Shown: positions 1-64,000 of the stretch, piece after piece | How positions within the stretch are numbered: the stretch's first letter is position 1 | How the letters are laid out: each line of letters starts with the position of its first letter | Source of the DNA: Clostridiales bacterium | GTDB lineage: Bacteria; Bacillota; Clostridia; Christensenellales; UBA1242 | Length of the DNA stretch: 64,000 bases | Assembly: GCA_015055815.1 (NCBI GenBank) | Contig: SVHM01000005.1 | Span: 1-64,000, forward strand | Direction: 5' to 3' | Notes under the pieces: model-generated | What the model saw: only the letters and a program-made list of their open reading frames with translations | Told to the model about the DNA's origin: nothing | The model's database searches: none | Made by a program: the position numbers and the translations under genes

Positions 1-626
1 TTGTCATTATTCGTTGAGGCTAGCTTTTTATTAAGAATTGATATAGATTCCTTGATTCCAGGGTGAGTACCAGGTTGTTCGGGCATAAACGGTACATACA
101 ACCAACCTAATTGTTTGAAGGCCTCATAAACACAGAACTTATGTATTTGCGTAATTTCCTTGTTCGTATTAGGGGTTGTGGAACGTACCGTCATATTAGT
201 GAATATTAACGAGCCATTCCTTTGCAATAAAGCAGGTTGTTCCTTTACGGTACGAGACCACGAAACTCGTCCTTTTGTATCGGTAATATATTCGGGGTCG
301 CTCTCTACATAATATCGACCTGACCTTAAAAAACCTCTAACAATGGTCAAGTATGCGTGTATAGGAAAATCAACCGTTTGCGGGGCTTCAAATTTAGGCG
401 ACTCGATAACACGGTCTTCCTTCATAAAGGCAGATAAAACACCGAAAAGATTATTAATATCTGCCCTTAATTGGTCATCGTCATCAGGTAATTGATATCC
501 TATAGGAAAATAAATCACCGCATCGCCAGAATCGGCTTTTACACCAACGAAAGAATCACCGTCATTATTGGTATTGACGTGGCAACGTTCTCTTAAATTT
601 TTAGATAGAATTTCTGATAAATCCAA
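1..626 (-). CDS. LlaJI-family restriction endonuclease subunit (McrC-position partner), partial at window edge
   Basis: Open minus-strand frame from a TTG start at 626 (AGGAGG RBS 8 nt upstream) running off the left edge: MDLSEILSKNLRERCHVNTNNDGDSFVGVKADSGDAVIYFPIGYQLPDDDDQLRADINNLFGVLSAFMKEDRV... Position directly after a McrB-like GTPase and two m5C MTases matches LlaJI R2. Not in the supplied ORF track. Confidence 0.75.
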   Translation of the reverse strand, partial: MDLSEILSKNLRERCHVNTNNDGDSFVGVKADSGDAVIYFPIGYQLPDDDDQLRADINNLFGVLSAFMKEDRVIESPKFEAPQTVDFPIHAYLTIVRGFLRSGRYYVESDPEYITDTKGRVSWSRTVKEQPALLQRNGSLIFTNMTVRSTTPNTNKEITQIHKFCVYEAFKQLGWLYVPFMPEQPGTHPGIKESISILNKKLASTNND

Positions 627-649
627 GTCAACTACCTCCTATTTTTTCG

Positions 650-3070
650 TTAGTTTCCGTTAAGCAAGTCCCTTATGTGCTGCTTGAAAACTCTAAGTCT
701 ATCCTTGCCTGTGTTGAAGACGAATGTTCTGATTACCTTTTCCAAACAATCCAAATTTTCTGTATCGAAAAGCACTTCAGGATTAAATTTAAATGCATCA
801 TCCCATAAGTACTTTATAACCTTTTCAGGGAACACACGAACCTTGATAATAGCGGCTCTTAATTCCTTTAAGCGTTGTGCCTTATCGCTAGTGATGGTTT
901 TATCCCTCTCCGCGTTAAGAAGGTCGATGTATTCACGATAAAGGTCAGTATATCCTTCAGAGGGAACTGCATTGGCATCGAACTCAAGGTCTGTTTCGTG
1001 AATGAAGTAAACACCCAATCTCTTATCTTCAGCGGAAGCAACTTTTGCCTTGTTTCCAATGATTTGTGCGTTAATAATATCGCAGAACTTGCTCCAAACA
1101 ACACCAGTATCAAGAATTTGAGCATTCGCCAAGGATGCACGGACATTATCAAAGTTGTTTTCTATGAGGCGCATACGCCATCTTCTTTGGAAAGCCGTGT
1201 CCAAAGTGAATACGTTTTGGTCAGAGGTGTTCATTGTGCCGTAAATTGAAAGGTTGGACGGTATGCGTACTTTAGCAGTTTCGTCACCGTATACAATTTT
1301 TGCCACGCTCTTATTAGTTATGCCATATGCACTAGTTCCTGCTTTATAGGTAATTCCACCCTCGGTAAATGATTCATAGGCTCTATCGAGAAGTTGGAAT
1401 ATGTCACCAAAGATTGCAGGGGCATTACCTCTATTGATTTCTTCAATAACAAGCACATACTCTTTTGTAGGGTGCGTATACGCTTCACGCAAAATCGTGG
1501 TAAAAGGACCAGGGGTAAAATCATAAGTTACCATCTTATCCTCGGGGTCAACGATTGGCAAAATTTGTCCTACAAAATCTGCGTTTGTATAGTCGGGGTG
1601 GAATACTACACGTTCTACCTTTGTTGAGGGAGTGCAATATTCGTGTGCGATTGTCCAGCTCTTACCTGAACCCGGCACACCATACAAAAGTACATTTGTA
1701 CCACCCGAAAGCCGAGTGGATTCATCTACACTAGAATCCAATGGATTAGAATCCTCTTGGCTTTCTATTAAGCATCTTTGAAATTGATAGTCATATGTTA
1801 AATCTTGTTTTTTGTCATCCATAATAATTGTCCCCACTATATGTAAATTTGATGGTAAAAGCACTTTATTCGGTTGCAGTACCGCTCTTGCGTTCGCACT
1901 GTTGTTTCTAAGGTAAGTGTAAAATTTCTCGTCTTCAATTGAGTCTTTTGACCACCCATGTCTTACGCTTATCACATCATCCACCCTAGGGAAAAGAGCG
2001 GTGTATTTCGACATTGCAGCAAAGAATGAGTGCTCATTCATACCCTGAATGACAATGTATATATTTTTCTTTTCGTTGTTATATGCATATAAAACGGCTT
2101 TTTCAAATACTTTAGGAGCAAAAGTTGATTCACCGTCTATAATACAAAAATCATTTCCGTCAGAAGAAGTCCAATCAAACCTTACAATTTGTGATTCATC
2201 GCTCACTCTACCAAGAACCGAATTTTCAACCCAGTGGTTAACCGTGTTATAGTTTGTATCTGTATACGTGAATAGCCTAACTGGCGTATAGACTGCATTA
2301 ATTTTTCTTATTTGCTGCTTATGGGCTTCACCCAATAATGCACTCAAACTATAATATGTTTTACCGTCTTCTTCATCCTTTTCGCTTACAAGCAGACCGA
2401 TACTATCATCAGTGAAGATGTCAATAATTTTGCAATCATTAACAATATTTGTAATTTCCCATTCCTCATTTAACTTGGTATAGTCACGATGTCGATTACT
2501 TTTCACATTATCGATAGCCTCTTGAAACGTCTTATAAACGCCTCTATTCAAGCCATACATAACGTGGCATATTTCATCGGCAGTAGCTTTTCCCAACTCG
2601 AGCAGGGTCTTAAATACAACTTTAGGAGGTTCAATGTCGGTGTTGGATTGTTCAGCTCCACTGTTATTTTTACCAAACGAGTCAAAAATAACACTGTCAA
2701 AAATCAAGTCCACAAAATCTTTACGATGCTCGGGAGCTATGCAGTAACGATTTTCAGCTGGAACATCGGCACCATTATCGCAGATATATTCCAACAATAA
2801 TTCACCTCTATGCGTAAGCACAAGATAGCTACTATTATCGGCATACACAACAACATCGGCAAATCCAAAATAACGTACCATTTTGCTTTTATTGTATGCT
2901 GTTCTGTTTTCTTTTCCGTTTTTGACAGCAGGAACACCAACAAATGTCGCCATTTCAGATACGAAATCTTTTCTAGATATTCTTCCATTATGATTGGAAA
3001 TAATCTTCAAGGTATACAAGAAATAGCTAATGTTCATGCTTGACTTGTCAATTGTTAATTTACCTATCAT
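650..3070 (-). CDS. McrB-like AAA+ GTPase subunit of LlaJI-type restriction system
   Basis: Walker A GVPGSGKS, Walker B YVLVIEEINRGNAPAIFGDIFQLLDR, NTSDQN motif (McrB NTxD) and QRRWRM; overlaps upstream MTase by 11 bp. Confidence 0.9.
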   Translation of the reverse strand: MIGKLTIDKSSMNISYFLYTLKIISNHNGRISRKDFVSEMATFVGVPAVKNGKENRTAYNKSKMVRYFGFADVVVYADNSSYLVLTHRGELLLEYICDNGADVPAENRYCIAPEHRKDFVDLIFDSVIFDSFGKNNSGAEQSNTDIEPPKVVFKTLLELGKATADEICHVMYGLNRGVYKTFQEAIDNVKSNRHRDYTKLNEEWEITNIVNDCKIIDIFTDDSIGLLVSEKDEEDGKTYYSLSALLGEAHKQQIRKINAVYTPVRLFTYTDTNYNTVNHWVENSVLGRVSDESQIVRFDWTSSDGNDFCIIDGESTFAPKVFEKAVLYAYNNEKKNIYIVIQGMNEHSFFAAMSKYTALFPRVDDVISVRHGWSKDSIEDEKFYTYLRNNSANARAVLQPNKVLLPSNLHIVGTIIMDDKKQDLTYDYQFQRCLIESQEDSNPLDSSVDESTRLSGGTNVLLYGVPGSGKSWTIAHEYCTPSTKVERVVFHPDYTNADFVGQILPIVDPEDKMVTYDFTPGPFTTILREAYTHPTKEYVLVIEEINRGNAPAIFGDIFQLLDRAYESFTEGGITYKAGTSAYGITNKSVAKIVYGDETAKVRIPSNLSIYGTMNTSDQNVFTLDTAFQRRWRMRLIENNFDNVRASLANAQILDTGVVWSKFCDIINAQIIGNKAKVASAEDKRLGVYFIHETDLEFDANAVPSEGYTDLYREYIDLLNAERDKTITSDKAQRLKELRAAIIKVRVFPEKVIKYLWDDAFKFNPEVLFDTENLDCLEKVIRTFVFNTGKDRLRVFKQHIRDLLNGN

Positions 3071-4232
3071 ATGAACCTCCTACAATCAATGATTCAATAG
3101 CTCTGCGAATCAATAATGGCGGAATGCCTTCACCTATAACTTTTCTTATCAAAACATCATCTGCCCATTCTGGGATGTTCCAATCGGTTGGTAGAGATGA
3201 TAATATGAGCAACTCATAAATAGACAAAGCTCTTGCGTCCGAATAAATACGAGTATGTTCATCTGTGCCTTGAGAAATTAGTCTTCCTGGATGCACAGTG
3301 GAAAATGCTGATATTACACCGCTATTTTGCATAATGGTTGTTGCGGGCTTATTCCAATCCATACGCATATATGTTCTTGGAGCCCCTTTTATTCTTCTGC
3401 CTTTTGTCATCGGATAATAAATATCATTTTTGAATGCTGATGTGCCGGACGGAGTATGCATCATCCACTCGACTTGCTTCCAACTATGAACAGGAGGTAT
3501 ATGCCACTTGGAAATTTTCAGTCCCTCCGCCTTTTTCTTTTCAAAATCAGGAAATCTCCAACGTTCATATTTATCTCTCAAATCGGGGTCAAGAGATGGC
3601 AAATGACCGATGGCATCTTGCAAAGTGATAATTTTTTCATTCTTCACAGGAAATTCCCATGCTACATTTTCACTTTTCTTTGATAGCAAATAGATATAAC
3701 GTTGACGTGATTGCGGAACGCCATAATCCATAGCATTGACAACTCGTGTCTTGTTAAAATTATAATATTCGCCAAGTTCGTTTTCAACATACTGTGGAAT
3801 AAAAACGTAATTATCCATATATAAAATTTGAGTATGTTGCTGCATGGGAACATTCTCAATAATAACAAATCGAGGCTTTAAGCGTTTAATCGCCTCAACA
3901 GCATAGTAAATTAAAAAGTTTCTGGGGTCTAATGGGTCTTTTCGCCCAGCACAAGACATACCTTGGCAAGGAGGAGTAGCTATCACCATTTCAACTCCAG
4001 CATCCTTTGCTGCGCCTATAACGTTTTCAAAAACATTTTCGTCTGTTATGTCGCCTTGAATCATATTTACAGAGGGGTATAAATGATTGTAAAATCTGCA
4101 CCGTTCCTCCAATAATTCGTTTGCAACAACCACATCCACACCTAAATCCTGTAAATAGGTTTCGGATATTCCTACATTAGCAAAAAGCGATAGTGCTTTA
4201 ATTTTTTCTTTAAATTTTATATCATTGCTCAT
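3060..4232 (-). CDS. DNA (cytosine-5-)-methyltransferase (second of tandem pair)
   Basis: ATPPCQGMS motif IV, ENVP motif, VPQSRQRYIYL motif VIII, C-terminal GEGIPPLL. Confidence 0.93.
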   Translation of the reverse strand: MSNDIKFKEKIKALSLFANVGISETYLQDLGVDVVVANELLEERCRFYNHLYPSVNMIQGDITDENVFENVIGAAKDAGVEMVIATPPCQGMSCAGRKDPLDPRNFLIYYAVEAIKRLKPRFVIIENVPMQQHTQILYMDNYVFIPQYVENELGEYYNFNKTRVVNAMDYGVPQSRQRYIYLLSKKSENVAWEFPVKNEKIITLQDAIGHLPSLDPDLRDKYERWRFPDFEKKKAEGLKISKWHIPPVHSWKQVEWMMHTPSGTSAFKNDIYYPMTKGRRIKGAPRTYMRMDWNKPATTIMQNSGVISAFSTVHPGRLISQGTDEHTRIYSDARALSIYELLILSSLPTDWNIPEWADDVLIRKVIGEGIPPLLIRRAIESLIVGGSYDR

Positions 4233-5376
4233 ACACTTGCTCCAAACTTATTAATGCGGCCTCGATTAATCTCGGTGGTACGCCTTCGCCCATAATTTCA
4301 CGAAGTACATTACTACTTGCCCAACTAGGAATATTCCAATCATCAGGAAGCGAGGTAACTCTCATCAACTCAAAGATTGATAACACTCGTGCATCAGACC
4401 AAAGTCTTTCTTCCTCGTTGCTCGAATCAACAATAGGTCTGCCAGGATGTCCATTTTCTTGAGATCCTATGCGGCTAGTATATTTTGTAACTGTATATGC
4501 GGGCTTGTCCCACCATTGTCTTTTATAAGTGTTTTTGTACCCCTTGGATTTGCTACCATCAGCTAAAGTTGGATAGTACTTTTCGTTGTTCCACGCAGTG
4601 CATCCTTCGGCGGTGTGCATCATAGCAATCACGTGTCGATATTTATGTTTGGGAGGATAGTGCCAAGGCGATACGGCCAAACCTCTTGCTTTTTTTTCGT
4701 AGTACTCAGGGAACAGTTCTAATTTAGTAGTTTCGCTCACATCGGTTACATCCGGGTCTAAGGAAGGTAAATCACCGATGGCGTCCCTCATGGTTGTAAC
4801 TTTACCCGTTTTTTCAGGAAATTCCCAGTGAATCCCAGTAGAAACGTGTGCTAGGAGGTAGACGCAACGCTCTCGTGATTGTGCTACGCCATAATGCATT
4901 GCATTAACAACTCTATTCTTGTTAAAGCAATACTCATTACCAAGCTCGCTCTTCAAATACTCGTCTATTAAAATCCACTCACCATCAACCTCTATTTTTG
5001 TATGCAAAATTTCAGGTACATTTTCAATAATTACAAAAAGAGGTTTTACACGTTTAATAGCTTCAACCACTTGGATAATAAGTCGGTTACGAGGGTCATC
5101 CTTTAATTGCTTACCAGCCGTACTCATGCCCTGGCAAGGCGGAGTCGCAATCAAAAAATTACATTTTTCATCTACCGCCGTTGATACAACTTTCTCAAAA
5201 ATAGCTTCGTTGGTGATATCACCCTCAATCATATTGACTTTAGGGTATAAATGCCTATAAATTTCAACTCTTTCGGGTAACAATTCGGATGCAACCCTAA
5301 CAATAATATTGTGTTTTTCAAAATATGTTTCGGCAATTCCTGCACTCGCAAACATCGATAATGCTCTTAATTCCAT
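4222..5376 (-). CDS. DNA (cytosine-5-)-methyltransferase (first of tandem pair)
   Basis: ATPPCQGMSTAG, ENVPEI, VAQSRERCVYL motifs; paralogous to the downstream MTase and overlapping it by 11 bp. Confidence 0.93.
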   Translation of the reverse strand: MELRALSMFASAGIAETYFEKHNIIVRVASELLPERVEIYRHLYPKVNMIEGDITNEAIFEKVVSTAVDEKCNFLIATPPCQGMSTAGKQLKDDPRNRLIIQVVEAIKRVKPLFVIIENVPEILHTKIEVDGEWILIDEYLKSELGNEYCFNKNRVVNAMHYGVAQSRERCVYLLAHVSTGIHWEFPEKTGKVTTMRDAIGDLPSLDPDVTDVSETTKLELFPEYYEKKARGLAVSPWHYPPKHKYRHVIAMMHTAEGCTAWNNEKYYPTLADGSKSKGYKNTYKRQWWDKPAYTVTKYTSRIGSQENGHPGRPIVDSSNEEERLWSDARVLSIFELMRVTSLPDDWNIPSWASSNVLREIMGEGVPPRLIEAALISLEQVYEQ

Positions 5377-5378
5377 AA

Positions 5379-5600
5379 TTACTTTTCCTTTTCCTTGTCG
5401 GTTGTCCCTTCTAACACTAGCAAATCACCAATTTCACAACCGAATAGAGTGCATAACTTTTCAACAGTTTCAAAATCTATTCTAGTTGCCTTATCATGAT
5501 ACAATTGAGTAACGGTGCTTCTTGCTAGACCCGTTTTCAAATGAACATCTTGAATGGAATATCTAGATTTACCCATAAGTGTGGATAATTGGCACTTCAT
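5379..5600 (-). CDS. XRE/Cro-CI family helix-turn-helix regulator of the RM operon
   Basis: 73 aa small HTH: SIQDVHLKTGLARSTVTQLYHDKATRIDFETVEKLCTLFGCEIGDLL; first gene of operon. Confidence 0.88.
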   Translation of the reverse strand: MKCQLSTLMGKSRYSIQDVHLKTGLARSTVTQLYHDKATRIDFETVEKLCTLFGCEIGDLLVLEGTTDKEKEK

Positions 5601-5640
5601 TTTAGAACTCCTTTTGTCAAAACTTTTTTAATTCTTATCT

Positions 5641-5669
5641 ATTATATCACTTTAAAACAAATATGTCAA
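5641..5669 (-). promoter_or_regulatory. Sigma-A promoter of RM operon (TTGACA-17-TATAAT)
   Basis: Minus strand TTGACA TATTTGTTTTAAAGTGA TATAAT, about 40 bp upstream of the XRE start. Confidence 0.85.
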
Positions 5670-5719
5670 TAGGATGTCAGTCGTTTTGGAGTGTTTTTGT
5701 GCAGTTGTATTTGATTTTT

Positions 5720-5937
5720 TATAAATTGAACGATACCCCATAAATTGAACGAAAAGGGTATAAATTGAACGATTTATATTTTATGGTTAAAAACAAAAAA
5801 GGCTTGCGAGGATGAAAACTATCCCGGCAAGCCTAAATTTTTGCTGTAAAACCTATGAAAAAGGACAAAACACCCCTATTTTTGCAATAAAAAAGCCATA
5901 ATACCGATATTTTTCGTATCAATATTATGGTTTCTTT
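5720..5937. repeat. Left copy of ~217-bp direct repeat (R1)
   Basis: ATAAATTGAACGATACCCCATAAATTGAACGAAAAGGGTATAAATTGAACGATTTATATTTTA...CAATAAAAAAGCCATAATACCGATATTTTTCGTATCAATATTATGGTTTCTTTA; near-identical to 7073-7288. Confidence 0.9.
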
Positions 5938-6049
5938 AAGTGAGTAATCTAAAATTTTGATACCATTTTCATATGGGTGCAAATTTTAGCAGTATAGGTG
6001 CATTTTCCTATAAGGCTTTGCACCCGTTAAGTTCGCGAACTAGAAACTA

Positions 6050-6982
6050 TCAGTCTTCTGAAATTGAGATTTTAATATCTCCCGTATCAGTTGTAATTTC
6101 GCATCTCCCGCCGATAATGGAATTCGGGACATCAATGCGGCCTGTATCGGTTTTTGTGATAAATACTTTGTTGGTAAGCAAACTGCCTTCAACATCACCT
6201 GTACTCGTCATTATAAAAAGCTCTGCTGCATCCGAGCGGTCAAGCGTTACGTCACCCGTGCTTCTTTCAACAGAGATCTTTTCTGTAGAAATAACATTTT
6301 TCAGTGATATATCGCCGCTGCTTCCCGTTGAGGTAAGATTTTTGCATGCAACATCGGTTAGATAAGTCTTTCCGGTTGATACACCGATTGTAATATTTCC
6401 ATCACAAGTCGCAGATGAAACAGTCACATTGCCTGTAGACACAGTAAGATCAAGCGAGCTTGCTGATATACCTTCCGCATAAATGTCACCGGTACTTGCC
6501 GCTATTTTAATATTCTCCGCAGCCGAAGCATAGCACTTAATATTACCTGTACTGAGTGAAATATCAATACTCTTAAATTTAAAAACCTTTGATATCTCGA
6601 TATCACCAGTGCTTTCCTCGATGACAAGCGAAGAATACGCTGCTTCGGGAAGATAAACCGTAATCTTCGGTGAGTCTATATTAACCCCGATATAGTCATA
6701 CCATTTTTTATTGTTAACAACATTAACCGCAAGAGTACCGTCTTGAACTTCAACGGAATGGCTTTTCTTTGCATCCTCATAACAAACCACTCTGCACATT
6801 CCGTCATCAGACAGTACAAAAGCAATATCCGCTGTATCTGTTTTTATAGATATATTGTCGAATTCTTCATTGATTTTGTGGATGTTGGTTTCATAGTCAC
6901 TTAAAGAGCATGCTGTCAATGTTAATAGCCCCATACTAAAAACAATAAGCAGAAGCAATCGTAATAAAGTTGAGTGGTGCAT
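6050..6982 (-). CDS. DUF4097-type beta-strand-repeat lipoprotein
   Basis: Signal peptide with lipobox LTAC; many repeated STGD/TSTGDV strands. Confidence 0.85.
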   Translation of the reverse strand: MHHSTLLRLLLLIVFSMGLLTLTACSLSDYETNIHKINEEFDNISIKTDTADIAFVLSDDGMCRVVCYEDAKKSHSVEVQDGTLAVNVVNNKKWYDYIGVNIDSPKITVYLPEAAYSSLVIEESTGDIEISKVFKFKSIDISLSTGNIKCYASAAENIKIAASTGDIYAEGISASSLDLTVSTGNVTVSSATCDGNITIGVSTGKTYLTDVACKNLTSTGSSGDISLKNVISTEKISVERSTGDVTLDRSDAAELFIMTSTGDVEGSLLTNKVFITKTDTGRIDVPNSIIGGRCEITTDTGDIKISISED

Positions 6983-7072
6983 TGAATTTCTCCTTTGTCA
7001 AATTCTTATTTATCTGTGAGTTTATTATAGCATCAAATCCAACTAAAGTCAAGTCTTTTATTCAGTAAATCA

Positions 7073-7288
7073 ATAATTGAACGATACCCTATAAATTGAA
7101 CGAAAGGGGTATAAAGTGAACGATTTATATTTTACGGGTAAAAACAAAAAAGCTCGCAAGGACGAAAACTCTCCCAGCAAGCCTCTATTTTTTGCTAAAA
7201 AACCTATAAAAAGGTCAAAATCTCCCCATTTTGGCAATAAAAAAGCCATAATACCGATATTTTTTGTATCAATATTATGGTTTCTTTA
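7073..7288. repeat. Right copy of ~217-bp direct repeat (R2), ends at tRNA-Tyr CCA
   Basis: ATAATTGAACGATACCCTATAAATTGAACGAAAGGGGTATAAAGTGAACGATTTATATTTTA... through the TATTATGGTTTCTTTA shared end; contains the tRNA-operon terminator hairpin. Confidence 0.9.
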
Positions 7289-7373
7289 TGGTGGGAAGGG
7301 ATGGATTCGAACCATCGAAGACTGAGTCGACGGATTTACAGTCCGTTGCATTTGGCCGCTCTGCAACCTTCCC
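7289..7373 (-). tRNA. tRNA-Tyr(GTA), encoded CCA
   Basis: GGGAAGGTTGCAGAGCGGCC...ACTGTAAATC...GGTTCGAATCCATCCCTTCCCACCA; class II variable arm. Confidence 0.95.
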
Positions 7374-7380
7374 AAAAAAA

Positions 7381-7455
7381 TGGAGCTGGTGATAGGAATC
7401 GAACCTACAACCTGCTGATTACAAGTCAGCTGCTCTACCGTTGAGCCACACCAGC
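7381..7455 (-). tRNA. tRNA-Thr(TGT)
   Basis: GCTGGTGTGGCTCAACGGTAGAGCAGCTGACTTGTAATCAGC...ATCACCAGCTCCA. Confidence 0.95.
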
Positions 7456-7513
7456 ATACTAAAGTTATTATTATATTTTGTCGGTATATCCATATAATAA
7501 TAACTTAATTATA

Positions 7514-7590
7514 TGGTGCCGCGGGGCGGAATCGAACCACCGACACAAGGATTTTCAGTCCTTTGCTCTACCGACTGAGCTACCGAGGCA
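7514..7590 (-). tRNA. tRNA-Phe(GAA)
   Basis: TGCCTCGGTAGCTCAGTCGGTAGAGCAAAGGACTGAAAATCC...CGCGGCACCA. Confidence 0.95.
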
Positions 7591-7599
7591 TACATATAT

Positions 7600-7676
7600 T
7601 GGCGACCTGGATGGGACTCGAACCCACGACCTCTAGCGTGACAGGCTAGCGTTCTAACCAGCTGAACTACCAGGCC
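7600..7676 (-). tRNA. tRNA-Asp(GTC)
   Basis: GGCCTGGTAGTTCAGCTGG...CCTGTCACGC...CCAGGTCGCCA. Confidence 0.95.
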
Positions 7677-7694
7677 AAATATATAAAAATTAAA

Positions 7695-7771
7695 TGGTGG
7701 GCCTTCAGGGACTTGAACCCCGGACCAACCGGTTATGAGCCGGTTGCTCTAACCAACTGAGCTAAAGGCCC
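7695..7771 (-). tRNA. tRNA with CAT anticodon (Met or Ile2)
   Basis: GGGCCTTTAGCTCAGTTGGTTAGAGCAACCGGCTCATAACCGG...GAAGGCCCACCA; body resembles Firmicutes Ile2(CAT), so Met/Ile identity left open. Confidence 0.9.
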
Positions 7772-7787
7772 ATTATCGAATAAATAA

Positions 7788-7864
7788 TGGTCGGGGTGAA
7801 GAGACTCGAACTCCCGGCCCCTTGATCCCAAATCAAGTGCGCTACCAAACTGCGCTACACCCCG
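7788..7864 (-). tRNA. tRNA-Pro(TGG)
   Basis: CGGGGTGTAGCGCAGTTTGGTAGCGCACTTGATTTGGGATCAAGGGG...CACCCCGACCA. Confidence 0.95.
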
Positions 7865-8007
7865 TTAACACTACTCTCAAGCGATAACAAGATAATAATA
7901 CTATAATTTTTAACTAATGTCAAGAATTTTATTTAAATAATTCTATTTTTTTCAAATTTATTTATTTGGGTATTCCAATTTATTTAATTATATGTTATAA
8001 TTTACAC

Positions 8008-8661
8008 ATGGAAAATTTAGGAATTAGCAATTATTTTAAAAATGAATATCTAACTTGTGGTAGTACATACGACAATTTTATTTTCACAAACTGCACAAAT
8101 GAGTTTTTAAAATTGGCAAAATCTAGTTTACAAACACCTGCAAATTTAGTCAAACCTTGCAATATTACTTTAACACATGATGATGAGAAATGTTTAGAAC
8201 TATCTTTAGAAAATGTTAAGAGCCCAATACAAAGAGAAATAATTATTCGTGACTTTGCAACTGCACTTATATTACGTGAAATTTATAAGGATATTCCAAC
8301 CAAAGCTATTAGGCTAAATGAAATTAACGAAACAATAAATTCATTATTATTTAATGATTTGCTTAATATAAAAAACAATTTAGATAAATCCCCTATGCCC
8401 TTTGAAATTATAAGCGCAATTAGAAAATTTGGTAAAATTGAAGTCAATTTTTATTTACATGACACCCAAAACAAAGAAATTCAAAAGGCAATAAACAACT
8501 ATATCTTCTCAAGAGAGCCTTATAGTATTAAGGTATTTACAAATTCTTCTAGATTGCCATCATACACCACTCAACGTGGTGACTTTATAGAATGCCCACA
8601 TGATTATATACATATCAATATGGACAAATATTTAAAACACAATGAACTACCTGAAATGTAA
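8008..8661 (+). CDS. Hypothetical protein
   Basis: ORF; start moved to MENLGISNYF; no recognised family. Confidence 0.6.
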   Translation: MENLGISNYFKNEYLTCGSTYDNFIFTNCTNEFLKLAKSSLQTPANLVKPCNITLTHDDEKCLELSLENVKSPIQREIIIRDFATALILREIYKDIPTKAIRLNEINETINSLLFNDLLNIKNNLDKSPMPFEIISAIRKFGKIEVNFYLHDTQNKEIQKAINNYIFSREPYSIKVFTNSSRLPSYTTQRGDFIECPHDYIHINMDKYLKHNELPEM

Positions 8662-8689
8662 AAGGAATGCTAATTTGCATTCCTTTTTT
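8661..8689. terminator. Bidirectional intrinsic terminator between convergent genes
   Basis: aaaGGAATGCtaattTGCATTCCtttttt. Confidence 0.8.
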
Positions 8690-9314
8690 CCTTTAACAAT
8701 TTTTTATATTCTTTAATATTAACATTTTTTAGATATTCCATTTTTTTCTGCAACACTTCGCTTGCCCTATTAAGTACATCTTTAGTAATCTTTACATCTT
8801 TAAATTCATCCATATCAGAAAATTTAAATGCTTCACCTATAACCAATTTGTTAAAAACAAATGGTTTTGTTCTTTTTCTAAAATATGATGGAACAACATA
8901 ACAATCAGTCTTCAATGCAAACATTACAAGTCCATTTTTATATTCAGCACTTTCATCTTCCTTAACCCTTGTTCCTTCTGGAAAAATAACAATCTGCTTA
9001 TTGTTTTTTAAAAGATTTAAAGTTGTTTTAACGGCTTGAATATCATTTGATCCACGTTTTATAGGAATACCACCTAATTTTTTAAAAATATAACCTAAAA
9101 ATTTATTTCTAAATAAACTATCTTTTGCTAAAAATTTAAACTTAAGATTAACTCTTGCTTTTATAATAATTGCATCATTATTCGTTTGATGATTACTACA
9201 AAAAATTGCAGGTTCTTTCTTTACTTTTTTATAATTCTTCTTACCTATAATCTTAGTTGGCAAACACAAATAAATATATGGAATAAATAAGATATAAAGA
9301 AACCAAAATATCAT
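8670..9314 (-). CDS. plsC: 1-acyl-sn-glycerol-3-phosphate acyltransferase (PlsC family)
   Basis: SNHQTNNDAI and FPEGTR motifs. Confidence 0.9.
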   Translation of the reverse strand: MIFWFLYILFIPYIYLCLPTKIIGKKNYKKVKKEPAIFCSNHQTNNDAIIIKARVNLKFKFLAKDSLFRNKFLGYIFKKLGGIPIKRGSNDIQAVKTTLNLLKNNKQIVIFPEGTRVKEDESAEYKNGLVMFALKTDCYVVPSYFRKRTKPFVFNKLVIGEAFKFSDMDEFKDVKITKDVLNRASEVLQKKMEYLKNVNIKEYKKLLKEKRNAN

Positions 9315-9976
9315 TCTGTCTCCCCCATAATTGTTTTGTACATAAGTTCAACTTCTTCATCAATAGTCATATAAGAATTATCTATATGATATGTACCTTC
9401 AGTAAGTATTAGTGGAGAAAGTTCTCTATGACTATCTCTTCTATCTCTTTCAATTAAGTCTGCTTTTACTTGTTCTAAGGTTACAACTTGCCCCTTTTCA
9501 GTAAGTTCTTTAAATCTTCTCTCAGCTCTAACTTCAACACTTGCATCTAAGAAAAACTTAAACTCAGCGTCAGGTAAAACATGAGATGTTATATCCCTGC
9601 CTTCCATAATTAAATCGTATTCTTCGGCACATTTTCTTTGAATACTATAAACAAATTCCCTACACTTAGGATAAGGACTTGTAATAGAGCATATATCAGA
9701 AATTATATTCTGTCTAATATCTCTTGATACATCTTGCCCATTCATAATAGTAACCTGTTCACCATTATTATGTTTCAATTCAACTTTAATCTCACCCAAT
9801 GCGTTTACAACTGCATTTTCATCATGCGGGTCAATACCGTTATTATAAACATACAGACCAATCACCCTATAAATTGCCCCTGTATCAAAATGAATTACGC
9901 CTAATTTCTGAGCAAGTTTTGTACAAACCGCCCCCTTTCCAGATGAAGAATATCCATCTACTGCAACTGTTAACAT
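9311..9976 (-). CDS. cmk: (d)CMP kinase
   Basis: AVDGYSSSGKGAVCTKLAQKLG, FDTGAIYR, MEGRDI. Confidence 0.95.
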   Translation of the reverse strand: MLTVAVDGYSSSGKGAVCTKLAQKLGVIHFDTGAIYRVIGLYVYNNGIDPHDENAVVNALGEIKVELKHNNGEQVTIMNGQDVSRDIRQNIISDICSITSPYPKCREFVYSIQRKCAEEYDLIMEGRDITSHVLPDAEFKFFLDASVEVRAERRFKELTEKGQVVTLEQVKADLIERDRRDSHRELSPLILTEGTYHIDNSYMTIDEEVELMYKTIMGETE

Positions 9977-9977
9977 A

Positions 9978-10685
9978 CTACTCCCCCATAAAAACTAAAT
10001 TTATTTCATCTCGTGTTAATTTTCTGAATTTGCCTTCTTTTAAATTTCCAAGTCCCAAAAGTCCAATACTTAATCTTTTTAAGTTGTATATTTTTAGACC
10101 TATTGCTTCAAATATTTTTCTAATTTCTCTATTTCTACCTTCATAAATTGTCATATGATAAATATAGTATTCACCATCAACATTATGCATGACAATTTTA
10201 GCAGGTAATGTTTTTTTACCATCTATAACAATTCCATTATGAATTTGCATAGCTTGTTTTGAAGTTAATGGTTTCTTTAGTTTAACTTCGTAAGTTTTTG
10301 AAATATTTTTTGACGGATGTGTTATATTATTTGACCAATCACCATCATTTGTTAAAAGTAATAGCCCTTCTGTATTGTAATCGAGCCTACCAACAGGAAA
10401 TACTTTTTCTTTAACACCTTTTAGAAGTTGTGTTACAACTTTCCTATCTTTTTCATCTTTTAAAGAAGTTATATAACACTTAGGTTTATTTAGCATATAA
10501 TAAACTTTATTTGTTTGTAATTTAACTAATTTACCTTTATATTCAACCCTATCTTTTTCGGAAACATCATATGAAAGGTCTGTTACAACGCTTCCATTTA
10601 TCTTAATAAGTCCTAATTTTACAAATTCTTCAACTTTTCTTCTGCTACCCAATTCGCACGTAGCCAAATATTTATTTATTCTCAT
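9978..10685 (-). CDS. rluB: rRNA pseudouridine synthase (RluB/RsuA family)
   Basis: S4 domain MRINKYLATCELGSRRKVEE; VGRLDYNTEGLLLLTNDG. Confidence 0.93.
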   Translation of the reverse strand: MRINKYLATCELGSRRKVEEFVKLGLIKINGSVVTDLSYDVSEKDRVEYKGKLVKLQTNKVYYMLNKPKCYITSLKDEKDRKVVTQLLKGVKEKVFPVGRLDYNTEGLLLLTNDGDWSNNITHPSKNISKTYEVKLKKPLTSKQAMQIHNGIVIDGKKTLPAKIVMHNVDGEYYIYHMTIYEGRNREIRKIFEAIGLKIYNLKRLSIGLLGLGNLKEGKFRKLTRDEINLVFMGE

Positions 10686-10774
10686 TATTCACCTATAATT
10701 ATTTTACTCTTTTTAAATAATTATTGCAAATATAATAAGAAGAAAAAAGTAATAATAAAATTACTTATTATTAC

Positions 10775-11899
10775 TTAAAACCACTTATCTAAAATATTGT
10801 CTATTAAATATTTAATATCATTATTTTCCGCACCTTCTATGGTTATCAGTTTATCTTCATAAATTACTTCATTATTTTTTAGTACCTGAACTAAACCTAC
10901 TTCTTCATTTAATCTAATAGGTGCCGTTAAATTTGTTGGTATGTCATACTTTACTTCATACATATGTTCTTCACTTTTTAAAATTGGTTGCAAAAAGCCT
11001 TTTACTGTAATAACACCAACTTCCGACTTCTCACTTTCCATTATTTCAACATTACTAACAAAATTATATGGAGCTATAAATTCTTTCATCATATATTCTT
11101 TTATCGCAAGGTCAGTTAGTCTTTGACACTCATCAAACATAGGTTGGCAGTTAAAAACAACTGAAATTATTTTCATATTATTTTCTTCATGAACATTTAC
11201 AAGACACCTTCCAGCATTATCAGTAAATCCAGTTTTACCACCAATACAATTTTCATTTGTAAATAATAATTTATCTTTATTTTTTAAGTACCTTGCTTGA
11301 TATACTCCAGTAGGCTCAATAACCATTCTTTTTGTTCCAATAAGTTCAACAAAGAAATCATTATTCAGTGCATAAGAAGTCATAACAGCCAAGTCGTATG
11401 CTGATGTATAGTGAGTATCACTATCAAGCCCATGGGGATTATCAAAATGTGTATTTTGAAGACCTAAAGATAAAGCAAAACCATTCATCTTTTCAACAAA
11501 CACATCTTCACCACCAAGTCTTTCAGCAATCGCAACAGCACAATCATTTCCGCTAGCAAGGATTAATCCGTATAATAATTCTCGCATCGATAAGCTTTCA
11601 CCTTCTTTTAAATAAATGCTAGTACCTTCAATACCAACAGCTTTATCTGACACCACAAATTTTTCATCAAGGTTTTCACAACTTTCTATTGCTAGTATTG
11701 CAGTAACTAATTTAGTCGTGCTTGCCATAGGTAATTTTTCGTGACAATTATTTTCGTATAAAATTGTATTTGTATTGCCCTCAAGCACCACCATTCCTTT
11801 AGCAGACGTGGATATCGTTGCGTAAACGTTTACTTTAGTTGGCAATATCAAAAGACATAAAGCCATACAAAAAATAAAAACAAGTAACCTATTCTTCAT
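10775..11899 (-). CDS. dacF: D-alanyl-D-alanine carboxypeptidase (DacF-like)
   Basis: ASTTKL, SGNDC, GGKTGFT penicillin-binding motifs with signal peptide. Confidence 0.92.
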   Translation of the reverse strand: MKNRLLVFIFCMALCLLILPTKVNVYATISTSAKGMVVLEGNTNTILYENNCHEKLPMASTTKLVTAILAIESCENLDEKFVVSDKAVGIEGTSIYLKEGESLSMRELLYGLILASGNDCAVAIAERLGGEDVFVEKMNGFALSLGLQNTHFDNPHGLDSDTHYTSAYDLAVMTSYALNNDFFVELIGTKRMVIEPTGVYQARYLKNKDKLLFTNENCIGGKTGFTDNAGRCLVNVHEENNMKIISVVFNCQPMFDECQRLTDLAIKEYMMKEFIAPYNFVSNVEIMESEKSEVGVITVKGFLQPILKSEEHMYEVKYDIPTNLTAPIRLNEEVGLVQVLKNNEVIYEDKLITIEGAENNDIKYLIDNILDKWF

Positions 11900-12260
11900 C
11901 TTTTATAGTCTCACTTTTTTCTAAGAATTTTTCGGACAATTTAAATATATTATCAATTATATTTTTAGTAGTGTTATCTGTATTTACAGGTATGAAATTA
12001 ACAATACTTTCACTAACTGAAACAAAGCCAATTGGTATAATATTAAACCCTGTTGAAGTTCCCATATTTGATGACTTGCCCTTTGGAAAAACACCACCAC
12101 CAGATATTAGACCAACGTTCACTTTACTGACTGGAACTATATACGTTTTGTCACTAAGTTTAATGGGTTTGCCAACAACCGTATTAGCGTCAATTATATC
12201 TTTTATCTGCTTAAACGTACTACTTAGCAATTCTTCTACTTCGTTTCCTTTGTTTGGCAT
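11889..12260 (-). CDS. ytfJ: GerW/YtfJ family sporulation protein
   Basis: VGKPIKLSDKTYIVPVSKVNVGLISGGG. Confidence 0.88.
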   Translation of the reverse strand: MPNKGNEVEELLSSTFKQIKDIIDANTVVGKPIKLSDKTYIVPVSKVNVGLISGGGVFPKGKSSNMGTSTGFNIIPIGFVSVSESIVNFIPVNTDNTTKNIIDNIFKLSEKFLEKSETIKDEE

Positions 12261-12795
12261 AATTCCCCCTTTTATATAAACTTATAATAATTGCAAATAT
12301 CAAATCAAAAATAGTAAAATACACTTTAATATCCATATCTAAAACTAGTTCAAGTTTATCAAATAAACAATTACGTTCGTAGTACAAATCTAAATCTTTA
12401 TTAATATAAAAAAGTTTAGATGAAATCATACTTACAAAAGTATCTATTGTACCACTAGCAATTGAAGATGAAAAAGCATTACTTGTTCCAATTTTTAAAT
12501 TAATAGAAATATCATCATAATATAGTTTATCCAGAATTGTAGATTTTATTTGTTTTATAAAATACTCTTGTTCTTTTGTTAAAATCAAACTAAATTTATT
12601 TGTTTTTTTACTATTATTAATTTTAAATGTCAAACCTATTAAATTTATCTCAATAGTTATTATTCTTAATTTGTAAAGATAAATAATGACAACACATTTA
12701 TTTGAAAAAAGATTAAAATAAATTTTAATTTTAAAAACAAGCATTAGACTTAAAATTATAAAAAATAACGACAAAAAAATAATAGTACTATTCAT
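12220..12795 (-). CDS. DUF2953-like membrane protein
   Basis: Position between scpB and ytfJ; N-terminal TM helix; probable start MNSTIIFL. Confidence 0.65.
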   Translation of the reverse strand: MNSTIIFLSLFFIILSLMLVFKIKIYFNLFSNKCVVIIYLYKLRIITIEINLIGLTFKINNSKKTNKFSLILTKEQEYFIKQIKSTILDKLYYDDISINLKIGTSNAFSSSIASGTIDTFVSMISSKLFYINKDLDLYYERNCLFDKLELVLDMDIKVYFTIFDLIFAIIISLYKRGNYAKQRKRSRRIAK

Positions 12796-12823
12796 ACTAT
12801 TATTTTGTAAGTATATAAAATAT

Positions 12824-13579
12824 TTATTCGTTGAAATCAAGTGTAATATTAGGAATATTGCTAAGGTCAGAAGTAAAGTCATCAAGTAATTTATCAAGTT
12901 TACTTCTATCTTCAAGAATTTCTTCTCTACTTTCTTTTATACTTCTAACAATTTCATCTTTTTCTTCTTCTGACATATTATCAGCAATATCTTCTTCAGG
13001 AATTTCTCTAAAGTCAAATAGCGAATTGTCTTTTTCTTCGTGAAGAACTTTTATTCTTTCAAGCAATTGATTATAATCTGGAAGTTCGGAAATATTAGAA
13101 AGACCAAATTTTTTCAAAAACACATCGGTAGTTCCAAATAGTAATGGTTTGCCCACTGCATCCTTCCTTCCAACCACTTCAATAATATTATTTTCAAGCA
13201 AAGTTGTAATTGCATAATCGCAATTTGCCCCACCCCTAATATTTTCTATCTCAAGCCTTGTTATTGGTTGCTTATAAGCAATTATACCACAAACTTCCAA
13301 AACTATCTTTGTAAGCATTTTTTCTTTAATTGGATTTAAAACTACAGAAATACTTTCTGCATAATCTTTATTTGAACATAATTGTGCTTTTTCATTAAAT
13401 ATAAGTACTTGAACGCCGTCATTATTATCTCTTTTATAATTTTGAAGTTCTACTATCGCTTTTTCTACTTCTTCTTTCTCAACTTCTAATTTTTCACTAA
13501 TATCAAGAAAGGAAACGGGTTCACCAGAAACGAAAAGAATTCCTTCAATGATTTTAGATAAGTTCTCCATCAATTTCAT
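12824..13579 (-). CDS. scpB: Segregation and condensation protein B
   Basis: EGILFVSGEPVS, IAYKQPITRLEIENIRG, GRKDAVGKPLLFGTT. Confidence 0.93.
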   Translation of the reverse strand: MKLMENLSKIIEGILFVSGEPVSFLDISEKLEVEKEEVEKAIVELQNYKRDNNDGVQVLIFNEKAQLCSNKDYAESISVVLNPIKEKMLTKIVLEVCGIIAYKQPITRLEIENIRGGANCDYAITTLLENNIIEVVGRKDAVGKPLLFGTTDVFLKKFGLSNISELPDYNQLLERIKVLHEEKDNSLFDFREIPEEDIADNMSEEEKDEIVRSIKESREEILEDRSKLDKLLDDFTSDLSNIPNITLDFNE

Positions 13580-14321
13580 CTCCTGTTTTTTCTATTTGTA
13601 TATCCGAAAACAAATTATCTTGTGAAACTTTTATAATTTGCATCTTAATAAGTTCAAGTAATGCCATAAATGTAGTAATAATTTCATCTTTACTAGAACT
13701 TTCTAAAAATAGTTCACTAAATTTTAGTTTATTTCTAGAAATAAGAGTATCTTTTATAGTTGAAATTTTCTGTTCAACTGTAAATGTTTCTTTGGCAATT
13801 TCTTTGCTTTCTTTGTTTTTCTCAATCTTATTTACTTTATGCATTATACCAACAAATGCATCAAGTAATTTATCAAGTTCCATATCTTTAATAACAATTC
13901 TATATTTATTAGCTTCTTTTTCAGGTTTCTTATAGAATTTATCGTTACTTTCAAGTTTCTTTAATTTTTCATTAACTTCCATGAACATTTGATATTCTCT
14001 AAGACGAAGTTTAAACATATATTCATCATCAAATTCATCATCATTATTCTCTTCAATCTTAGGAAGTAATTTCTTACTTTTTAATTCTATCAAATAAGCA
14101 GCATATTCAATAAACTCGCTCGCTACTTCCAAGTCAACAGTTGAAATATCTTTCATAATTTCTAGGTACTGCTCTGTAAGTTTAGATATTTCAATATCTT
14201 CTATCTCAAGTTTACTCTTTTTTATAAGTGTTATAAGAAGATTTAGCGGGCCTGTAAAATTCTCAAGTTTAAAAGATAATTTCTCACTATCAATATCTTC
14301 AATTATTTCCTTTTCATCCAT
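13554..14321 (-). CDS. scpA: Segregation and condensation protein A
   Basis: FTGPLNLLITLIKKSKLEIEDI; EFIEYAAYLIELKSKKLLP. Confidence 0.93.
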   Translation of the reverse strand: MDEKEIIEDIDSEKLSFKLENFTGPLNLLITLIKKSKLEIEDIEISKLTEQYLEIMKDISTVDLEVASEFIEYAAYLIELKSKKLLPKIEENNDDEFDDEYMFKLRLREYQMFMEVNEKLKKLESNDKFYKKPEKEANKYRIVIKDMELDKLLDAFVGIMHKVNKIEKNKESKEIAKETFTVEQKISTIKDTLISRNKLKFSELFLESSSKDEIITTFMALLELIKMQIIKVSQDNLFSDIQIEKTGDEIDGELI

Positions 14322-14336
14322 CTATAGTAATTCCTT

Positions 14337-14984
14337 TTAAAATATTAATCCCCAAAACAAACTTATTGGTAAGACTATAAAACTTATTAGCATAGAAAGT
14401 AATTCACTAAATAATAAAACAACAGCTAGTAAAATCAAATTACCATATCTATACATAAAATTCACGTAACCATTGCCATACTTTGTATAATTCTCTACAA
14501 GTTTAAATCCGTCAAGCGGATAAATTGGAAGTATATTAAATACCGCAAGACAAATATTTATAAAGAAAGTAAAATATAGAAAATACAAAAGCACATCAAA
14601 TAAAGCATTGTTAACAGCAAAATTAGATAAAGCAGTATATAAACCACAACCAATAAATCCTAAGAATAAATTCATAAGAACTCCGGCAACACTTGTCCAG
14701 CCTTGTCCTTTTTTGATATTCCTAAAGTTGTTTGGATTAACTTGTACAGGTCTTGCCCAACCAAAGCCAAATAATGCGCAACAAACAAATCCAACTGGGT
14801 CAATATGCTTTAAAGGATTTATAGATACCCTACCTTGCATTTTGGGTGTATTATCACCACATTTATATGCAACATAAGCGTGTGCAAACTCATGCAAAGA
14901 AAGAGCAATAATAATTGCACAAAGAAAAGCAATACTAACTTTTATAAATTCAACGCCTTCGTAAACTCCAATAAATGAAAACAT
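14337..14984 (-). CDS. Site-2 protease family (M50) membrane metalloprotease
   Basis: SLHEFAHAYVAYKCGD and NILPIYPLDGFK. Confidence 0.9.
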   Translation of the reverse strand: MFSFIGVYEGVEFIKVSIAFLCAIIIALSLHEFAHAYVAYKCGDNTPKMQGRVSINPLKHIDPVGFVCCALFGFGWARPVQVNPNNFRNIKKGQGWTSVAGVLMNLFLGFIGCGLYTALSNFAVNNALFDVLLYFLYFTFFINICLAVFNILPIYPLDGFKLVENYTKYGNGYVNFMYRYGNLILLAVVLLFSELLSMLISFIVLPISLFWGLIF

Positions 14985-15063
14985 ACTTATTACCTTATCT
15001 ATATTATTATACTAAATTTTATATTTTCAAGCAAACAATGTATCAAAGCAAAATAAATCTATT

Positions 15064-15756
15064 TTATGAATGATAAATAATTCTATGACACTGTTCACAA
15101 ATAATTGTGCCATCAGATTTTAATTTATTTACTTTTGAAGTTGGAATTTCAACTCTACAACCAGCACAATGTCCACCACTTAAAGAAACAAACACTGGGA
15201 AAATCTTATCATTTTTTATAGCTTTGTATTTTGCAAAAAGTTCTGGATTTAAATCTTTTTCCAAAGCCTTCATATTATCTTCTATTGCTTTAATTTTCGG
15301 TGTGATTTTTTCCATACCATCTTCATATTTTGCCTTAAATTCGTTGTATTTTTGTCTAGCCTTAATTGTATTATTTTTAGTTACTTCAAATTCTTTAAGA
15401 CTTGATTTCATTTTGCTTATAATCATATTAATATCTCTTTCAAGCAAAAACAATTCACTAGATAAACTATTAATTGTTGACAAATAATTATCCACTTCTT
15501 CTGAAGATATTGATGAAAGTTCTGTTTTTGTCAATGATTGAACTTTTTCAAAATTTTTATCATATTGAGCTTTTAATTTATTATAATCATTTACTAGTTC
15601 TTTTGCTGAACTATCTAATTGATTACTTTTATCATGAGCATCAATAATGTATGATTTTAATTTATTCATGTTATTTTTATCTTCACTATTTAGATTAGAT
15701 TTTTTCAACTTTAATAGTTCCATATCCAATTTTTGATATTCTAAAATTTTATTCAT
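15064..15756 (-). CDS. Coiled-coil C4-type zinc-ribbon protein
   Basis: SGGHCAGCRVEIP...DGTIICEQCHRIIY after a long coiled coil. Confidence 0.8.
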   Translation of the reverse strand: MNKILEYQKLDMELLKLKKSNLNSEDKNNMNKLKSYIIDAHDKSNQLDSSAKELVNDYNKLKAQYDKNFEKVQSLTKTELSSISSEEVDNYLSTINSLSSELFLLERDINMIISKMKSSLKEFEVTKNNTIKARQKYNEFKAKYEDGMEKITPKIKAIEDNMKALEKDLNPELFAKYKAIKNDKIFPVFVSLSGGHCAGCRVEIPTSKVNKLKSDGTIICEQCHRIIYHS

Positions 15757-16417
15757 AACATTCCAACCTTTTCTTTGCTATTTTAATTAAATTTAAATAG
15801 TTATTAATTTCTTTTTCCCTAGTCTCATCCACTCTTTCAAGTAACGACATATATTTATTAATTTGATATTCTAAATATTCTTTGAAATCATAATTATTTG
15901 AATGAAAATTATCTTTTCCAAAATGCAAGTCAAACTCATCATAATTATAAACTTCATTAGTATATTCAAACTTACAAATAGTATAGAATTTATTTTTGTC
16001 TTTTATAATCTTATCGGTGACAATTCTATAACCATTTTTTAACATAAACTTTTTCACATCAATTTCATTATGTTGTGGTGATAAAATATATTTTTCAATA
16101 GTTATTGGGCTGGAAGAAATAATTTTTACTATTTCATCACCACCCATTCCTGAAATTACGCATTCGTCAATATGAATGCCATTAAACTTTGATAAACCAT
16201 CACAACAAATACTTTCAAAGTTTAAATTTTTTGATGTTAATAAATCTATTGCTTTTTGCAAACTACTTTTGCTTATATCGGAAACAAAAACCTTTTGACA
16301 AATATTATGTGTAAGTAAGTATTCAGATAGTTTTCCGTGGTCACAACCTACATCTGCGACAATTTCTCCCGATACCAGTTTAGATATTTCTAGTAGCCTT
16401 TTAGATAAATTATTCAT
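15749..16417 (-). CDS. trmK: tRNA (adenine22-N1)-methyltransferase family
   Basis: [27 protein letters not shown]; located after rpoD. Confidence 0.88.
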
Positions 16418-17465
16418 AAAAATCCTGCAATTTTTTACTTCTATTTGGATGTCTTAATTTCCTTAATGCTTTAGCTTCAATCTGTCTAATTCTTTCTCTT
16501 GTAACATTAAACTCTTTACCAACTTCTTCCAAAGTTCTTGAATGGTTATCATCCAAACCATATCTAAGTCTAATAACTTTTTGTTCTCTTGGAGTAAGAG
16601 TTTCAATTACTTGTAATAATTGGGTTTTTAAAATATCTTGTGCAGCACTTTCTGTTGGAGACTTAATTGTTTCATCTTCAACAAAATCACTTATCTTACT
16701 TTCATCTTCTTCACCTACTGGGCTTTCAAGTGACACAGGGTCTTGAGCAATTTTTTGAATTTCCATAACTCTTGCTTCGCTAATGCCCATTCTTTCTGCT
16801 ATTTCACTATTTGATGGGTCTCTACCAAGTTCCTGCATAAGTTGTTTACTTACTCTTGAAAGTCTATGAATTGTTTCAACCATATGTACAGGAATTCTTA
16901 TTGTTCTTGCCTGGTCTGCAATTGCTCTAGTAATTGATTGTCTAATCCACCATGTAGCATACGTAGAAAATCTATAACCTTTTGTATAGTCGAATTTTTC
17001 AACGGCTTTAAGAAGTCCTAAGTTTCCTTCTTGAATAAGGTCAAGAAATTGCATACTACTTCTATTTACATATTTTTTTGCAATACTAACTACAAGCTTC
17101 AAGTTTCTTTCTGACAATTCTTTCTTGGCATATTCGTCACCTTCAATAATTTTCTTAGCAAGTTCTACTTCTTGTTCGGGTGTTAAAAGTTGTGCTTGTC
17201 CAATATCTTTTAGATACATTTTAACTGGGTCGTCAACTTTTACATTACTAATAATTTCTTTTAGTTCTTCATCTTTAATTGTCTCATCAATCGTTGCTTC
17301 AACACTAATTCCCGCTTCTTCCAAAGTTTCTTTGACGTTATTTATTTCATCAAGACTTAATTCAAAATTAACTAATTTTTCACCTATATCTTCTTCAGAA
17401 ATAACATTTCCGTTAGACTTAGCTGTTTTTATTAACTTTTCTATTTCTTGTTCTAAAGTACTCAT
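16410..17465 (-). CDS. rpoD: RNA polymerase sigma factor RpoD/SigA
   Basis: [54 protein letters not shown]. Confidence 0.98.
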
Positions 17466-17481
17466 TTTACCCTCATTTAAA

Positions 17482-19257
17482 TCATTTGTTTTTTTCTTTT
17501 ATAATTAATTTTTGCAACTCAATCATTACTTGTTTTCTTTCGTCTAAATCTTTGATTGTTGATAGTTTTGACAATAGTTTATCTTTTTGTATGGTAATAC
17601 CTGTCTTTACAACCAACGTTATACAATCATCAAAATATTTTTCATTATCTTCACCGTCTACGAATACGTAATTAACTATATCAAATATATCTTTGCTTCC
17701 TTCAACATCGAACATATCAAAAAGTTTAGAAATTATTGGAACTCTACCATTTTCATTTTCGGTCTTAATGTAATCGTAAATTTTCACATAGTCAGAATTT
17801 AATAAATTATCTCTAAAATCATCGTTTAGCTTTGCATATTCTTTCTTATGAAGAAGAGCAGATAATACAAACTTTACCGCTTTTACAAACGCATTTTCTT
17901 TCAAAACTAGTTTGTCTTCACTTTTACTTTTTATATCTTCTTGTTTAAATTCATTGTCCACCGATTTATTCAAATCACCTTTTAGTACCGATATTGATAT
18001 ATTAGAAAGTTCTTGCACCATTTTAAGATAAATTTCTTGTTCTGCTTGAGTAGAAAGTCTCCTAATTACATTTAATGCATCAGATATAAATTTATTCTTT
18101 TCTTCAAGTTTTTCTAAATTATACTGCTTAGCAAAATCTTTAATTAAAAATTCAACCCAGTAAAGAGCATTGTCCATAAGTTCATTCCATTTATCTTTGC
18201 CATACATATTAACATACTCATCTGGGTCGTGGTCGTTAGGAATTGTTACAACATACACATTCATTCCAGCATTTACAAGTATTTCTATACTTCTAAGCGT
18301 AGCTTTTTTACCAGCGCTATCACCATCAAAGCAAAGTATAACTTTATCAGCAAACCTTTTTAAATCTTTGGCATGATTAATTGTAAGTGCTGTACCCATA
18401 CAAGCAACAGCATTATTAATACCGCATTTGGCAAGTGATATAACATCCATTTGCCCTTCAACAATTACAACTTCTTTTATATTTTCTTTTTGCTTAAGTT
18501 TCTTTAATTGCATAATACCATATATACACTTACTTTTATCAAACACAATTGTTTGTGGTGTGTTTTTGTATTTTGCAAAATCAGTTTTTTCTAGCACTCT
18601 ACCTGAAAAACCCACTACATTTCCATAAAGATTAAAGATTGGGAATATAAGACGTTTACCATATGTATCATAAAGTGTCCCATCATTTCTTTTTTCAGCG
18701 ACACCAGCATCAATCATTTCTTCAGCCGAATAACCTTTTGACTTTAAATATGTTACTACTTCATTCCATCCAAGACTATAACCAATACCAAATTCTTTGA
18801 TGATATTCATATCAAGCTTTCTTTTTGCTAGATATTCAAGAGCAGGAGTGGCATCCTTAGTCTTTAAGTTGTTGTAGTAATACCTAGCAGTATCAACTAG
18901 AAGTTCATATACTCTTTCTCTTTTCTTTTTTAATTTAACTAAATTTTCATCTGAGTGAAATTCTGGAACTTCCATGCCTGCATATTCAGCAAGTTTAACA
19001 CACGCATCATAAAAATCTAAAGACTCAAACTTCTGAACAAAATTAATAACATCTCCGCTAGCATTACACCCAAAACAATGATAAAACTGCTCAAATTCAT
19101 TTATTGCAAAAGACGGCGTCTTTTCAAAATGAAATGGGCAACAAGCCCACCACGTTTTACCCTTTTTGTTTAGTGTAATGTATTTACTGGCTACGGTCAC
19201 AATATCGTTATTTGCCTTTAGTTTTTCAATCCATTCACTACTAAAACCCTTATCCAA
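17482..19257 (-). CDS. dnaG: DNA primase
   Basis: [13 protein letters not shown] zinc-binding domain, [16 protein letters not shown]. Confidence 0.97.
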
Positions 19258-19440
19258 CTATTTCTCCTAAATTTTTCAATCAATAATTAATACGAAAAAA
19301 AATTACAATTTCCTTTTTTTATTGAATATTTTTTAATAAATTTACATATAATATTATTTATTTTCAATTATTACTTATATAACTGCTAAAAACAGTTTGA
19401 AAATGTTATCATAATATTGAAAAAAATAATAACACCAACT

Positions 19441-19468
19441 AAAAAAAGTAGCAAATTTGCTACTTTTT
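19441..19468. terminator. Intrinsic terminator
   Basis: aaaaaaAGTAGCAAATTTGCTACTttttt. Confidence 0.75.
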
Positions 19469-19988
19469 ACATTGACATTTCGTCTTCTTCTTTTTTAACT
19501 TGTTCTTTTGCTTCACTTATTGACTTTTGAGACGGATAACTCAACAATCCAATAAGAGCTCCCACTAAACCACCAGTTCCAGCTAAAACAGAACCCGCAC
19601 TAGCGACAACATTTACATCTTCTTTAAAATTTAATTCTTCTACAATATTATTATAAGTTTCACTTGTACCTTCAAAATCCCCACTTAAGATATTTTCATC
19701 TGAAGTAAGGTGTTGAAGTTTAGCAATATAATCATGTTTATTCAAAGCACCATCTTTCAATGCTTGATGATAAACATCATATTTAGCTTGCAAATAATCA
19801 TTAAATTGGACAGTTTGAACAATGTTTCCCTTCACTTCTTCTTTTTCTTGTGAAATTTGATAATCATTTATAGCAGTTCCGACTAACCCACATATCGCAC
19901 CAGTAAACACAACTCCACCAACTATCGTTGAAATCAAACTATTTTTTGCTCTTTTTAATACTTCATTTTTGTTTTTTAATTTTCTCAT
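19467..19988 (-). CDS. Hypothetical two-TM protein
   Basis: N- and C-terminal hydrophobic Gly-rich segments around a charged helical middle. Confidence 0.6.
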   Translation of the reverse strand: MRKLKNKNEVLKRAKNSLISTIVGGVVFTGAICGLVGTAINDYQISQEKEEVKGNIVQTVQFNDYLQAKYDVYHQALKDGALNKHDYIAKLQHLTSDENILSGDFEGTSETYNNIVEELNFKEDVNVVASAGSVLAGTGGLVGALIGLLSYPSQKSISEAKEQVKKEEDEMSM

Positions 19989-20195
19989 AATATTTTACCC
20001 CACAATTTTATTGTTTATATTATAGCATAGATGGTATACAAAAATCAATACTCAAATTTTATAAATAAAGAAAAAAAAGTAGTAAATTTACTACTTTTTA
20101 TTTATTATTAATATGAATACTTAATTATTGAAATACAATTTGATAAGTTTTCTATATATTTATGAATTTAAATTTTTAATATTAGTACACTTAAA

Positions 20196-20669
20196 TTACA
20201 ATGTTTTTTCATCCCTTTCTTCAAGAATAGCATGTATACTTGGCATAGCAACCGCAAGCCCACCAACACAAGCTACAACCGCACCAAGTGACGCAAGTCC
20301 AATTCCCAATGTTTTATTATTAAGTTCATTTATTTCTTCTTTATCTTCTTCTGAAACACATTCAATATCATTATCAATAACGTACTTAGCAGAATCTAAT
20401 TCATCAACTAATTGATTAAATCTATTTGCTGTAATTTCACCATTTTTATAAAGTTCATAAAAAACTCTTTCTTTTTCGCTTTTATACTCTAAATATTCTT
20501 GAGTTTGAGTCACCGCAATAACTTTATCATCCAATTTGTCTTCAACTTCGGTCATAGCATTCCCAGTTGCAACAAACCCAGCCAAACCACCAACAGTTAA
20601 TATAGATCCGCCAATTAGAGCAGTAGTAAGCATTGCTTTTCTAAAAGACTTAGTTTTATTTTTCAACAT
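20196..20669 (-). CDS. Hypothetical two-TM protein, same architecture as upstream gene
   Basis: N-TM ALIGGSILTVGGLAGFVATG, charged centre, C-TM GIGLASLGAVVACVGGLAVAMP. Confidence 0.6.
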   Translation of the reverse strand: MLKNKTKSFRKAMLTTALIGGSILTVGGLAGFVATGNAMTEVEDKLDDKVIAVTQTQEYLEYKSEKERVFYELYKNGEITANRFNQLVDELDSAKYVIDNDIECVSEEDKEEINELNNKTLGIGLASLGAVVACVGGLAVAMPSIHAILEERDEKTL

Positions 20670-20810
20670 AATATTTTACCCCACTTAATTTTAATTAATC
20701 GTAGTATAACATAAACAAAATATAAAAATCAATACCCAATTTTTATATTGATTAATTAAATTAAAAAAAAGAGATAAACCATATTGATTTATCTCTATAT
20801 TTTTTGATAA

Positions 20811-23456
20811 TTATTTCTTATCTCTAATAGCAGCTTGTGCAGCAGCAAGTCTTGCAATTGGCACTCTGAATGGAGAACAAGAAACGTAATTTAAACCAAT
20901 CTTATGACAGAATTCGATTGAACTTGGATCTCCACCATGTTCACCACAAATACCACAATGGATATCAGGTCTAGTAGATTTTCCTAGTTTAACAGCCATA
21001 TCCATAAGTTTACCAACACCATTAGTATCAAGTCTAGCAAATGGATCTGATTCGAATATTTTGTTTGAGTAGTATGATGGTAAGAATTTACCAGCGTCAT
21101 CTCTACTGAAACCAAATGTCATTTGTGTTAAGTCGTTTGTACCAAAACAGAAGAATTCTGCTTCTTTAGCAATTTCGTCAGCGATTAAAGTAGCTCTAGG
21201 AATTTCAATCATAGTACCTACTTCATATTTTAAGTTTGATCCTGCTTGAGCAATAACATCATCAGCAGTTTCAACAACTATTTTCTTAACGAATGCAAGT
21301 TCTTTAGTATCTCCAATAAGTGGAATCATAATTTCAGGAACTACATTCCATTCTGGATGTCTATTTTGAACATTGATAGCAGCCTTAATTACAGCCTTAG
21401 TTTGCATAACAGCAATTTCAGGATAAGTAACTGTAAGTCTACAACCACGGTGTCCCATCATTGGGTTAACTTCGTGAAGATCTGTGATATATTGTTTAAT
21501 TTGAGCAACTGTTTTACCTTTAGATTTAGCCAATGCTTCAATATCTGCTTGTTCAGTAGGAACAAACTCATGAAGTGGTGGGTCTAAGTATCTGATAGTT
21601 ACTGGTTGACCTTCCAAAGCTTCCATTAAACCTTCAAAGTCAGCTTGTTGCATAGGCTCAATTTTAGCAAGTGCTTCTTGTCTTTCTTCAACAGTATCAG
21701 AACAAATCATTTCTCTGAAAGCGCCAATTCTGTCTGGATCAAAGAACATATGCTCTGTTCTACATAGACCAATACCTTCAGCACCAAGTTCTCTTGCACG
21801 TTTAGCATCTGTAGGAGTATCAGCATTTGTTCTAACGCCTAACTTTCTATATTTATCAGCAAGTTTCATAATTCTGCCGAAATATCCACTATTTGGATCA
21901 GCAGGAACAGTTTTGATAGCACCATCATAAATGTTACCAGTAGAACCATCAAGAGAAATACTATCTCCTTCATGGAATGTCTTACCAGCAAGTGTGAAGC
22001 ATTTATTCTCTTCATCCATTTTGATATCGCCACAACCAGATACACAACAAGTACCCATACCACGAGCTACAACTGCTGCGTGAGAAGTTTGTCCACCACG
22101 AACAGTTAAAATACCTTGAGAATACTTCATACCTTCGATATCTTCTGGGCTAGTTTCAAGTCTAACAAGAACTACTTTTTCGCCATTCTTACCAGCAACT
22201 ACAGCGTCTTCTGCAGTAAATACAATTTTACCAGCAGCAGCACCTGGAGAAGCTGCAATACCCTTACCAAGAACTTTAGTTTTATCTGCTTCTTTAAGAG
22301 CAGCAGCATCAAATGTTGGGTGAAGTAACATATCTAAAGTTTTAGCATCAATTTGCATTAGAGCTTCTTCTTCAGTAATCATTCCCTCATCAATTAAATC
22401 ACAAGCAATTCTGATAGCTGCAGCAGCAGTTCTCTTACCATTTCTTGTTTGAAGCATATAAAGTTTCTTGTCTTCAATAGTAAATTCCATATCTTGCATA
22501 TCTCTATAGTGATTTTCAAGAGTATTACAAATATTTAGGAATTGTTCATAAACTTCTGGCATAATTTCAGCCATTTTAGCAATAGGCATTGGAGTTCTAA
22601 CACCAGCAACAACGTCTTCACCTTGAGCATTCATTAAGAATTCACCCATAAGACCTTTTTCTCCTGTTGCGGGATTTCTAGTAAATGCAACACCAGTACC
22701 AGATGTTTCACCCATGTTACCGAATGCCATCATTTGAACGTTAACTGCAGTACCCCAACTATATGGAATATCATGATCCATACGATAAATATTAGCTCTA
22801 GGGTTATCCCATGAACGGAATACAGCCTTAATAGCTTCAAATAATTGTTCCTTTGGATCATCAGGGAAGTCTTTACCTAATTGATTTTTGTATTCAGCTT
22901 TAAATTGATAAGCTAGTTCTTTCAAATCTTCAGCTGTCAAATCAAGGTCGTATTCAACACCCTTTTTCTCTTTCATTTGATCGATTAATTTTTCAAAGTA
23001 TTTTTTACCTACTTCCATAACTACATCAGAGAACATTTGAATAAATCTTCTGTAGCAGTCCCAAGCCCATCTTGGATTTCCTGATTTATTTGAAATTACT
23101 TCAACAACATCTTCATTCAAACCAAGGTTAAGGATAGTGTCCATCATACCTGGCATTGATGCTCTAGCACCTGAACGAACAGATACAAGTAATGGATTTT
23201 CTTTATCACCAAATTTCTTTCCAGTGATTTCCTCCATTTTTGTAATGTTTTCCATAATTTCTGCTTGGATGTCAGCATTTATTTGTCTGCCATCTTCGTA
23301 GTATTGAGTGCAGGCTTCTGTTGAAATGGTGAAACCTTGTGGAACTGGAAGACCAATCTTAGTCATTTCTGCTAAGTTAGCACCTTTACCACCAAGAAGT
23401 TCTCTCATTTTAGCATTACCTTCACTAAATAAGTAAACAAATTTTTTAGTAGCCAT
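20811..23456 (-). CDS. ppdK: Pyruvate, phosphate dikinase
   Basis: GGKGANLAEMTKIGLPVPQGFTIS, GGQTSHAAVVARGMGTCCVSG, GTNDLTQMTFGFSRDD. Confidence 0.98.
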   Translation of the reverse strand: MATKKFVYLFSEGNAKMRELLGGKGANLAEMTKIGLPVPQGFTISTEACTQYYEDGRQINADIQAEIMENITKMEEITGKKFGDKENPLLVSVRSGARASMPGMMDTILNLGLNEDVVEVISNKSGNPRWAWDCYRRFIQMFSDVVMEVGKKYFEKLIDQMKEKKGVEYDLDLTAEDLKELAYQFKAEYKNQLGKDFPDDPKEQLFEAIKAVFRSWDNPRANIYRMDHDIPYSWGTAVNVQMMAFGNMGETSGTGVAFTRNPATGEKGLMGEFLMNAQGEDVVAGVRTPMPIAKMAEIMPEVYEQFLNICNTLENHYRDMQDMEFTIEDKKLYMLQTRNGKRTAAAAIRIACDLIDEGMITEEEALMQIDAKTLDMLLHPTFDAAALKEADKTKVLGKGIAASPGAAAGKIVFTAEDAVVAGKNGEKVVLVRLETSPEDIEGMKYSQGILTVRGGQTSHAAVVARGMGTCCVSGCGDIKMDEENKCFTLAGKTFHEGDSISLDGSTGNIYDGAIKTVPADPNSGYFGRIMKLADKYRKLGVRTNADTPTDAKRARELGAEGIGLCRTEHMFFDPDRIGAFREMICSDTVEERQEALAKIEPMQQADFEGLMEALEGQPVTIRYLDPPLHEFVPTEQADIEALAKSKGKTVAQIKQYITDLHEVNPMMGHRGCRLTVTYPEIAVMQTKAVIKAAINVQNRHPEWNVVPEIMIPLIGDTKELAFVKKIVVETADDVIAQAGSNLKYEVGTMIEIPRATLIADEIAKEAEFFCFGTNDLTQMTFGFSRDDAGKFLPSYYSNKIFESDPFARLDTNGVGKLMDMAVKLGKSTRPDIHCGICGEHGGDPSSIEFCHKIGLNYVSCSPFRVPIARLAAAQAAIRDKK

Positions 23457-23606
23457 AATTTCTCCTTTTTGTAAATTTACTCTTAGAGTATATAATTTTT
23501 GGAAAATAATTGCAAGTATATTTTAAACTTTATTGATAAAAGTTGAACATTTAAAAATGGCTAAACGAACAAAAAATCTTGCATTTTTATGCAAGATTTT
23601 CAATAA

Positions 23607-24335
23607 TTAAACCAAATTAACATCTTTAAACGATTTAAAGACGTAGTTTAGTCTTTTAGAAACATTATTAATAACAAGTCTAATCGCTGAAGACAAACAA
23701 TCATCATTCAACTTTAATGTATTAAGCCTATCAAAATCTGTACCATCTATAATTTTAAGTGACATAAAAACTTGCTGATCAACAAGTTCCCCACCCGAGC
23801 AACTTCTACATCTAAAAGTTCCACTTTCTGCATTAAACTTAATACCACCCATAAACTTAAGTCCGCAATTATCACAAGTAATAAAATTAAGTTTGTAGCC
23901 AGTTAATTCAAGCAAGTATATATAAAACTTAAGCAACGCTAATTTAACGTTTATACCATTATAAACTATATTTTTTAATGTTTTTAAAAGTGCTATAAAC
24001 AATCCTTCACTAATAATCCCCGGCTTCAAAACATAATTTAAAATCTCTAACATTGACATTGAAAAGACGTAATTTTCATAATCAATAGTCAAATCAAAAA
24101 ATGTATCAATAAGGTCTGCCGATTTAACAACATAAAATTCACCCTTTTTAACCAAATCAAACTTTGCAAAACAAAAAGGTTGTCCTGCAAATTTAAGTTT
24201 TGCATTTGGGCTAGAAACAGATTTTAAAATAGCAGAAATATTACCTAATTCCAAAGAAAAAAGATGAATAATCTTATCTTTTTCCTTATAATTTAAACTA
24301 TTTAACACTATTGCCGTAACAGATATTTCTTCCAA
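23607..24335 (-). CDS. recO: DNA repair protein RecO
   Basis: N-terminal OB fold, CDNCG...CRSCSGG zinc-binding motif; TTG start. Confidence 0.92.
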   Translation of the reverse strand: MEEISVTAIVLNSLNYKEKDKIIHLFSLELGNISAILKSVSSPNAKLKFAGQPFCFAKFDLVKKGEFYVVKSADLIDTFFDLTIDYENYVFSMSMLEILNYVLKPGIISEGLFIALLKTLKNIVYNGINVKLALLKFYIYLLELTGYKLNFITCDNCGLKFMGGIKFNAESGTFRCRSCSGGELVDQQVFMSLKIIDGTDFDRLNTLKLNDDCLSSAIRLVINNVSKRLNYVFKSFKDVNLV

Positions 24336-24425
24336 TTATTTTTTCCCTTTAATAGCTTTATAAAGCATATAATAATTAATATTTCCGGTCTTTTTAAAAA
24401 GTTCCCAACATAATTCTTCTGCCAT
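24336..24425 (-). CDS. yqzL: YqzL-like small protein (29 aa)
   Basis: MAEELCWELFKKTGNINYYMLYKAIKGKK; between recO and era; too short for the ORF track. Confidence 0.75.
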   Translation of the reverse strand: MAEELCWELFKKTGNINYYMLYKAIKGKK

Positions 24426-24475
24426 AATATACTCCTTTACTATATATTATGATAGAAAACGATATTTATGATAAA

Positions 24476-25360
24476 TTACAAGTCGTTTGGATTGTAACCA
24501 AGAGATTTAACAGTATTGCTATTAACACGCCAATCTTCTCTAACCTTAACAAAAAGTTTTAGCATAACTTTATGTCCTACTAATTTTTCAATATCAATTC
24601 TGCTTTTTATACCAATGTTTTTAAGCATAGAGCCATTTTTACCTATAACAATAAGTTTGTGACTTGGCTTTTCCAAAATGATATCGGCATCAATTTCATA
24701 CAAATCCCCTTCAGAAAACCTAACAATTTCAATAGCAATTCCATGCGGAAGTTCATCCTGAAGAAGCCAAAGTGCCTTTTCTCTAATTATTTCAGAAACC
24801 AAAAATTTAAGTGGTTTATCGGTATATATATCATCATCAAAATACTTCACATCATCAGAAAGATAGCCTTTAATTACCTTCAAAAGTTCAGTTATATTCT
24901 TGCCTTTCAAAGCTGAAACTGGCACTATATCCTTAACATTTTCTAAATTATTGCATTTTGCAAGTTCGGGATAAAGTTTCTCATATGTCGTATCGTCAAT
25001 TTTATTTACAACCAAAATAATGTTTTTGATATTCTTTGTATATTTATTCAATGTATCAATAATATTATCGGTAATTTTCTTTTTCCCATCAATAACAAAA
25101 AGCAAAACATCAACATCTTCTTTAGCGGTTATTATAGCCTTATCCATATATTCGTCAAGTTTATTATGCGAATTATGAATACCGGGCGTATCAATAAAAA
25201 CAATCTGACTATCTTCATCATTATAAATACCAAGAATTTTATTTCTAGTTGTTTGTGGTTTTGGAGAAACAATTGAGACTTTCTCCTTCAAAATACAATT
25301 AAGTAATGTACTTTTACCAACATTGGGCATACCCAAAATAGCAACAAAACCCGACTTCAT
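24476..25360 (-). CDS. era: GTPase Era
   Basis: GMPNVGKSTLLN, DTPGIHN, NKID and C-terminal KH domain; start at MKSGFVAI. Confidence 0.97.
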   Translation of the reverse strand: MKSGFVAILGMPNVGKSTLLNCILKEKVSIVSPKPQTTRNKILGIYNDEDSQIVFIDTPGIHNSHNKLDEYMDKAIITAKEDVDVLLFVIDGKKKITDNIIDTLNKYTKNIKNIILVVNKIDDTTYEKLYPELAKCNNLENVKDIVPVSALKGKNITELLKVIKGYLSDDVKYFDDDIYTDKPLKFLVSEIIREKALWLLQDELPHGIAIEIVRFSEGDLYEIDADIILEKPSHKLIVIGKNGSMLKNIGIKSRIDIEKLVGHKVMLKLFVKVREDWRVNSNTVKSLGYNPNDL

Positions 25361-25361
25361 A

Positions 25362-25871
25362 TTATTTTCTCTCCAAATCAATGTATTTAAGTATTTCTTC
25401 TTCAGCTTTTCTCATAATTTTCTTATCTTCATCTTTCATATGATCAAAACCAACCAAGTGTAAAAATCCGTGCAAAGCCATATAGACAATCTCTCTAAGT
25501 TTTTTCGTACCATATTTTTTTGCATTAGCAAAAGCAACTTTTTTACAAATACAAATATCCCCTAAAAAGATACAGCCATTTTCAAAGTTAATATCACCTT
25601 GAAAATTTTCCTTAGTTAATTTATCAGTAATCAACTGCATATCTGTCTTGCCTTCTTCAAGCAAAGATGGAAATGAAAGAACATCTGTCTCAGCATCCTT
25701 ACTTCTAAATTTATAATTTAATTCCCTAATTTCATCGGATCTAACAAAATTAACATTAATCTCTAAATCACTACAAGGAATTTTTAAATATTTAATTGCG
25801 TAATCGTATGCAGACAAAATCTTCGAAATATACTTACCATTTAAAAATTTTTTATTAAAATTAACAACCAC
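25362..25871 (-). CDS. ybeY: rRNA maturation endonuclease YbeY
   Basis: ALHGFLHLVGFDH motif. Confidence 0.95.
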   Translation of the reverse strand: MVVNFNKKFLNGKYISKILSAYDYAIKYLKIPCSDLEINVNFVRSDEIRELNYKFRSKDAETDVLSFPSLLEEGKTDMQLITDKLTKENFQGDINFENGCIFLGDICICKKVAFANAKKYGTKKLREIVYMALHGFLHLVGFDHMKDEDKKIMRKAEEEILKYIDLERK

Positions 25872-25925
25872 ACCAACACTCCTATATATAGAAATATTGT
25901 ATCAAAAACATTAAAAAAAATCAAT

Positions 25926-27053
25926 CTAATTATATCTTAATTGTAAATTACATTTAATAAAATAAGTAACTAACTTTCCACCCGCAACATCAGTAATAAT
26001 GACATTTTCTTCTTCAATTTCGTAACCCTTTGTATTCATACTATGAACAGAGCTTTTTAACGAATTAATAATATCATTTTTTTCACTTTCAAAATTGTGC
26101 GAGAAAGTTTCTTCCTTTGTCTCATAAGCAACTTCTTGAACAACAGATAACGGTATAAAATAATTACTAATTTTTTTATTAATTTCTTCAACTTCACAAT
26201 ATTCAAAAGTGTTATCTTTTTGATTATCAATAATAGTTTTATCACCTATCATAAATTTTTCATTTAATATAATTTTTTTACCCGTTCTAACATATCGTTT
26301 TTCATTAAAATAAAAGTTAAATTTGTCAACAAAAAAAATGCTACAATTTATTTTTGCACTCGGCTTTATTTCTCTACTTTCAACATCAAATGAAGTACGT
26401 GCATAGACAAGAACATCTCCTGCATAAACAACATCTCCCGACTTTAAATTTGTATAGCCAGAATACACTTCAATATCATTAATTATCATATTATGCTCAG
26501 CAACTATATCACATACATTTTCTTGATTATTATCAATTTCTTCCTTAATATTAATAATTAATGCATTTCCTTTAATAATCGCACTTACTAGCGAAAAGTT
26601 ATATGTTTCTGACAATTTATCTTCTATTTGTGTCATATTAGTCGGTTTACGCAAATATTTATCAACACCAATATCTTTTAGAGTATTTAATACACTACCA
26701 CTAACATTTTCATCAACTCCTAATATTTTAATATTAAAAATCATATTGTTAGTTATAAATAAAAACGCTATTGACAAGGCTAGTCCTACAACCAATCCTA
26801 AACGCCACAACGCAAACTTTTTTAATTTATTTACACCACCAAATTTAAGTATTTCTATCTGATAATTATCAAAAGAAATTTTACTAAAAATTTTAAAAGA
26901 ACTTTCATTTAATTCAAAAATAATTTCATTAAATTTTAATCGTTTAATATTAACAAATTCAACACATTCTTTTCTACAAATTTCAATAAATTTATTTAAA
27001 TTAACACCAGTGCATTTTATCAAATAATTTAAATTACTTTTCATAGATTTCAC
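25926..27053 (-). CDS. yqfD: Sporulation protein YqfD
   Basis: YqfD architecture and synteny with yqfC and era. Confidence 0.85.
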   Translation of the reverse strand: MKSMKSNLNYLIKCTGVNLNKFIEICRKECVEFVNIKRLKFNEIIFELNESSFKIFSKISFDNYQIEILKFGGVNKLKKFALWRLGLVVGLALSIAFLFITNNMIFNIKILGVDENVSGSVLNTLKDIGVDKYLRKPTNMTQIEDKLSETYNFSLVSAIIKGNALIINIKEEIDNNQENVCDIVAEHNMIINDIEVYSGYTNLKSGDVVYAGDVLVYARTSFDVESREIKPSAKINCSIFFVDKFNFYFNEKRYVRTGKKIILNEKFMIGDKTIIDNQKDNTFEYCEVEEINKKISNYFIPLSVVQEVAYETKEETFSHNFESEKNDIINSLKSSVHSMNTKGYEIEEENVIITDVAGGKLVTYFIKCNLQLRYN

Positions 27054-27309
27054 GACCTACAAATTTTATTTTTCCGCAAATAATTATTTCCGATTTATTG
27101 ATTAATTTTATTATTAAATTTTCTCCAACTATTTCAAGCAATCCTTCTTTTATTTTTAATACAACTTTGTCAAGAGTATAGTCAACAATGCTTTTATAAT
27201 TGGTTACTGATATTAAACTTTCACCTACCTGAATTATTTTACAATCATTTTTTATTTCACTTATTGGTAGTTTGCAAATACTTAACAATTCTTCAATATA
27301 ATTTTCCAT
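27034..27309 (-). CDS. yqfC: YabP/YqfC family sporulation protein
   Basis: Short protein upstream of yqfD; probable start MENYIEELLS. Confidence 0.75.
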   Translation of the reverse strand: MENYIEELLSICKLPISEIKNDCKIIQVGESLISVTNYKSIVDYTLDKVVLKIKEGLLEIVGENLIIKLINKSEIIICGKIKFVGREIYEK

Positions 27310-27375
27310 ATACAATACTCCTATATAAATATATGATAATGCATAAAAAAAATATGCAAATTGATATTGCATATT

Positions 27376-27900
27376 TTAAGATTTTTTTAAAATATTTTCG
27401 ATTAGTAAAAGTTTCATTTCTCTAGATAAATTATTAAATTCATCCAACAACTTTTCTCTCTCGGCTTTATTTGTCTTTACAGCATTAGCAAGTTTATCTT
27501 CTATACTATCACTACTCTTAACTTCTATATGTATTTCTTCATTTTTAATTTTTAGATAATCATCTTCACTCAAAAACATACTGCTAAGTTTATCTTTCTC
27601 AACAATATCATCACTTGTGGGGTTATCAACAAATCTATCGTGAAGATAATTATAACCATTACATTTTGTATTTGTTATTGAATTCTCATTTTTAGAAGTT
27701 TTATCATCTTGGGTCACATTAGTTTTCTTCTCTTCACTTGCAGTTTTTTCTTTTTCAGCAGAAGGTTTGCCTTTATTTTTCTCTACCTTCTTCTGCTTTT
27801 TTGCAATAAAAAACTCATTTAATTTAAAGAATATCAACAGTAATATAAGTAGCCCTAATGCTACAATTAAGAAGAAAAGCGGATACTCGGTAATTATCAT
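27376..27900 (-). CDS. Hypothetical single-TM Lys/Glu-rich protein
   Basis: N-terminal TM then low-complexity KKQKKVEKNKGKPSAEKEKTASEEKKT. Confidence 0.6.
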   Translation of the reverse strand: MIITEYPLFFLIVALGLLILLLIFFKLNEFFIAKKQKKVEKNKGKPSAEKEKTASEEKKTNVTQDDKTSKNENSITNTKCNGYNYLHDRFVDNPTSDDIVEKDKLSSMFLSEDDYLKIKNEEIHIEVKSSDSIEDKLANAVKTNKAEREKLLDEFNNLSREMKLLLIENILKKS

Positions 27901-27915
27901 AAATACCCCCGATTA

Positions 27916-28902
27916 TTATTCTTCTCCACCTGAATTACTTATAGAATTTCTTAGTTTTGTATCAGCTTGAATGTTTTGCATTCTATAATAATCCATTACC
28001 CCCAAATTTCCCGATTTAAATGCCATACTTATAGCTTTTGGAACTTCTGTTTCAGCACCAACTAATTTAGCCTTCATTTCTTGTGTTTTTGCTTTCATTT
28101 CTTGCTCAACCGCTATTGCCATTGTTCTTCTTTCTTCAGCTCTCGCATTTGCAATCTTAACATCAGCTTCTGCTCTTTCTGCTTGAAGTTTTGCTCCAAC
28201 ATTACGACCAATATCAACATCAGCCACATCAATACTTAGAATATCAAAGGCAGTATCCTTATCAAGATTTTTCTTAAATACTGCTTGGCTTATGCTATCT
28301 GGATTTTCAAGAATTAATTGGTGATTTTTTGCAGAGCCAACAACCGTTACCACACCTTCACCAACTCTAGCAAGAATTGTATCTTCCAAAACCCCACCAA
28401 TAAGTTTTTCAATATTACTTTGCAAAGTAATTCTAATTTTTACAATAAGTTCAATTCCATCACACGCAACTGCCGAAATTGGTGGTGTTGTTATTACCAC
28501 AGGTGTTACACAGTTTTGAACTGCTTGTAAAATATCCCTATTAGCAAGGTCAATGGCTTTAGCAGTAGAAATAGTTAAATTAATTTTTGCCCCATGAGCA
28601 ACAATAAGAGCTTCAACAACCTTATCAATATTTCCACCCGCCATTAGATGTGACTCCAGGTCATCAATTGTTAACTTCACTCCCGCCTTTATAGCACTTA
28701 TGTAATTTTTTACAATAAGTGAAACATCACTATTTCTCAACTTCATACCTAGAAGTTTTCTAGCAGGAATATACGCACCACTAAGCAATGCTTTTAGCCA
28801 AATTTTCACTGGAATTAGTGCACATGTAACCGCTATTGCAATAACTATTACAGCAAAAACACTGATACCAATCCAAAGGCCTACACCTAAAATTAAGCTC
28901 AT
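27916..28902 (-). CDS. floA: Flotillin-like protein FloA
   Basis: AERAEADVKIANARAEERRTMAIAVEQEMKAKTQEMKAKLVGAETEVPKAI. Confidence 0.95.
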   Translation of the reverse strand: MSLILGVGLWIGISVFAVIVIAIAVTCALIPVKIWLKALLSGAYIPARKLLGMKLRNSDVSLIVKNYISAIKAGVKLTIDDLESHLMAGGNIDKVVEALIVAHGAKINLTISTAKAIDLANRDILQAVQNCVTPVVITTPPISAVACDGIELIVKIRITLQSNIEKLIGGVLEDTILARVGEGVVTVVGSAKNHQLILENPDSISQAVFKKNLDKDTAFDILSIDVADVDIGRNVGAKLQAERAEADVKIANARAEERRTMAIAVEQEMKAKTQEMKAKLVGAETEVPKAISMAFKSGNLGVMDYYRMQNIQADTKLRNSISNSGGEE

Positions 28903-29137
28903 GACACCCCCGAAATTATTTCATTACATTTTAATATAATAACACTTCTCCATTCTTAAACAATTATATTATATCATATATAATATAAAAAATAAATAGT
29001 TCATTTGAAAATAAATATTTATTAATAATATTGCATAGATATAAATATATAAGCACTTTTTATTGATGTATATGTATTTTTATACTTTGAATAAAAGAAA
29101 AAAGCATCAATATTAAATTGATACTTTTTAAATCTAA

Positions 29138-29974
29138 TTAAAGAGCATTTTTCATATCGTCAACAATGTTTTGAAGTTCAACAAATATTTGACGGATATC
29201 TGCATTTTTACTATTTAAACCTTCACCTTTTCTAGTTTCATCATCAATAAGAACTTCAATATCTTTAATAAGTTCAACTTTCTTATCAATATCACTATTA
29301 TCACTAAAGTCAAGTTCACTGTATCTATCGGTAATATCTTTAAGCATATCACTCAATTGGTCATTATCATATACAGTTTCTTCATAGTACTCTTCTTTAG
29401 CAGGAGCAGGTTTTGAATATGTCTTAGTAGTAGTTGTTGTTGTAACCTTTGGAGAAGCCACTGTTGTAGTTTTCTTTGTTGCTTTAGTTTTAGTTGTTGT
29501 TGTAGTCTTTTTACCTTTTGAAGTATAAGCATCATTACTAGAGTTAATTCTAGCAAGAGATATATGACTATCAAACATATGATAGTTCATTTCTTGATAT
29601 TCAGTATTAACGTCGATAACTGTTTTACCACTACTCTTTAATTCAACTAAAAGTGGAATTAAATCTCCTTCACCAGCGACAATACAGTATGTATCAATTT
29701 CAGGTTTAGTATAAACAAGTCTTACAGCATCTACAATCATTCTTGTATCTAATTGGCTATATCTTTTCTTAAATCTCATAAATGGAGCTGTCTCATAACC
29801 ATATTTAGCGATTACTTCACTTAAATACAAGTGCTTTCTATCATTGTAACCATAAAATTTACAATAAACTACATCACCTAAGCTAAGCAATTTGTCATAA
29901 AGTTCATTAAAAGCATCTGAACCAATTTTAACATTATCTACATCTAATAACAATGCAATTTTTTTCTCTTTCAT
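29138..29974 (-). CDS. NYN-domain (PIN-like) protein with Thr/Lys-rich linker
   Basis: IALLLDVDNVKIG...YCIVAGEGDLIPLLVELKSSGKTVI; KTTTTTKTKATKKTTT linker. Confidence 0.85.
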   Translation of the reverse strand: MKEKKIALLLDVDNVKIGSDAFNELYDKLLSLGDVVYCKFYGYNDRKHLYLSEVIAKYGYETAPFMRFKKRYSQLDTRMIVDAVRLVYTKPEIDTYCIVAGEGDLIPLLVELKSSGKTVIDVNTEYQEMNYHMFDSHISLARINSSNDAYTSKGKKTTTTTKTKATKKTTTVASPKVTTTTTTKTYSKPAPAKEEYYEETVYDNDQLSDMLKDITDRYSELDFSDNSDIDKKVELIKDIEVLIDDETRKGEGLNSKNADIRQIFVELQNIVDDMKNAL

Positions 29975-30822
29975 AATTTTTCTCCTAAATTACCTTCTCT
30001 CATTTGATAAAATAAATATTGTTGTGCATACCCAGATAGTTTACCATACATTTCAACAAATTTTTTTGATATGTCACTTGCAGATAAATTATCGTCACCA
30101 TATAAACACTTATACGCTTGCACTACCCAAGTATCAGTTGGGAAAACGTCAGTTTTTGAATATCCAAATAGTAGAATACAATCAGCAACCTTTCTCCCTA
30201 CACCCTTTAATTTCATAAGTTCAGACCTTGCTAAATCAGTATTCATATTATAAATTGAACTTATAAAATCTGGTGTCAACATAGATATTGTATGGTATAA
30301 ATATTTATCTCTATATCCACATTTTATATTTTTAAAATATTCCAAGGGTATTAACTTCAATTTTTCAAGTGTCGGGAAAGCATAATAATCGTCAATCTTC
30401 TCACCATAATCTTCACAGATTTTTTCAATAATTCCCTTTATTCTAGGGATATTATTATTTTGAGATATGATAAATTCAATTATCATTTCCAACGGGTCAC
30501 TTTTTAAAATTCTTATACCGTTGCCATATTTTATAGCAGATTTAATAGTAGGATATACACTTAAATCTGATTTTATTCTATCATAGTTTGTATAAAAGTC
30601 AAAGTAATTAATGAAATATTTTTTATCTTTAGTAAAAATTTTTATAGTACCATTCTGACAATAAATATCTGCTTTGTGTCCTAAAGAGTATACTGTGTAG
30701 CCAAAATCCCTAACTTTATAGCGAAAGACTTGTCCGCACTCTAGGGTTTGTTTGACATCAAAAGCAGAAGGATTTAAAACTTCAATATAATCATCATATT
30801 CTTTGTATTTTACCATATGCAC
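29971..30822 (-). CDS. ogg: 8-oxoguanine DNA glycosylase / AlkA-type HhH-GPD
   Basis: LKGVGRKVADCILLFGYSKTDVFPTDTWV. Confidence 0.93.
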   Translation of the reverse strand: MHMVKYKEYDDYIEVLNPSAFDVKQTLECGQVFRYKVRDFGYTVYSLGHKADIYCQNGTIKIFTKDKKYFINYFDFYTNYDRIKSDLSVYPTIKSAIKYGNGIRILKSDPLEMIIEFIISQNNNIPRIKGIIEKICEDYGEKIDDYYAFPTLEKLKLIPLEYFKNIKCGYRDKYLYHTISMLTPDFISSIYNMNTDLARSELMKLKGVGRKVADCILLFGYSKTDVFPTDTWVVQAYKCLYGDDNLSASDISKKFVEMYGKLSGYAQQYLFYQMREGNLGEKL

Positions 30823-30876
30823 CTTTAAAGAAAAACCAACTTAAAAATATTTTTTAAGTTGGTTATAATCCAAAGA

Positions 30877-31155
30877 CTATTCAGCAGGATAAACGCTTAC
30901 TCTTTTCTTATCTTTGGTTTCGTTTTCAAATTTTACCTTACCATCAGTCAAAGCAAATAATGTATAGTCTTTACCAACGCCTACATTTTTACCAGCATTG
31001 ATTCTTGTTCCCCTTTGTCTAATGATAATAGAACCAGCAGATACAACTTGTCCATCTGCACATTTAACACCTAATCTTTTGCTTTTAGAGTCACGACCAT
31101 TCTTTGATGTTCCTTGACCTTTCTTATGAGCAAAGAGTTGAATATTAATAAACAT
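30877..31155 (-). CDS. rpmA: 50S ribosomal protein L27
   Basis: [25 protein letters not shown]-terminal Prp-cleavage extension MFINIQLF. Confidence 0.98.
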
Positions 31156-31486
31156 TCTCTATTACCTCCATTGAAATATACTTAGAGTAACCAGATAATA
31201 AATCTTCAATACTTATGTACATTGTATCAAGCAGTATTTGAGATTTTTCCAAATCTTCATTATTTATATTATTTGGCAACTCAACTTTTAAAAACCCCTT
31301 ATCTTCATCAACTTTCATGCTAATATTAATGCCTAAAACTTTCTTAAGTCCCAATGCACAACTTTGTGAAATTGATGAAATAGAAGCACATATTATATCT
31401 TTACCAGCTTGTGAATATCCAGAATGTCCAGATATTTCAAAACCTACAAAGATATCATTTTTTTTAAAAATTTTAATTTTAGTCAT
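31145..31486 (-). CDS. prp: Ribosomal-processing cysteine protease Prp
   Basis: [18 protein letters not shown]; between rplU and rpmA. Confidence 0.95.
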
Positions 31487-31488
31487 AA

Positions 31489-31797
31489 TTATTTAACCGA
31501 AACAATTTTTAATGCTGTAAATGGTTGTCTATGACCTTGTTTTCTACGATAGTTTTTCTTAGCTTTGTATTTAAATACAACAACTTTATCTTCTTTACCG
31601 TGTTCAACTACTTCAGCGATAACTTCAGCATTTTTTACAAGTGGGTTACCATTAGTAACTTTGTCTCCGTCAACAATCATAAGAACATCAAGATTAATTT
31701 TATCGCCAACTTTAGCGTCTAATTTCTCAACATTAATAATTTCGTCTTGGCTAACTTTATATTGTTTGCCACCAGTTGTAACTATAGCGTACATCAC
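31489..31797 (-). CDS. rplU: 50S ribosomal protein L21
   Basis: MMYAIVTTGGKQYKVSQ; KAKKNYRRKQGHRQPFT. Confidence 0.98.
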   Translation of the reverse strand: MMYAIVTTGGKQYKVSQDEIINVEKLDAKVGDKINLDVLMIVDGDKVTNGNPLVKNAEVIAEVVEHGKEDKVVVFKYKAKKNYRRKQGHRQPFTALKIVSVK

Positions 31798-31880
31798 TTA
31801 ATACCTCCTCTAACCAGACTCACTGTGTAGGCATTGCAAACGCAATTTAAAAAAGCCTATTCCATGTGGCTCAAGATAAA
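31798..31880 (-). ncRNA. Probable L21 (rplU) ribosomal-protein leader
   Basis: Structured GC-richer leader directly upstream of rplU in an AT-rich background: GAGCCACATGGAATAGGC...GCGTTTGCAATGCCTACACAGTGAGTCTGG; assigned by position, covariance model not run. Confidence 0.5.
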
Positions 31881-32031
31881 TTTACCATAAAAAACCCTAA
31901 ATGTCAATAATTTTTTATAATTTCATTAAATATTTTTAAAGTAATTACACATAGTAAATTAAACACAAAATCAAACAATACAAAAAACAAATAAATATAA
32001 AAAATAAAAAATCATTAAAAGGAATAAAATT

Positions 32032-32475
32032 ATGGAAAAACAACAATACGAAACAACAACAAAATTATTAGACGAAGCATACAAAAATGTGCGAATGGCA
32101 AGCTTTGCAATTGATTGCATTATTGATAAAATTCAAGACCAATCACTTGAAGACTTACTTAGAAAACAAAACGATTGTTATCTTCACTATGTTGAGAAAA
32201 TTGAGAGTATGTGCGAAGAATTAAAACATAAGCCTAAAGATATCAATTTTATGCTAAAAGGCATGTCATTTGCAAGTATAAAAACAAAAACCATGATGAA
32301 TGACGAAACGCCCCATCTTGCCGAAATGCTAGTTCAAGGCACAACTATGGGCATTACCGATACTCTAAAAGCAAAAAGCGAATATCCAACAGACAACCAA
32401 GAACTAATAAAAATTGTAGACGAAATAGTTGATTGCGAAGAAAAATTTGTAGATTCACTTAAAACTTTTCTATAA
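32032..32475 (+). CDS. Hypothetical helical (ferritin-like fold?) protein
   Basis: All-alpha 147 aa; downstream hairpin terminator near 32485-32520. Confidence 0.55.
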   Translation: MEKQQYETTTKLLDEAYKNVRMASFAIDCIIDKIQDQSLEDLLRKQNDCYLHYVEKIESMCEELKHKPKDINFMLKGMSFASIKTKTMMNDETPHLAEMLVQGTTMGITDTLKAKSEYPTDNQELIKIVDEIVDCEEKFVDSLKTFL

Positions 32476-32592
32476 TTAATAAAAAGGAACAATCACATTG
32501 TAAATGATTATTCCTTTTTATTATATCAACACTATCAAAATTTTACTATTTATTAAATATAATACTTTTATTTAAAAATAATACAATTGTCA

Positions 32593-33651
32593 TTATAAAC
32601 AATCCATATTCTGAAAATCAGACGAATATACTTTTTGATTTTGCATACACCCTTTAATAGTTTCGGTAAATAACGGATATTCCAAATAATTTTGAGAAGA
32701 CACTCCACCAAATAATCCAACACCATTTCTTTGATAATCAACAAAATAATCAAATATTGATTTCCCATTCTGATCAATTTTATCTCTGCACATAGCCATA
32801 ATTTGACACCCACCACCAGTAACATACGCTAAAAACATATTTTCTTGTTCTTCTTTAGATAATTTACTCATAATTTGTTCAATAACTTGAACTCTATCTT
32901 TATAGCCACATTCAATCTTTTCATTAGGATACATTTGTGACATAATTTTCATAGTGAAATATTCATTTAACCCCTCATTAAAATCATCAAATATCCCTCT
33001 TTCATTTATTATTCTAACACCTTGAAAATAATATTCATTACCATCATTTTCTTGTTTTTTCCAAACAGATAAAACATGCAACATTTCGTGTACAAAAATT
33101 TTTATAGCATTAATACGTTCATCTTTTGACTTATTTTTCGTTGCTTTTAAAATTGGTGCAAAAACCCTAATACCATCTTGAACACGATAAGCACCTGTTG
33201 TAGCATTCATTTGATGTTTTTCAATAAAAGCCTTTGCCATAACGGGATTATGCTTTACCAAATCTTCTGCAAATTTATATTGTCTTAATTCTCTTTCGGC
33301 ATGTTCTTGCGAAGTACCAATCATATCCAATGGCAATTTAACATCAATATCCCTGTAAATGAATTCACATATCGACATAATGATTGGTGGTATTTCCATA
33401 TCCATTTCGTCAATTCTAATAGCGGAAACTTCATCCATAATTTTTCTAAAATGATTTATAATATTATTTTCTACTAGAGTCCTTTGAAAATCATTACAAT
33501 TTTGTATAGCAATGCTTTTAATTTCTTCTAATAACCTATTCAAAATAAATTCTATTTCAATAATATCTTTATCTCTATTATTAGAGTTAAATAATAAATA
33601 TTCCACACCGTCTAGATTTTTTCTTTTTTGATTTAAAATTGTATTAATCAT
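32593..33651 (-). CDS. Hypothetical protein with HExxH zinc-metalloprotease-like motif
   Basis: INAIKIFVHEMLHVLSVWKK followed by GIFDDFNEGLNEYFTMKI. Confidence 0.65.
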   Translation of the reverse strand: MINTILNQKRKNLDGVEYLLFNSNNRDKDIIEIEFILNRLLEEIKSIAIQNCNDFQRTLVENNIINHFRKIMDEVSAIRIDEMDMEIPPIIMSICEFIYRDIDVKLPLDMIGTSQEHAERELRQYKFAEDLVKHNPVMAKAFIEKHQMNATTGAYRVQDGIRVFAPILKATKNKSKDERINAIKIFVHEMLHVLSVWKKQENDGNEYYFQGVRIINERGIFDDFNEGLNEYFTMKIMSQMYPNEKIECGYKDRVQVIEQIMSKLSKEEQENMFLAYVTGGGCQIMAMCRDKIDQNGKSIFDYFVDYQRNGVGLFGGVSSQNYLEYPLFTETIKGCMQNQKVYSSDFQNMDCL

Positions 33652-33688
33652 AACTCTATTGCTCCAACATAAAAACTTTTATATTCAC

Positions 33689-34027
33689 TCAAATCAAAAC
33701 TACACTCACACCACTATTTATACTTTGTAAATTTTCATGCAAAATAATTTCAGGAGATATCTTGCAAATTAATTGCTTTGTTTCATTAAGCTCTCCCCAA
33801 TTCTCACCGAAAACATAATCTTTAATTATACCGTCTTTTTTAAGTTTAGGCAGATAAGACATAATTTCTTTCTTTATAACACCACCACAACCATGTGAGC
33901 CATAACCATGAATTACAACTATTACTCTATTCCCAACCGCTTTTGAATAATTAATTTCTTGGTCAAGAAGATAAAGGGCATAATCTGAATTAGGATTATC
34001 TTTTTTAATATTAACAACCCTAATCAT
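33689..34027 (-). CDS. Smr-domain-like protein
   Basis: RVIVVIHGYGSHGCGGVIKKEI resembles the Smr HGxGxG core. Confidence 0.65.
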   Translation of the reverse strand: MIRVVNIKKDNPNSDYALYLLDQEINYSKAVGNRVIVVIHGYGSHGCGGVIKKEIMSYLPKLKKDGIIKDYVFGENWGELNETKQLICKISPEIILHENLQSINSGVSVVLI

Positions 34028-34562
34028 TTTTACATCCTATAAACGAAACTTCAACAGTCCCATATTTTCTTGTATTATTTATTTCATAATTGGCTGGAAT
34101 TTTAAATTCCTTACCAACAATATGCTCAAATATTATTAACCCATCATTCAAAAGCATATTATTTTTACTAATAAATTCTAATGCTCGTTCGCCAAAATCA
34201 GTATCATATGGCGGATCTAAGAATATTAAATTAAACTTATCATGTTTTAATTTTTCTAAAGCATTTAAATAATCTCCAACAATCAAATTAGGCGTTTCTT
34301 TTGCTTTAGCAAAATTTTTTTTGATTAACGATACACTATCTTTATTATTATCACAAATTGTAACCCTTTTAGCACCACGACTAACAAACTCAAGGCTTAC
34401 AGCCCCCGTTCCACCAAACAAGTCCAAAATATCACTATCCGCAATTCTAAATTGGATTATATTAAAAATATTTTCCCTTACCCTATCAATAGTTGGCCTA
34501 ATATTTCCATATTCAAAAGTATTAAGTTGTAGCCCTTTATATTTCCCCGCAATTATTCTCAT
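34020..34562 (-). CDS. rsmD: 16S rRNA (guanine966-N2)-methyltransferase RsmD
   Basis: MRIIAGKYKG, RPTIDRVRENIFNI, DLFGGTGAVSLE, FLDPPYD. Confidence 0.96.
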   Translation of the reverse strand: MRIIAGKYKGLQLNTFEYGNIRPTIDRVRENIFNIIQFRIADSDILDLFGGTGAVSLEFVSRGAKRVTICDNNKDSVSLIKKNFAKAKETPNLIVGDYLNALEKLKHDKFNLIFLDPPYDTDFGERALEFISKNNMLLNDGLIIFEHIVGKEFKIPANYEINNTRKYGTVEVSFIGCKND

Positions 34563-34688
34563 AAATCACCTAATTTTATTATACAACAAAAAAAATTAAT
34601 TGCAAATACTTTTATAACGTATTTACAATTAATAAATGTATATTTATTTATTATTGTGAATTATTATTTAAGAATATTTAAGATAAAT

Positions 34689-35753
34689 TTATCTTATTAT
34701 ATAATTCATCCTTTTGTAATTAAACTTAAGTAATATTTCATAAGGTGAAGTATTTAACGCTAAAGCATAGTCATTTAATGTGATTTTTTTATTTTTTTGA
34801 CATCCTAAGATAACGACTTCATCACCAATTTTTGCTGATGCCTCACTTAAATCTATCATAAACACATCCATACAAACATTACCAATAACTTTGCATTTAT
34901 ATCCATTTACAAGAACACTAAAATTATTAGATAGTCTTCTATCAAAGCCATCAGCATATCCAAGAGATACAACACCAACTGTTATTTTCTTAGTTGCTTT
35001 AAAATTTCTATCATATCCAACGGTCTCACCCTTTTTAACATCAAATAAGTTGATAATTTTCGATTTAATAGTAAGAACACATTTATTTCCAATCGTATTT
35101 TTCATATCACCATACATTAAAAATCCATTTCTTACCATATCCAATTGAAATTTTTTATCATAAACGGTAGCATATGAATTTGCAATATGAAATATTACAT
35201 CCTTATTTTTAACTAATTTTTTAAATTGATTAAACCTAATCAATTGTTTATTCATGTATTGAACATCTTTAGATTTTGTTGCAAGATGAGAATAAACACC
35301 TTTCAAGTTTAAATTATTCTTATTTATATAATTTATAGCTCTATTAAATTCAGTTATTGACTTAAAGCCATATCTATTAAGCCCAGTATTTACTTGAAGA
35401 TGAAACTTTAAATTAGCATCTTTAATATTTTTAAGTTGTGAAAAACAACCAATGCTTATATTTATATTATTTTTTATACAAAAATCAAATTCGGCACAGT
35501 CAACAACTCCCAAAACTAAAATTTCTGCTTTTTTATTAAATAATCTTAATTCAATCGCTTCATTTAAACACGCAACAGCAAAATAATCAACTTCACTACC
35601 AATAATATCATTAATTCCCCTTATTCCCAAGCCATAAGCATTGGCTTTTACAACTGCACAAAATTTAACATTTGACTTTAAACTTTTCTTAATATTGGCA
35701 ACATTATTTCTTAAAACTTTGCTATCTATAATATATTCATTAAAACTTTTCAT
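34689..35753 (-). CDS. alr: Alanine racemase
   Basis: CAVVKANAYGLG PLP lysine motif; VSLGYADGFDRRLSN; GNVCMDVFMIDL. Confidence 0.95.
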   Translation of the reverse strand: MKSFNEYIIDSKVLRNNVANIKKSLKSNVKFCAVVKANAYGLGIRGINDIIGSEVDYFAVACLNEAIELRLFNKKAEILVLGVVDCAEFDFCIKNNINISIGCFSQLKNIKDANLKFHLQVNTGLNRYGFKSITEFNRAINYINKNNLNLKGVYSHLATKSKDVQYMNKQLIRFNQFKKLVKNKDVIFHIANSYATVYDKKFQLDMVRNGFLMYGDMKNTIGNKCVLTIKSKIINLFDVKKGETVGYDRNFKATKKITVGVVSLGYADGFDRRLSNNFSVLVNGYKCKVIGNVCMDVFMIDLSEASAKIGDEVVILGCQKNKKITLNDYALALNTSPYEILLKFNYKRMNYIIR

Positions 35754-35855
35754 ACAATTTTTTATGATTTTAAATAAATATTAGTTACAAAAAAATAACA
35801 GAATTATGAAAATTCTATTATTTTACAATGTATAAATATTAAAATATTCTTATAT

Positions 35856-36317
35856 TTATTTATTATTAGTTGAACCAAAACCACCCGTTCTAACGGTAGT
35901 AATTTCTTCTTCATCATCAACTGTTAGAAATTTAAAGAAATAAATATGCCCTATTTTATCGCCTTTTTTAATTTCATAAGAATTTTTCCCGTGATTAAAA
36001 AGCATAAAACCAATGTTACCATCATTATTTTCATTATCTGCATAATCACTTTCAATAATTCCTATCCCCTGAGATACCATAATTTCCTTCTTTCCCATCC
36101 CAGAAGTAGTAGACAAAACAAAACCCTCATCATGATTGCAATAAGCCTTAACATTTAAAAATATCAGTTTTGTTTCCCCTGGTGCAATAACTTCATCAAT
36201 TGGAGAATAGCAATCATAACATACAGAATGCTTGGTTGCCCTAACTGGCATTTTAATATCTTCAGACTTTTGACCATATTTTAAAAACTCATCTCTAATT
36301 TTCGCAAATTTACGCAT
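35856..36317 (-). CDS. dut: dUTP diphosphatase-like protein
   Basis: GIGIIESDYADNENNDGNIGFMLFNHG and C-terminal TVRTGGFGSTNN. Confidence 0.85.
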   Translation of the reverse strand: MRKFAKIRDEFLKYGQKSEDIKMPVRATKHSVCYDCYSPIDEVIAPGETKLIFLNVKAYCNHDEGFVLSTTSGMGKKEIMVSQGIGIIESDYADNENNDGNIGFMLFNHGKNSYEIKKGDKIGHIYFFKFLTVDDEEEITTVRTGGFGSTNNK

Positions 36318-36380
36318 AACTTACTCCTTATCATAAGTATAACACAAACATAAAAAAGATTAAAATAAAATTATATAATA

Positions 36381-36946
36381 AACGCATGTTTCTTGTGTAT
36401 GTAAACACACATCGAGTCCCGAGAGCAATCAAAAAAGCACTCGAATGAGTGCTTGTTTTGGCGCTCCTAAGGAGACCAACAAAAATATATTCAATATGAA
36501 AAAATGATTGACCCACTGCGGTTACAGTGGGAACGGAGTTAAGAAACGCATGTTTCTTGTGTGTGCAATCACACGTCGAGTCCCGAGAAGCAAACAAAAA
36601 GCACTCGATTGAGTGCTTGTTTTGGTGCTCCTAAGGAACCAATAAAAATATATACAATATGAAAAAATAATTGACCCACTGCGGTTACAGTGGGAACGGA
36701 GTTAAGAAACGCATGTTTCTTGTGTGTGCAACACACGTCGAGTCCCGAGAAGCAAACAAAAAGCACTCGGATGAGTGCTTGTTTTGGTGCTCCTAAGGAA
36801 CCAATAAAAATATATACAATATGAAAAAATAATTGACCCACTGCGGTTACAGTGGGAACGGAGTTAAGAAACGCATGTTTCTTGTGTGTACAACACACGT
36901 CGAGTCCCGAGAAGCAAACAAAAAGCACTCGATTGAGTGCTTGTTT
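36381..36946. repeat. Tandem hairpin-rich repeat (units of 164, 163, 162 bp plus a 77-bp partial) ending at tRNA-Lys(CTT) 3' end
   Basis: AACGCATGTTTCTTGTGT at 36381, 36545, 36708 and 36870; each unit has CCCACTG/CAGTGGG, AAGAAAC/GTTTCTT, GTGTGT/ACACAC and AAGCACTC/GAGTGCTT stems and a copy of TGGTGCTCC (tRNA-Lys 3' end). Confidence 0.95.
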
Positions 36947-37023
36947 TGGTGCTCCCTCGGAGACTCGAACTCCGGACCCACTGATTAAGAGTCAGTTGCT
37001 CTACCAACTGAGCTAAGGAAGCA
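36947..37023 (-). tRNA. tRNA-Lys(CTT)
   Basis: TGCTTCCTTAGCTCAGTTGGTAGAGCAACTGACTCTTAATCAG...GGGAGCACCA. Confidence 0.95.
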
Positions 37024-37113
37024 TATTTATCTTGACTTTAATAATATACTACAAGAAATTTTATTTGTCAAGATTAAATACCAACTTATTAAAATAATTT
37101 TTTATATGTCAAG

Positions 37114-38394
37114 TCACAACATATACATATCAGTTCTTAAGCATCTAAATTCTAAAAATAATTTTTGATTATTTTCTAATAGTTTATTGAGTTTGATTTT
37201 TTCCATATTTGAAAGCTTATTTGAATAATTTTTTAAACTTTCTTCAATATATTTATTAGCATCATTAAACAAACTATTAATAGCAACCAAAATTTCTTGT
37301 TTATCGTCTTGTTTATAGTCGGTAGAACTGACAAAATTTTTAAAAACTTGCAAAAACGATTTCATTTGCAAAAAATAATCTTCTATATTTTGAAAACTAT
37401 AATTACCCGAACTTTTTAATAATTCAAAGTTTTGACACAAATCATTTGTTTTATTCTTAAACCATTTTAATGTATCAATATAATAAATAGGAATATTATA
37501 ATATTCAGAATGATACAAAGAATTTTTGCCTATTTCATCAAAACAAAGTATATAATCAGGCTTCCTTTTCTCACCTTCCGTGCTTCGCCAAATTAAACCT
37601 TCAGCATATTGCCCAACCATGTTTTTAGATAGTTTATCTGGGGTAAAATATACAGTTGGCGAATAATTTGGCAATCTATCAGAAACATTCCATTCTGTTT
37701 GAATATCACAATTACCTATTGTAATAATATCATCCTTTGTAAGATGATTAAAGCCATAATTTACACATCTATAACCATCACCAACACGACATGCATGTCC
37801 AATAAAATCTTTTGTAACAATAGAGCCAGAAATAGTATTTGAATTACCCCAATTTTTATCCGTAAATAAATACGGTCTATATAGTAGCATTTCTGCATTC
37901 TCAAAATTTGAAAAACCAACAGAAATATTATGTATAAACAGATAAAAATCTTCATTTGTAATATCTACAACATTATCATATTCATTACCATATTTATCTA
38001 CAAATTTTTCTGACGGCGTATAGTACTGAGAAAACTTATTCGCATAATCGTATTTTTCTTTCTCAGCCATTATATCTCTAATATTCAGAAAATACTTATC
38101 TAAATCAATCCCACTACTACATATTTTATAATAAATACCCTTAATTATATTTGCATCTTTACAATTAATTATTAAATATAAATCTTCAGTAATACTTTTT
38201 AAAAAACTATAATTTGACATAAATAAGTCATCATTTTCAAATGCGTATAAAACAGATTTTACAAGCGGAATAATTTCATACTCATGAAAACTAGGAAGTA
38301 GCAAAAGGAGTGATGCATTTCTAGCAACACCAGGAAAACACGTTTCATTAAGATATTTTATATTTCTATCATATATAACTTTATCCATAACCAC
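37114..38394 (-). CDS. Hypothetical protein (426 aa)
   Basis: Long ORF with coding-like composition; no family recognised. Confidence 0.6.
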   Translation of the reverse strand: MVMDKVIYDRNIKYLNETCFPGVARNASLLLLLPSFHEYEIIPLVKSVLYAFENDDLFMSNYSFLKSITEDLYLIINCKDANIIKGIYYKICSSGIDLDKYFLNIRDIMAEKEKYDYANKFSQYYTPSEKFVDKYGNEYDNVVDITNEDFYLFIHNISVGFSNFENAEMLLYRPYLFTDKNWGNSNTISGSIVTKDFIGHACRVGDGYRCVNYGFNHLTKDDIITIGNCDIQTEWNVSDRLPNYSPTVYFTPDKLSKNMVGQYAEGLIWRSTEGEKRKPDYILCFDEIGKNSLYHSEYYNIPIYYIDTLKWFKNKTNDLCQNFELLKSSGNYSFQNIEDYFLQMKSFLQVFKNFVSSTDYKQDDKQEILVAINSLFNDANKYIEESLKNYSNKLSNMEKIKLNKLLENNQKLFLEFRCLRTDMYML

Positions 38395-38540
38395 ATATTC
38401 CTTATTATATATTATATCATATTAAATAACTCAATTCAATAGGCAACAAAAAACCATCAACTATTTAAATGTCATCAAATAAAAGCTGTATAAAAAAAGG
38501 AGTATCAAATTATGACACTCCTAAATAAAACTAAACTATA

Positions 38541-39235
38541 TTATTTATCTTGTCTAGTCATACTACCTAGTTCATTCATTCTCTTTAACATATCGTCAGC
38601 AATTTCTTGTTGTGATTTTCCAGTTTTAATAAGTTCAGAATAAAGGACCGGTTTATCAACAATAGTTACTTTTGCTTTTTTATTGCAATATGCACAATAA
38701 ATTGGCAAATCAATCCCTTCTTTATAACAAGTCTTAGCAAAAACCAAAAATCCAGGGTATAAGTGAGTTAGTTCGTCAAAATAGCCATTACTAGAGTCTT
38801 CTGGGAAAAGAACTATGATTGATTATTTTTTATAGCTTCCATGCTTTGTCTTATGGTTTTTCTAAACCTAGCATCCCTATATGTTGATATAAGTCTAAGT
38901 CCCCTATAAAATAACCACGCAAGCGGTGCTGCAATTATACAAAACAATCTCGCACCAAACAAATTCCAATGTTTCTTTTCATGATAATAAGTTTTTGATA
39001 AATATTTATAAACCATAAATATATTAGAGTTCATTTCATAAGTACCCCAAAATCTAAAGTTTAAACCAGAATAAAATTCAAAAGCAAACGGACCTGATGT
39101 TCCCACATGATTACTAATAACTAGTGACCCATCTTTTATTTCTTCACCTAAATATTTAAACTCCGACTTTCTTATAAACAATTTCATGAATGATTTAAGA
39201 CATCTAAACCACCACGACCTTTTAGGATATTTCAT
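38541..39235 (-). pseudogene. Lysophospholipid-acyltransferase-like gene with apparent -1 frameshift
   Basis: N part 38813-39235 (SLVISNHVGTSGPF...) ends at NNQS*; adding one nt at CAATC (38815-38825) joins it to IVLFPEDSSNGYFDELTHLYPGFLVFAKTCYKEGIDLP... Confidence 0.7.
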
Positions 39236-39264
39236 AATGTTTCCTTTTCATTAGTATTTTTAAA

Positions 39265-41931
39265 TTATTCACTTCTAAGACATGTTACTGGGTCTTTTTT
39301 AGAAGCGATATAAGCAGGTACAGTTCCCGCAATTGTAGTTAGAATTGTACTTATTACAACAAGTGTTAGCGCATCACCAAATTCCAAAATTGCCATACTA
39401 GTAGTTATTGCTCCACCAGCTACCGCTTTTATAATTGCACTTATTGGGAATGTAAGTACCCAACTGATAAGTACCCCTAAAAGCCCTGAGAAGAAGCCAA
39501 CAAGTATAGTTTCACTATTGAATATTCTAGAAATATCTTTCTTTCTTGCACCAATAGACCTTAGAACACCAATTTCTTTCTTCCTTTCAACAACTGAAGT
39601 ATATGTAATAATTCCAATCATAACAGATGATACAACTAACGAAATTCCAGCAAATGCTATTAGCACGTATGAAATTATATCAATCATTTGCCCCATTGTA
39701 TTTGTTAAAATTTCAGTCATATCTGTATATAGTATATTTTGTTTTGAGCCTTTTTCTGTCTTATTCCAATCTTCAATTAAATTAACTATATTTTGTTTTG
39801 CATCAAAGCTTGTAGGATAAAAACTAATTGACGCTGGCATTTTAGTTACCCCTACACCTTGCAATGCCATATTATATGCTTGTTCATGGGTAATACCCAT
39901 ATTTAATTTATTATTAACAGACAATACTAAGCCTTCATTATTCACACCAACAACGCCACCAGAATATTCCCCAGTCGATTTGAAGATATAATTACCGCTC
40001 ATACCCATCATAGCCATTTCTGATACATCAATCGTATATATCCATGGAAGCTCAATATTATAAACCAAATCTCCAGTAATACCATTATCAATATTTGTTT
40101 GTATTCTCTTCTCTGCTTCTTTAACAATTTTAGAATTAGTCGCATTTTCGTTATAAAGTTCTCTTAAAGAACTTGTATAAACAAGTCCCGATGATAAAAT
40201 TTCAGTTTCTACATTATCTTTTACTCTTAAAACACCCGAAATTTTTAGTTTTAACAATCCATCATTTTTAACATCAAAATCATCTAGATTTTTCGCATCA
40301 TTAAACAATTGTTGATATTTTAATTGATTATTAGAAATATTATCAGGTATAGTATCAAAACTCAAACCATTGAAATCATCATCATAAATAGCATTGTTTA
40401 ATGCCAAAACATATTCACATTTATCAACAATATCTACATACTTTATTTCTGCATATTTACCACTTTCAGTATCAACTTCGTATGGCAATCCAAGATATTG
40501 TGCAACCTTTATATCTACCTTATTTTCACTATCTACTACAAGCATAAGTTCATTAGGTTTGGAAGAATAGTTTCCCGCAACTATTTCGTAATTTTCTAAT
40601 ATCCAATCTTTTTCATCTAGTATTTCATAAACAGTTGATGAAGAAGACCCCATTACACTAAGTGACCCTGTATTTTGTATTGGAGTTACAATACCTTTAC
40701 TTTTAGTCAACATTTTAATAGGTAAATTATAATCATATTGAATAGCATTTAAATCTTTATTACTTTTTTTCTTATCGTTTTCAACATAATCATCTACATA
40801 TTTAACAAAATCTTCGCTAAACAAATTCAAATGTCCCAAGTCTTCCATCATAGAAGCGGTGTCATATATTCCAAGTGCATCATCTGAAGTTTCTTTATTC
40901 AATTCACCCACAGCATTAGATAGTCCGCCATTTTTAATAGCATCCATATTAGCCGCCACCATACCAATATTTAATGGATAACCACCCAATGTATCCGATT
41001 GAAGATTGTTTATATAATTACTAAAACCCGAACTAACGGCAAGTACTAGCGCTATACCAATTATTCCAATTGAACCAGCTAAACTTTCAACAATTGTTTT
41101 ACCCTTTTTTGACCAAAGATTTTTTAAAGACAAATTAAATGCAGTACCATAACCCATAGCCGATTTAATTTTCTTTTTCTTTTTTCTCTCTTTTTCTTTT
41201 ACATCTTTCTTTTCGTATGTAACTTTATCTTCAGCAATCTCTTCTTCACTTGGAATATATGGATTGGTATCATGTTTAACTTCGCCATCTAGAATACTGA
41301 TAATTCTTGTTGAGTACATATTCGCAAGATCTTCGTTATGGGTAACCATAATAATCAAATACTTATCTGATATCTTTTTAAGAATATCCATTACTTGAAC
41401 ACTTGTTTCACTATCTAACGCACCCGTTGGTTCATCAGCAAGTATTATCTTTGGCTCATTAACAATTGCCCTTGCAATTGCAACTCTTTGCATTTGTCCA
41501 CCAGATAATTGATTTGGTTTTTTCTTAATTTGGTCATCAAGCCCAACTTCTTTTAATGCTTTTAATGCTCTTTTTCTTTTTTCCTTCTTATTAAGCCCTG
41601 CAATACTTAAAGCAAGTTCAACGTTTTCAAGAATGCTTAAATGTCCAATAAGATTATATGATTGAAAAACAAAACCAATATAATGATTTCTATATGCGTC
41701 CCAATCTTTATCTTTATACTCCTTTGTCGATACACCATTGATAACTATATCTCCCGAAGTATATTTGTCTAGACCACCAATAATATTAAGCATAGTTGTT
41801 TTTCCACAACCAGATGGTCCTAGTATAGACACAAATTCACTATTTCTAAAATTAATAGATACTGATTTTAAAGCATGAACTACTGAACTGGTTGTAGCAT
41901 AATCTTTAACTATGTTTTTTATTTGTATCAT
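39265..41931 (-). CDS. ABC transporter, ATP-binding domain fused to MacB/FtsX-type permease
   Basis: LGPSGCGKTTMLNIIGG, LSGGQMQRVAIARAI, FtsX-type C-terminus VVERKKEIGVLRSIGARKKDI. Confidence 0.93.
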   Translation of the reverse strand: MIQIKNIVKDYATTSSVVHALKSVSINFRNSEFVSILGPSGCGKTTMLNIIGGLDKYTSGDIVINGVSTKEYKDKDWDAYRNHYIGFVFQSYNLIGHLSILENVELALSIAGLNKKEKRKRALKALKEVGLDDQIKKKPNQLSGGQMQRVAIARAIVNEPKIILADEPTGALDSETSVQVMDILKKISDKYLIIMVTHNEDLANMYSTRIISILDGEVKHDTNPYIPSEEEIAEDKVTYEKKDVKEKERKKKKKIKSAMGYGTAFNLSLKNLWSKKGKTIVESLAGSIGIIGIALVLAVSSGFSNYINNLQSDTLGGYPLNIGMVAANMDAIKNGGLSNAVGELNKETSDDALGIYDTASMMEDLGHLNLFSEDFVKYVDDYVENDKKKSNKDLNAIQYDYNLPIKMLTKSKGIVTPIQNTGSLSVMGSSSSTVYEILDEKDWILENYEIVAGNYSSKPNELMLVVDSENKVDIKVAQYLGLPYEVDTESGKYAEIKYVDIVDKCEYVLALNNAIYDDDFNGLSFDTIPDNISNNQLKYQQLFNDAKNLDDFDVKNDGLLKLKISGVLRVKDNVETEILSSGLVYTSSLRELYNENATNSKIVKEAEKRIQTNIDNGITGDLVYNIELPWIYTIDVSEMAMMGMSGNYIFKSTGEYSGGVVGVNNEGLVLSVNNKLNMGITHEQAYNMALQGVGVTKMPASISFYPTSFDAKQNIVNLIEDWNKTEKGSKQNILYTDMTEILTNTMGQMIDIISYVLIAFAGISLVVSSVMIGIITYTSVVERKKEIGVLRSIGARKKDISRIFNSETILVGFFSGLLGVLISWVLTFPISAIIKAVAGGAITTSMAILEFGDALTLVVISTILTTIAGTVPAYIASKKDPVTCLRSE

Positions 41932-42105
41932 TTCCTATCCCCTTAAACTTTTATTTAACATTATATTAAAATTAAATTTAATTAATTACTACTTATTACA
42001 TGCTATTTTATTAATATATCACTAATTTTTTAGTCGGTCAATTAATTTTAAAGCACCACAAAAAAATACGACTTGATATTATATATAATATCAAATCGCA
42101 TATAT

Positions 42106-42495
42106 TTATTTCCCTTCACTTTCAAAAATATCATTTAATGTAATTTGACTTTCGTCTTCTTCTAACTTTAAATTACTTGCTGTTTCTTTATCGGCAAAAT
42201 AACTTTCAGCAAGTGCTGGTGAAATTTCATACATGTTATCGTAGATAAACTTATGCCAACTTGAAAAATCGCTCCTATCATCAATTGTAGAGCCAAACGA
42301 ATAATCATCTACCCAAAATAAATCTGACGCATAATGACCATTTGGTGCTCTATATTTAACCTGATAAGCCCTATAGCCTTCACTTTTATTTGTTGTTTTA
42401 CTTGCCATAAAGTCTATATTGTATTCTTTGGCTATAAACATTAAAATTTTTAAATTAATTTGACCTTCTTTTTTGCCTAGTTTTTCAATATACAT
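42106..42495 (-). CDS. Hypothetical protein
   Basis: 129 aa ORF, no recognised family. Confidence 0.5.
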   Translation of the reverse strand: MYIEKLGKKEGQINLKILMFIAKEYNIDFMASKTTNKSEGYRAYQVKYRAPNGHYASDLFWVDDYSFGSTIDDRSDFSSWHKFIYDNMYEISPALAESYFADKETASNLKLEEDESQITLNDIFESEGK

Positions 42496-42568
42496 AATTA
42501 ACCTTCCTTGTACATAAAGATTATATCATGAAACTGAAAAATGTCAATACCCGCCTATTTTAAAACTT

Positions 42569-43090
42569 TTAGTCTACATAATAAACATAATTATCTTTTC
42601 TAGGAATTGGAGTGTTTAATTCAACATCTGAATAGCCTAAAATACAACTTCCAATACCTTCATATTCGCCATCTATACCAAGTGATTTAAGTAAATTTTT
42701 ACCATATGATGTTTCAAATATTTCTTTTGCATGATGTATCCAACAAGCACCAAGTCCAATTGAATGACATTCAAGTAACATATTTTCTATAACAACACTC
42801 CCATCATATACATGAGTAGAAACTGACTTATCTGCAAGAACTACAAGTACAACTGGTGCACCATAAAATGGGTCTCTATCTACACCCCGAAAATCTGCTA
42901 AAATTTTCGATAAATCATCCCTAATTTGTTTATTTTTTATAGCAAGAATTATTGGTGCTTGTTTATTTTTTCCAGACGGAGCATATATACCGGCTTTTAT
43001 TACTTTATTAATTTCTTCATCACTAGGCATAGTTTCTTTGTATTTCTTAACACTTCTACGTGAAACTATTGTATTTAAAATATCTTCCAT
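42569..43090 (-). CDS. Nitroreductase family protein
   Basis: IVSRRSVKKYKETMPSDEEINKVIKAGIYAPSGKNKQAP. Confidence 0.93.
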   Translation of the reverse strand: MEDILNTIVSRRSVKKYKETMPSDEEINKVIKAGIYAPSGKNKQAPIILAIKNKQIRDDLSKILADFRGVDRDPFYGAPVVLVVLADKSVSTHVYDGSVVIENMLLECHSIGLGACWIHHAKEIFETSYGKNLLKSLGIDGEYEGIGSCILGYSDVELNTPIPRKDNYVYYVD

Positions 43091-43227
43091 TTCTTCTCCT
43101 TATATCTTAACAATATATGAAATAATATATAATTTTGTTAATCAATATTTAGTATTATACCAAACAACACACAAATTAAAAAACAATTATTAAAAAAATA
43201 AGCACCAATTTATTAGTACTTATTAAT

Positions 43228-44226
43228 TTACATTCCTAATTCTCTACCCAATGTGTTTTGGTTATAATCCCAAAGTCTTGAAAAAGGCTCTACTACTAAT
43301 TTTTTATCACTTTTAAAATATGGATTTTTACAAATTTCACTTATTTTACTAGGCAAATCATAAGCTAACGCATGTCTTAAAATTTCTATATTCTCATCAC
43401 TTAAAACACCGTCTGTTACAAGATTTAAAAGGGAACGCATTCTTTTATCATAAGTCAAAAAATCTAAATGTTCACTAGGTGTATATGACGAATACTCACT
43501 CTTTGTTATAAACTCATCAAAGTCTTTATCCGTTAAAATTCTCTCATAGCTTAAAATATCCATATATTCCATATCTATTGGAATAACTCCTTGATATTTA
43601 TCTTCCCCTTCTTTTTTATAAAAAATAAAGTTAGCAGTATGTCTATCACATTCAGTCCTAAGTTCATCTAGTAAATACATATTAACATACTCGTCAAAAC
43701 ACTCTTTAGTCATATAATTTAAAAAAACATCTTTTATTTCTTTATTATATAACATTTCCCATTTTTTGTTTTCAAAAAAATCTTTCCATGATTTATTACT
43801 ATAAGGGAAAGTGTAATATTTATCAAAAGCTTTCTCTAAAACATCATAAGCACATACACATTCGTATCCCGGAATATTAAGTGCGTTTTTAGTAGCGGTA
43901 TATAATTTATTTGCAATATATTTATTGCCTTTGCTACGAATTATTTTATCTTTATCATTAGCAGTCATAACATGAATATTTGGAGTAATTAACCCAACAT
44001 TATTATACATCTCACTACTAGCAATTTCAACTATCCTACAATAGTCAGACATAATCTTTCTATAGTACTCAATGTCATCAACATTTATAACTCTAACCCT
44101 ACCACGCCTTTGACTTTTATTTGTTATATTTATTCTATCTGACAACATTCTAACGACATTATTTCGTTTGGGCAAACTGTCCCAAAGTTCTTTATCTTCA
44201 AAATATTTCTTTACATCTTCATTCAT
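43228..44226 (-). CDS. Hypothetical protein (kinase-like TECDRHTANFIF motif)
   Basis: 332 aa; LRTECDRHTANFIFYKKEGEDKYQGVIPIDME resembles D-x-H-x-x-N/ID metal-site spacing of atypical kinases. Confidence 0.55.
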   Translation of the reverse strand: MNEDVKKYFEDKELWDSLPKRNNVVRMLSDRINITNKSQRRGRVRVINVDDIEYYRKIMSDYCRIVEIASSEMYNNVGLITPNIHVMTANDKDKIIRSKGNKYIANKLYTATKNALNIPGYECVCAYDVLEKAFDKYYTFPYSNKSWKDFFENKKWEMLYNKEIKDVFLNYMTKECFDEYVNMYLLDELRTECDRHTANFIFYKKEGEDKYQGVIPIDMEYMDILSYERILTDKDFDEFITKSEYSSYTPSEHLDFLTYDKRMRSLLNLVTDGVLSDENIEILRHALAYDLPSKISEICKNPYFKSDKKLVVEPFSRLWDYNQNTLGRELGM

Positions 44227-44377
44227 AATTTCTTCCCTACAAAATTATATCACACTGAAAAAATCATTTCAAGACCGTTTTTAAAATCAATTTATCTACA
44301 TTCCATATAAAAAACTATTTTTACCTTGATTATTTTAAAAAACTTAGTTATAATCATAAAAAACAAGGAGAAACATA

Positions 44378-45112
44378 ATGCCTAATTACAATGAAATGTC
44401 ACCCGAAGACATGCAAAGAATTTACACATACAACAATCTTCGAAGAGCTAGACTTTTAAATAGAGCCAATAAACTTTCTACAGATAAAGAAAAAGCTCAA
44501 TTCATTGTAGATTATTTTACTAATAATTTACCAAAAAATATTATTGCAGAAATTGATGATGTAGAAGAAAAGGATGTTGTAAATTTTACTTACGATTATA
44601 GCTATGTAAAAGGTGGAGAAACTCCATTTGCTAGAAAACAACAACGAATAAAATATCCTTTGGGACACGGAATGACACTTTCTTGTGTTGATAGAGACTT
44701 TGATGTGGATGGCAGACCAAAAATTTATCCAACCATATTCTCTCTAAAATCTGGCACATGCGTAATGTTTGCTCATGAGATAAAAAGACTTTTATCAAGC
44801 CTTAATATCAACTGTCAAATAATTGAAACAGAGCATGGCGTTGACTGTTATGACCACTTTGATGGTATGGATACACAAGGCAACAAAATAAATGTTAATA
44901 CTATAAAGAAAATAAAACACGCATACAATATAATTGAGTTAGACGGAAAACAAATAAAAATTGATATTGCCGGATATCTAACTGCAAATGATTACAACAA
45001 CAATCATCCACTAGGTAAAAGTCACCCAATTGACCCCACCAAGTTTTGTATGACAGAAGATATAAGCCATAATCAGTTTGAAGAAGTTTCATCTAATAGT
45101 ATTATAGATTAA
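44378..45112 (+). CDS. Transglutaminase-like hypothetical protein
   Basis: SGTCVMFAHEIKRLLSSLNINCQIIE ... KHAYNIIELDGKQIKIDIAGY: Cys/His/Asp order of transglutaminase-like folds. Confidence 0.6.
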   Translation: MPNYNEMSPEDMQRIYTYNNLRRARLLNRANKLSTDKEKAQFIVDYFTNNLPKNIIAEIDDVEEKDVVNFTYDYSYVKGGETPFARKQQRIKYPLGHGMTLSCVDRDFDVDGRPKIYPTIFSLKSGTCVMFAHEIKRLLSSLNINCQIIETEHGVDCYDHFDGMDTQGNKINVNTIKKIKHAYNIIELDGKQIKIDIAGYLTANDYNNNHPLGKSHPIDPTKFCMTEDISHNQFEEVSSNSIID

Positions 45113-45143
45113 AAAAAGTTAGGCACGTAAAACCTAACTTTTT
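45113..45143. terminator. Bidirectional terminator
   Basis: AAAAAAGTTAGGcacgtaaaACCTAACTTTTTTT. Confidence 0.8.
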
Positions 45144-45162
45144 TTAATTTTCAATATGCAAA

Positions 45163-45387
45163 TTACATATTACCATTTCTATCTCTAATAGAAATAAAGC
45201 CCCTAGTTAAAATCTTAAAGATTAAATATAGAGTTGACAACAATACTAGTATATAAATTATTATAGAACCAGCATTATATCCACCGAATATCCATTCAAC
45301 AAGATTAAATCTAAAAATTCCAACTAGTCCCCAATTTAAGCCACCAATGAATAAAATAATTAAACTTAAAATATCTAAAATTAACAT
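45163..45387 (-). CDS. DUF378-type small membrane protein
   Basis: MLILDILSLIILFIGGLNWGLVGIFRFNLVEWIFGG. Confidence 0.8.
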   Translation of the reverse strand: MLILDILSLIILFIGGLNWGLVGIFRFNLVEWIFGGYNAGSIIIYILVLLSTLYLIFKILTRGFISIRDRNGNM

Positions 45388-45486
45388 AACTTTCTTCTCC
45401 TTTAGTTTAGTTTGTTCAGAAATATAAAAAAAATACAAAAAAAGAAATACTAATCAATTTAGTATTTCTCAAATTACTTTCTTATA

Positions 45487-46047
45487 TTAAAAAGAATTGT
45501 CTCCTAAATTAGAACTTTCTTCACTTAATCTCTCTGGCTTCTGCATTTTGATACCTTTGATAAAAACAATTAATCCAGCCAAAGCCAATACCCCACAAAC
45601 ACCATATACAATTAAATTCGTCCCAATAGTTGCCTTAAACCTAGCAGTTTTGGGAGATTGTGGCATGTATTCAATGATTACTTCTCTACCAATAATATCT
45701 GGCGTTGAACTTGAAGCAGTATCTTGCACAGTGTAAGTTTCGCCATCAACAACATATTCAGCAATTGATGAATACATGTATCCAGAGTCATAATCATATC
45801 TTTCATGAATATCAACAATTACACCTGTAGTCTGGACATATTTACCGCCTTTTACATTGTTAATATAATAAAATACACCAGCAACGGCAAGACTAATAAT
45901 TAAAAAAATAAGACCAAATGCTATAGTTCCACCCTTTGAAGATACCCTATGCGTTACTGTTACCGAATGCCCACGGTGATGTCCGTGATGATGTCTGTGA
46001 TGATCGTGATGTCCATGATGATGTCCAGGACCAATATGTATTTCCAT
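45487..46047 (-). CDS. DUF3592-like membrane protein with His-rich N-terminus
   Basis: MEIHIGPGHHHGHHDHHRHHHGHHRGH then TM and TTGVIVDIHERYDYDSGYMYSSIAEYVVDGETY. Confidence 0.7.
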   Translation of the reverse strand: MEIHIGPGHHHGHHDHHRHHHGHHRGHSVTVTHRVSSKGGTIAFGLIFLIISLAVAGVFYYINNVKGGKYVQTTGVIVDIHERYDYDSGYMYSSIAEYVVDGETYTVQDTASSSTPDIIGREVIIEYMPQSPKTARFKATIGTNLIVYGVCGVLALAGLIVFIKGIKMQKPERLSEESSNLGDNSF

Positions 46048-46144
46048 AAATCAAATCTCCCTTATTTTTCATATTCTAACAAAATTCACACTTTTTAGCA
46101 AATAAATTAATGAAAACAAAAAAAGAGTTTTAAAACTCTTTATA

Positions 46145-46657
46145 TTAATCGACAACCGTCCTATCATCTTCAAGCGGAACAAAATCTGAATGATATGCTA
46201 GATTTAAAAACATTCTCATAAAAACATTTTCAACAACAGGCACTCTACTACCACTATTGCAAAAACAAATTACACAACCCCTATGCGGAACACTCCACTC
46301 ATCTACATTTTCATTTTTAATAAATTCAATTACAAATGAATTTTCATCTTTAATAATATTTAAAATATTACTTTCTTCTTCACGCCATTCTTCACTAATA
46401 AAAGTAATTTTATTATCTTTCAAAACAGGTCGATATTTATCATCCTTTTTACCTACTGCATAAAAAAGTTGATTAAATATTTCAAATACAATTTCATCAT
46501 CTTTGTCTATTTCAAAAACTCTACAATCTTTATGATTTTCAGGTAACCAATATAAATCACCATTACCACCAACAGTCATAATAAACGATTTGTTATTTTT
46601 ATCTGTTATTTTTAAATCAAAAAGCCCTTTGTCATCTCTAGGAAATTTTACAATCAT
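46145..46657 (-). CDS. Hypothetical protein
   Basis: 170 aa ORF, no recognised family. Confidence 0.5.
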   Translation of the reverse strand: MIVKFPRDDKGLFDLKITDKNNKSFIMTVGGNGDLYWLPENHKDCRVFEIDKDDEIVFEIFNQLFYAVGKKDDKYRPVLKDNKITFISEEWREEESNILNIIKDENSFVIEFIKNENVDEWSVPHRGCVICFCNSGSRVPVVENVFMRMFLNLAYHSDFVPLEDDRTVVD

Positions 46658-46832
46658 TTACCCACTCCTTAAATTAAAATAATTGTAACACATAAAATTT
46701 TCAATTTCAAGATAAGATATAAAAATTACATTTAAATTAATAATATCCATATAAAAAAACAAAAAGCGAACCGAAGTTCGCCTAATAATACTTTGTAACA
46801 CACTAAACACATAAACTATTTATCAAAAGTAA

Positions 46833-47120
46833 TTATGCCGTTGGCAGTGTTAAATTTTCATTATTTTCATCTTTATAAATATTAATAATTTCATCTAAAA
46901 TAATTTCAGACCAGGACTCGAAACTATCAATGTTTTTCAAACTATCTATATTTACAAACTTGCACTTACCATCTGAAAAACTAGCATTCAAAGAACTTTC
47001 AATAATGACTGGGAATATTACACCTAGATGTTTTGCCGACTTGTCTGATGAAGTATAAGTAACAATAGGATTAAAAATATCTTTTTTATGTTGGTTTATT
47101 CTCATACATATATTTCGCAT
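46833..47120 (-). CDS. Hypothetical protein, possibly a truncated fragment
   Basis: 95 aa ORF; start ambiguous; lies beside a second decayed fragment. Confidence 0.35.
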   Translation of the reverse strand: MRNICMRINQHKKDIFNPIVTYTSSDKSAKHLGVIFPVIIESSLNASFSDGKCKFVNIDSLKNIDSFESWSEIILDEIINIYKDENNENLTLPTA

Positions 47121-47190
47121 CCCATGTTACATCAACAATCTTAACTTCTAATTTATCAAATCTATACTTTATCTCTAAATACCATTGACA
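47086..47190 (-). pseudogene. C-terminal coding remnant (...WYLEIKYRFDKLEVKIVDVTWDAKYMYENKPT*)
   Basis: Open minus frame with coding-like composition, no start, in a different frame from the overlapping ORF. Confidence 0.4.
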
Positions 47191-47213
47191 TATTAAACCT
47201 ACCGTTTTATAAT
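47185..47213 (+). promoter_or_regulatory. Sigma-A promoter TTGACA-17-TATAAT
   Basis: TTGACA tattaaacctaccgttt TATAAT. Confidence 0.85.
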
Positions 47214-47218
47214 TAATT

Positions 47219-47333
47219 ATTCCCTATGGCTTGTGAACACAAGAGTTACGCAATAGTGGTAACCTGTATAAGAATTACTGGGGTGTATTGTAATAGTCTC
47301 ATGCATTAGATACCATCAATGGTATCTTTTTTA
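47219..47333 (+). ncRNA. Candidate structured sRNA 1 (~115 nt)
   Basis: Downstream of the perfect promoter; CTTGTGaaCACAAG hairpin, GTTAC/GTAAC, ATTAC/GTAAT, terminator AGATACCATcaATGGTATCTTTTTT; no ORF. Confidence 0.7.
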
Positions 47334-47347
47334 TCGGCAATATACAC

Positions 47348-47376
47348 TTGACATAACTATCCTCCTAATATATAAT
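47348..47376 (+). promoter_or_regulatory. Sigma-A promoter TTGACA-17-TATAAT
   Basis: TTGACA taactatcctcctaata TATAAT. Confidence 0.85.
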
Positions 47377-47382
47377 TAAAAT

Positions 47383-47497
47383 AACCTAGATGGTCTTAAT
47401 TGACAAGTTCGCATTGCGTAGAACTCAAAAGTGAAGGTATATAGGTTAGAAATTTTGAGCCAGTTCACTTTATTAGATGTCTTATGACATCTTTTTT
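47383..47497 (+). ncRNA. Candidate structured sRNA 2 (~115 nt), pseudoknot potential
   Basis: AACCTA...TAGGTT, GTTC/GAAC, CTCAAAA...TTTTGAG, AGTGAA...TTCACT pairings; terminator AGATGTCttatGACATCTTTTTTT; no ORF. Confidence 0.7.
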
Positions 47498-47540
47498 TAA
47501 TTTATCACATCAGTACATAAACACTACTTTTTATAGAACA

Positions 47541-47620
47541 AGATGATTTAAATCAACTTGTTAAAAAAATTAAGAACAATATAAAACAAGAACAACAAAC
47601 AATAAATCCGTCACAATAAA
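47541..47620 (+). pseudogene. C-terminal coding remnant EQDDLNQLVKKIKNNIKQEQQTINPSQ*
   Basis: Open frame with coding-like composition immediately preceded by an in-frame stop. Confidence 0.35.
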
Positions 47621-47642
47621 TTGGTTCGGATTAGTTCTCTTT

Positions 47643-47792
47643 TGGTGCGGATGAGAGACGTGTCTATGTTTGGCTGATAAGCCAAAAATATTTCTCAAGG
47701 CGGAGTATCTTGCACTCCATAAGACTTGCGAATACCGGTTCAAGTGAGTTTTATAAAAACTCGTGTGCTTTGCACACATGCTCTCATTTGCA
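47643..47792 (-). ncRNA. tRNA-Leu-derived chimeric structured element ending in CCA
   Basis: 3' end CTCTCATCCGCACCA identical to tRNA-Leu(TAG); 5' TGCAAATGAGAG pairs with it (10 of 12); five internal hairpins; terminator-like AATCCG...CGGATT downstream. Confidence 0.55.
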
Positions 47793-47824
47793 CAAAAAAA
47801 GTGAACTATAAAAGTTCACGTTTT

Positions 47825-47889
47825 TGGTGCAACGATTGATAACGAATCCGAACCATAAAGCGTTTATCGGATATGGTTATTTCGTTGTG
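47825..47889 (-). ncRNA. Compact tRNA-like/pseudoknot candidate ending in CACCA
   Basis: CAACGA/TCGTTG closing stem, crossing pairs AACCAT/ATGGTT and ATCCG/CGGAT, CACCA end, followed by GTGAACttttatAGTTCACTTTTTTT terminator. Confidence 0.45.
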
Positions 47890-47894
47890 AGATT

Positions 47895-48230
47895 TTATAT
47901 TCTTTCATTGCTTAATTCTTCTTTATATTCTAAAATTAAGAATTGTGCTTCAGAATAATGACTAATTGTTTCTAAAGAATATTCGGATTTGACAGTGCCT
48001 TCTTCGTCATAAATTTCGTCAGCATTTTCACTCATCCATTTGCCCAACTCATATCCTGATAAATATTCGTTTAAATAATTAGCTAATTCTGATTTTGGCA
48101 TCTTCCCATATAATTGCGTTATTAAATTTATATGATCACTCGGTAAATCTGCATACCCATCTGCCCATCCATTTGCGGAAAATCCATCACAACTTGCGTT
48201 TATCATTGAGAAGTAATCTTTTTCTTCCAT
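47895..48230 (-). CDS. Hypothetical protein
   Basis: 111 aa acidic ORF between duplicated tRNA-Leu 3' ends. Confidence 0.6.
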   Translation of the reverse strand: MEEKDYFSMINASCDGFSANGWADGYADLPSDHINLITQLYGKMPKSELANYLNEYLSGYELGKWMSENADEIYDEEGTVKSEYSLETISHYSEAQFLILEYKEELSNERI

Positions 48231-48377
48231 TTAATTATTGCTCCTAATTACACGTTTAATATTAGCACAATTCAAAAGTATAGTCAATACCTAAACTTGA
48301 GCGTTTTCGTAATTGCGTGCTAATTTTTCTTTTACAAAAAGAACAACCCGAACACAATGGTTCGGGTTGCTCTCATT

Positions 48378-48460
48378 TGGTGCGGATGAGAGGACTTGAA
48401 CCCCCATGGTTTCCCGCCAGATCCTAAGTCTGGTGCGTCTGCCAATTTCGCCACATCCGC
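48378..48460 (-). tRNA. tRNA-Leu(TAG)
   Basis: GCGGATGTGGCGAAATTGGCAGACGCACCAGACTTAGGATCTGG...CATCCGCACCA; terminator AACCCGAACacaatGGTTCGGGTT downstream. Confidence 0.95.
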
Positions 48461-48463
48461 ATG

Positions 48464-48539
48464 TGGTGACCTATCCGCGATTCGAACGCGGGACACCATG
48501 ATTAAAAGTCATGTGCTCTACCAACTGAGCTAATAGGCC
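48464..48539 (-). tRNA. tRNA-Lys(TTT)
   Basis: GGCCTATTAGCTCAGTTGGTAGAGCACATGACTTTTAATCATG...ATAGGTCACCA. Confidence 0.95.
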
Positions 48540-48873
48540 ATATTAAATTTAACGAGTTACAGGAATATATATAAACTATTAATCAGTGAACGAGTATGTT
48601 GGTAGAGTAAACTCTTCCGTCGACACCTAAAGTGTCTCCCGTTTTGTCTAAAAACTTGCCATCGGCAACTTTTCTTAACGAGTCACGCCAACTGAGCTAA
48701 TAGGCCATATTAAATTTAACGAGTTACAAGAATATATATAAACTATTAATCAGTAAACGAGTATGTTGGTAGAGTAAACTCTTCCGTCGACACCTAAAGT
48801 GTCTCCCGTTTTGTCTAAAAACTTGCCAACGGCAACTTTTCTTAACGAGTCACGCCAACTGAGCTAATAGGCC
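48540..48873. repeat. Two tandem 167-bp units, each ending with a copy of the tRNA-Lys(TTT) 5' end
   Basis: 48540-48706 and 48707-48873; CCAACTGAGCTAATAGGCC at 48521 (tRNA), 48688 and 48855. Confidence 0.97.
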
Positions 48874-48911
48874 ATATTAATTTTAACGAGTTACAGGAAT
48901 TATATAAATTT

Positions 48912-48986
48912 TGGCTGGGGTAGCAGGATTTGAACCTACGGATGCGAGAGTCAAAGTCTCGTGCCTTACCACTTGGCTATACCCCA
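48912..48986 (-). tRNA. tRNA-Gln(TTG)
   Basis: TGGGGTATAGCCAAGTGGTAAGGCACGAGACTTTGACTCTCG...TACCCCAGCCA. Confidence 0.95.
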
Positions 48987-49000
48987 ATAAATATATAAAA

Positions 49001-49076
49001 TGGGGTGAATAGTGGGACTCGAACCCACGACTTCCAGAGCCACAATCTGGCGCTCTACCAACTGAACTATATCCAC
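49001..49076 (-). tRNA. tRNA-His(GTG)
   Basis: GTGGATATAGTTCAGTTGGTAGAGCGCCAGATTGTGGCTCTGG...ATTCACCCCA. Confidence 0.95.
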
Positions 49077-49239
49077 CATATAAACTAATGTAAATTAATC
49101 TAGTAATTTAAATTAATATGCGAAATGTTTAAGGTAGACCCTAGGTCTTCCGTCGACACCTAAAGTGTCTCCCGTTTTGTCTAAAAACTTGCCATCGGCA
49201 ACTTTTCTTAACGAGTCACGCCAACTGAACTATATCCAC
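49077..49239. repeat. 163-bp unit related to the Lys(TTT) repeats, ending with a copy of the tRNA-His 5' end
   Basis: 74-bp core 49147-49220 identical to 48614-48687; ends CCAACTGAACTATATCCAC as in tRNA-His. Confidence 0.97.
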
Positions 49240-49249
49240 CATAAAATTG

Positions 49250-49326
49250 TGGTACGCCAGAAGGGATTCGAACCCCTGACCCTCGCCTTAGAAGGGCGAT
49301 GCTCTATCCAGCTGAGCTACTGGCGC
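49250..49326 (-). tRNA. tRNA-Arg(TCT)
   Basis: GCGCCAGTAGCTCAGCTGGATAGAGCATCGCCCTTCTAAGGGCG...CTGGCGTACCA. Confidence 0.95.
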
Positions 49327-49348
49327 ACAAATTCACAATAGTGAATTT

Positions 49349-49422
49349 TGGAGCGGGTGATGGGAATCGGACCCACGCAACCAGCTTGGAAGGCTGGGGC
49401 TCTACCATTGAGCTACACCCGC
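49349..49422 (-). tRNA. tRNA-Gly(TCC)
   Basis: GCGGGTGTAGCTCAATGGTAGAGCCCCAGCCTTCCAAGCTGG...CACCCGCTCCA. Confidence 0.95.
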
Positions 49423-49514
49423 ACACGCATTTTTAAACAAACGCATTATAATAATATCACCACTTACAAATATTGTCAACAATTTTTGATAAATTTTATA
49501 TTTTTTTTATTTAA

Positions 49515-49973
49515 TTATTCAATAACAATATTTTCTATTGAAATCCCCCTATCTATCGAAAGCATAACACATTTACCTTTCTGAAAAGCTCCCGGATTGA
49601 TTATATATAACCCATCACTTTCTATATAGTTAGCATTATGCGTGTGTCCATAACAAACAAAATTAGCCCCTATCTCTTTACCCCTTGAAACAATTTTGTT
49701 TAAGTTTGACTTAACAGAATATCTGTGACCATGAGTAATTAAGAAGGTATAACCACCTAATTTAATAATCTTTTCTTCCCCTTCGGCAGAAAACACATCA
49801 CAATTCCCCGCCACACAATATACATTTTCCAAATTAGCAAATAAACCTAAATCTTTTACTCCATCACCCATATGAAAAAGATAATCAAATTTATATTTTT
49901 CGAATATTTTTTCTATGCCAGACTTATTTCCATGCGAGTCACTTACAAGCATAATTTTCATTTTTTTCACCAT
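49515..49973 (-). CDS. YfcE/MJ0936-type metallophosphoesterase
   Basis: MLVSDSHGN, HMGDG, VAGNCD, THGHRY, CYGHTH. Confidence 0.93.
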   Translation of the reverse strand: MVKKMKIMLVSDSHGNKSGIEKIFEKYKFDYLFHMGDGVKDLGLFANLENVYCVAGNCDVFSAEGEEKIIKLGGYTFLITHGHRYSVKSNLNKIVSRGKEIGANFVCYGHTHNANYIESDGLYIINPGAFQKGKCVMLSIDRGISIENIVIE

Positions 49974-50075
49974 ACTCTTGAAATTTTTGTTTTATATGTT
50001 ATAATATATTATAATATAAATTATTGTTAAATTAAAACATTTTAAATATTATCTTTTAAATTTTAAGGAGTTAAC

Positions 50076-50918
50076 ATGTCTAGTTACGAAAAAATTATTC
50101 AATATTTATCAAGAAAGGATAAGACGTCAGGCAGTAGCAACAGAAGTCAGTTTAAAGGTATTCAAAACCAGTTTGATGGCTTAAATGGGAATACACCAGT
50201 TCCAAACCAAATACTAAATATAGAAAGAAACAATAATAATCAAGCATGTTGTATAAGATTTTCACCAAGCGCTTATTACAAAATTAATTATATGCAAAAA
50301 AATTTTATTGAACAACAAGCTAAATTTAGAGCAGATAAAAAATGGAAAGATAGACCTGTTGTTATGGCTTGTACGGGATACAAAGAAGCCAATGGCGATT
50401 ATTGTATAACAGATATTGTCATTCCTTTACACGATATATTATATGAAAAAGGTTTGAGAGACGTAGCATTAGTTGAAGAAATGGCAAAAACAAATGACCA
50501 GTCTATACTTTCACAAGCACATCTAGAAGCACAAGGAATTGTATATGAATATTTAAGAAATAAAAAACCAATTGATAAAGAATATCAATCAAGATTTGCT
50601 ATGCTTGCTTACACAAGACCATGTTTAAGTGAGTCTGAATATAAAAACTGTATGAAACTTAGCGAAATTAATAAATCAATTTTCCCACAAACGGTTAAAT
50701 GTACTCAACCAATCACCTCCGGCACAATGCTAATTACCACCGACTCACTTGAATGTGTAACAATTGACTATACTAGAAGCAAAGACGATAAAGTTACCCC
50801 TTGCGGTATTTATAATGTAACTAGAGCAGAAGCAATATATGAAGACCATGAAGAGAAACTAAAAATTTCACAATCTGACCAGCCAACAGGAAGTTTCTCA
50901 GCACCACAAATTATATAA
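50076..50918 (+). CDS. Hypothetical protein
   Basis: 280 aa; followed by CCCAGTTCAAATTGAACTGGG terminator. Confidence 0.6.
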   Translation: MSSYEKIIQYLSRKDKTSGSSNRSQFKGIQNQFDGLNGNTPVPNQILNIERNNNNQACCIRFSPSAYYKINYMQKNFIEQQAKFRADKKWKDRPVVMACTGYKEANGDYCITDIVIPLHDILYEKGLRDVALVEEMAKTNDQSILSQAHLEAQGIVYEYLRNKKPIDKEYQSRFAMLAYTRPCLSESEYKNCMKLSEINKSIFPQTVKCTQPITSGTMLITTDSLECVTIDYTRSKDDKVTPCGIYNVTRAEAIYEDHEEKLKISQSDQPTGSFSAPQII

Positions 50919-50951
50919 AAACAACCCAGTTCAAATTGAACTGGGATTTTT

Positions 50952-52430
50952 TTATAATAATATACAAATCACTCCACCCTTGCCTTCGTTGACAATTCTT
51001 CCAAGAGTTTTTCTCATTTTTTTCTGAATTTCTTGTGGCATTACAAGTAATTTATTTTGAAGTCCTTCATTTACAAGTGAATACAAACTTTTTCCAAAAA
51101 TTTTCGTTTCCCAAATATCTTTAGGATTATTCTCATATTCATCAAGTAAAAATTTAACCAATTCTTCCGATTGTTGTTCATTTCCAACCATAGAATTAAC
51201 TTCAGTTTGAATATCCACTTTCATAATATGATAACTAGGGGCGCTAGCTTTTAGTTTTACCCCACACTTACCACCCGATTTATACATCTTAGGCTCTTCC
51301 AAAACTAAATCTTTTTGTGACGGATAAACAACGCCATACCCACCATCTTCAACACTCTCCAATGCGTCTTTTAACCTATCATATTGAACTTTTGCGATTG
51401 ATAATTGCTTAATGTATGACATAAGATGAAATTCATTTTTAATTTCACAATTACACTCATTACTTAAAACTTTATAATACAAATCTGCTTTTGGACTAAC
51501 AGATACAACAAGTTTACCTTCTCCCAAACATATCTCTTTTTCAATATTTGTTTCAAAATACTCATTCTCTGATAACATTTCAATAGTGTCTGGAATTTGA
51601 TTTATTTTTGATATACCATCAAGAAAAGATTTCACAGAAGATATTAAAGAGCCTAAAATTTCATTTGAATAGTCAAGAATTTGCATCCATTGTGGAAGTT
51701 TAATTGCCACCTTTGAAATAGGAAACTCTTTCAAGATACCATCAAATATTTCACCAATATCATCAATTGAAATATTTTCCACATTTAAAGGAATTACTTT
51801 TGTATCATATTTATTTGATAAACTATTTGCCAAATTAATTGTTTCTGCATTACTTGGGTGAGTAGAGTTTAATACTACAACAAATGGCTTTCCGCATTTT
51901 TTAAGCTCAGCTATTACTTTTTCTTCAGCTGGCAAATAATCGTTACGACTAATAGTTGAAAATGACCCGTCAGTAGTCATAACAACAGCAACTGTTGAAT
52001 GATTGCATATTACCCTATTTGTACCTATTTCTGCAGCTTTTTCGAAAGGCAATTCATCTTCAGACCACGGCGTTGTTACCATTCTAGGCTTGTCGTCTTC
52101 TTCATGACCAACAACACCATTTACAAGATAGCCAACACAATCAACCATTCTCATTGAAAAGCAAACATCATTTTCAAGTTTTATTTTTACCGCTTCATTT
52201 GGAACAAATTTGGGTTGTGTCGTCATAATAGTTTTACCATCGCCACTTTGTGGCATTTCATCTTTCATTCGTTCTTTATCATAACCTTCAGCAATATTAG
52301 GAAGAATTAAATTTTCCATAACTTTAGTTATAAATGTAGATTTACCCGTTCTAACAGGCCCTACAACACCAACATAAATATCGCCAGAAGTTCTTTCAGC
52401 AATATCTTTATATATATTGAAGTTATTCAT
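50952..52430 (-). CDS. spoIVA: Stage IV sporulation protein A
   Basis: MNNFNIYKDIAERTSGDIYVGVVGPVRTGKSTFI...; C-terminal GKGGVICILL. Confidence 0.97.
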   Translation of the reverse strand: MNNFNIYKDIAERTSGDIYVGVVGPVRTGKSTFITKVMENLILPNIAEGYDKERMKDEMPQSGDGKTIMTTQPKFVPNEAVKIKLENDVCFSMRMVDCVGYLVNGVVGHEEDDKPRMVTTPWSEDELPFEKAAEIGTNRVICNHSTVAVVMTTDGSFSTISRNDYLPAEEKVIAELKKCGKPFVVVLNSTHPSNAETINLANSLSNKYDTKVIPLNVENISIDDIGEIFDGILKEFPISKVAIKLPQWMQILDYSNEILGSLISSVKSFLDGISKINQIPDTIEMLSENEYFETNIEKEICLGEGKLVVSVSPKADLYYKVLSNECNCEIKNEFHLMSYIKQLSIAKVQYDRLKDALESVEDGGYGVVYPSQKDLVLEEPKMYKSGGKCGVKLKASAPSYHIMKVDIQTEVNSMVGNEQQSEELVKFLLDEYENNPKDIWETKIFGKSLYSLVNEGLQNKLLVMPQEIQKKMRKTLGRIVNEGKGGVICILL

Positions 52431-52544
52431 ACAATCCTCCGAAATTAAATCTCAATTAACTACTTGAGTTTAAAAATTATATGATTGCAAATCTTTCAAT
52501 ATTCAAAAAATAAAAAATCTCTGAAAATTTCCAGAGATTTATTT

Positions 52545-53246
52545 TTATTCTTCATCTTGCTCTTTTTGTTTTTTCTTACTTTTTAACCTATCAATATCTT
52601 TCTTTATTCCCGCTTGTAAATCGGCTGGATTTTCTTTGTTATCTACAAGCCTAGACAAATTTTGTCTATGCGCATAAACATCCAAAACAACCATAATAAT
52701 CATTAGAACAATCGCTATCCAGTTGCCATCCATGACAAGTTTAAACAACTGTACCGTTGTCATAATAGTAATAAACAATAAACTTACAACACTACCAATT
52801 TTAATTACAAATAATGTTAAAAACATTATTCCAAATACTATAAGTGAGCCAATTGGGTCTGCCACCATAAAAATTCCGAATGTTGTAGCAATACCTTTAC
52901 CACCCTTAAACTTATAATAAATAGGATATATATGTCCAATTACAGCACATAGTCCAAACGCATAAAGCGCTATATAACCAATCTTCACATCACAGAATTC
53001 GCTAAAAAATAATAAACCAAAAAGTGACGGTATAACGCCCTTTAATGCATCACACATAAGAGTAAACAAACCAAGAACAATACCATGTGTTCTAAGCATA
53101 TTCATAGTTCCGGGATTGCCACTGCCTTGAGTTTTTATCCCACCTACACTTTCTTTCTTAGTAATAAGCCTTGCAATACTCACACCACCAAGCAAATAAC
53201 TCAAAATACACATACCTATAAAAATCAAAATTTCGTATACGCCCAT
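52545..53246 (-). CDS. plsY: Glycerol-3-phosphate acyltransferase PlsY
   Basis: YLLGGVSIARLI, GSGNPGTMNMLRTHG, FKGGKGIATTFG. Confidence 0.95.
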   Translation of the reverse strand: MGVYEILIFIGMCILSYLLGGVSIARLITKKESVGGIKTQGSGNPGTMNMLRTHGIVLGLFTLMCDALKGVIPSLFGLLFFSEFCDVKIGYIALYAFGLCAVIGHIYPIYYKFKGGKGIATTFGIFMVADPIGSLIVFGIMFLTLFVIKIGSVVSLLFITIMTTVQLFKLVMDGNWIAIVLMIIMVVLDVYAHRQNLSRLVDNKENPADLQAGIKKDIDRLKSKKKQKEQDEE

Positions 53247-53247
53247 A

Positions 53248-54570
53248 TTATTCCTTTTCCGATTTACTTTTTAAAATAATTTTTATTGGAGTTCCACTAA
53301 AATCAACAGCCGACCTAATATTATTTTCTAAATATCTAAGGTAAGAGAAATGCATCAAGTCTTTATCATTAACAAATACAATAAATGTAGGTGGAGCAAC
53401 AGACGCTTGTGTCATATAATAAATCTTACATCTTTTACCATTTTTCAATGGTGGCTCGTTTACAGCAACTGCATTAGAGATAATTTCATTAATCATACTT
53501 GTTGTAATTCTATAATGAGAATTATTATACACTTTTTCAACAGTTTCCATAATTTTATTCATTCTAGTGCCTGTCAAAGCAGATGTATATAACGGTATAA
53601 AATAACTCATAAACTTCAAGTCTTCAGCAAGTTTATCATTGAATTTATTCATAGAATATGTGTCTTTTTCAATCAAATCCCATTTATTCATAACAACAAC
53701 ACTAGGCTTGCCTTCTTCATGAATAAAGCCCGCAATTCTAACATCTTGCTCAGAAAGCCCTTCTTCAGCATCAACAACAAGCAAAACTACATCAGCCCTT
53801 CTAATAGCATCAAAAGCCCTAAGCACGCTATAAAGTTCAACACTTTCATTTGGGACAGACCTTTTTCTTCTAATACCAGCAGTATCAATAAGCAAATAGT
53901 CATTTCCATTATATCTAAAAGGTGTATCAATTGCGTCCCTAGTAGTTCCAGCAACATTACTAACCATTACCCTTGTTTCACCTAGTAACTTATTCACAAT
54001 TGAACTTTTACCAGCATTAGGCTTGCCAACAATCGCAACTTTAATCTTATTAGCATCTTCTTCAGGAGAGATTTTAACCTTAAAATGCTCTACACAAGCA
54101 TCCAAAATATCGCCAATTCCCTTGTTATTTTCAGAACTACATATCATTGGTTCACCGATACCAAGAGAATAAAACTCGTATGTTTTTTCCATCTCATTGT
54201 TGTCAAGTTTATTAACAACCAAAACAACTGGAACATTATATTTTCTTAGGAAATTAGCAACATCATAGTCGGCAGATACCAAACCTTCCCTACCATCAAC
54301 CATAAAAATTACAACATCAGCTAGTTCAACCGCAAGTTCAGCTTGCCTTGTTATATTACTTTGAAAATCATCTTTATTAAGGACATCAAGACCGCCAGTA
54401 TCAACCAAAGAAAAAGCATAGCCACACCATTCAGCATCGCCATAAATTCTATCTCTTGTAACACCCGGCATATCTTTTACAATACTAATTCTCCTACCAC
54501 AAACGGTGTTAAAAAACGTACTTTTGCCAACGTTTGGTCTTCCTATTAATGCAACTAACGGCTTTCTCAT
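53248..54570 (-). CDS. der: GTPase Der (EngA)
   Basis: Two G domains: GRPNVGKSTFFN and GKPNAGKSSIVN. Confidence 0.98.
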   Translation of the reverse strand: MRKPLVALIGRPNVGKSTFFNTVCGRRISIVKDMPGVTRDRIYGDAEWCGYAFSLVDTGGLDVLNKDDFQSNITRQAELAVELADVVIFMVDGREGLVSADYDVANFLRKYNVPVVLVVNKLDNNEMEKTYEFYSLGIGEPMICSSENNKGIGDILDACVEHFKVKISPEEDANKIKVAIVGKPNAGKSSIVNKLLGETRVMVSNVAGTTRDAIDTPFRYNGNDYLLIDTAGIRRKRSVPNESVELYSVLRAFDAIRRADVVLLVVDAEEGLSEQDVRIAGFIHEEGKPSVVVMNKWDLIEKDTYSMNKFNDKLAEDLKFMSYFIPLYTSALTGTRMNKIMETVEKVYNNSHYRITTSMINEIISNAVAVNEPPLKNGKRCKIYYMTQASVAPPTFIVFVNDKDLMHFSYLRYLENNIRSAVDFSGTPIKIILKSKSEKE

Positions 54571-54681
54571 ACAATACCCCTTATATATACTATTAATAAT
54601 TATATCAAATAAATAAAAAATATCAACCTTAATTTATCAAAAAAAAGAAGTTTTTACATTAACATAAAAACTTCACACATA

Positions 54682-55791
54682 TTATTTTTTCATTTCAGGA
54701 ATAATAGATGTTTCTTTTTTTGATTTATTTACATTAGAAGCAAAAATAATTATCGCATACAAAGATACAACACTAAAAACCACAACTACTATACAAACAA
54801 CCAAAATATTTGTATTATCGTTTTCCTTTTCTTCCATTATTTCATTCACAATAACTTCTTCTTCACTTTCAAATCCATTAACAGTAATATCGCCCGTATT
54901 AGTATTAACAGTCGTGCCATACATAGCGGTATTAACAACTTCTGCAAGTTCTTTCATACTATCAAGCATAAGTTCTTTTTCAATCAAATGACATCCCATT
55001 TCAAATAAAATAGCCTTACTATCAAGAGATTGATTATAGTGCCCTTTTCCGTAATAAATATCAGTAAAAAGCCAAGGATAAAGCTCGTTTCCAACAGCCA
55101 TCAAATACATAGCAAATTCTTCATTTAAAGCCATATTCGGATTAGATTTACCTATTACCATTCTAACTCTTCCCCTTTCAACGCCATCAACATTGGCAAC
55201 ATAAAATTTTCTACTTGTCCCATCTCTATGAATATCAAAAATTGCATCAGGAGTATATGTGCTTTGTAATTTCTTAGCAGTATTTACACTTCTACCATAT
55301 GCCCCACTATCATGCGGAATATGCAAAGTATCATCATAATAAACATCAATAAAGTGCTTTTCAAGTTGCTTTTTAAATTCAAGCGCAACATCTTTTATAC
55401 CACCATTACCGTATACACTATCAACCCCATCAGTTGGGACATAACTTTCATCATTATGCGTAGAATACATGGCTATAGTTTTATCGGTAATTTTTATAGG
55501 AATAGAGCCTTTATTTACAGATATATTAGGCTTTGGCATTTGCTTTATAAATTTGGCAATTCCTTTATGAGTGTCATCATCAATAAAGACAACTTCGTAA
55601 AATTTATAATCTTTAGAAAGGTAACTGTCCCCCACTTCAACAACATCCTTCTGAAATAATAAATTAAAATCTTCGTCATAGACAGAATAAACAACTACTT
55701 CTAAATTTTCATCAAAAGCAGAAACAATTAATTGCATTGGAGACAGACTAAAAATCAAAAGTAACAAAATAATCAAAATGCTTTTTTTCAT
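54682..55791 (-). CDS. spoIIP: Stage II sporulation protein P
   Basis: AMYSTHNDESYVPTDG, DIHRDGTSR, LFEMGCHLIEKE. Confidence 0.92.
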   Translation of the reverse strand: MKKSILIILLLLIFSLSPMQLIVSAFDENLEVVVYSVYDEDFNLLFQKDVVEVGDSYLSKDYKFYEVVFIDDDTHKGIAKFIKQMPKPNISVNKGSIPIKITDKTIAMYSTHNDESYVPTDGVDSVYGNGGIKDVALEFKKQLEKHFIDVYYDDTLHIPHDSGAYGRSVNTAKKLQSTYTPDAIFDIHRDGTSRKFYVANVDGVERGRVRMVIGKSNPNMALNEEFAMYLMAVGNELYPWLFTDIYYGKGHYNQSLDSKAILFEMGCHLIEKELMLDSMKELAEVVNTAMYGTTVNTNTGDITVNGFESEEEVIVNEIMEEKENDNTNILVVCIVVVVFSVVSLYAIIIFASNVNKSKKETSIIPEMKK

Positions 55792-56344
55792 AAAAACTCC
55801 TTGAATAATATAAAGACTTTATTAAATGAATTATAAAGATTGACAAACAAACAAAAATAAGAATTGAAAAAACAAAAGACAAATTAATATAAGCATAATT
55901 AAATTCACAAAATTCAAAATATGAATTTATACAAGTCAAGAAAAAACTATTTAAAACAACTTGCGAAAAATATTCACTATAACTACTTGAAAATAACCCT
56001 AGTGGCATCAGAGTTAATTGAGCAAACACAAATACATTATAAGAAAGCAAATACCCACTACTAAAATTAACAAGAGAGTAAAAAACAACAGATATGATAA
56101 TACTGATGAAAAAATTTTTTTCAGTATAAAACAAAGTTGCAATAACAACTAAGACAACAAATGCCATAATATGAAATATATTACAAGAAAAATTTTGACC
56201 TTTAAACTCAGGAACTAAATAGCCAAACACAATTAGAAATGAAACAAATAATATCGTGTAATTTAAAAAAACATTTTTGAATGTTACACATCTAAAAGCA
56301 AGCAATAAAAATACTATACCAAAAAATATAAAATCAAAATTCAT
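55748..56344 (-). CDS. Hypothetical multi-TM protein
   Basis: Hydrophobic ORF upstream of spoIIP. Confidence 0.6.
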   Translation of the reverse strand: MNFDFIFFGIVFLLLAFRCVTFKNVFLNYTILFVSFLIVFGYLVPEFKGQNFSCNIFHIMAFVVLVVIATLFYTEKNFFISIIISVVFYSLVNFSSGYLLSYNVFVFAQLTLMPLGLFSSSYSEYFSQVVLNSFFLTCINSYFEFCEFNYAYINLSFVFSILIFVCLSIFIIHLIKSLYYSRSFYEKKHFDYFVTFDF

Positions 56345-56480
56345 ATATCACCAATAGTATTTTTTTTCAAAAACAAAAAAATATGTAATTAGTATAAAAA
56401 TATCAGTTGTCTAAATATGTAAAATTGTGTCATATTTTTTTAATCAAAATAATATAATTAATATAAGGATAAATATAAAA

Positions 56481-56789
56481 ATGGAAACTTCATTCTGCGA
56501 ATTAAAATCAAAATGTGTAATCAATGTTTGTGATGGAAAAAACTTAGGAAACATTACAGACATCATAATAGATATTAATACTGGAAATGTTAAAGGAATA
56601 GTCATTCCATCCAGTAAAAATTTTTTTAGTTTTTTCAAAAACAACAACAACATTTTCATACCCTACAATCACATTGTAAAAATAGGAAAAGACACTATAC
56701 TTGTAGACATAATAATCCACTCACAATCTATACAAAATAGCAACGTAAATATTCAATCAACAGAAGATGATACTAGTACAGAAAATTAG
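56481..56789 (+). CDS. YlmC/YmxH family PRC-barrel sporulation protein
   Basis: METSFCELKSKCVINVCDGKNLGNITDIIIDINTGNVKGIVIP. Confidence 0.82.
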   Translation: METSFCELKSKCVINVCDGKNLGNITDIIIDINTGNVKGIVIPSSKNFFSFFKNNNNIFIPYNHIVKIGKDTILVDIIIHSQSIQNSNVNIQSTEDDTSTEN

Positions 56790-57401
56790 TAATTGATAAA
56801 TAATAAATTAAATTTAAAATTAATTTATATTTCATGTTTTTGTCAATATCATAGTATATGTATAACATTATATATAATATTTTTGCCATTAACTCAAATA
56901 TCAACAAAATAAATACAAAATTTGAAATTACATTAATTATAGATATATTTTATGTAATAATACAATATAATAATTTTATAAATAAAAGCATTTACTATTT
57001 ATTTAATATATTTAATCGTACACAAAATCGTCAATTTTCAAACAAATAAAATATTATTTTTAAAACAAAAATTTATGACAAAATAAACATACAAAAACAT
57101 CCATATATTCAATGCAATAATAGGAACAAATTTCACGACCAACTATAATTAAAATTTCATATGAAATATCAAAATAAATATTATATAGGATAACAAAAAA
57201 TACCACCCGTAATTTTATTTTACGAGTGATATCTTTTATTATTTTTTTTCAAATTGATTTTAAGTATAATATTAATATTTTGAATTAATTAAAATAGATC
57301 TTATAATTAAATTTACTTCTCTAATTTAACTACAACTTCTTCAACCACAAAGCCACTTAAACTATACTTATAAATTTAACCATACACTATTATTAGTTCG
57401 G

Positions 57402-57866
57402 TTATTTCTTATTATCATATTCTTTTATAAATTCGATAAAGTGTGTCAAGTCAGCAAACTGTCTATACACACTAGCAAATCTAACATATGCTACTTCATC
57501 AACCTTCTTCAATTCTTCCATTACTAGTTCACCAATTTTAACTGAATAAACTTCTTGATCAAGAGAGTTCTGAAGTTTCTTATGAATATTATCTGCCATC
57601 ATATCTATTTGAGACATTGCAACTGGTCTTTTTTCACAAGCTTTTATAATACCTCTTTTTAATTTTTCCAAATTAAATTCTTGCCTACTTCCATCTGACT
57701 TTATAACCAATAGCGGAGTTGTTTCAACCGTCTCATATGTCGTAAATCTTTTACCACATGAAAGACACTCTCTTCTTCTTCTAATACTATTAACTTCATC
57801 ACAACTTCTACTATCTAGTACTTTACTTTCACTATTCCCACAATAGATGCATTTCATATTACCCAC
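57402..57866 (-). CDS. nrdR: Transcriptional repressor NrdR
   Basis: MKCIYCGNSESKVLDSR...RRRECLSCGKRFTTYE. Confidence 0.98.
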   Translation of the reverse strand: MGNMKCIYCGNSESKVLDSRSCDEVNSIRRRRECLSCGKRFTTYETVETTPLLVIKSDGSRQEFNLEKLKRGIIKACEKRPVAMSQIDMMADNIHKKLQNSLDQEVYSVKIGELVMEELKKVDEVAYVRFASVYRQFADLTHFIEFIKEYDNKK

Positions 57867-58075
57867 TTCCCTTGTAATTTTTCTTTATTATACAATTATT
57901 TTGCTTTATTTTCAAGCATATAATTGTATTTTTTCAATATATTGTATTTAAACTATTTTCCCACAACTACATATAGACCATTTAATTAGTTAAAATCATT
58001 TTGATTTCTTTGATTATCGTGATATCATAATTATGATAGTAATATCAAATAAATTTAAATGGAGAAACAATATTT

Positions 58076-58819
58076 ATGAAGGCAGTAGTGCTAGTGGCTG
58101 GATATGCCACAAGATTATATCCACTTACAGAAAATCAACCAAAAGGTTTATTAAAACTAAACAACAAAACAATCCTTGATTACTTATTTGAAAAACTTGA
58201 GAAAGTTGATGCTGTTGACCAAGCAATTCTTGTTAGTAATGACAAATTCTATACACACTTTACTGACTGGGCAAATAACTACACAGGCAATTTGAAAATA
58301 GATGTTATCAATGATAAAACCACTTCAAACGAAGACAGACTTGGCGCTCTTGGAGATTTACAACTTGCTATTGATACATTTAATATTCAAGATGAAATAA
58401 TGGTTTTAGTAAGTGACAATTACTTCACTTATGAATTGACTGATTTTTATGACTTCTACAAACAAAAGAATACCGACTGTGTAATAGGTTCTAAGTTTGA
58501 AGACTTAGAATATTTAGGCAAAAACTTTGGAGTTGCTGTTCTAGATGAAAATGGTAAAGTTCTTGATATGGAAGAAAAACCTGGAATACCAAAAAGCAAT
58601 GTTGGTATTTGGGCTTCTTATATTTACACAAAAGATAGTGTTGCGTTACTTAAAGAGTATCTAGCTCAAGGAAATAAAAAAGATGCACCTGGTAACTACC
58701 CTAGTTGGCTATACAAAAGAAAACCTATTCATGCATTTATTTTTGAAGGTGAATGTTATGATATTGGAACAATTGAAGTATACAACCAATTAAACGAAAA
58801 ATTGTCAAATAAAGAATAA
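58076..58819 (+). CDS. Sugar-phosphate nucleotidyltransferase
   Basis: MKAVVLVAGYATRLYPLTENQPKGLLKLNNKTILDYLFE. Confidence 0.92.
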   Translation: MKAVVLVAGYATRLYPLTENQPKGLLKLNNKTILDYLFEKLEKVDAVDQAILVSNDKFYTHFTDWANNYTGNLKIDVINDKTTSNEDRLGALGDLQLAIDTFNIQDEIMVLVSDNYFTYELTDFYDFYKQKNTDCVIGSKFEDLEYLGKNFGVAVLDENGKVLDMEEKPGIPKSNVGIWASYIYTKDSVALLKEYLAQGNKKDAPGNYPSWLYKRKPIHAFIFEGECYDIGTIEVYNQLNEKLSNKE

Positions 58820-58865
58820 TAGCTATTTTTAGTCATTTTATTGATTTTATTTATAATTTAACAAC

Positions 58866-58907
58866 AAAAAAACTAACATGTGAAATTTTTACATGTTAGT
58901 TTTTTTA
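58866..58907. terminator. Bidirectional terminator
   Basis: AAAAAACTAACATGTgaaatttttACATGTTAGTTTTTTT. Confidence 0.85.
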
Positions 58908-58909
58908 TT

Positions 58910-60418
58910 TTATAATACTTCTAAATTTTTTCCGAAGATTTTCTTAAACTCTACACCACAAAGCATAGAATAATTAATTTCAAAACTTGCATCTGCTGAT
59001 GTTATTGTTTTCATAATAACACTATCACCCAATATATCGCAAGTAATGTCTGTAACAAATCCAAAACCAGTAACATCTAGAGCTTCTGCAAGTTTTAAAA
59101 CAACTGCCAACTTTCTAACTGCTACCAAATCTTCTTCTGTAACATATTCTTTATATCTAACCCAATCGGCAAGATTGAAATTATCTGAATTTTTACAACT
59201 TGCAACAAACCCTGCAAGAATAATATCATTATGAGATACGCCAAATATACTACTATTTTTAATAATTTCCCCTGCAATTTTATCTGCAGTATTAACGTCA
59301 ACTCTATATCCACTATTACTTAAATAGCTAGCAATTCTAAGAACTTTTACATAAGTTCTAGGTAATTTGTGCAAAACTTTTAATTGTTTAAACAAAATCA
59401 TGCTAAGTTCGTATATATGCTGTGAATTATTTGGCTTTCTATCATAAAAATCATTAATTAGTTGTAAACTATATCCTAAAGTATCACTCAATGGTTTCTC
59501 AATTGTTAAAGGAATTACTAAATTGAATAATTTACCTTCTACTTTACCAAGTTGACTTATTGCAAATTCTTCTTTTTCAAAATTATCTAAAATAGCTTTT
59601 AATATAACCATTCCTGCCGGGAAGTATCTACTATCATGAAGCGGAATACCTTTTATTTTAGTAGCTGTTTTAGTATCAATATTTTTAACCAAATTAAACA
59701 CTTTATTTACATCTGCTTTATTTGATACAAAATTATGAGCAATATCTAGTGGATATTTTTTAGCCTTTCTACAAACAACACCGTAGTATTTGAATATATC
59801 TCCACTACCTATTATGTCAAATTCTTCGGGAATGTCTTCTAAAAAAGCGTTTTCTTCAAGAGATTTTTTTACACAATCAGTCAACTCAACTATTTTATCA
59901 TCTAGTGAGCAATCATTTAAATTTTCTGTTAGATTAATACTTCCAAAAGGAAGAATTACAGTTTTTATTATATTTCTTCTATTGTAAATCATAAGTTCTG
60001 TATTGTAATCAGAAATATTTACAATAACACCCTTTGGTCTATTGAAACTATTAATAACTGCAGTATATATGCTAGTAATTTCTTCTTCAGCATTCATTAC
60101 ACTGAATTTGAAGCCGTTTGTTACATAAAGTTCATTTAAAACTCCATTAATATTTTTAGCTTCATTTAGAATATCAGACACAAAACAAAGATTTTCTGTA
60201 CATTCATTCTGCTCTATAATTTTACCATAAACTGATAAAATATCGTTTATTTCTTTAATTACATTAGGTTTAATAAACATGTCGCTATAGAAATCTTTTG
60301 TTAAGTTAATTGGCATTTCCAAAACCTTATCAATTTCAAAGTACTTATTTCTAGCAACGTTCACAATTTGTAATTTTACACTTGTTGTTTTAATTTCAAT
60401 TACTGCTATCTTTTCCAA
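58910..60418 (-). CDS. Ppx/GppA-type phosphatase with C-terminal HD-like region
   Basis: MEKIAVIEIKTTSVKLQIVNV actin-like N-term; DSRYFPAGMVIL; Ppx/GppA layout. Confidence 0.8.
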   Translation of the reverse strand: MEKIAVIEIKTTSVKLQIVNVARNKYFEIDKVLEMPINLTKDFYSDMFIKPNVIKEINDILSVYGKIIEQNECTENLCFVSDILNEAKNINGVLNELYVTNGFKFSVMNAEEEITSIYTAVINSFNRPKGVIVNISDYNTELMIYNRRNIIKTVILPFGSINLTENLNDCSLDDKIVELTDCVKKSLEENAFLEDIPEEFDIIGSGDIFKYYGVVCRKAKKYPLDIAHNFVSNKADVNKVFNLVKNIDTKTATKIKGIPLHDSRYFPAGMVILKAILDNFEKEEFAISQLGKVEGKLFNLVIPLTIEKPLSDTLGYSLQLINDFYDRKPNNSQHIYELSMILFKQLKVLHKLPRTYVKVLRIASYLSNSGYRVDVNTADKIAGEIIKNSSIFGVSHNDIILAGFVASCKNSDNFNLADWVRYKEYVTEEDLVAVRKLAVVLKLAEALDVTGFGFVTDITCDILGDSVIMKTITSADASFEINYSMLCGVEFKKIFGKNLEVL

Positions 60419-60572
60419 AATGTATCTCCTTTAAATTATCTAGCACTTTAATTAATGTTCGCCATTTATAATGGACACACTTATCCATCATTTGGAGTAT
60501 ATCACATTTTTTTATCTTTGTACACAAATTTTTAAAAAAAATAAAAAAACCTTACAATTTGTAAGGCTTCTA

Positions 60573-60737
60573 TTATTCGTGAATAGCTGATACTGGACAT
60601 GTTTGAGCACATGCACCACACTTAACACAAACATCTTGGTCGATTACAGCTTTGCCATCATTTAATGAAATAGCATTTACTGGGCAAGTTCCAACACATG
60701 CACCACAACCAACACATGTTTCTCTATCAATTGTCAT
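60573..60737 (-). CDS. 2x[4Fe-4S] ferredoxin (54 aa)
   Basis: [54 protein letters not shown]; below ORF-track length cutoff. Confidence 0.95.
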
Positions 60738-60815
60738 TTGTCATTCCTCCATATTTTCAGTACAAGCAAAGTATAACACAAATTGACATTTATATCAAGC
60801 AAATTAGCCTTATTG

Positions 60816-61238
60816 TTATTTAATAAAAATTTTGAAATAATAACCTTTCTTTGGCGATTTTTTCTTCTTTTTTATCATTAAACATATTGCATGAATTGCT
60901 TGGTTTAAACCAACCAGCAACAAAAATACTGCAAAAATTTTTTGCAATAGTTCATTTCTTAAGTAATCAGCAAGGAGTGAGCCAATTACAGAAAAAACAA
61001 TCCCAACACATATTATTGGAGTACCTACTTTAAAATCAACAAGCTTATTTTTAATGTGAATAATAAGTGCAACAATTGACATAGGTATAAAAGCAAGCAA
61101 ATTAATTGCTTGTGCATTTTTTTGATTAAAGCTTAAAAAAATTGTAAGAATTGGTATAAGAAGTGTTCCACCACCCATACCCATCCCACCTATCACTCCA
61201 CTAATAACACCCGCTAAAACAAGCCAAACAATTTTCAT
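60816..61238 (-). CDS. TSUP family sulfite/sulfonate exporter-like protein (half-size)
   Basis: GVISGVIGGMGMGGGTLLIPILTIFL. Confidence 0.87.
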   Translation of the reverse strand: MKIVWLVLAGVISGVIGGMGMGGGTLLIPILTIFLSFNQKNAQAINLLAFIPMSIVALIIHIKNKLVDFKVGTPIICVGIVFSVIGSLLADYLRNELLQKIFAVFLLLVGLNQAIHAICLMIKKKKKSPKKGYYFKIFIK

Positions 61239-61699
61239 ATTAATAATTTCAAACCGCCCGCAATTATAATTACACTAAAAACAATACTAAGCCAAACATT
61301 ACTAATTTTTTTTAAAAGTAACGCTCCAATTACCCCACCAACAACAAAACCCCCACTAATTTCAAGCCCTTCTACCCAAAGCATATTACCCTTAATTATA
61401 TAAATAATTAAGCTAGATATACAAAGTGGTAACATAATTAGCAATGTTGTTGCATGTGCTTTTTTCTCAGGTAATTTGATTACATATAATAAAAGTGGCA
61501 CACAAATCATTCCACCACCACCACCCCAAAACCCGTTAACAAAGCCAATTATTACACCTGTTAAGAGTTTTAGCCATATACAAGTTTTTTGTTTTTGTGG
61601 CTCGGCTATAAATATATCTATTTCTTTACCGCCAATGTCATTATTTTCTTTAAATTTAATATCAAAATTTTCCATATTATATAATTTACAAGTTGACAA
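61235..61699 (-). CDS. TSUP family protein (half-size, partner)
   Basis: GVIIGFVNGFWGGGGGMICVPLLLYV; overlaps downstream TSUP gene. Confidence 0.87.
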   Translation of the reverse strand: MSTCKLYNMENFDIKFKENNDIGGKEIDIFIAEPQKQKTCIWLKLLTGVIIGFVNGFWGGGGGMICVPLLLYVIKLPEKKAHATTLLIMLPLCISSLIIYIIKGNMLWVEGLEISGGFVVGGVIGALLLKKISNVWLSIVFSVIIIAGGLKLLI

Positions 61700-61920
61700 A
61701 TTTTAATGCTGAAAATATTTTAAATGTGGAATTTTTTTTTATTTTCTTCACATACTACTTAAAATTGGAAAAATTTTCCATTTATATATATGCCTTTAAG
61801 TTTCTAATCAATATTAGAAAATATGATAAAAAGGTAATTTTTGAACAAAATTGCTTGAATATATGGTAAAAATGTTATATAATTATTTAGTTAATAAATA
61901 TAAATAAAGGTGAACAATCT

Positions 61921-64000
61921 ATGTCAAACTCAAAAAAGATTAAATTAAATAAAATATTTTGTGGTTTTATACTTTGCTTAAGTGTATTCTTTTCAGCTAT
62001 AATGCTAGGATTTAACACTTCCAAAGAAGTAGTATTAGCCGCAAATCCAACAGGCTATATTTATGAAGATGTATCTTCAGACCTTATCGGCTCTGATTAT
62101 AACTTCTATACATCAGCAACTATCAACGACAAACCAGTATCTCCTTCAAACTGGTCAGTTGTCGAAGACGGCGTTAATACTGATGATAATGACGACAATA
62201 AGAAATATTTAAACGGTATAGTTGATATTTCTTCATCAAAGTTTAATGAAGAAGAATTTAAAACTAGCAGACCTGTAAATATTGCTGATGACGATCAAGG
62301 TAATAGCGACGAAGACTCAAATGAAGCAAAGGCATTTAATAAATGTCTTATGATTAATGCTCACAACAACGAAGCCATTGCACTAGGATACAAGAGCAAA
62401 TCAATTTCCCTTGAAGCAAATAGCTTTTATGAAATTTCTGTTGATGTGTATACTCACCAATCAACATACGAAGCTAGAGCATCTATTTTTATTGAAGGCT
62501 TAATTGACGAAAACAATTCTACTGAAGAAGAATATGTAGACGACGTATACTTTAAAGCTATTAACACTCAAGAAAGCCTACAAACATACAAATTCTTTAT
62601 TCATACAAATAGCGCTAAAACAATCAATCTTCAATTATGGTTAGGAGAAGACAAATCTCACCCTGTAAAAGGTGCTGTATTCTTTAAAGAAACAAACATC
62701 ATGAGATATAGTGAAGATTTATATAAATACCTAACAAAAGATTACCCTACTAATACTAATGACGATCCAACTTCAAAAACTAAACTTATTAACTTACTAG
62801 ATACACACACTACTCCATTTGAAAATAATAGTTTTGAAACAAAAGTTGGCGAAAGAAACTGGAAAATTTTAGCAAACTCAACATCAGACTTAGAAGCACA
62901 ATACCATGATTTTGTTCCAGTTGCAACTTATAATAAAACAATTAACGATACAACTATAAAAGCACCTGGTTCAAACTGTTCCCCTGATAACGAAAAAGCA
63001 TTATTTATGTATAACAAAAATGATGCTTATCAAGGTATAGAAAGTCAACCTTTTGAAGTTAAGCAACACGGTTATTACAAGCTATCATTCTGGGCAAAAA
63101 GTGATTGCGATACTGGAAATGGTGCAACTGTAAAATTAGTTGACAAAAGTGAAAACCCTATTTCAAGTTCAAAATTAACTCTTGCTAAAACAACTACAAC
63201 AAATAAATTTAGAAATGATTGGACTGAATACAACTTCTATATTTATGGTGACGCTCATCAAGACAAAGATGTAGCCGTTCAAATTTGGTTAGGAACTCAA
63301 GAGGATGACGGGAAGACTAGTGGTTATGTATTTGTAGACGATTTTAGACTTTATCAAATTGACTATACACAATTTAGCAATAACTCATCATCTTCAAATT
63401 CAACTACTATGAACTTCAATACAGAAGCAACACGTTTCTCTATTCAAAATGGAGAATTTGATACAACTTACAATGATGAAACAGCCTACCCACTAACACC
63501 AAGTACTTGGAAACATACAAGCACTCCAAACAAAGCAAATATTTATAGTGGTGTAATTTCAATTAATCCAGATAATTTCAATGCTAATAAATCTAATTAC
63601 TACAACAACTTAAAAGTTAATTGCCCACCACAAATTGAAGGCAAAGATTTAGAAAATAATGTTCTTATGATTGGTAGCGAACAAGTTACAAACAGCCAAT
63701 CATATAAGAGTAATGACTTGAGTTTATCTGCTTCATCTTACTATAAAGTTAGTATGTATGTAAGCACTCAATATACTAATCCAAAGAGCAAAAATATTGG
63801 TGGAAGAGTTACACTATCTACAACAGATTATGTAATATTCGACCAATTCAATATCTACTATTCAGATAATAATTGGCACAAACTTGAATACTATATCAAA
63901 ACAGGTACTCAAGCATTAACTGCCAATTTGGAATTAAAATTTGAAAAGTCTACCGGTCACATATTCTTTGATGATGTTAGATTTGAAACAATCAGCGAAA
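61921..64000 (+). CDS. Large secreted protein with repeated carbohydrate-binding-like modules, partial at window edge
   Basis: Signal peptide MSNSKKIKLNKIFCGFILCLSVFFSAIMLGFNTSKEVVLA; repeated YYKLSFWAKSD...VQIWLG...GYVFVDDFRLYQ modules. Confidence 0.8.
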   Translation, partial: MSNSKKIKLNKIFCGFILCLSVFFSAIMLGFNTSKEVVLAANPTGYIYEDVSSDLIGSDYNFYTSATINDKPVSPSNWSVVEDGVNTDDNDDNKKYLNGIVDISSSKFNEEEFKTSRPVNIADDDQGNSDEDSNEAKAFNKCLMINAHNNEAIALGYKSKSISLEANSFYEISVDVYTHQSTYEARASIFIEGLIDENNSTEEEYVDDVYFKAINTQESLQTYKFFIHTNSAKTINLQLWLGEDKSHPVKGAVFFKETNIMRYSEDLYKYLTKDYPTNTNDDPTSKTKLINLLDTHTTPFENNSFETKVGERNWKILANSTSDLEAQYHDFVPVATYNKTINDTTIKAPGSNCSPDNEKALFMYNKNDAYQGIESQPFEVKQHGYYKLSFWAKSDCDTGNGATVKLVDKSENPISSSKLTLAKTTTTNKFRNDWTEYNFYIYGDAHQDKDVAVQIWLGTQEDDGKTSGYVFVDDFRLYQIDYTQFSNNSSSSNSTTMNFNTEATRFSIQNGEFDTTYNDETAYPLTPSTWKHTSTPNKANIYSGVISINPDNFNANKSNYYNNLKVNCPPQIEGKDLENNVLMIGSEQVTNSQSYKSNDLSLSASSYYKVSMYVSTQYTNPKSKNIGGRVTLSTTDYVIFDQFNIYYSDNNWHKLEYYIKTGTQALTANLELKFEKSTGHIFFDDVRFETISE

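Follow-up and report, generated by a model that had tools for sequence, protein, structure and literature searches.

Two direct repeats bracket a lipoprotein gene between a tRNA cluster and an RM operon in the window (the whole stretch of 64,000 nucleotides that was analysed), and the locus raises the question of whether they are the two borders of one duplicated cassette or the openings of separate units. R1 (5724-5938) and R2 (7075-7288) lie at a spacing of 1350/1351 and share 194 identities over 217 aligned columns with 5 gap positions (89.4%); the alignment score was 166, and the best of 500 shuffles reached 20.5. The sequence-only reading had called them near-identical direct repeats, which was right as to their direction, a bit strong at 89% identity and a few bases off at the edges. 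As it had also proposed, R2 holds the terminator hairpin of the tRNA operon and stops at the CCA of tRNA-Tyr (7289-7373), its first base, 7288, following directly after the CCA, and R1 sits beside the start of the RM operon, just upstream of the HTH gene that heads it. No copies beyond R1 and R2 were found in the 1.31-Mb genome (G000), and a genome-wide repeat family was ruled out on that count.

The DNA between the DUF4097 stop codon and R1 provides the answer. These approximately 105 bp (5939-6045) were also found behind the GNAT gene of MT836745.1, so the DUF4097 unit spans 7288 to 5939, and the unit after it starts with R1. Each of the two repeats serves as the 5' module of its own unit, the units being neighbours in tandem. 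That these units belong to a tRNA-targeted modular gene-cassette family is the reading we prefer, with a probability of roughly 75%. The earlier idea of a duplication-bounded cassette held for the cassette itself and failed for R1 as its right border, which is instead the 3' module at 5939-6045; recombination between R1 and R2 would, as had been suggested, delete the DUF4097 unit. The parts of the locus are as follows.

7289-7864, minus strand: tRNA cluster Pro-Met-Asp-Phe-Thr-Tyr (ARAGORN, Rfam)
7291-7289, minus strand: insertion point, the CCA end of tRNA-Tyr
7075-7288, minus strand: R2, 5' module of cassette 1, with the left end, two terminator-like hairpins and iterons
7246-7280, minus strand: left-end hairpin and T run, predicted replacement terminator for the tRNA operon (sequence; homologue folding)
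7075-7123, minus strand: three TCGTTCAATTTAT-type iterons around an ATACCC/GGGTAT inverted repeat (sequence; kept in diverged copies)
7024-7052, minus strand: promoter TTGACT-17-TATAAT upstream of the cargo (conserved in 26 loci with different cargo)
6999-7015, minus strand: 5' inverted repeat AGATAAATAAGAATTTG, one mismatch to the consensus CGATAAATAAGAATTTG
6050-6982, minus strand: cargo 1, DUF4097 lipoprotein (Pfam PF13349, 1e-30; lipobox in sequence)
5939-6045, minus strand: 3' module with hairpins, right end GTATCAA (5957-5963)-N16-CT (5940-5939)
5724-5938, minus strand: R1, 5' module of unit 2, fused directly to the 3' module of cassette 1 and without the promoter/leader part
5379-5600, minus strand: HTH_26 regulator, first gene of the RM operon, cargo of unit 2
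4222-5376, minus strand: C5 cytosine methylase 1
3060-4232, minus strand: C5 cytosine methylase 2
650-3070, minus strand: McrB-like AAA_5 restriction subunit
1-626, minus strand: LlaJI-type endonuclease, truncated by the start of contig C7 (PF09563, 1.4e-8; PADLOC REase_II, 3e-65)

Both 5' modules carry a terminator hairpin and TTGAACGA iterons, and a promoter is present in the R2-headed unit only. The left-end hairpin contains TTGATAC (7266-7272) at +17 to +23 from the junction; four different stems were obtained for it in folded homologues. The Pfam match and the lipobox bear out the first assignment of 6050-6982 as a DUF4097 lipoprotein gene, and the protein is LiaG-like at a score below the NCBIfam cut-off (NF049997, 81.8 bits versus 285). 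The inner junction of the window reads CT where the canonical form has CA.

Parts of the 5' module were detected in at least 20 of the 396 sampled genomes of the order, representing 15 of 142 genera (E <= 1e-8), a lower bound since only two candidates were scored per genome; the assemblies are mostly drafts and many matches stop at contig borders. Among the genus members of G000 the repeat module was not found. A covariance model of the 3' module, whose consensus is near CAAATTCCAATTTATCGAACTAAAATGGGTGCAAA.CCTT...ATGCACCCATA...AAAATTTTGCACCCATT..AAAATGGTATCAAAATTTTAGATTACTCACA, located 19 places in 10 of the 396 genomes, and single strands of this module fold better than shuffled sequence. The cargo consists mostly of other genes: GNAT (several times), MazG-like, glyoxalase, TfoX_N, SUKH, chromate transport, lipoproteins, OmdA/YdeI, GDSL hydrolase, CAAX protease, nitroreductase and AAA_18. 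Co-oriented units with one gene or a few stand in tandem, two at each place, in the window, L066 and L065. The candidate origins considered for the repeat also included plasmids, for which there was no match, and a structured RNA family, for which nothing convincing emerged besides tRNAs. Viral contigs scanned for the spaced iterons, the right end, the leader and the 3' inverted repeat gave no matches.

Identical flanks carry different cargo. In G084, from another genus of the same family as G000, the module follows directly after the CCA of tRNA-Leu(TAG) and precedes an ABC-type gene, and in MT836745.1 (L031, a human faecal contig) it follows a 21-bp tRNA-Tyr remnant and precedes a GNAT gene. 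Across 289 nt of the 5' module these two loci are 99.3% identical, after which they continue into the unrelated ABC-type and GNAT genes, behind different tRNAs. GenBank lists MT836745.1 as 'Bacteriophage sp.', but its rimO-, pgsA-, cinA-, recA- and rny-like genes indicate that it is chromosomal and bacterial, which led to the rejection of a phage origin for the repeat.

The same cargo is also found on different flanks. The TfoX_N genes of L072 and L081 match at 91% identity between the -10 region (TATAATAAACTCAC/CGATAAATAAGAATTTG, the slash marking the edge) and CAAATTCCAATTTATCG/A, where the match stops, and the glyoxalase gene of L175 and L085 has the same two edges (86%). These edges are 17-bp inverted repeats, with 15 of 17 matches in L031 (0 of 200,000 shuffles); they are weaker in some loci, and in the DUF4097 unit the 3' copy is lost, being degraded to 2/17 matches. 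Ahead of the cargo, the promoter and leader are common to 26 loci with different cargo, several of which have other flanks and lie farther from a tRNA. L077, L081, L082, L084 and L085 combine the same promoter/leader and inverted-repeat cargo units with other flanks, forming a second platform.

The position of the cassettes relative to tRNA genes is precise. Left ends read CCA/TAAAG behind tRNA-Tyr, tRNA-Leu and tRNA-Pro, or ACTCACA/TAAAG behind another cassette, and diverged left ends (at tRNA-Leu in G378 and tRNA-Tyr in G604) retain the terminator hairpin with TTGATAC at +17 to +23. After the right end, ACTCACA, an intrinsic terminator starts within 10 nt under a strict rule in 11 of 17 junctions, compared with 320 of 12,800 intergenic control positions (2.5%; binomial 2.6e-14); for two of the 17 it is the hairpin of the next cassette. 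MT836745.1 offers an internal control, as the same terminator sequence stands there after an intact tRNA-Tyr and after a cassette right end. Most simply, the cassette would have entered between the tRNA and the tRNA's own terminator. At the far border there is no duplicated tRNA 3' end; right ends consist of ACTCACA and a terminator, with no tRNA fragment at the junction.

Two other arrangements were observed near tRNA genes. A second partial tRNA-Tyr 3' end, for example CGAATCCATCCCTTCC.ACCA, lies approximately 110 to 300 bp after tRNA-Tyr in L120, L124, L031 (8568-8590) and L039 (~2360-2560) and is a trace of another kind of integrating element. A palindrome-rich repeat of approximately 150 to 200 bp, with motifs such as GATATACACTTTCTGCGAAAGTGATT, stands between the tRNA and the cassette promoter in several genera (L066, L071, L073, L079 and L086, downstream of tRNA genes).

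The ends themselves resemble the tRNA gene in their spacing. In the right end 16 nt separate GTATCAA from CA, and in a tRNA gene 16 nt likewise separate G52-A58 (GGTTCRA) from C75A76. Fused, the two ends form the palindromic junction GTATCAA-N16-CA-N16-TTGATAC, with 17 of 24 arm matches in the canonical form (2 of 200,000 shuffles), 16 of 24 in the window (36 of 200,000) and 14 of 24 in L066 (592 of 200,000). This geometry suggests that the recombinase would have an overlap of two bases, CA, and recognise the spacing from T-loop to CCA, and such site reading would explain the tandem stacking.

A full cassette runs from a left end (/N16-TTGATAC within a terminator hairpin) through iterons, promoter and inverted repeat to one or two cargo genes, a second inverted repeat and a hairpin-bearing 3' module ending in GTATCAA-N16-CA/. 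It is placed precisely between the CCA end of a tRNA and the tRNA's own terminator, giving the tRNA a replacement terminator and the cargo a promoter. The right end leaves a site with the T-loop/CCA spacing of a tRNA, at which further cassettes could stack. The sequences themselves show this anatomy, the junctions, the two kinds of mismatch between cargo and flanks, and the distribution; transfer by a recombinase, the class of that enzyme, the order in which units entered and the use of rebuilt ends as targets are inferred. Insertion would probably occur in trans through a site-specific recombinase with a short overlap (~2 bp, CA), any cassette circle having the predicted junction ACTCACATAAAG, and cargo would be exchanged inside the platform as a unit bounded by the 17-bp inverted repeats.

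The RM operon is one cargo among others of this system. Its content is of the LlaJI type (PF00145 twice, PF07728 and PF09563), sharing with the LlaJI RM system (PMC1459862) two C5 methylases, a McrB-like AAA subunit and a LlaJI-type endonuclease, and differing from it in standing behind a tRNA-linked cassette module with an HTH gene first. G604, at tRNA-Tyr, and an IMG/VR phage contig (L042) each have a related RM operon behind a module of this kind; the contig begins with the same 3'-module/R1 junction and continues into a different LlaJI-type operon. Of the RM relatives from other taxa (L006-L011), none is linked to a tRNA gene, one distant tRNA aside. The sequence-only reading had tied the acquisition of the DUF4097 gene to the RM island. 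Distant relatives that have no RM genes nevertheless carry the same modules, with other cargo, which is the observation that this reading had itself named as its refutation; the link is not essential. The LlaJI-type operons are themselves mosaic: window 1-1705 and L042 3564-5268, covering the end of the AAA domain and the endonuclease, are 98.4% identical in DNA, and the methylases and AAA N-terminus have no detectable DNA match, as if specificity modules had been swapped.

The larger setting of the locus bears on the enzyme. In genus members the gene order is rluB-cmk-plsC-[tRNA cluster]-spoIIAA-spoIIAB-sigF; G000 has this order spread over two contigs, with the plsC side on the window (C7) and the spoIIA side on C8. 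Within the first 2.4 kb of C8 lie a serine recombinase, a small HTH gene and a 3' module that ends in ACTCACA ahead of a terminator. Gene order and the content of the C8 start indicate that the starts of C7 and C8 probably flank one island, ordered tRNA-Tyr, DUF4097 cassette, R1-RM, recombinase and 3' module, the continuity from C7 to C8 being drawn from synteny. The six-tRNA cluster (window 7289-7864) lies at the same place but in the opposite orientation in three genus members (L119, L120 and L121), so that tRNA-Tyr faces the spoIIA side in the window and the plsC side in those three. In G604 a diverged left end and a related RM operon stand at the same tRNA-Tyr gene with phage-type genes behind, and in L042/L150 the junction is followed by RM and then by phage replication, terminase and tail genes. 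Such genes make a phage-like nature of the large units probable, and the small cassettes may depend on the recombinase of these units for their movement.

Which enzyme would move the cassettes is best addressed by the supposition that a large serine recombinase of phage-like elements with the same ends mobilises them, the small cassettes being non-autonomous riders, and we regard this as possible at somewhat less than even odds. A 2-bp overlap and a dyad of about 48 bp are typical of serine-integrase sites. The junction here has that overlap within a dyad of about 48 to 50 bp, the arrangement expected of large serine recombinase elements, which is consistent with this class rather than proof of it. 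Multi-target serine integrases with dinucleotide cores are known (PMC10083194). A serine recombinase gene lies just inside the C8 right end, others lie 60-68 kb beyond the tRNA-Tyr left end with RM in G604, and the passage of L042/L150 through RM into phage genes fits as well; no such gene was found inside the small cassettes. Against this, PF07508 had no match in 7 of the 12 cassette genomes that are at least 90% complete, and the island that would place the C8 gene beside the cassettes comes from synteny, not assembly. A locus in G588 (C1; L183 4800-7837) has a weak 3'-module match (48 bits) by a HEPN_Apea gene and a 535-aa serine recombinase, and is a possible autonomous relative; a left end was searched for there and not found.

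None of the recombinase classes searched could be linked to the cassettes. A XerS-like protein, with approximately 49-58% identity between genera, is the one recombinase that the genomes have in general, and this generality speaks for a resident tyrosine recombinase as the mover. We consider that unlikely, because genus members in which no cassette was found have the XerS-like protein too, G410 has no PF00589 match, and the two cassette ends share only about 2 bp; tyrosine recombinases usually need 6-8 bp shared between sites. Equally improbable is a scheme with no dedicated recombinase, in which imported DNA recombines homologously at the 5' and 3' modules: at ~100-300 bp these are conserved enough for exchange between cassette-bearing loci, but first entry behind different tRNAs at the same exact CCA junction would stay unexplained, as would cargo edges at 17-bp repeats with unlike flanks. 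Least credible by a wide margin is a local duplication after tRNA-Tyr, with the DUF4097 gene gained between the copies along with the RM island, since the two direct copies at this one place in the genome would suit it but R1 is closer to the G084 copy (92%) than to R2 (89%; G084 versus R2, 88%), copies of the module follow other tRNAs and precede other cargo, and the DUF4097 unit is ended by a separate 3' module.

The tRNA-linked cassette family was then compared with known systems. Like integron cassettes (attI/attC, IntI), its units are co-oriented, single-gene and stacked in tandem, have a hairpin-rich 3' element after the stop codon, and carry mixed small cargo such as GNAT, glyoxalase and MazG-like genes. 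Unlike them, each has its own promoter and terminator and uses tRNA 3' ends as targets, without attC core motifs: no pair of RYYYAAC and GTTRRRY cores was found on either strand of ten 3' modules. The best of eight tyrosine recombinases, taken from among the PF00589 matches of seven cassette genomes, scored 73.7 bits against the integron integrase model TIGR02249, versus a cut-off of 265. A classical integron was rejected on these two results, within the modules and proteins scanned; the family follows an integron-like logic and is not an integron by these markers. With tRNA-integrated islands and phage satellites, which use tyrosine integrases, the cassettes share insertion at the tRNA 3' end with the tRNA left intact, but they have no duplicated tRNA 3' end at the far side, use many tRNA species, measure approximately 0.5-1.4 kb and carry no integrase. 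Large serine recombinase elements and SCC-like islands have the 2-bp overlap, palindromic junction, RM cargo and tandem units in common with them, and differ in that the cassettes contain no enzyme and would target the geometry of tRNA genes in general rather than a single gene. IS200/IS605-type elements and their non-autonomous derivatives also have subterminal hairpins, no outer terminal inverted repeat and insertion after a short motif; this logic fits the anatomy, but was rejected because, of 13 cassette-bearing genomes or records, only one had the Y1 HUH transposase (PF01797). The literature searched, which took in few subscription journals, contained no account of cassettes of this kind.

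The cassette family may thus represent an undescribed integron-like system, a suggestion that we make tentatively and hold at rather less than an even chance. A recombinase acting in trans would read the universal T-loop-to-CCA geometry of tRNAs, so that any CCA-encoding tRNA gene would be a landing site for single-gene cassettes with their own promoter and terminator, each rebuilding a tRNA-like site for the next. If this is true, spore-former-related gut-type bacteria with small genomes would own a counterpart of integrons, through which single accessory genes, namely acetyltransferases, resistance-like proteins and immunity-like and defence genes, would be gained, swapped and stacked at tRNA genes while the tRNA keeps a terminator. 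It would also predict insertion sites, help to locate cargo in metagenomes, and imply a recombinase able to recognise tRNA genes of any kind.
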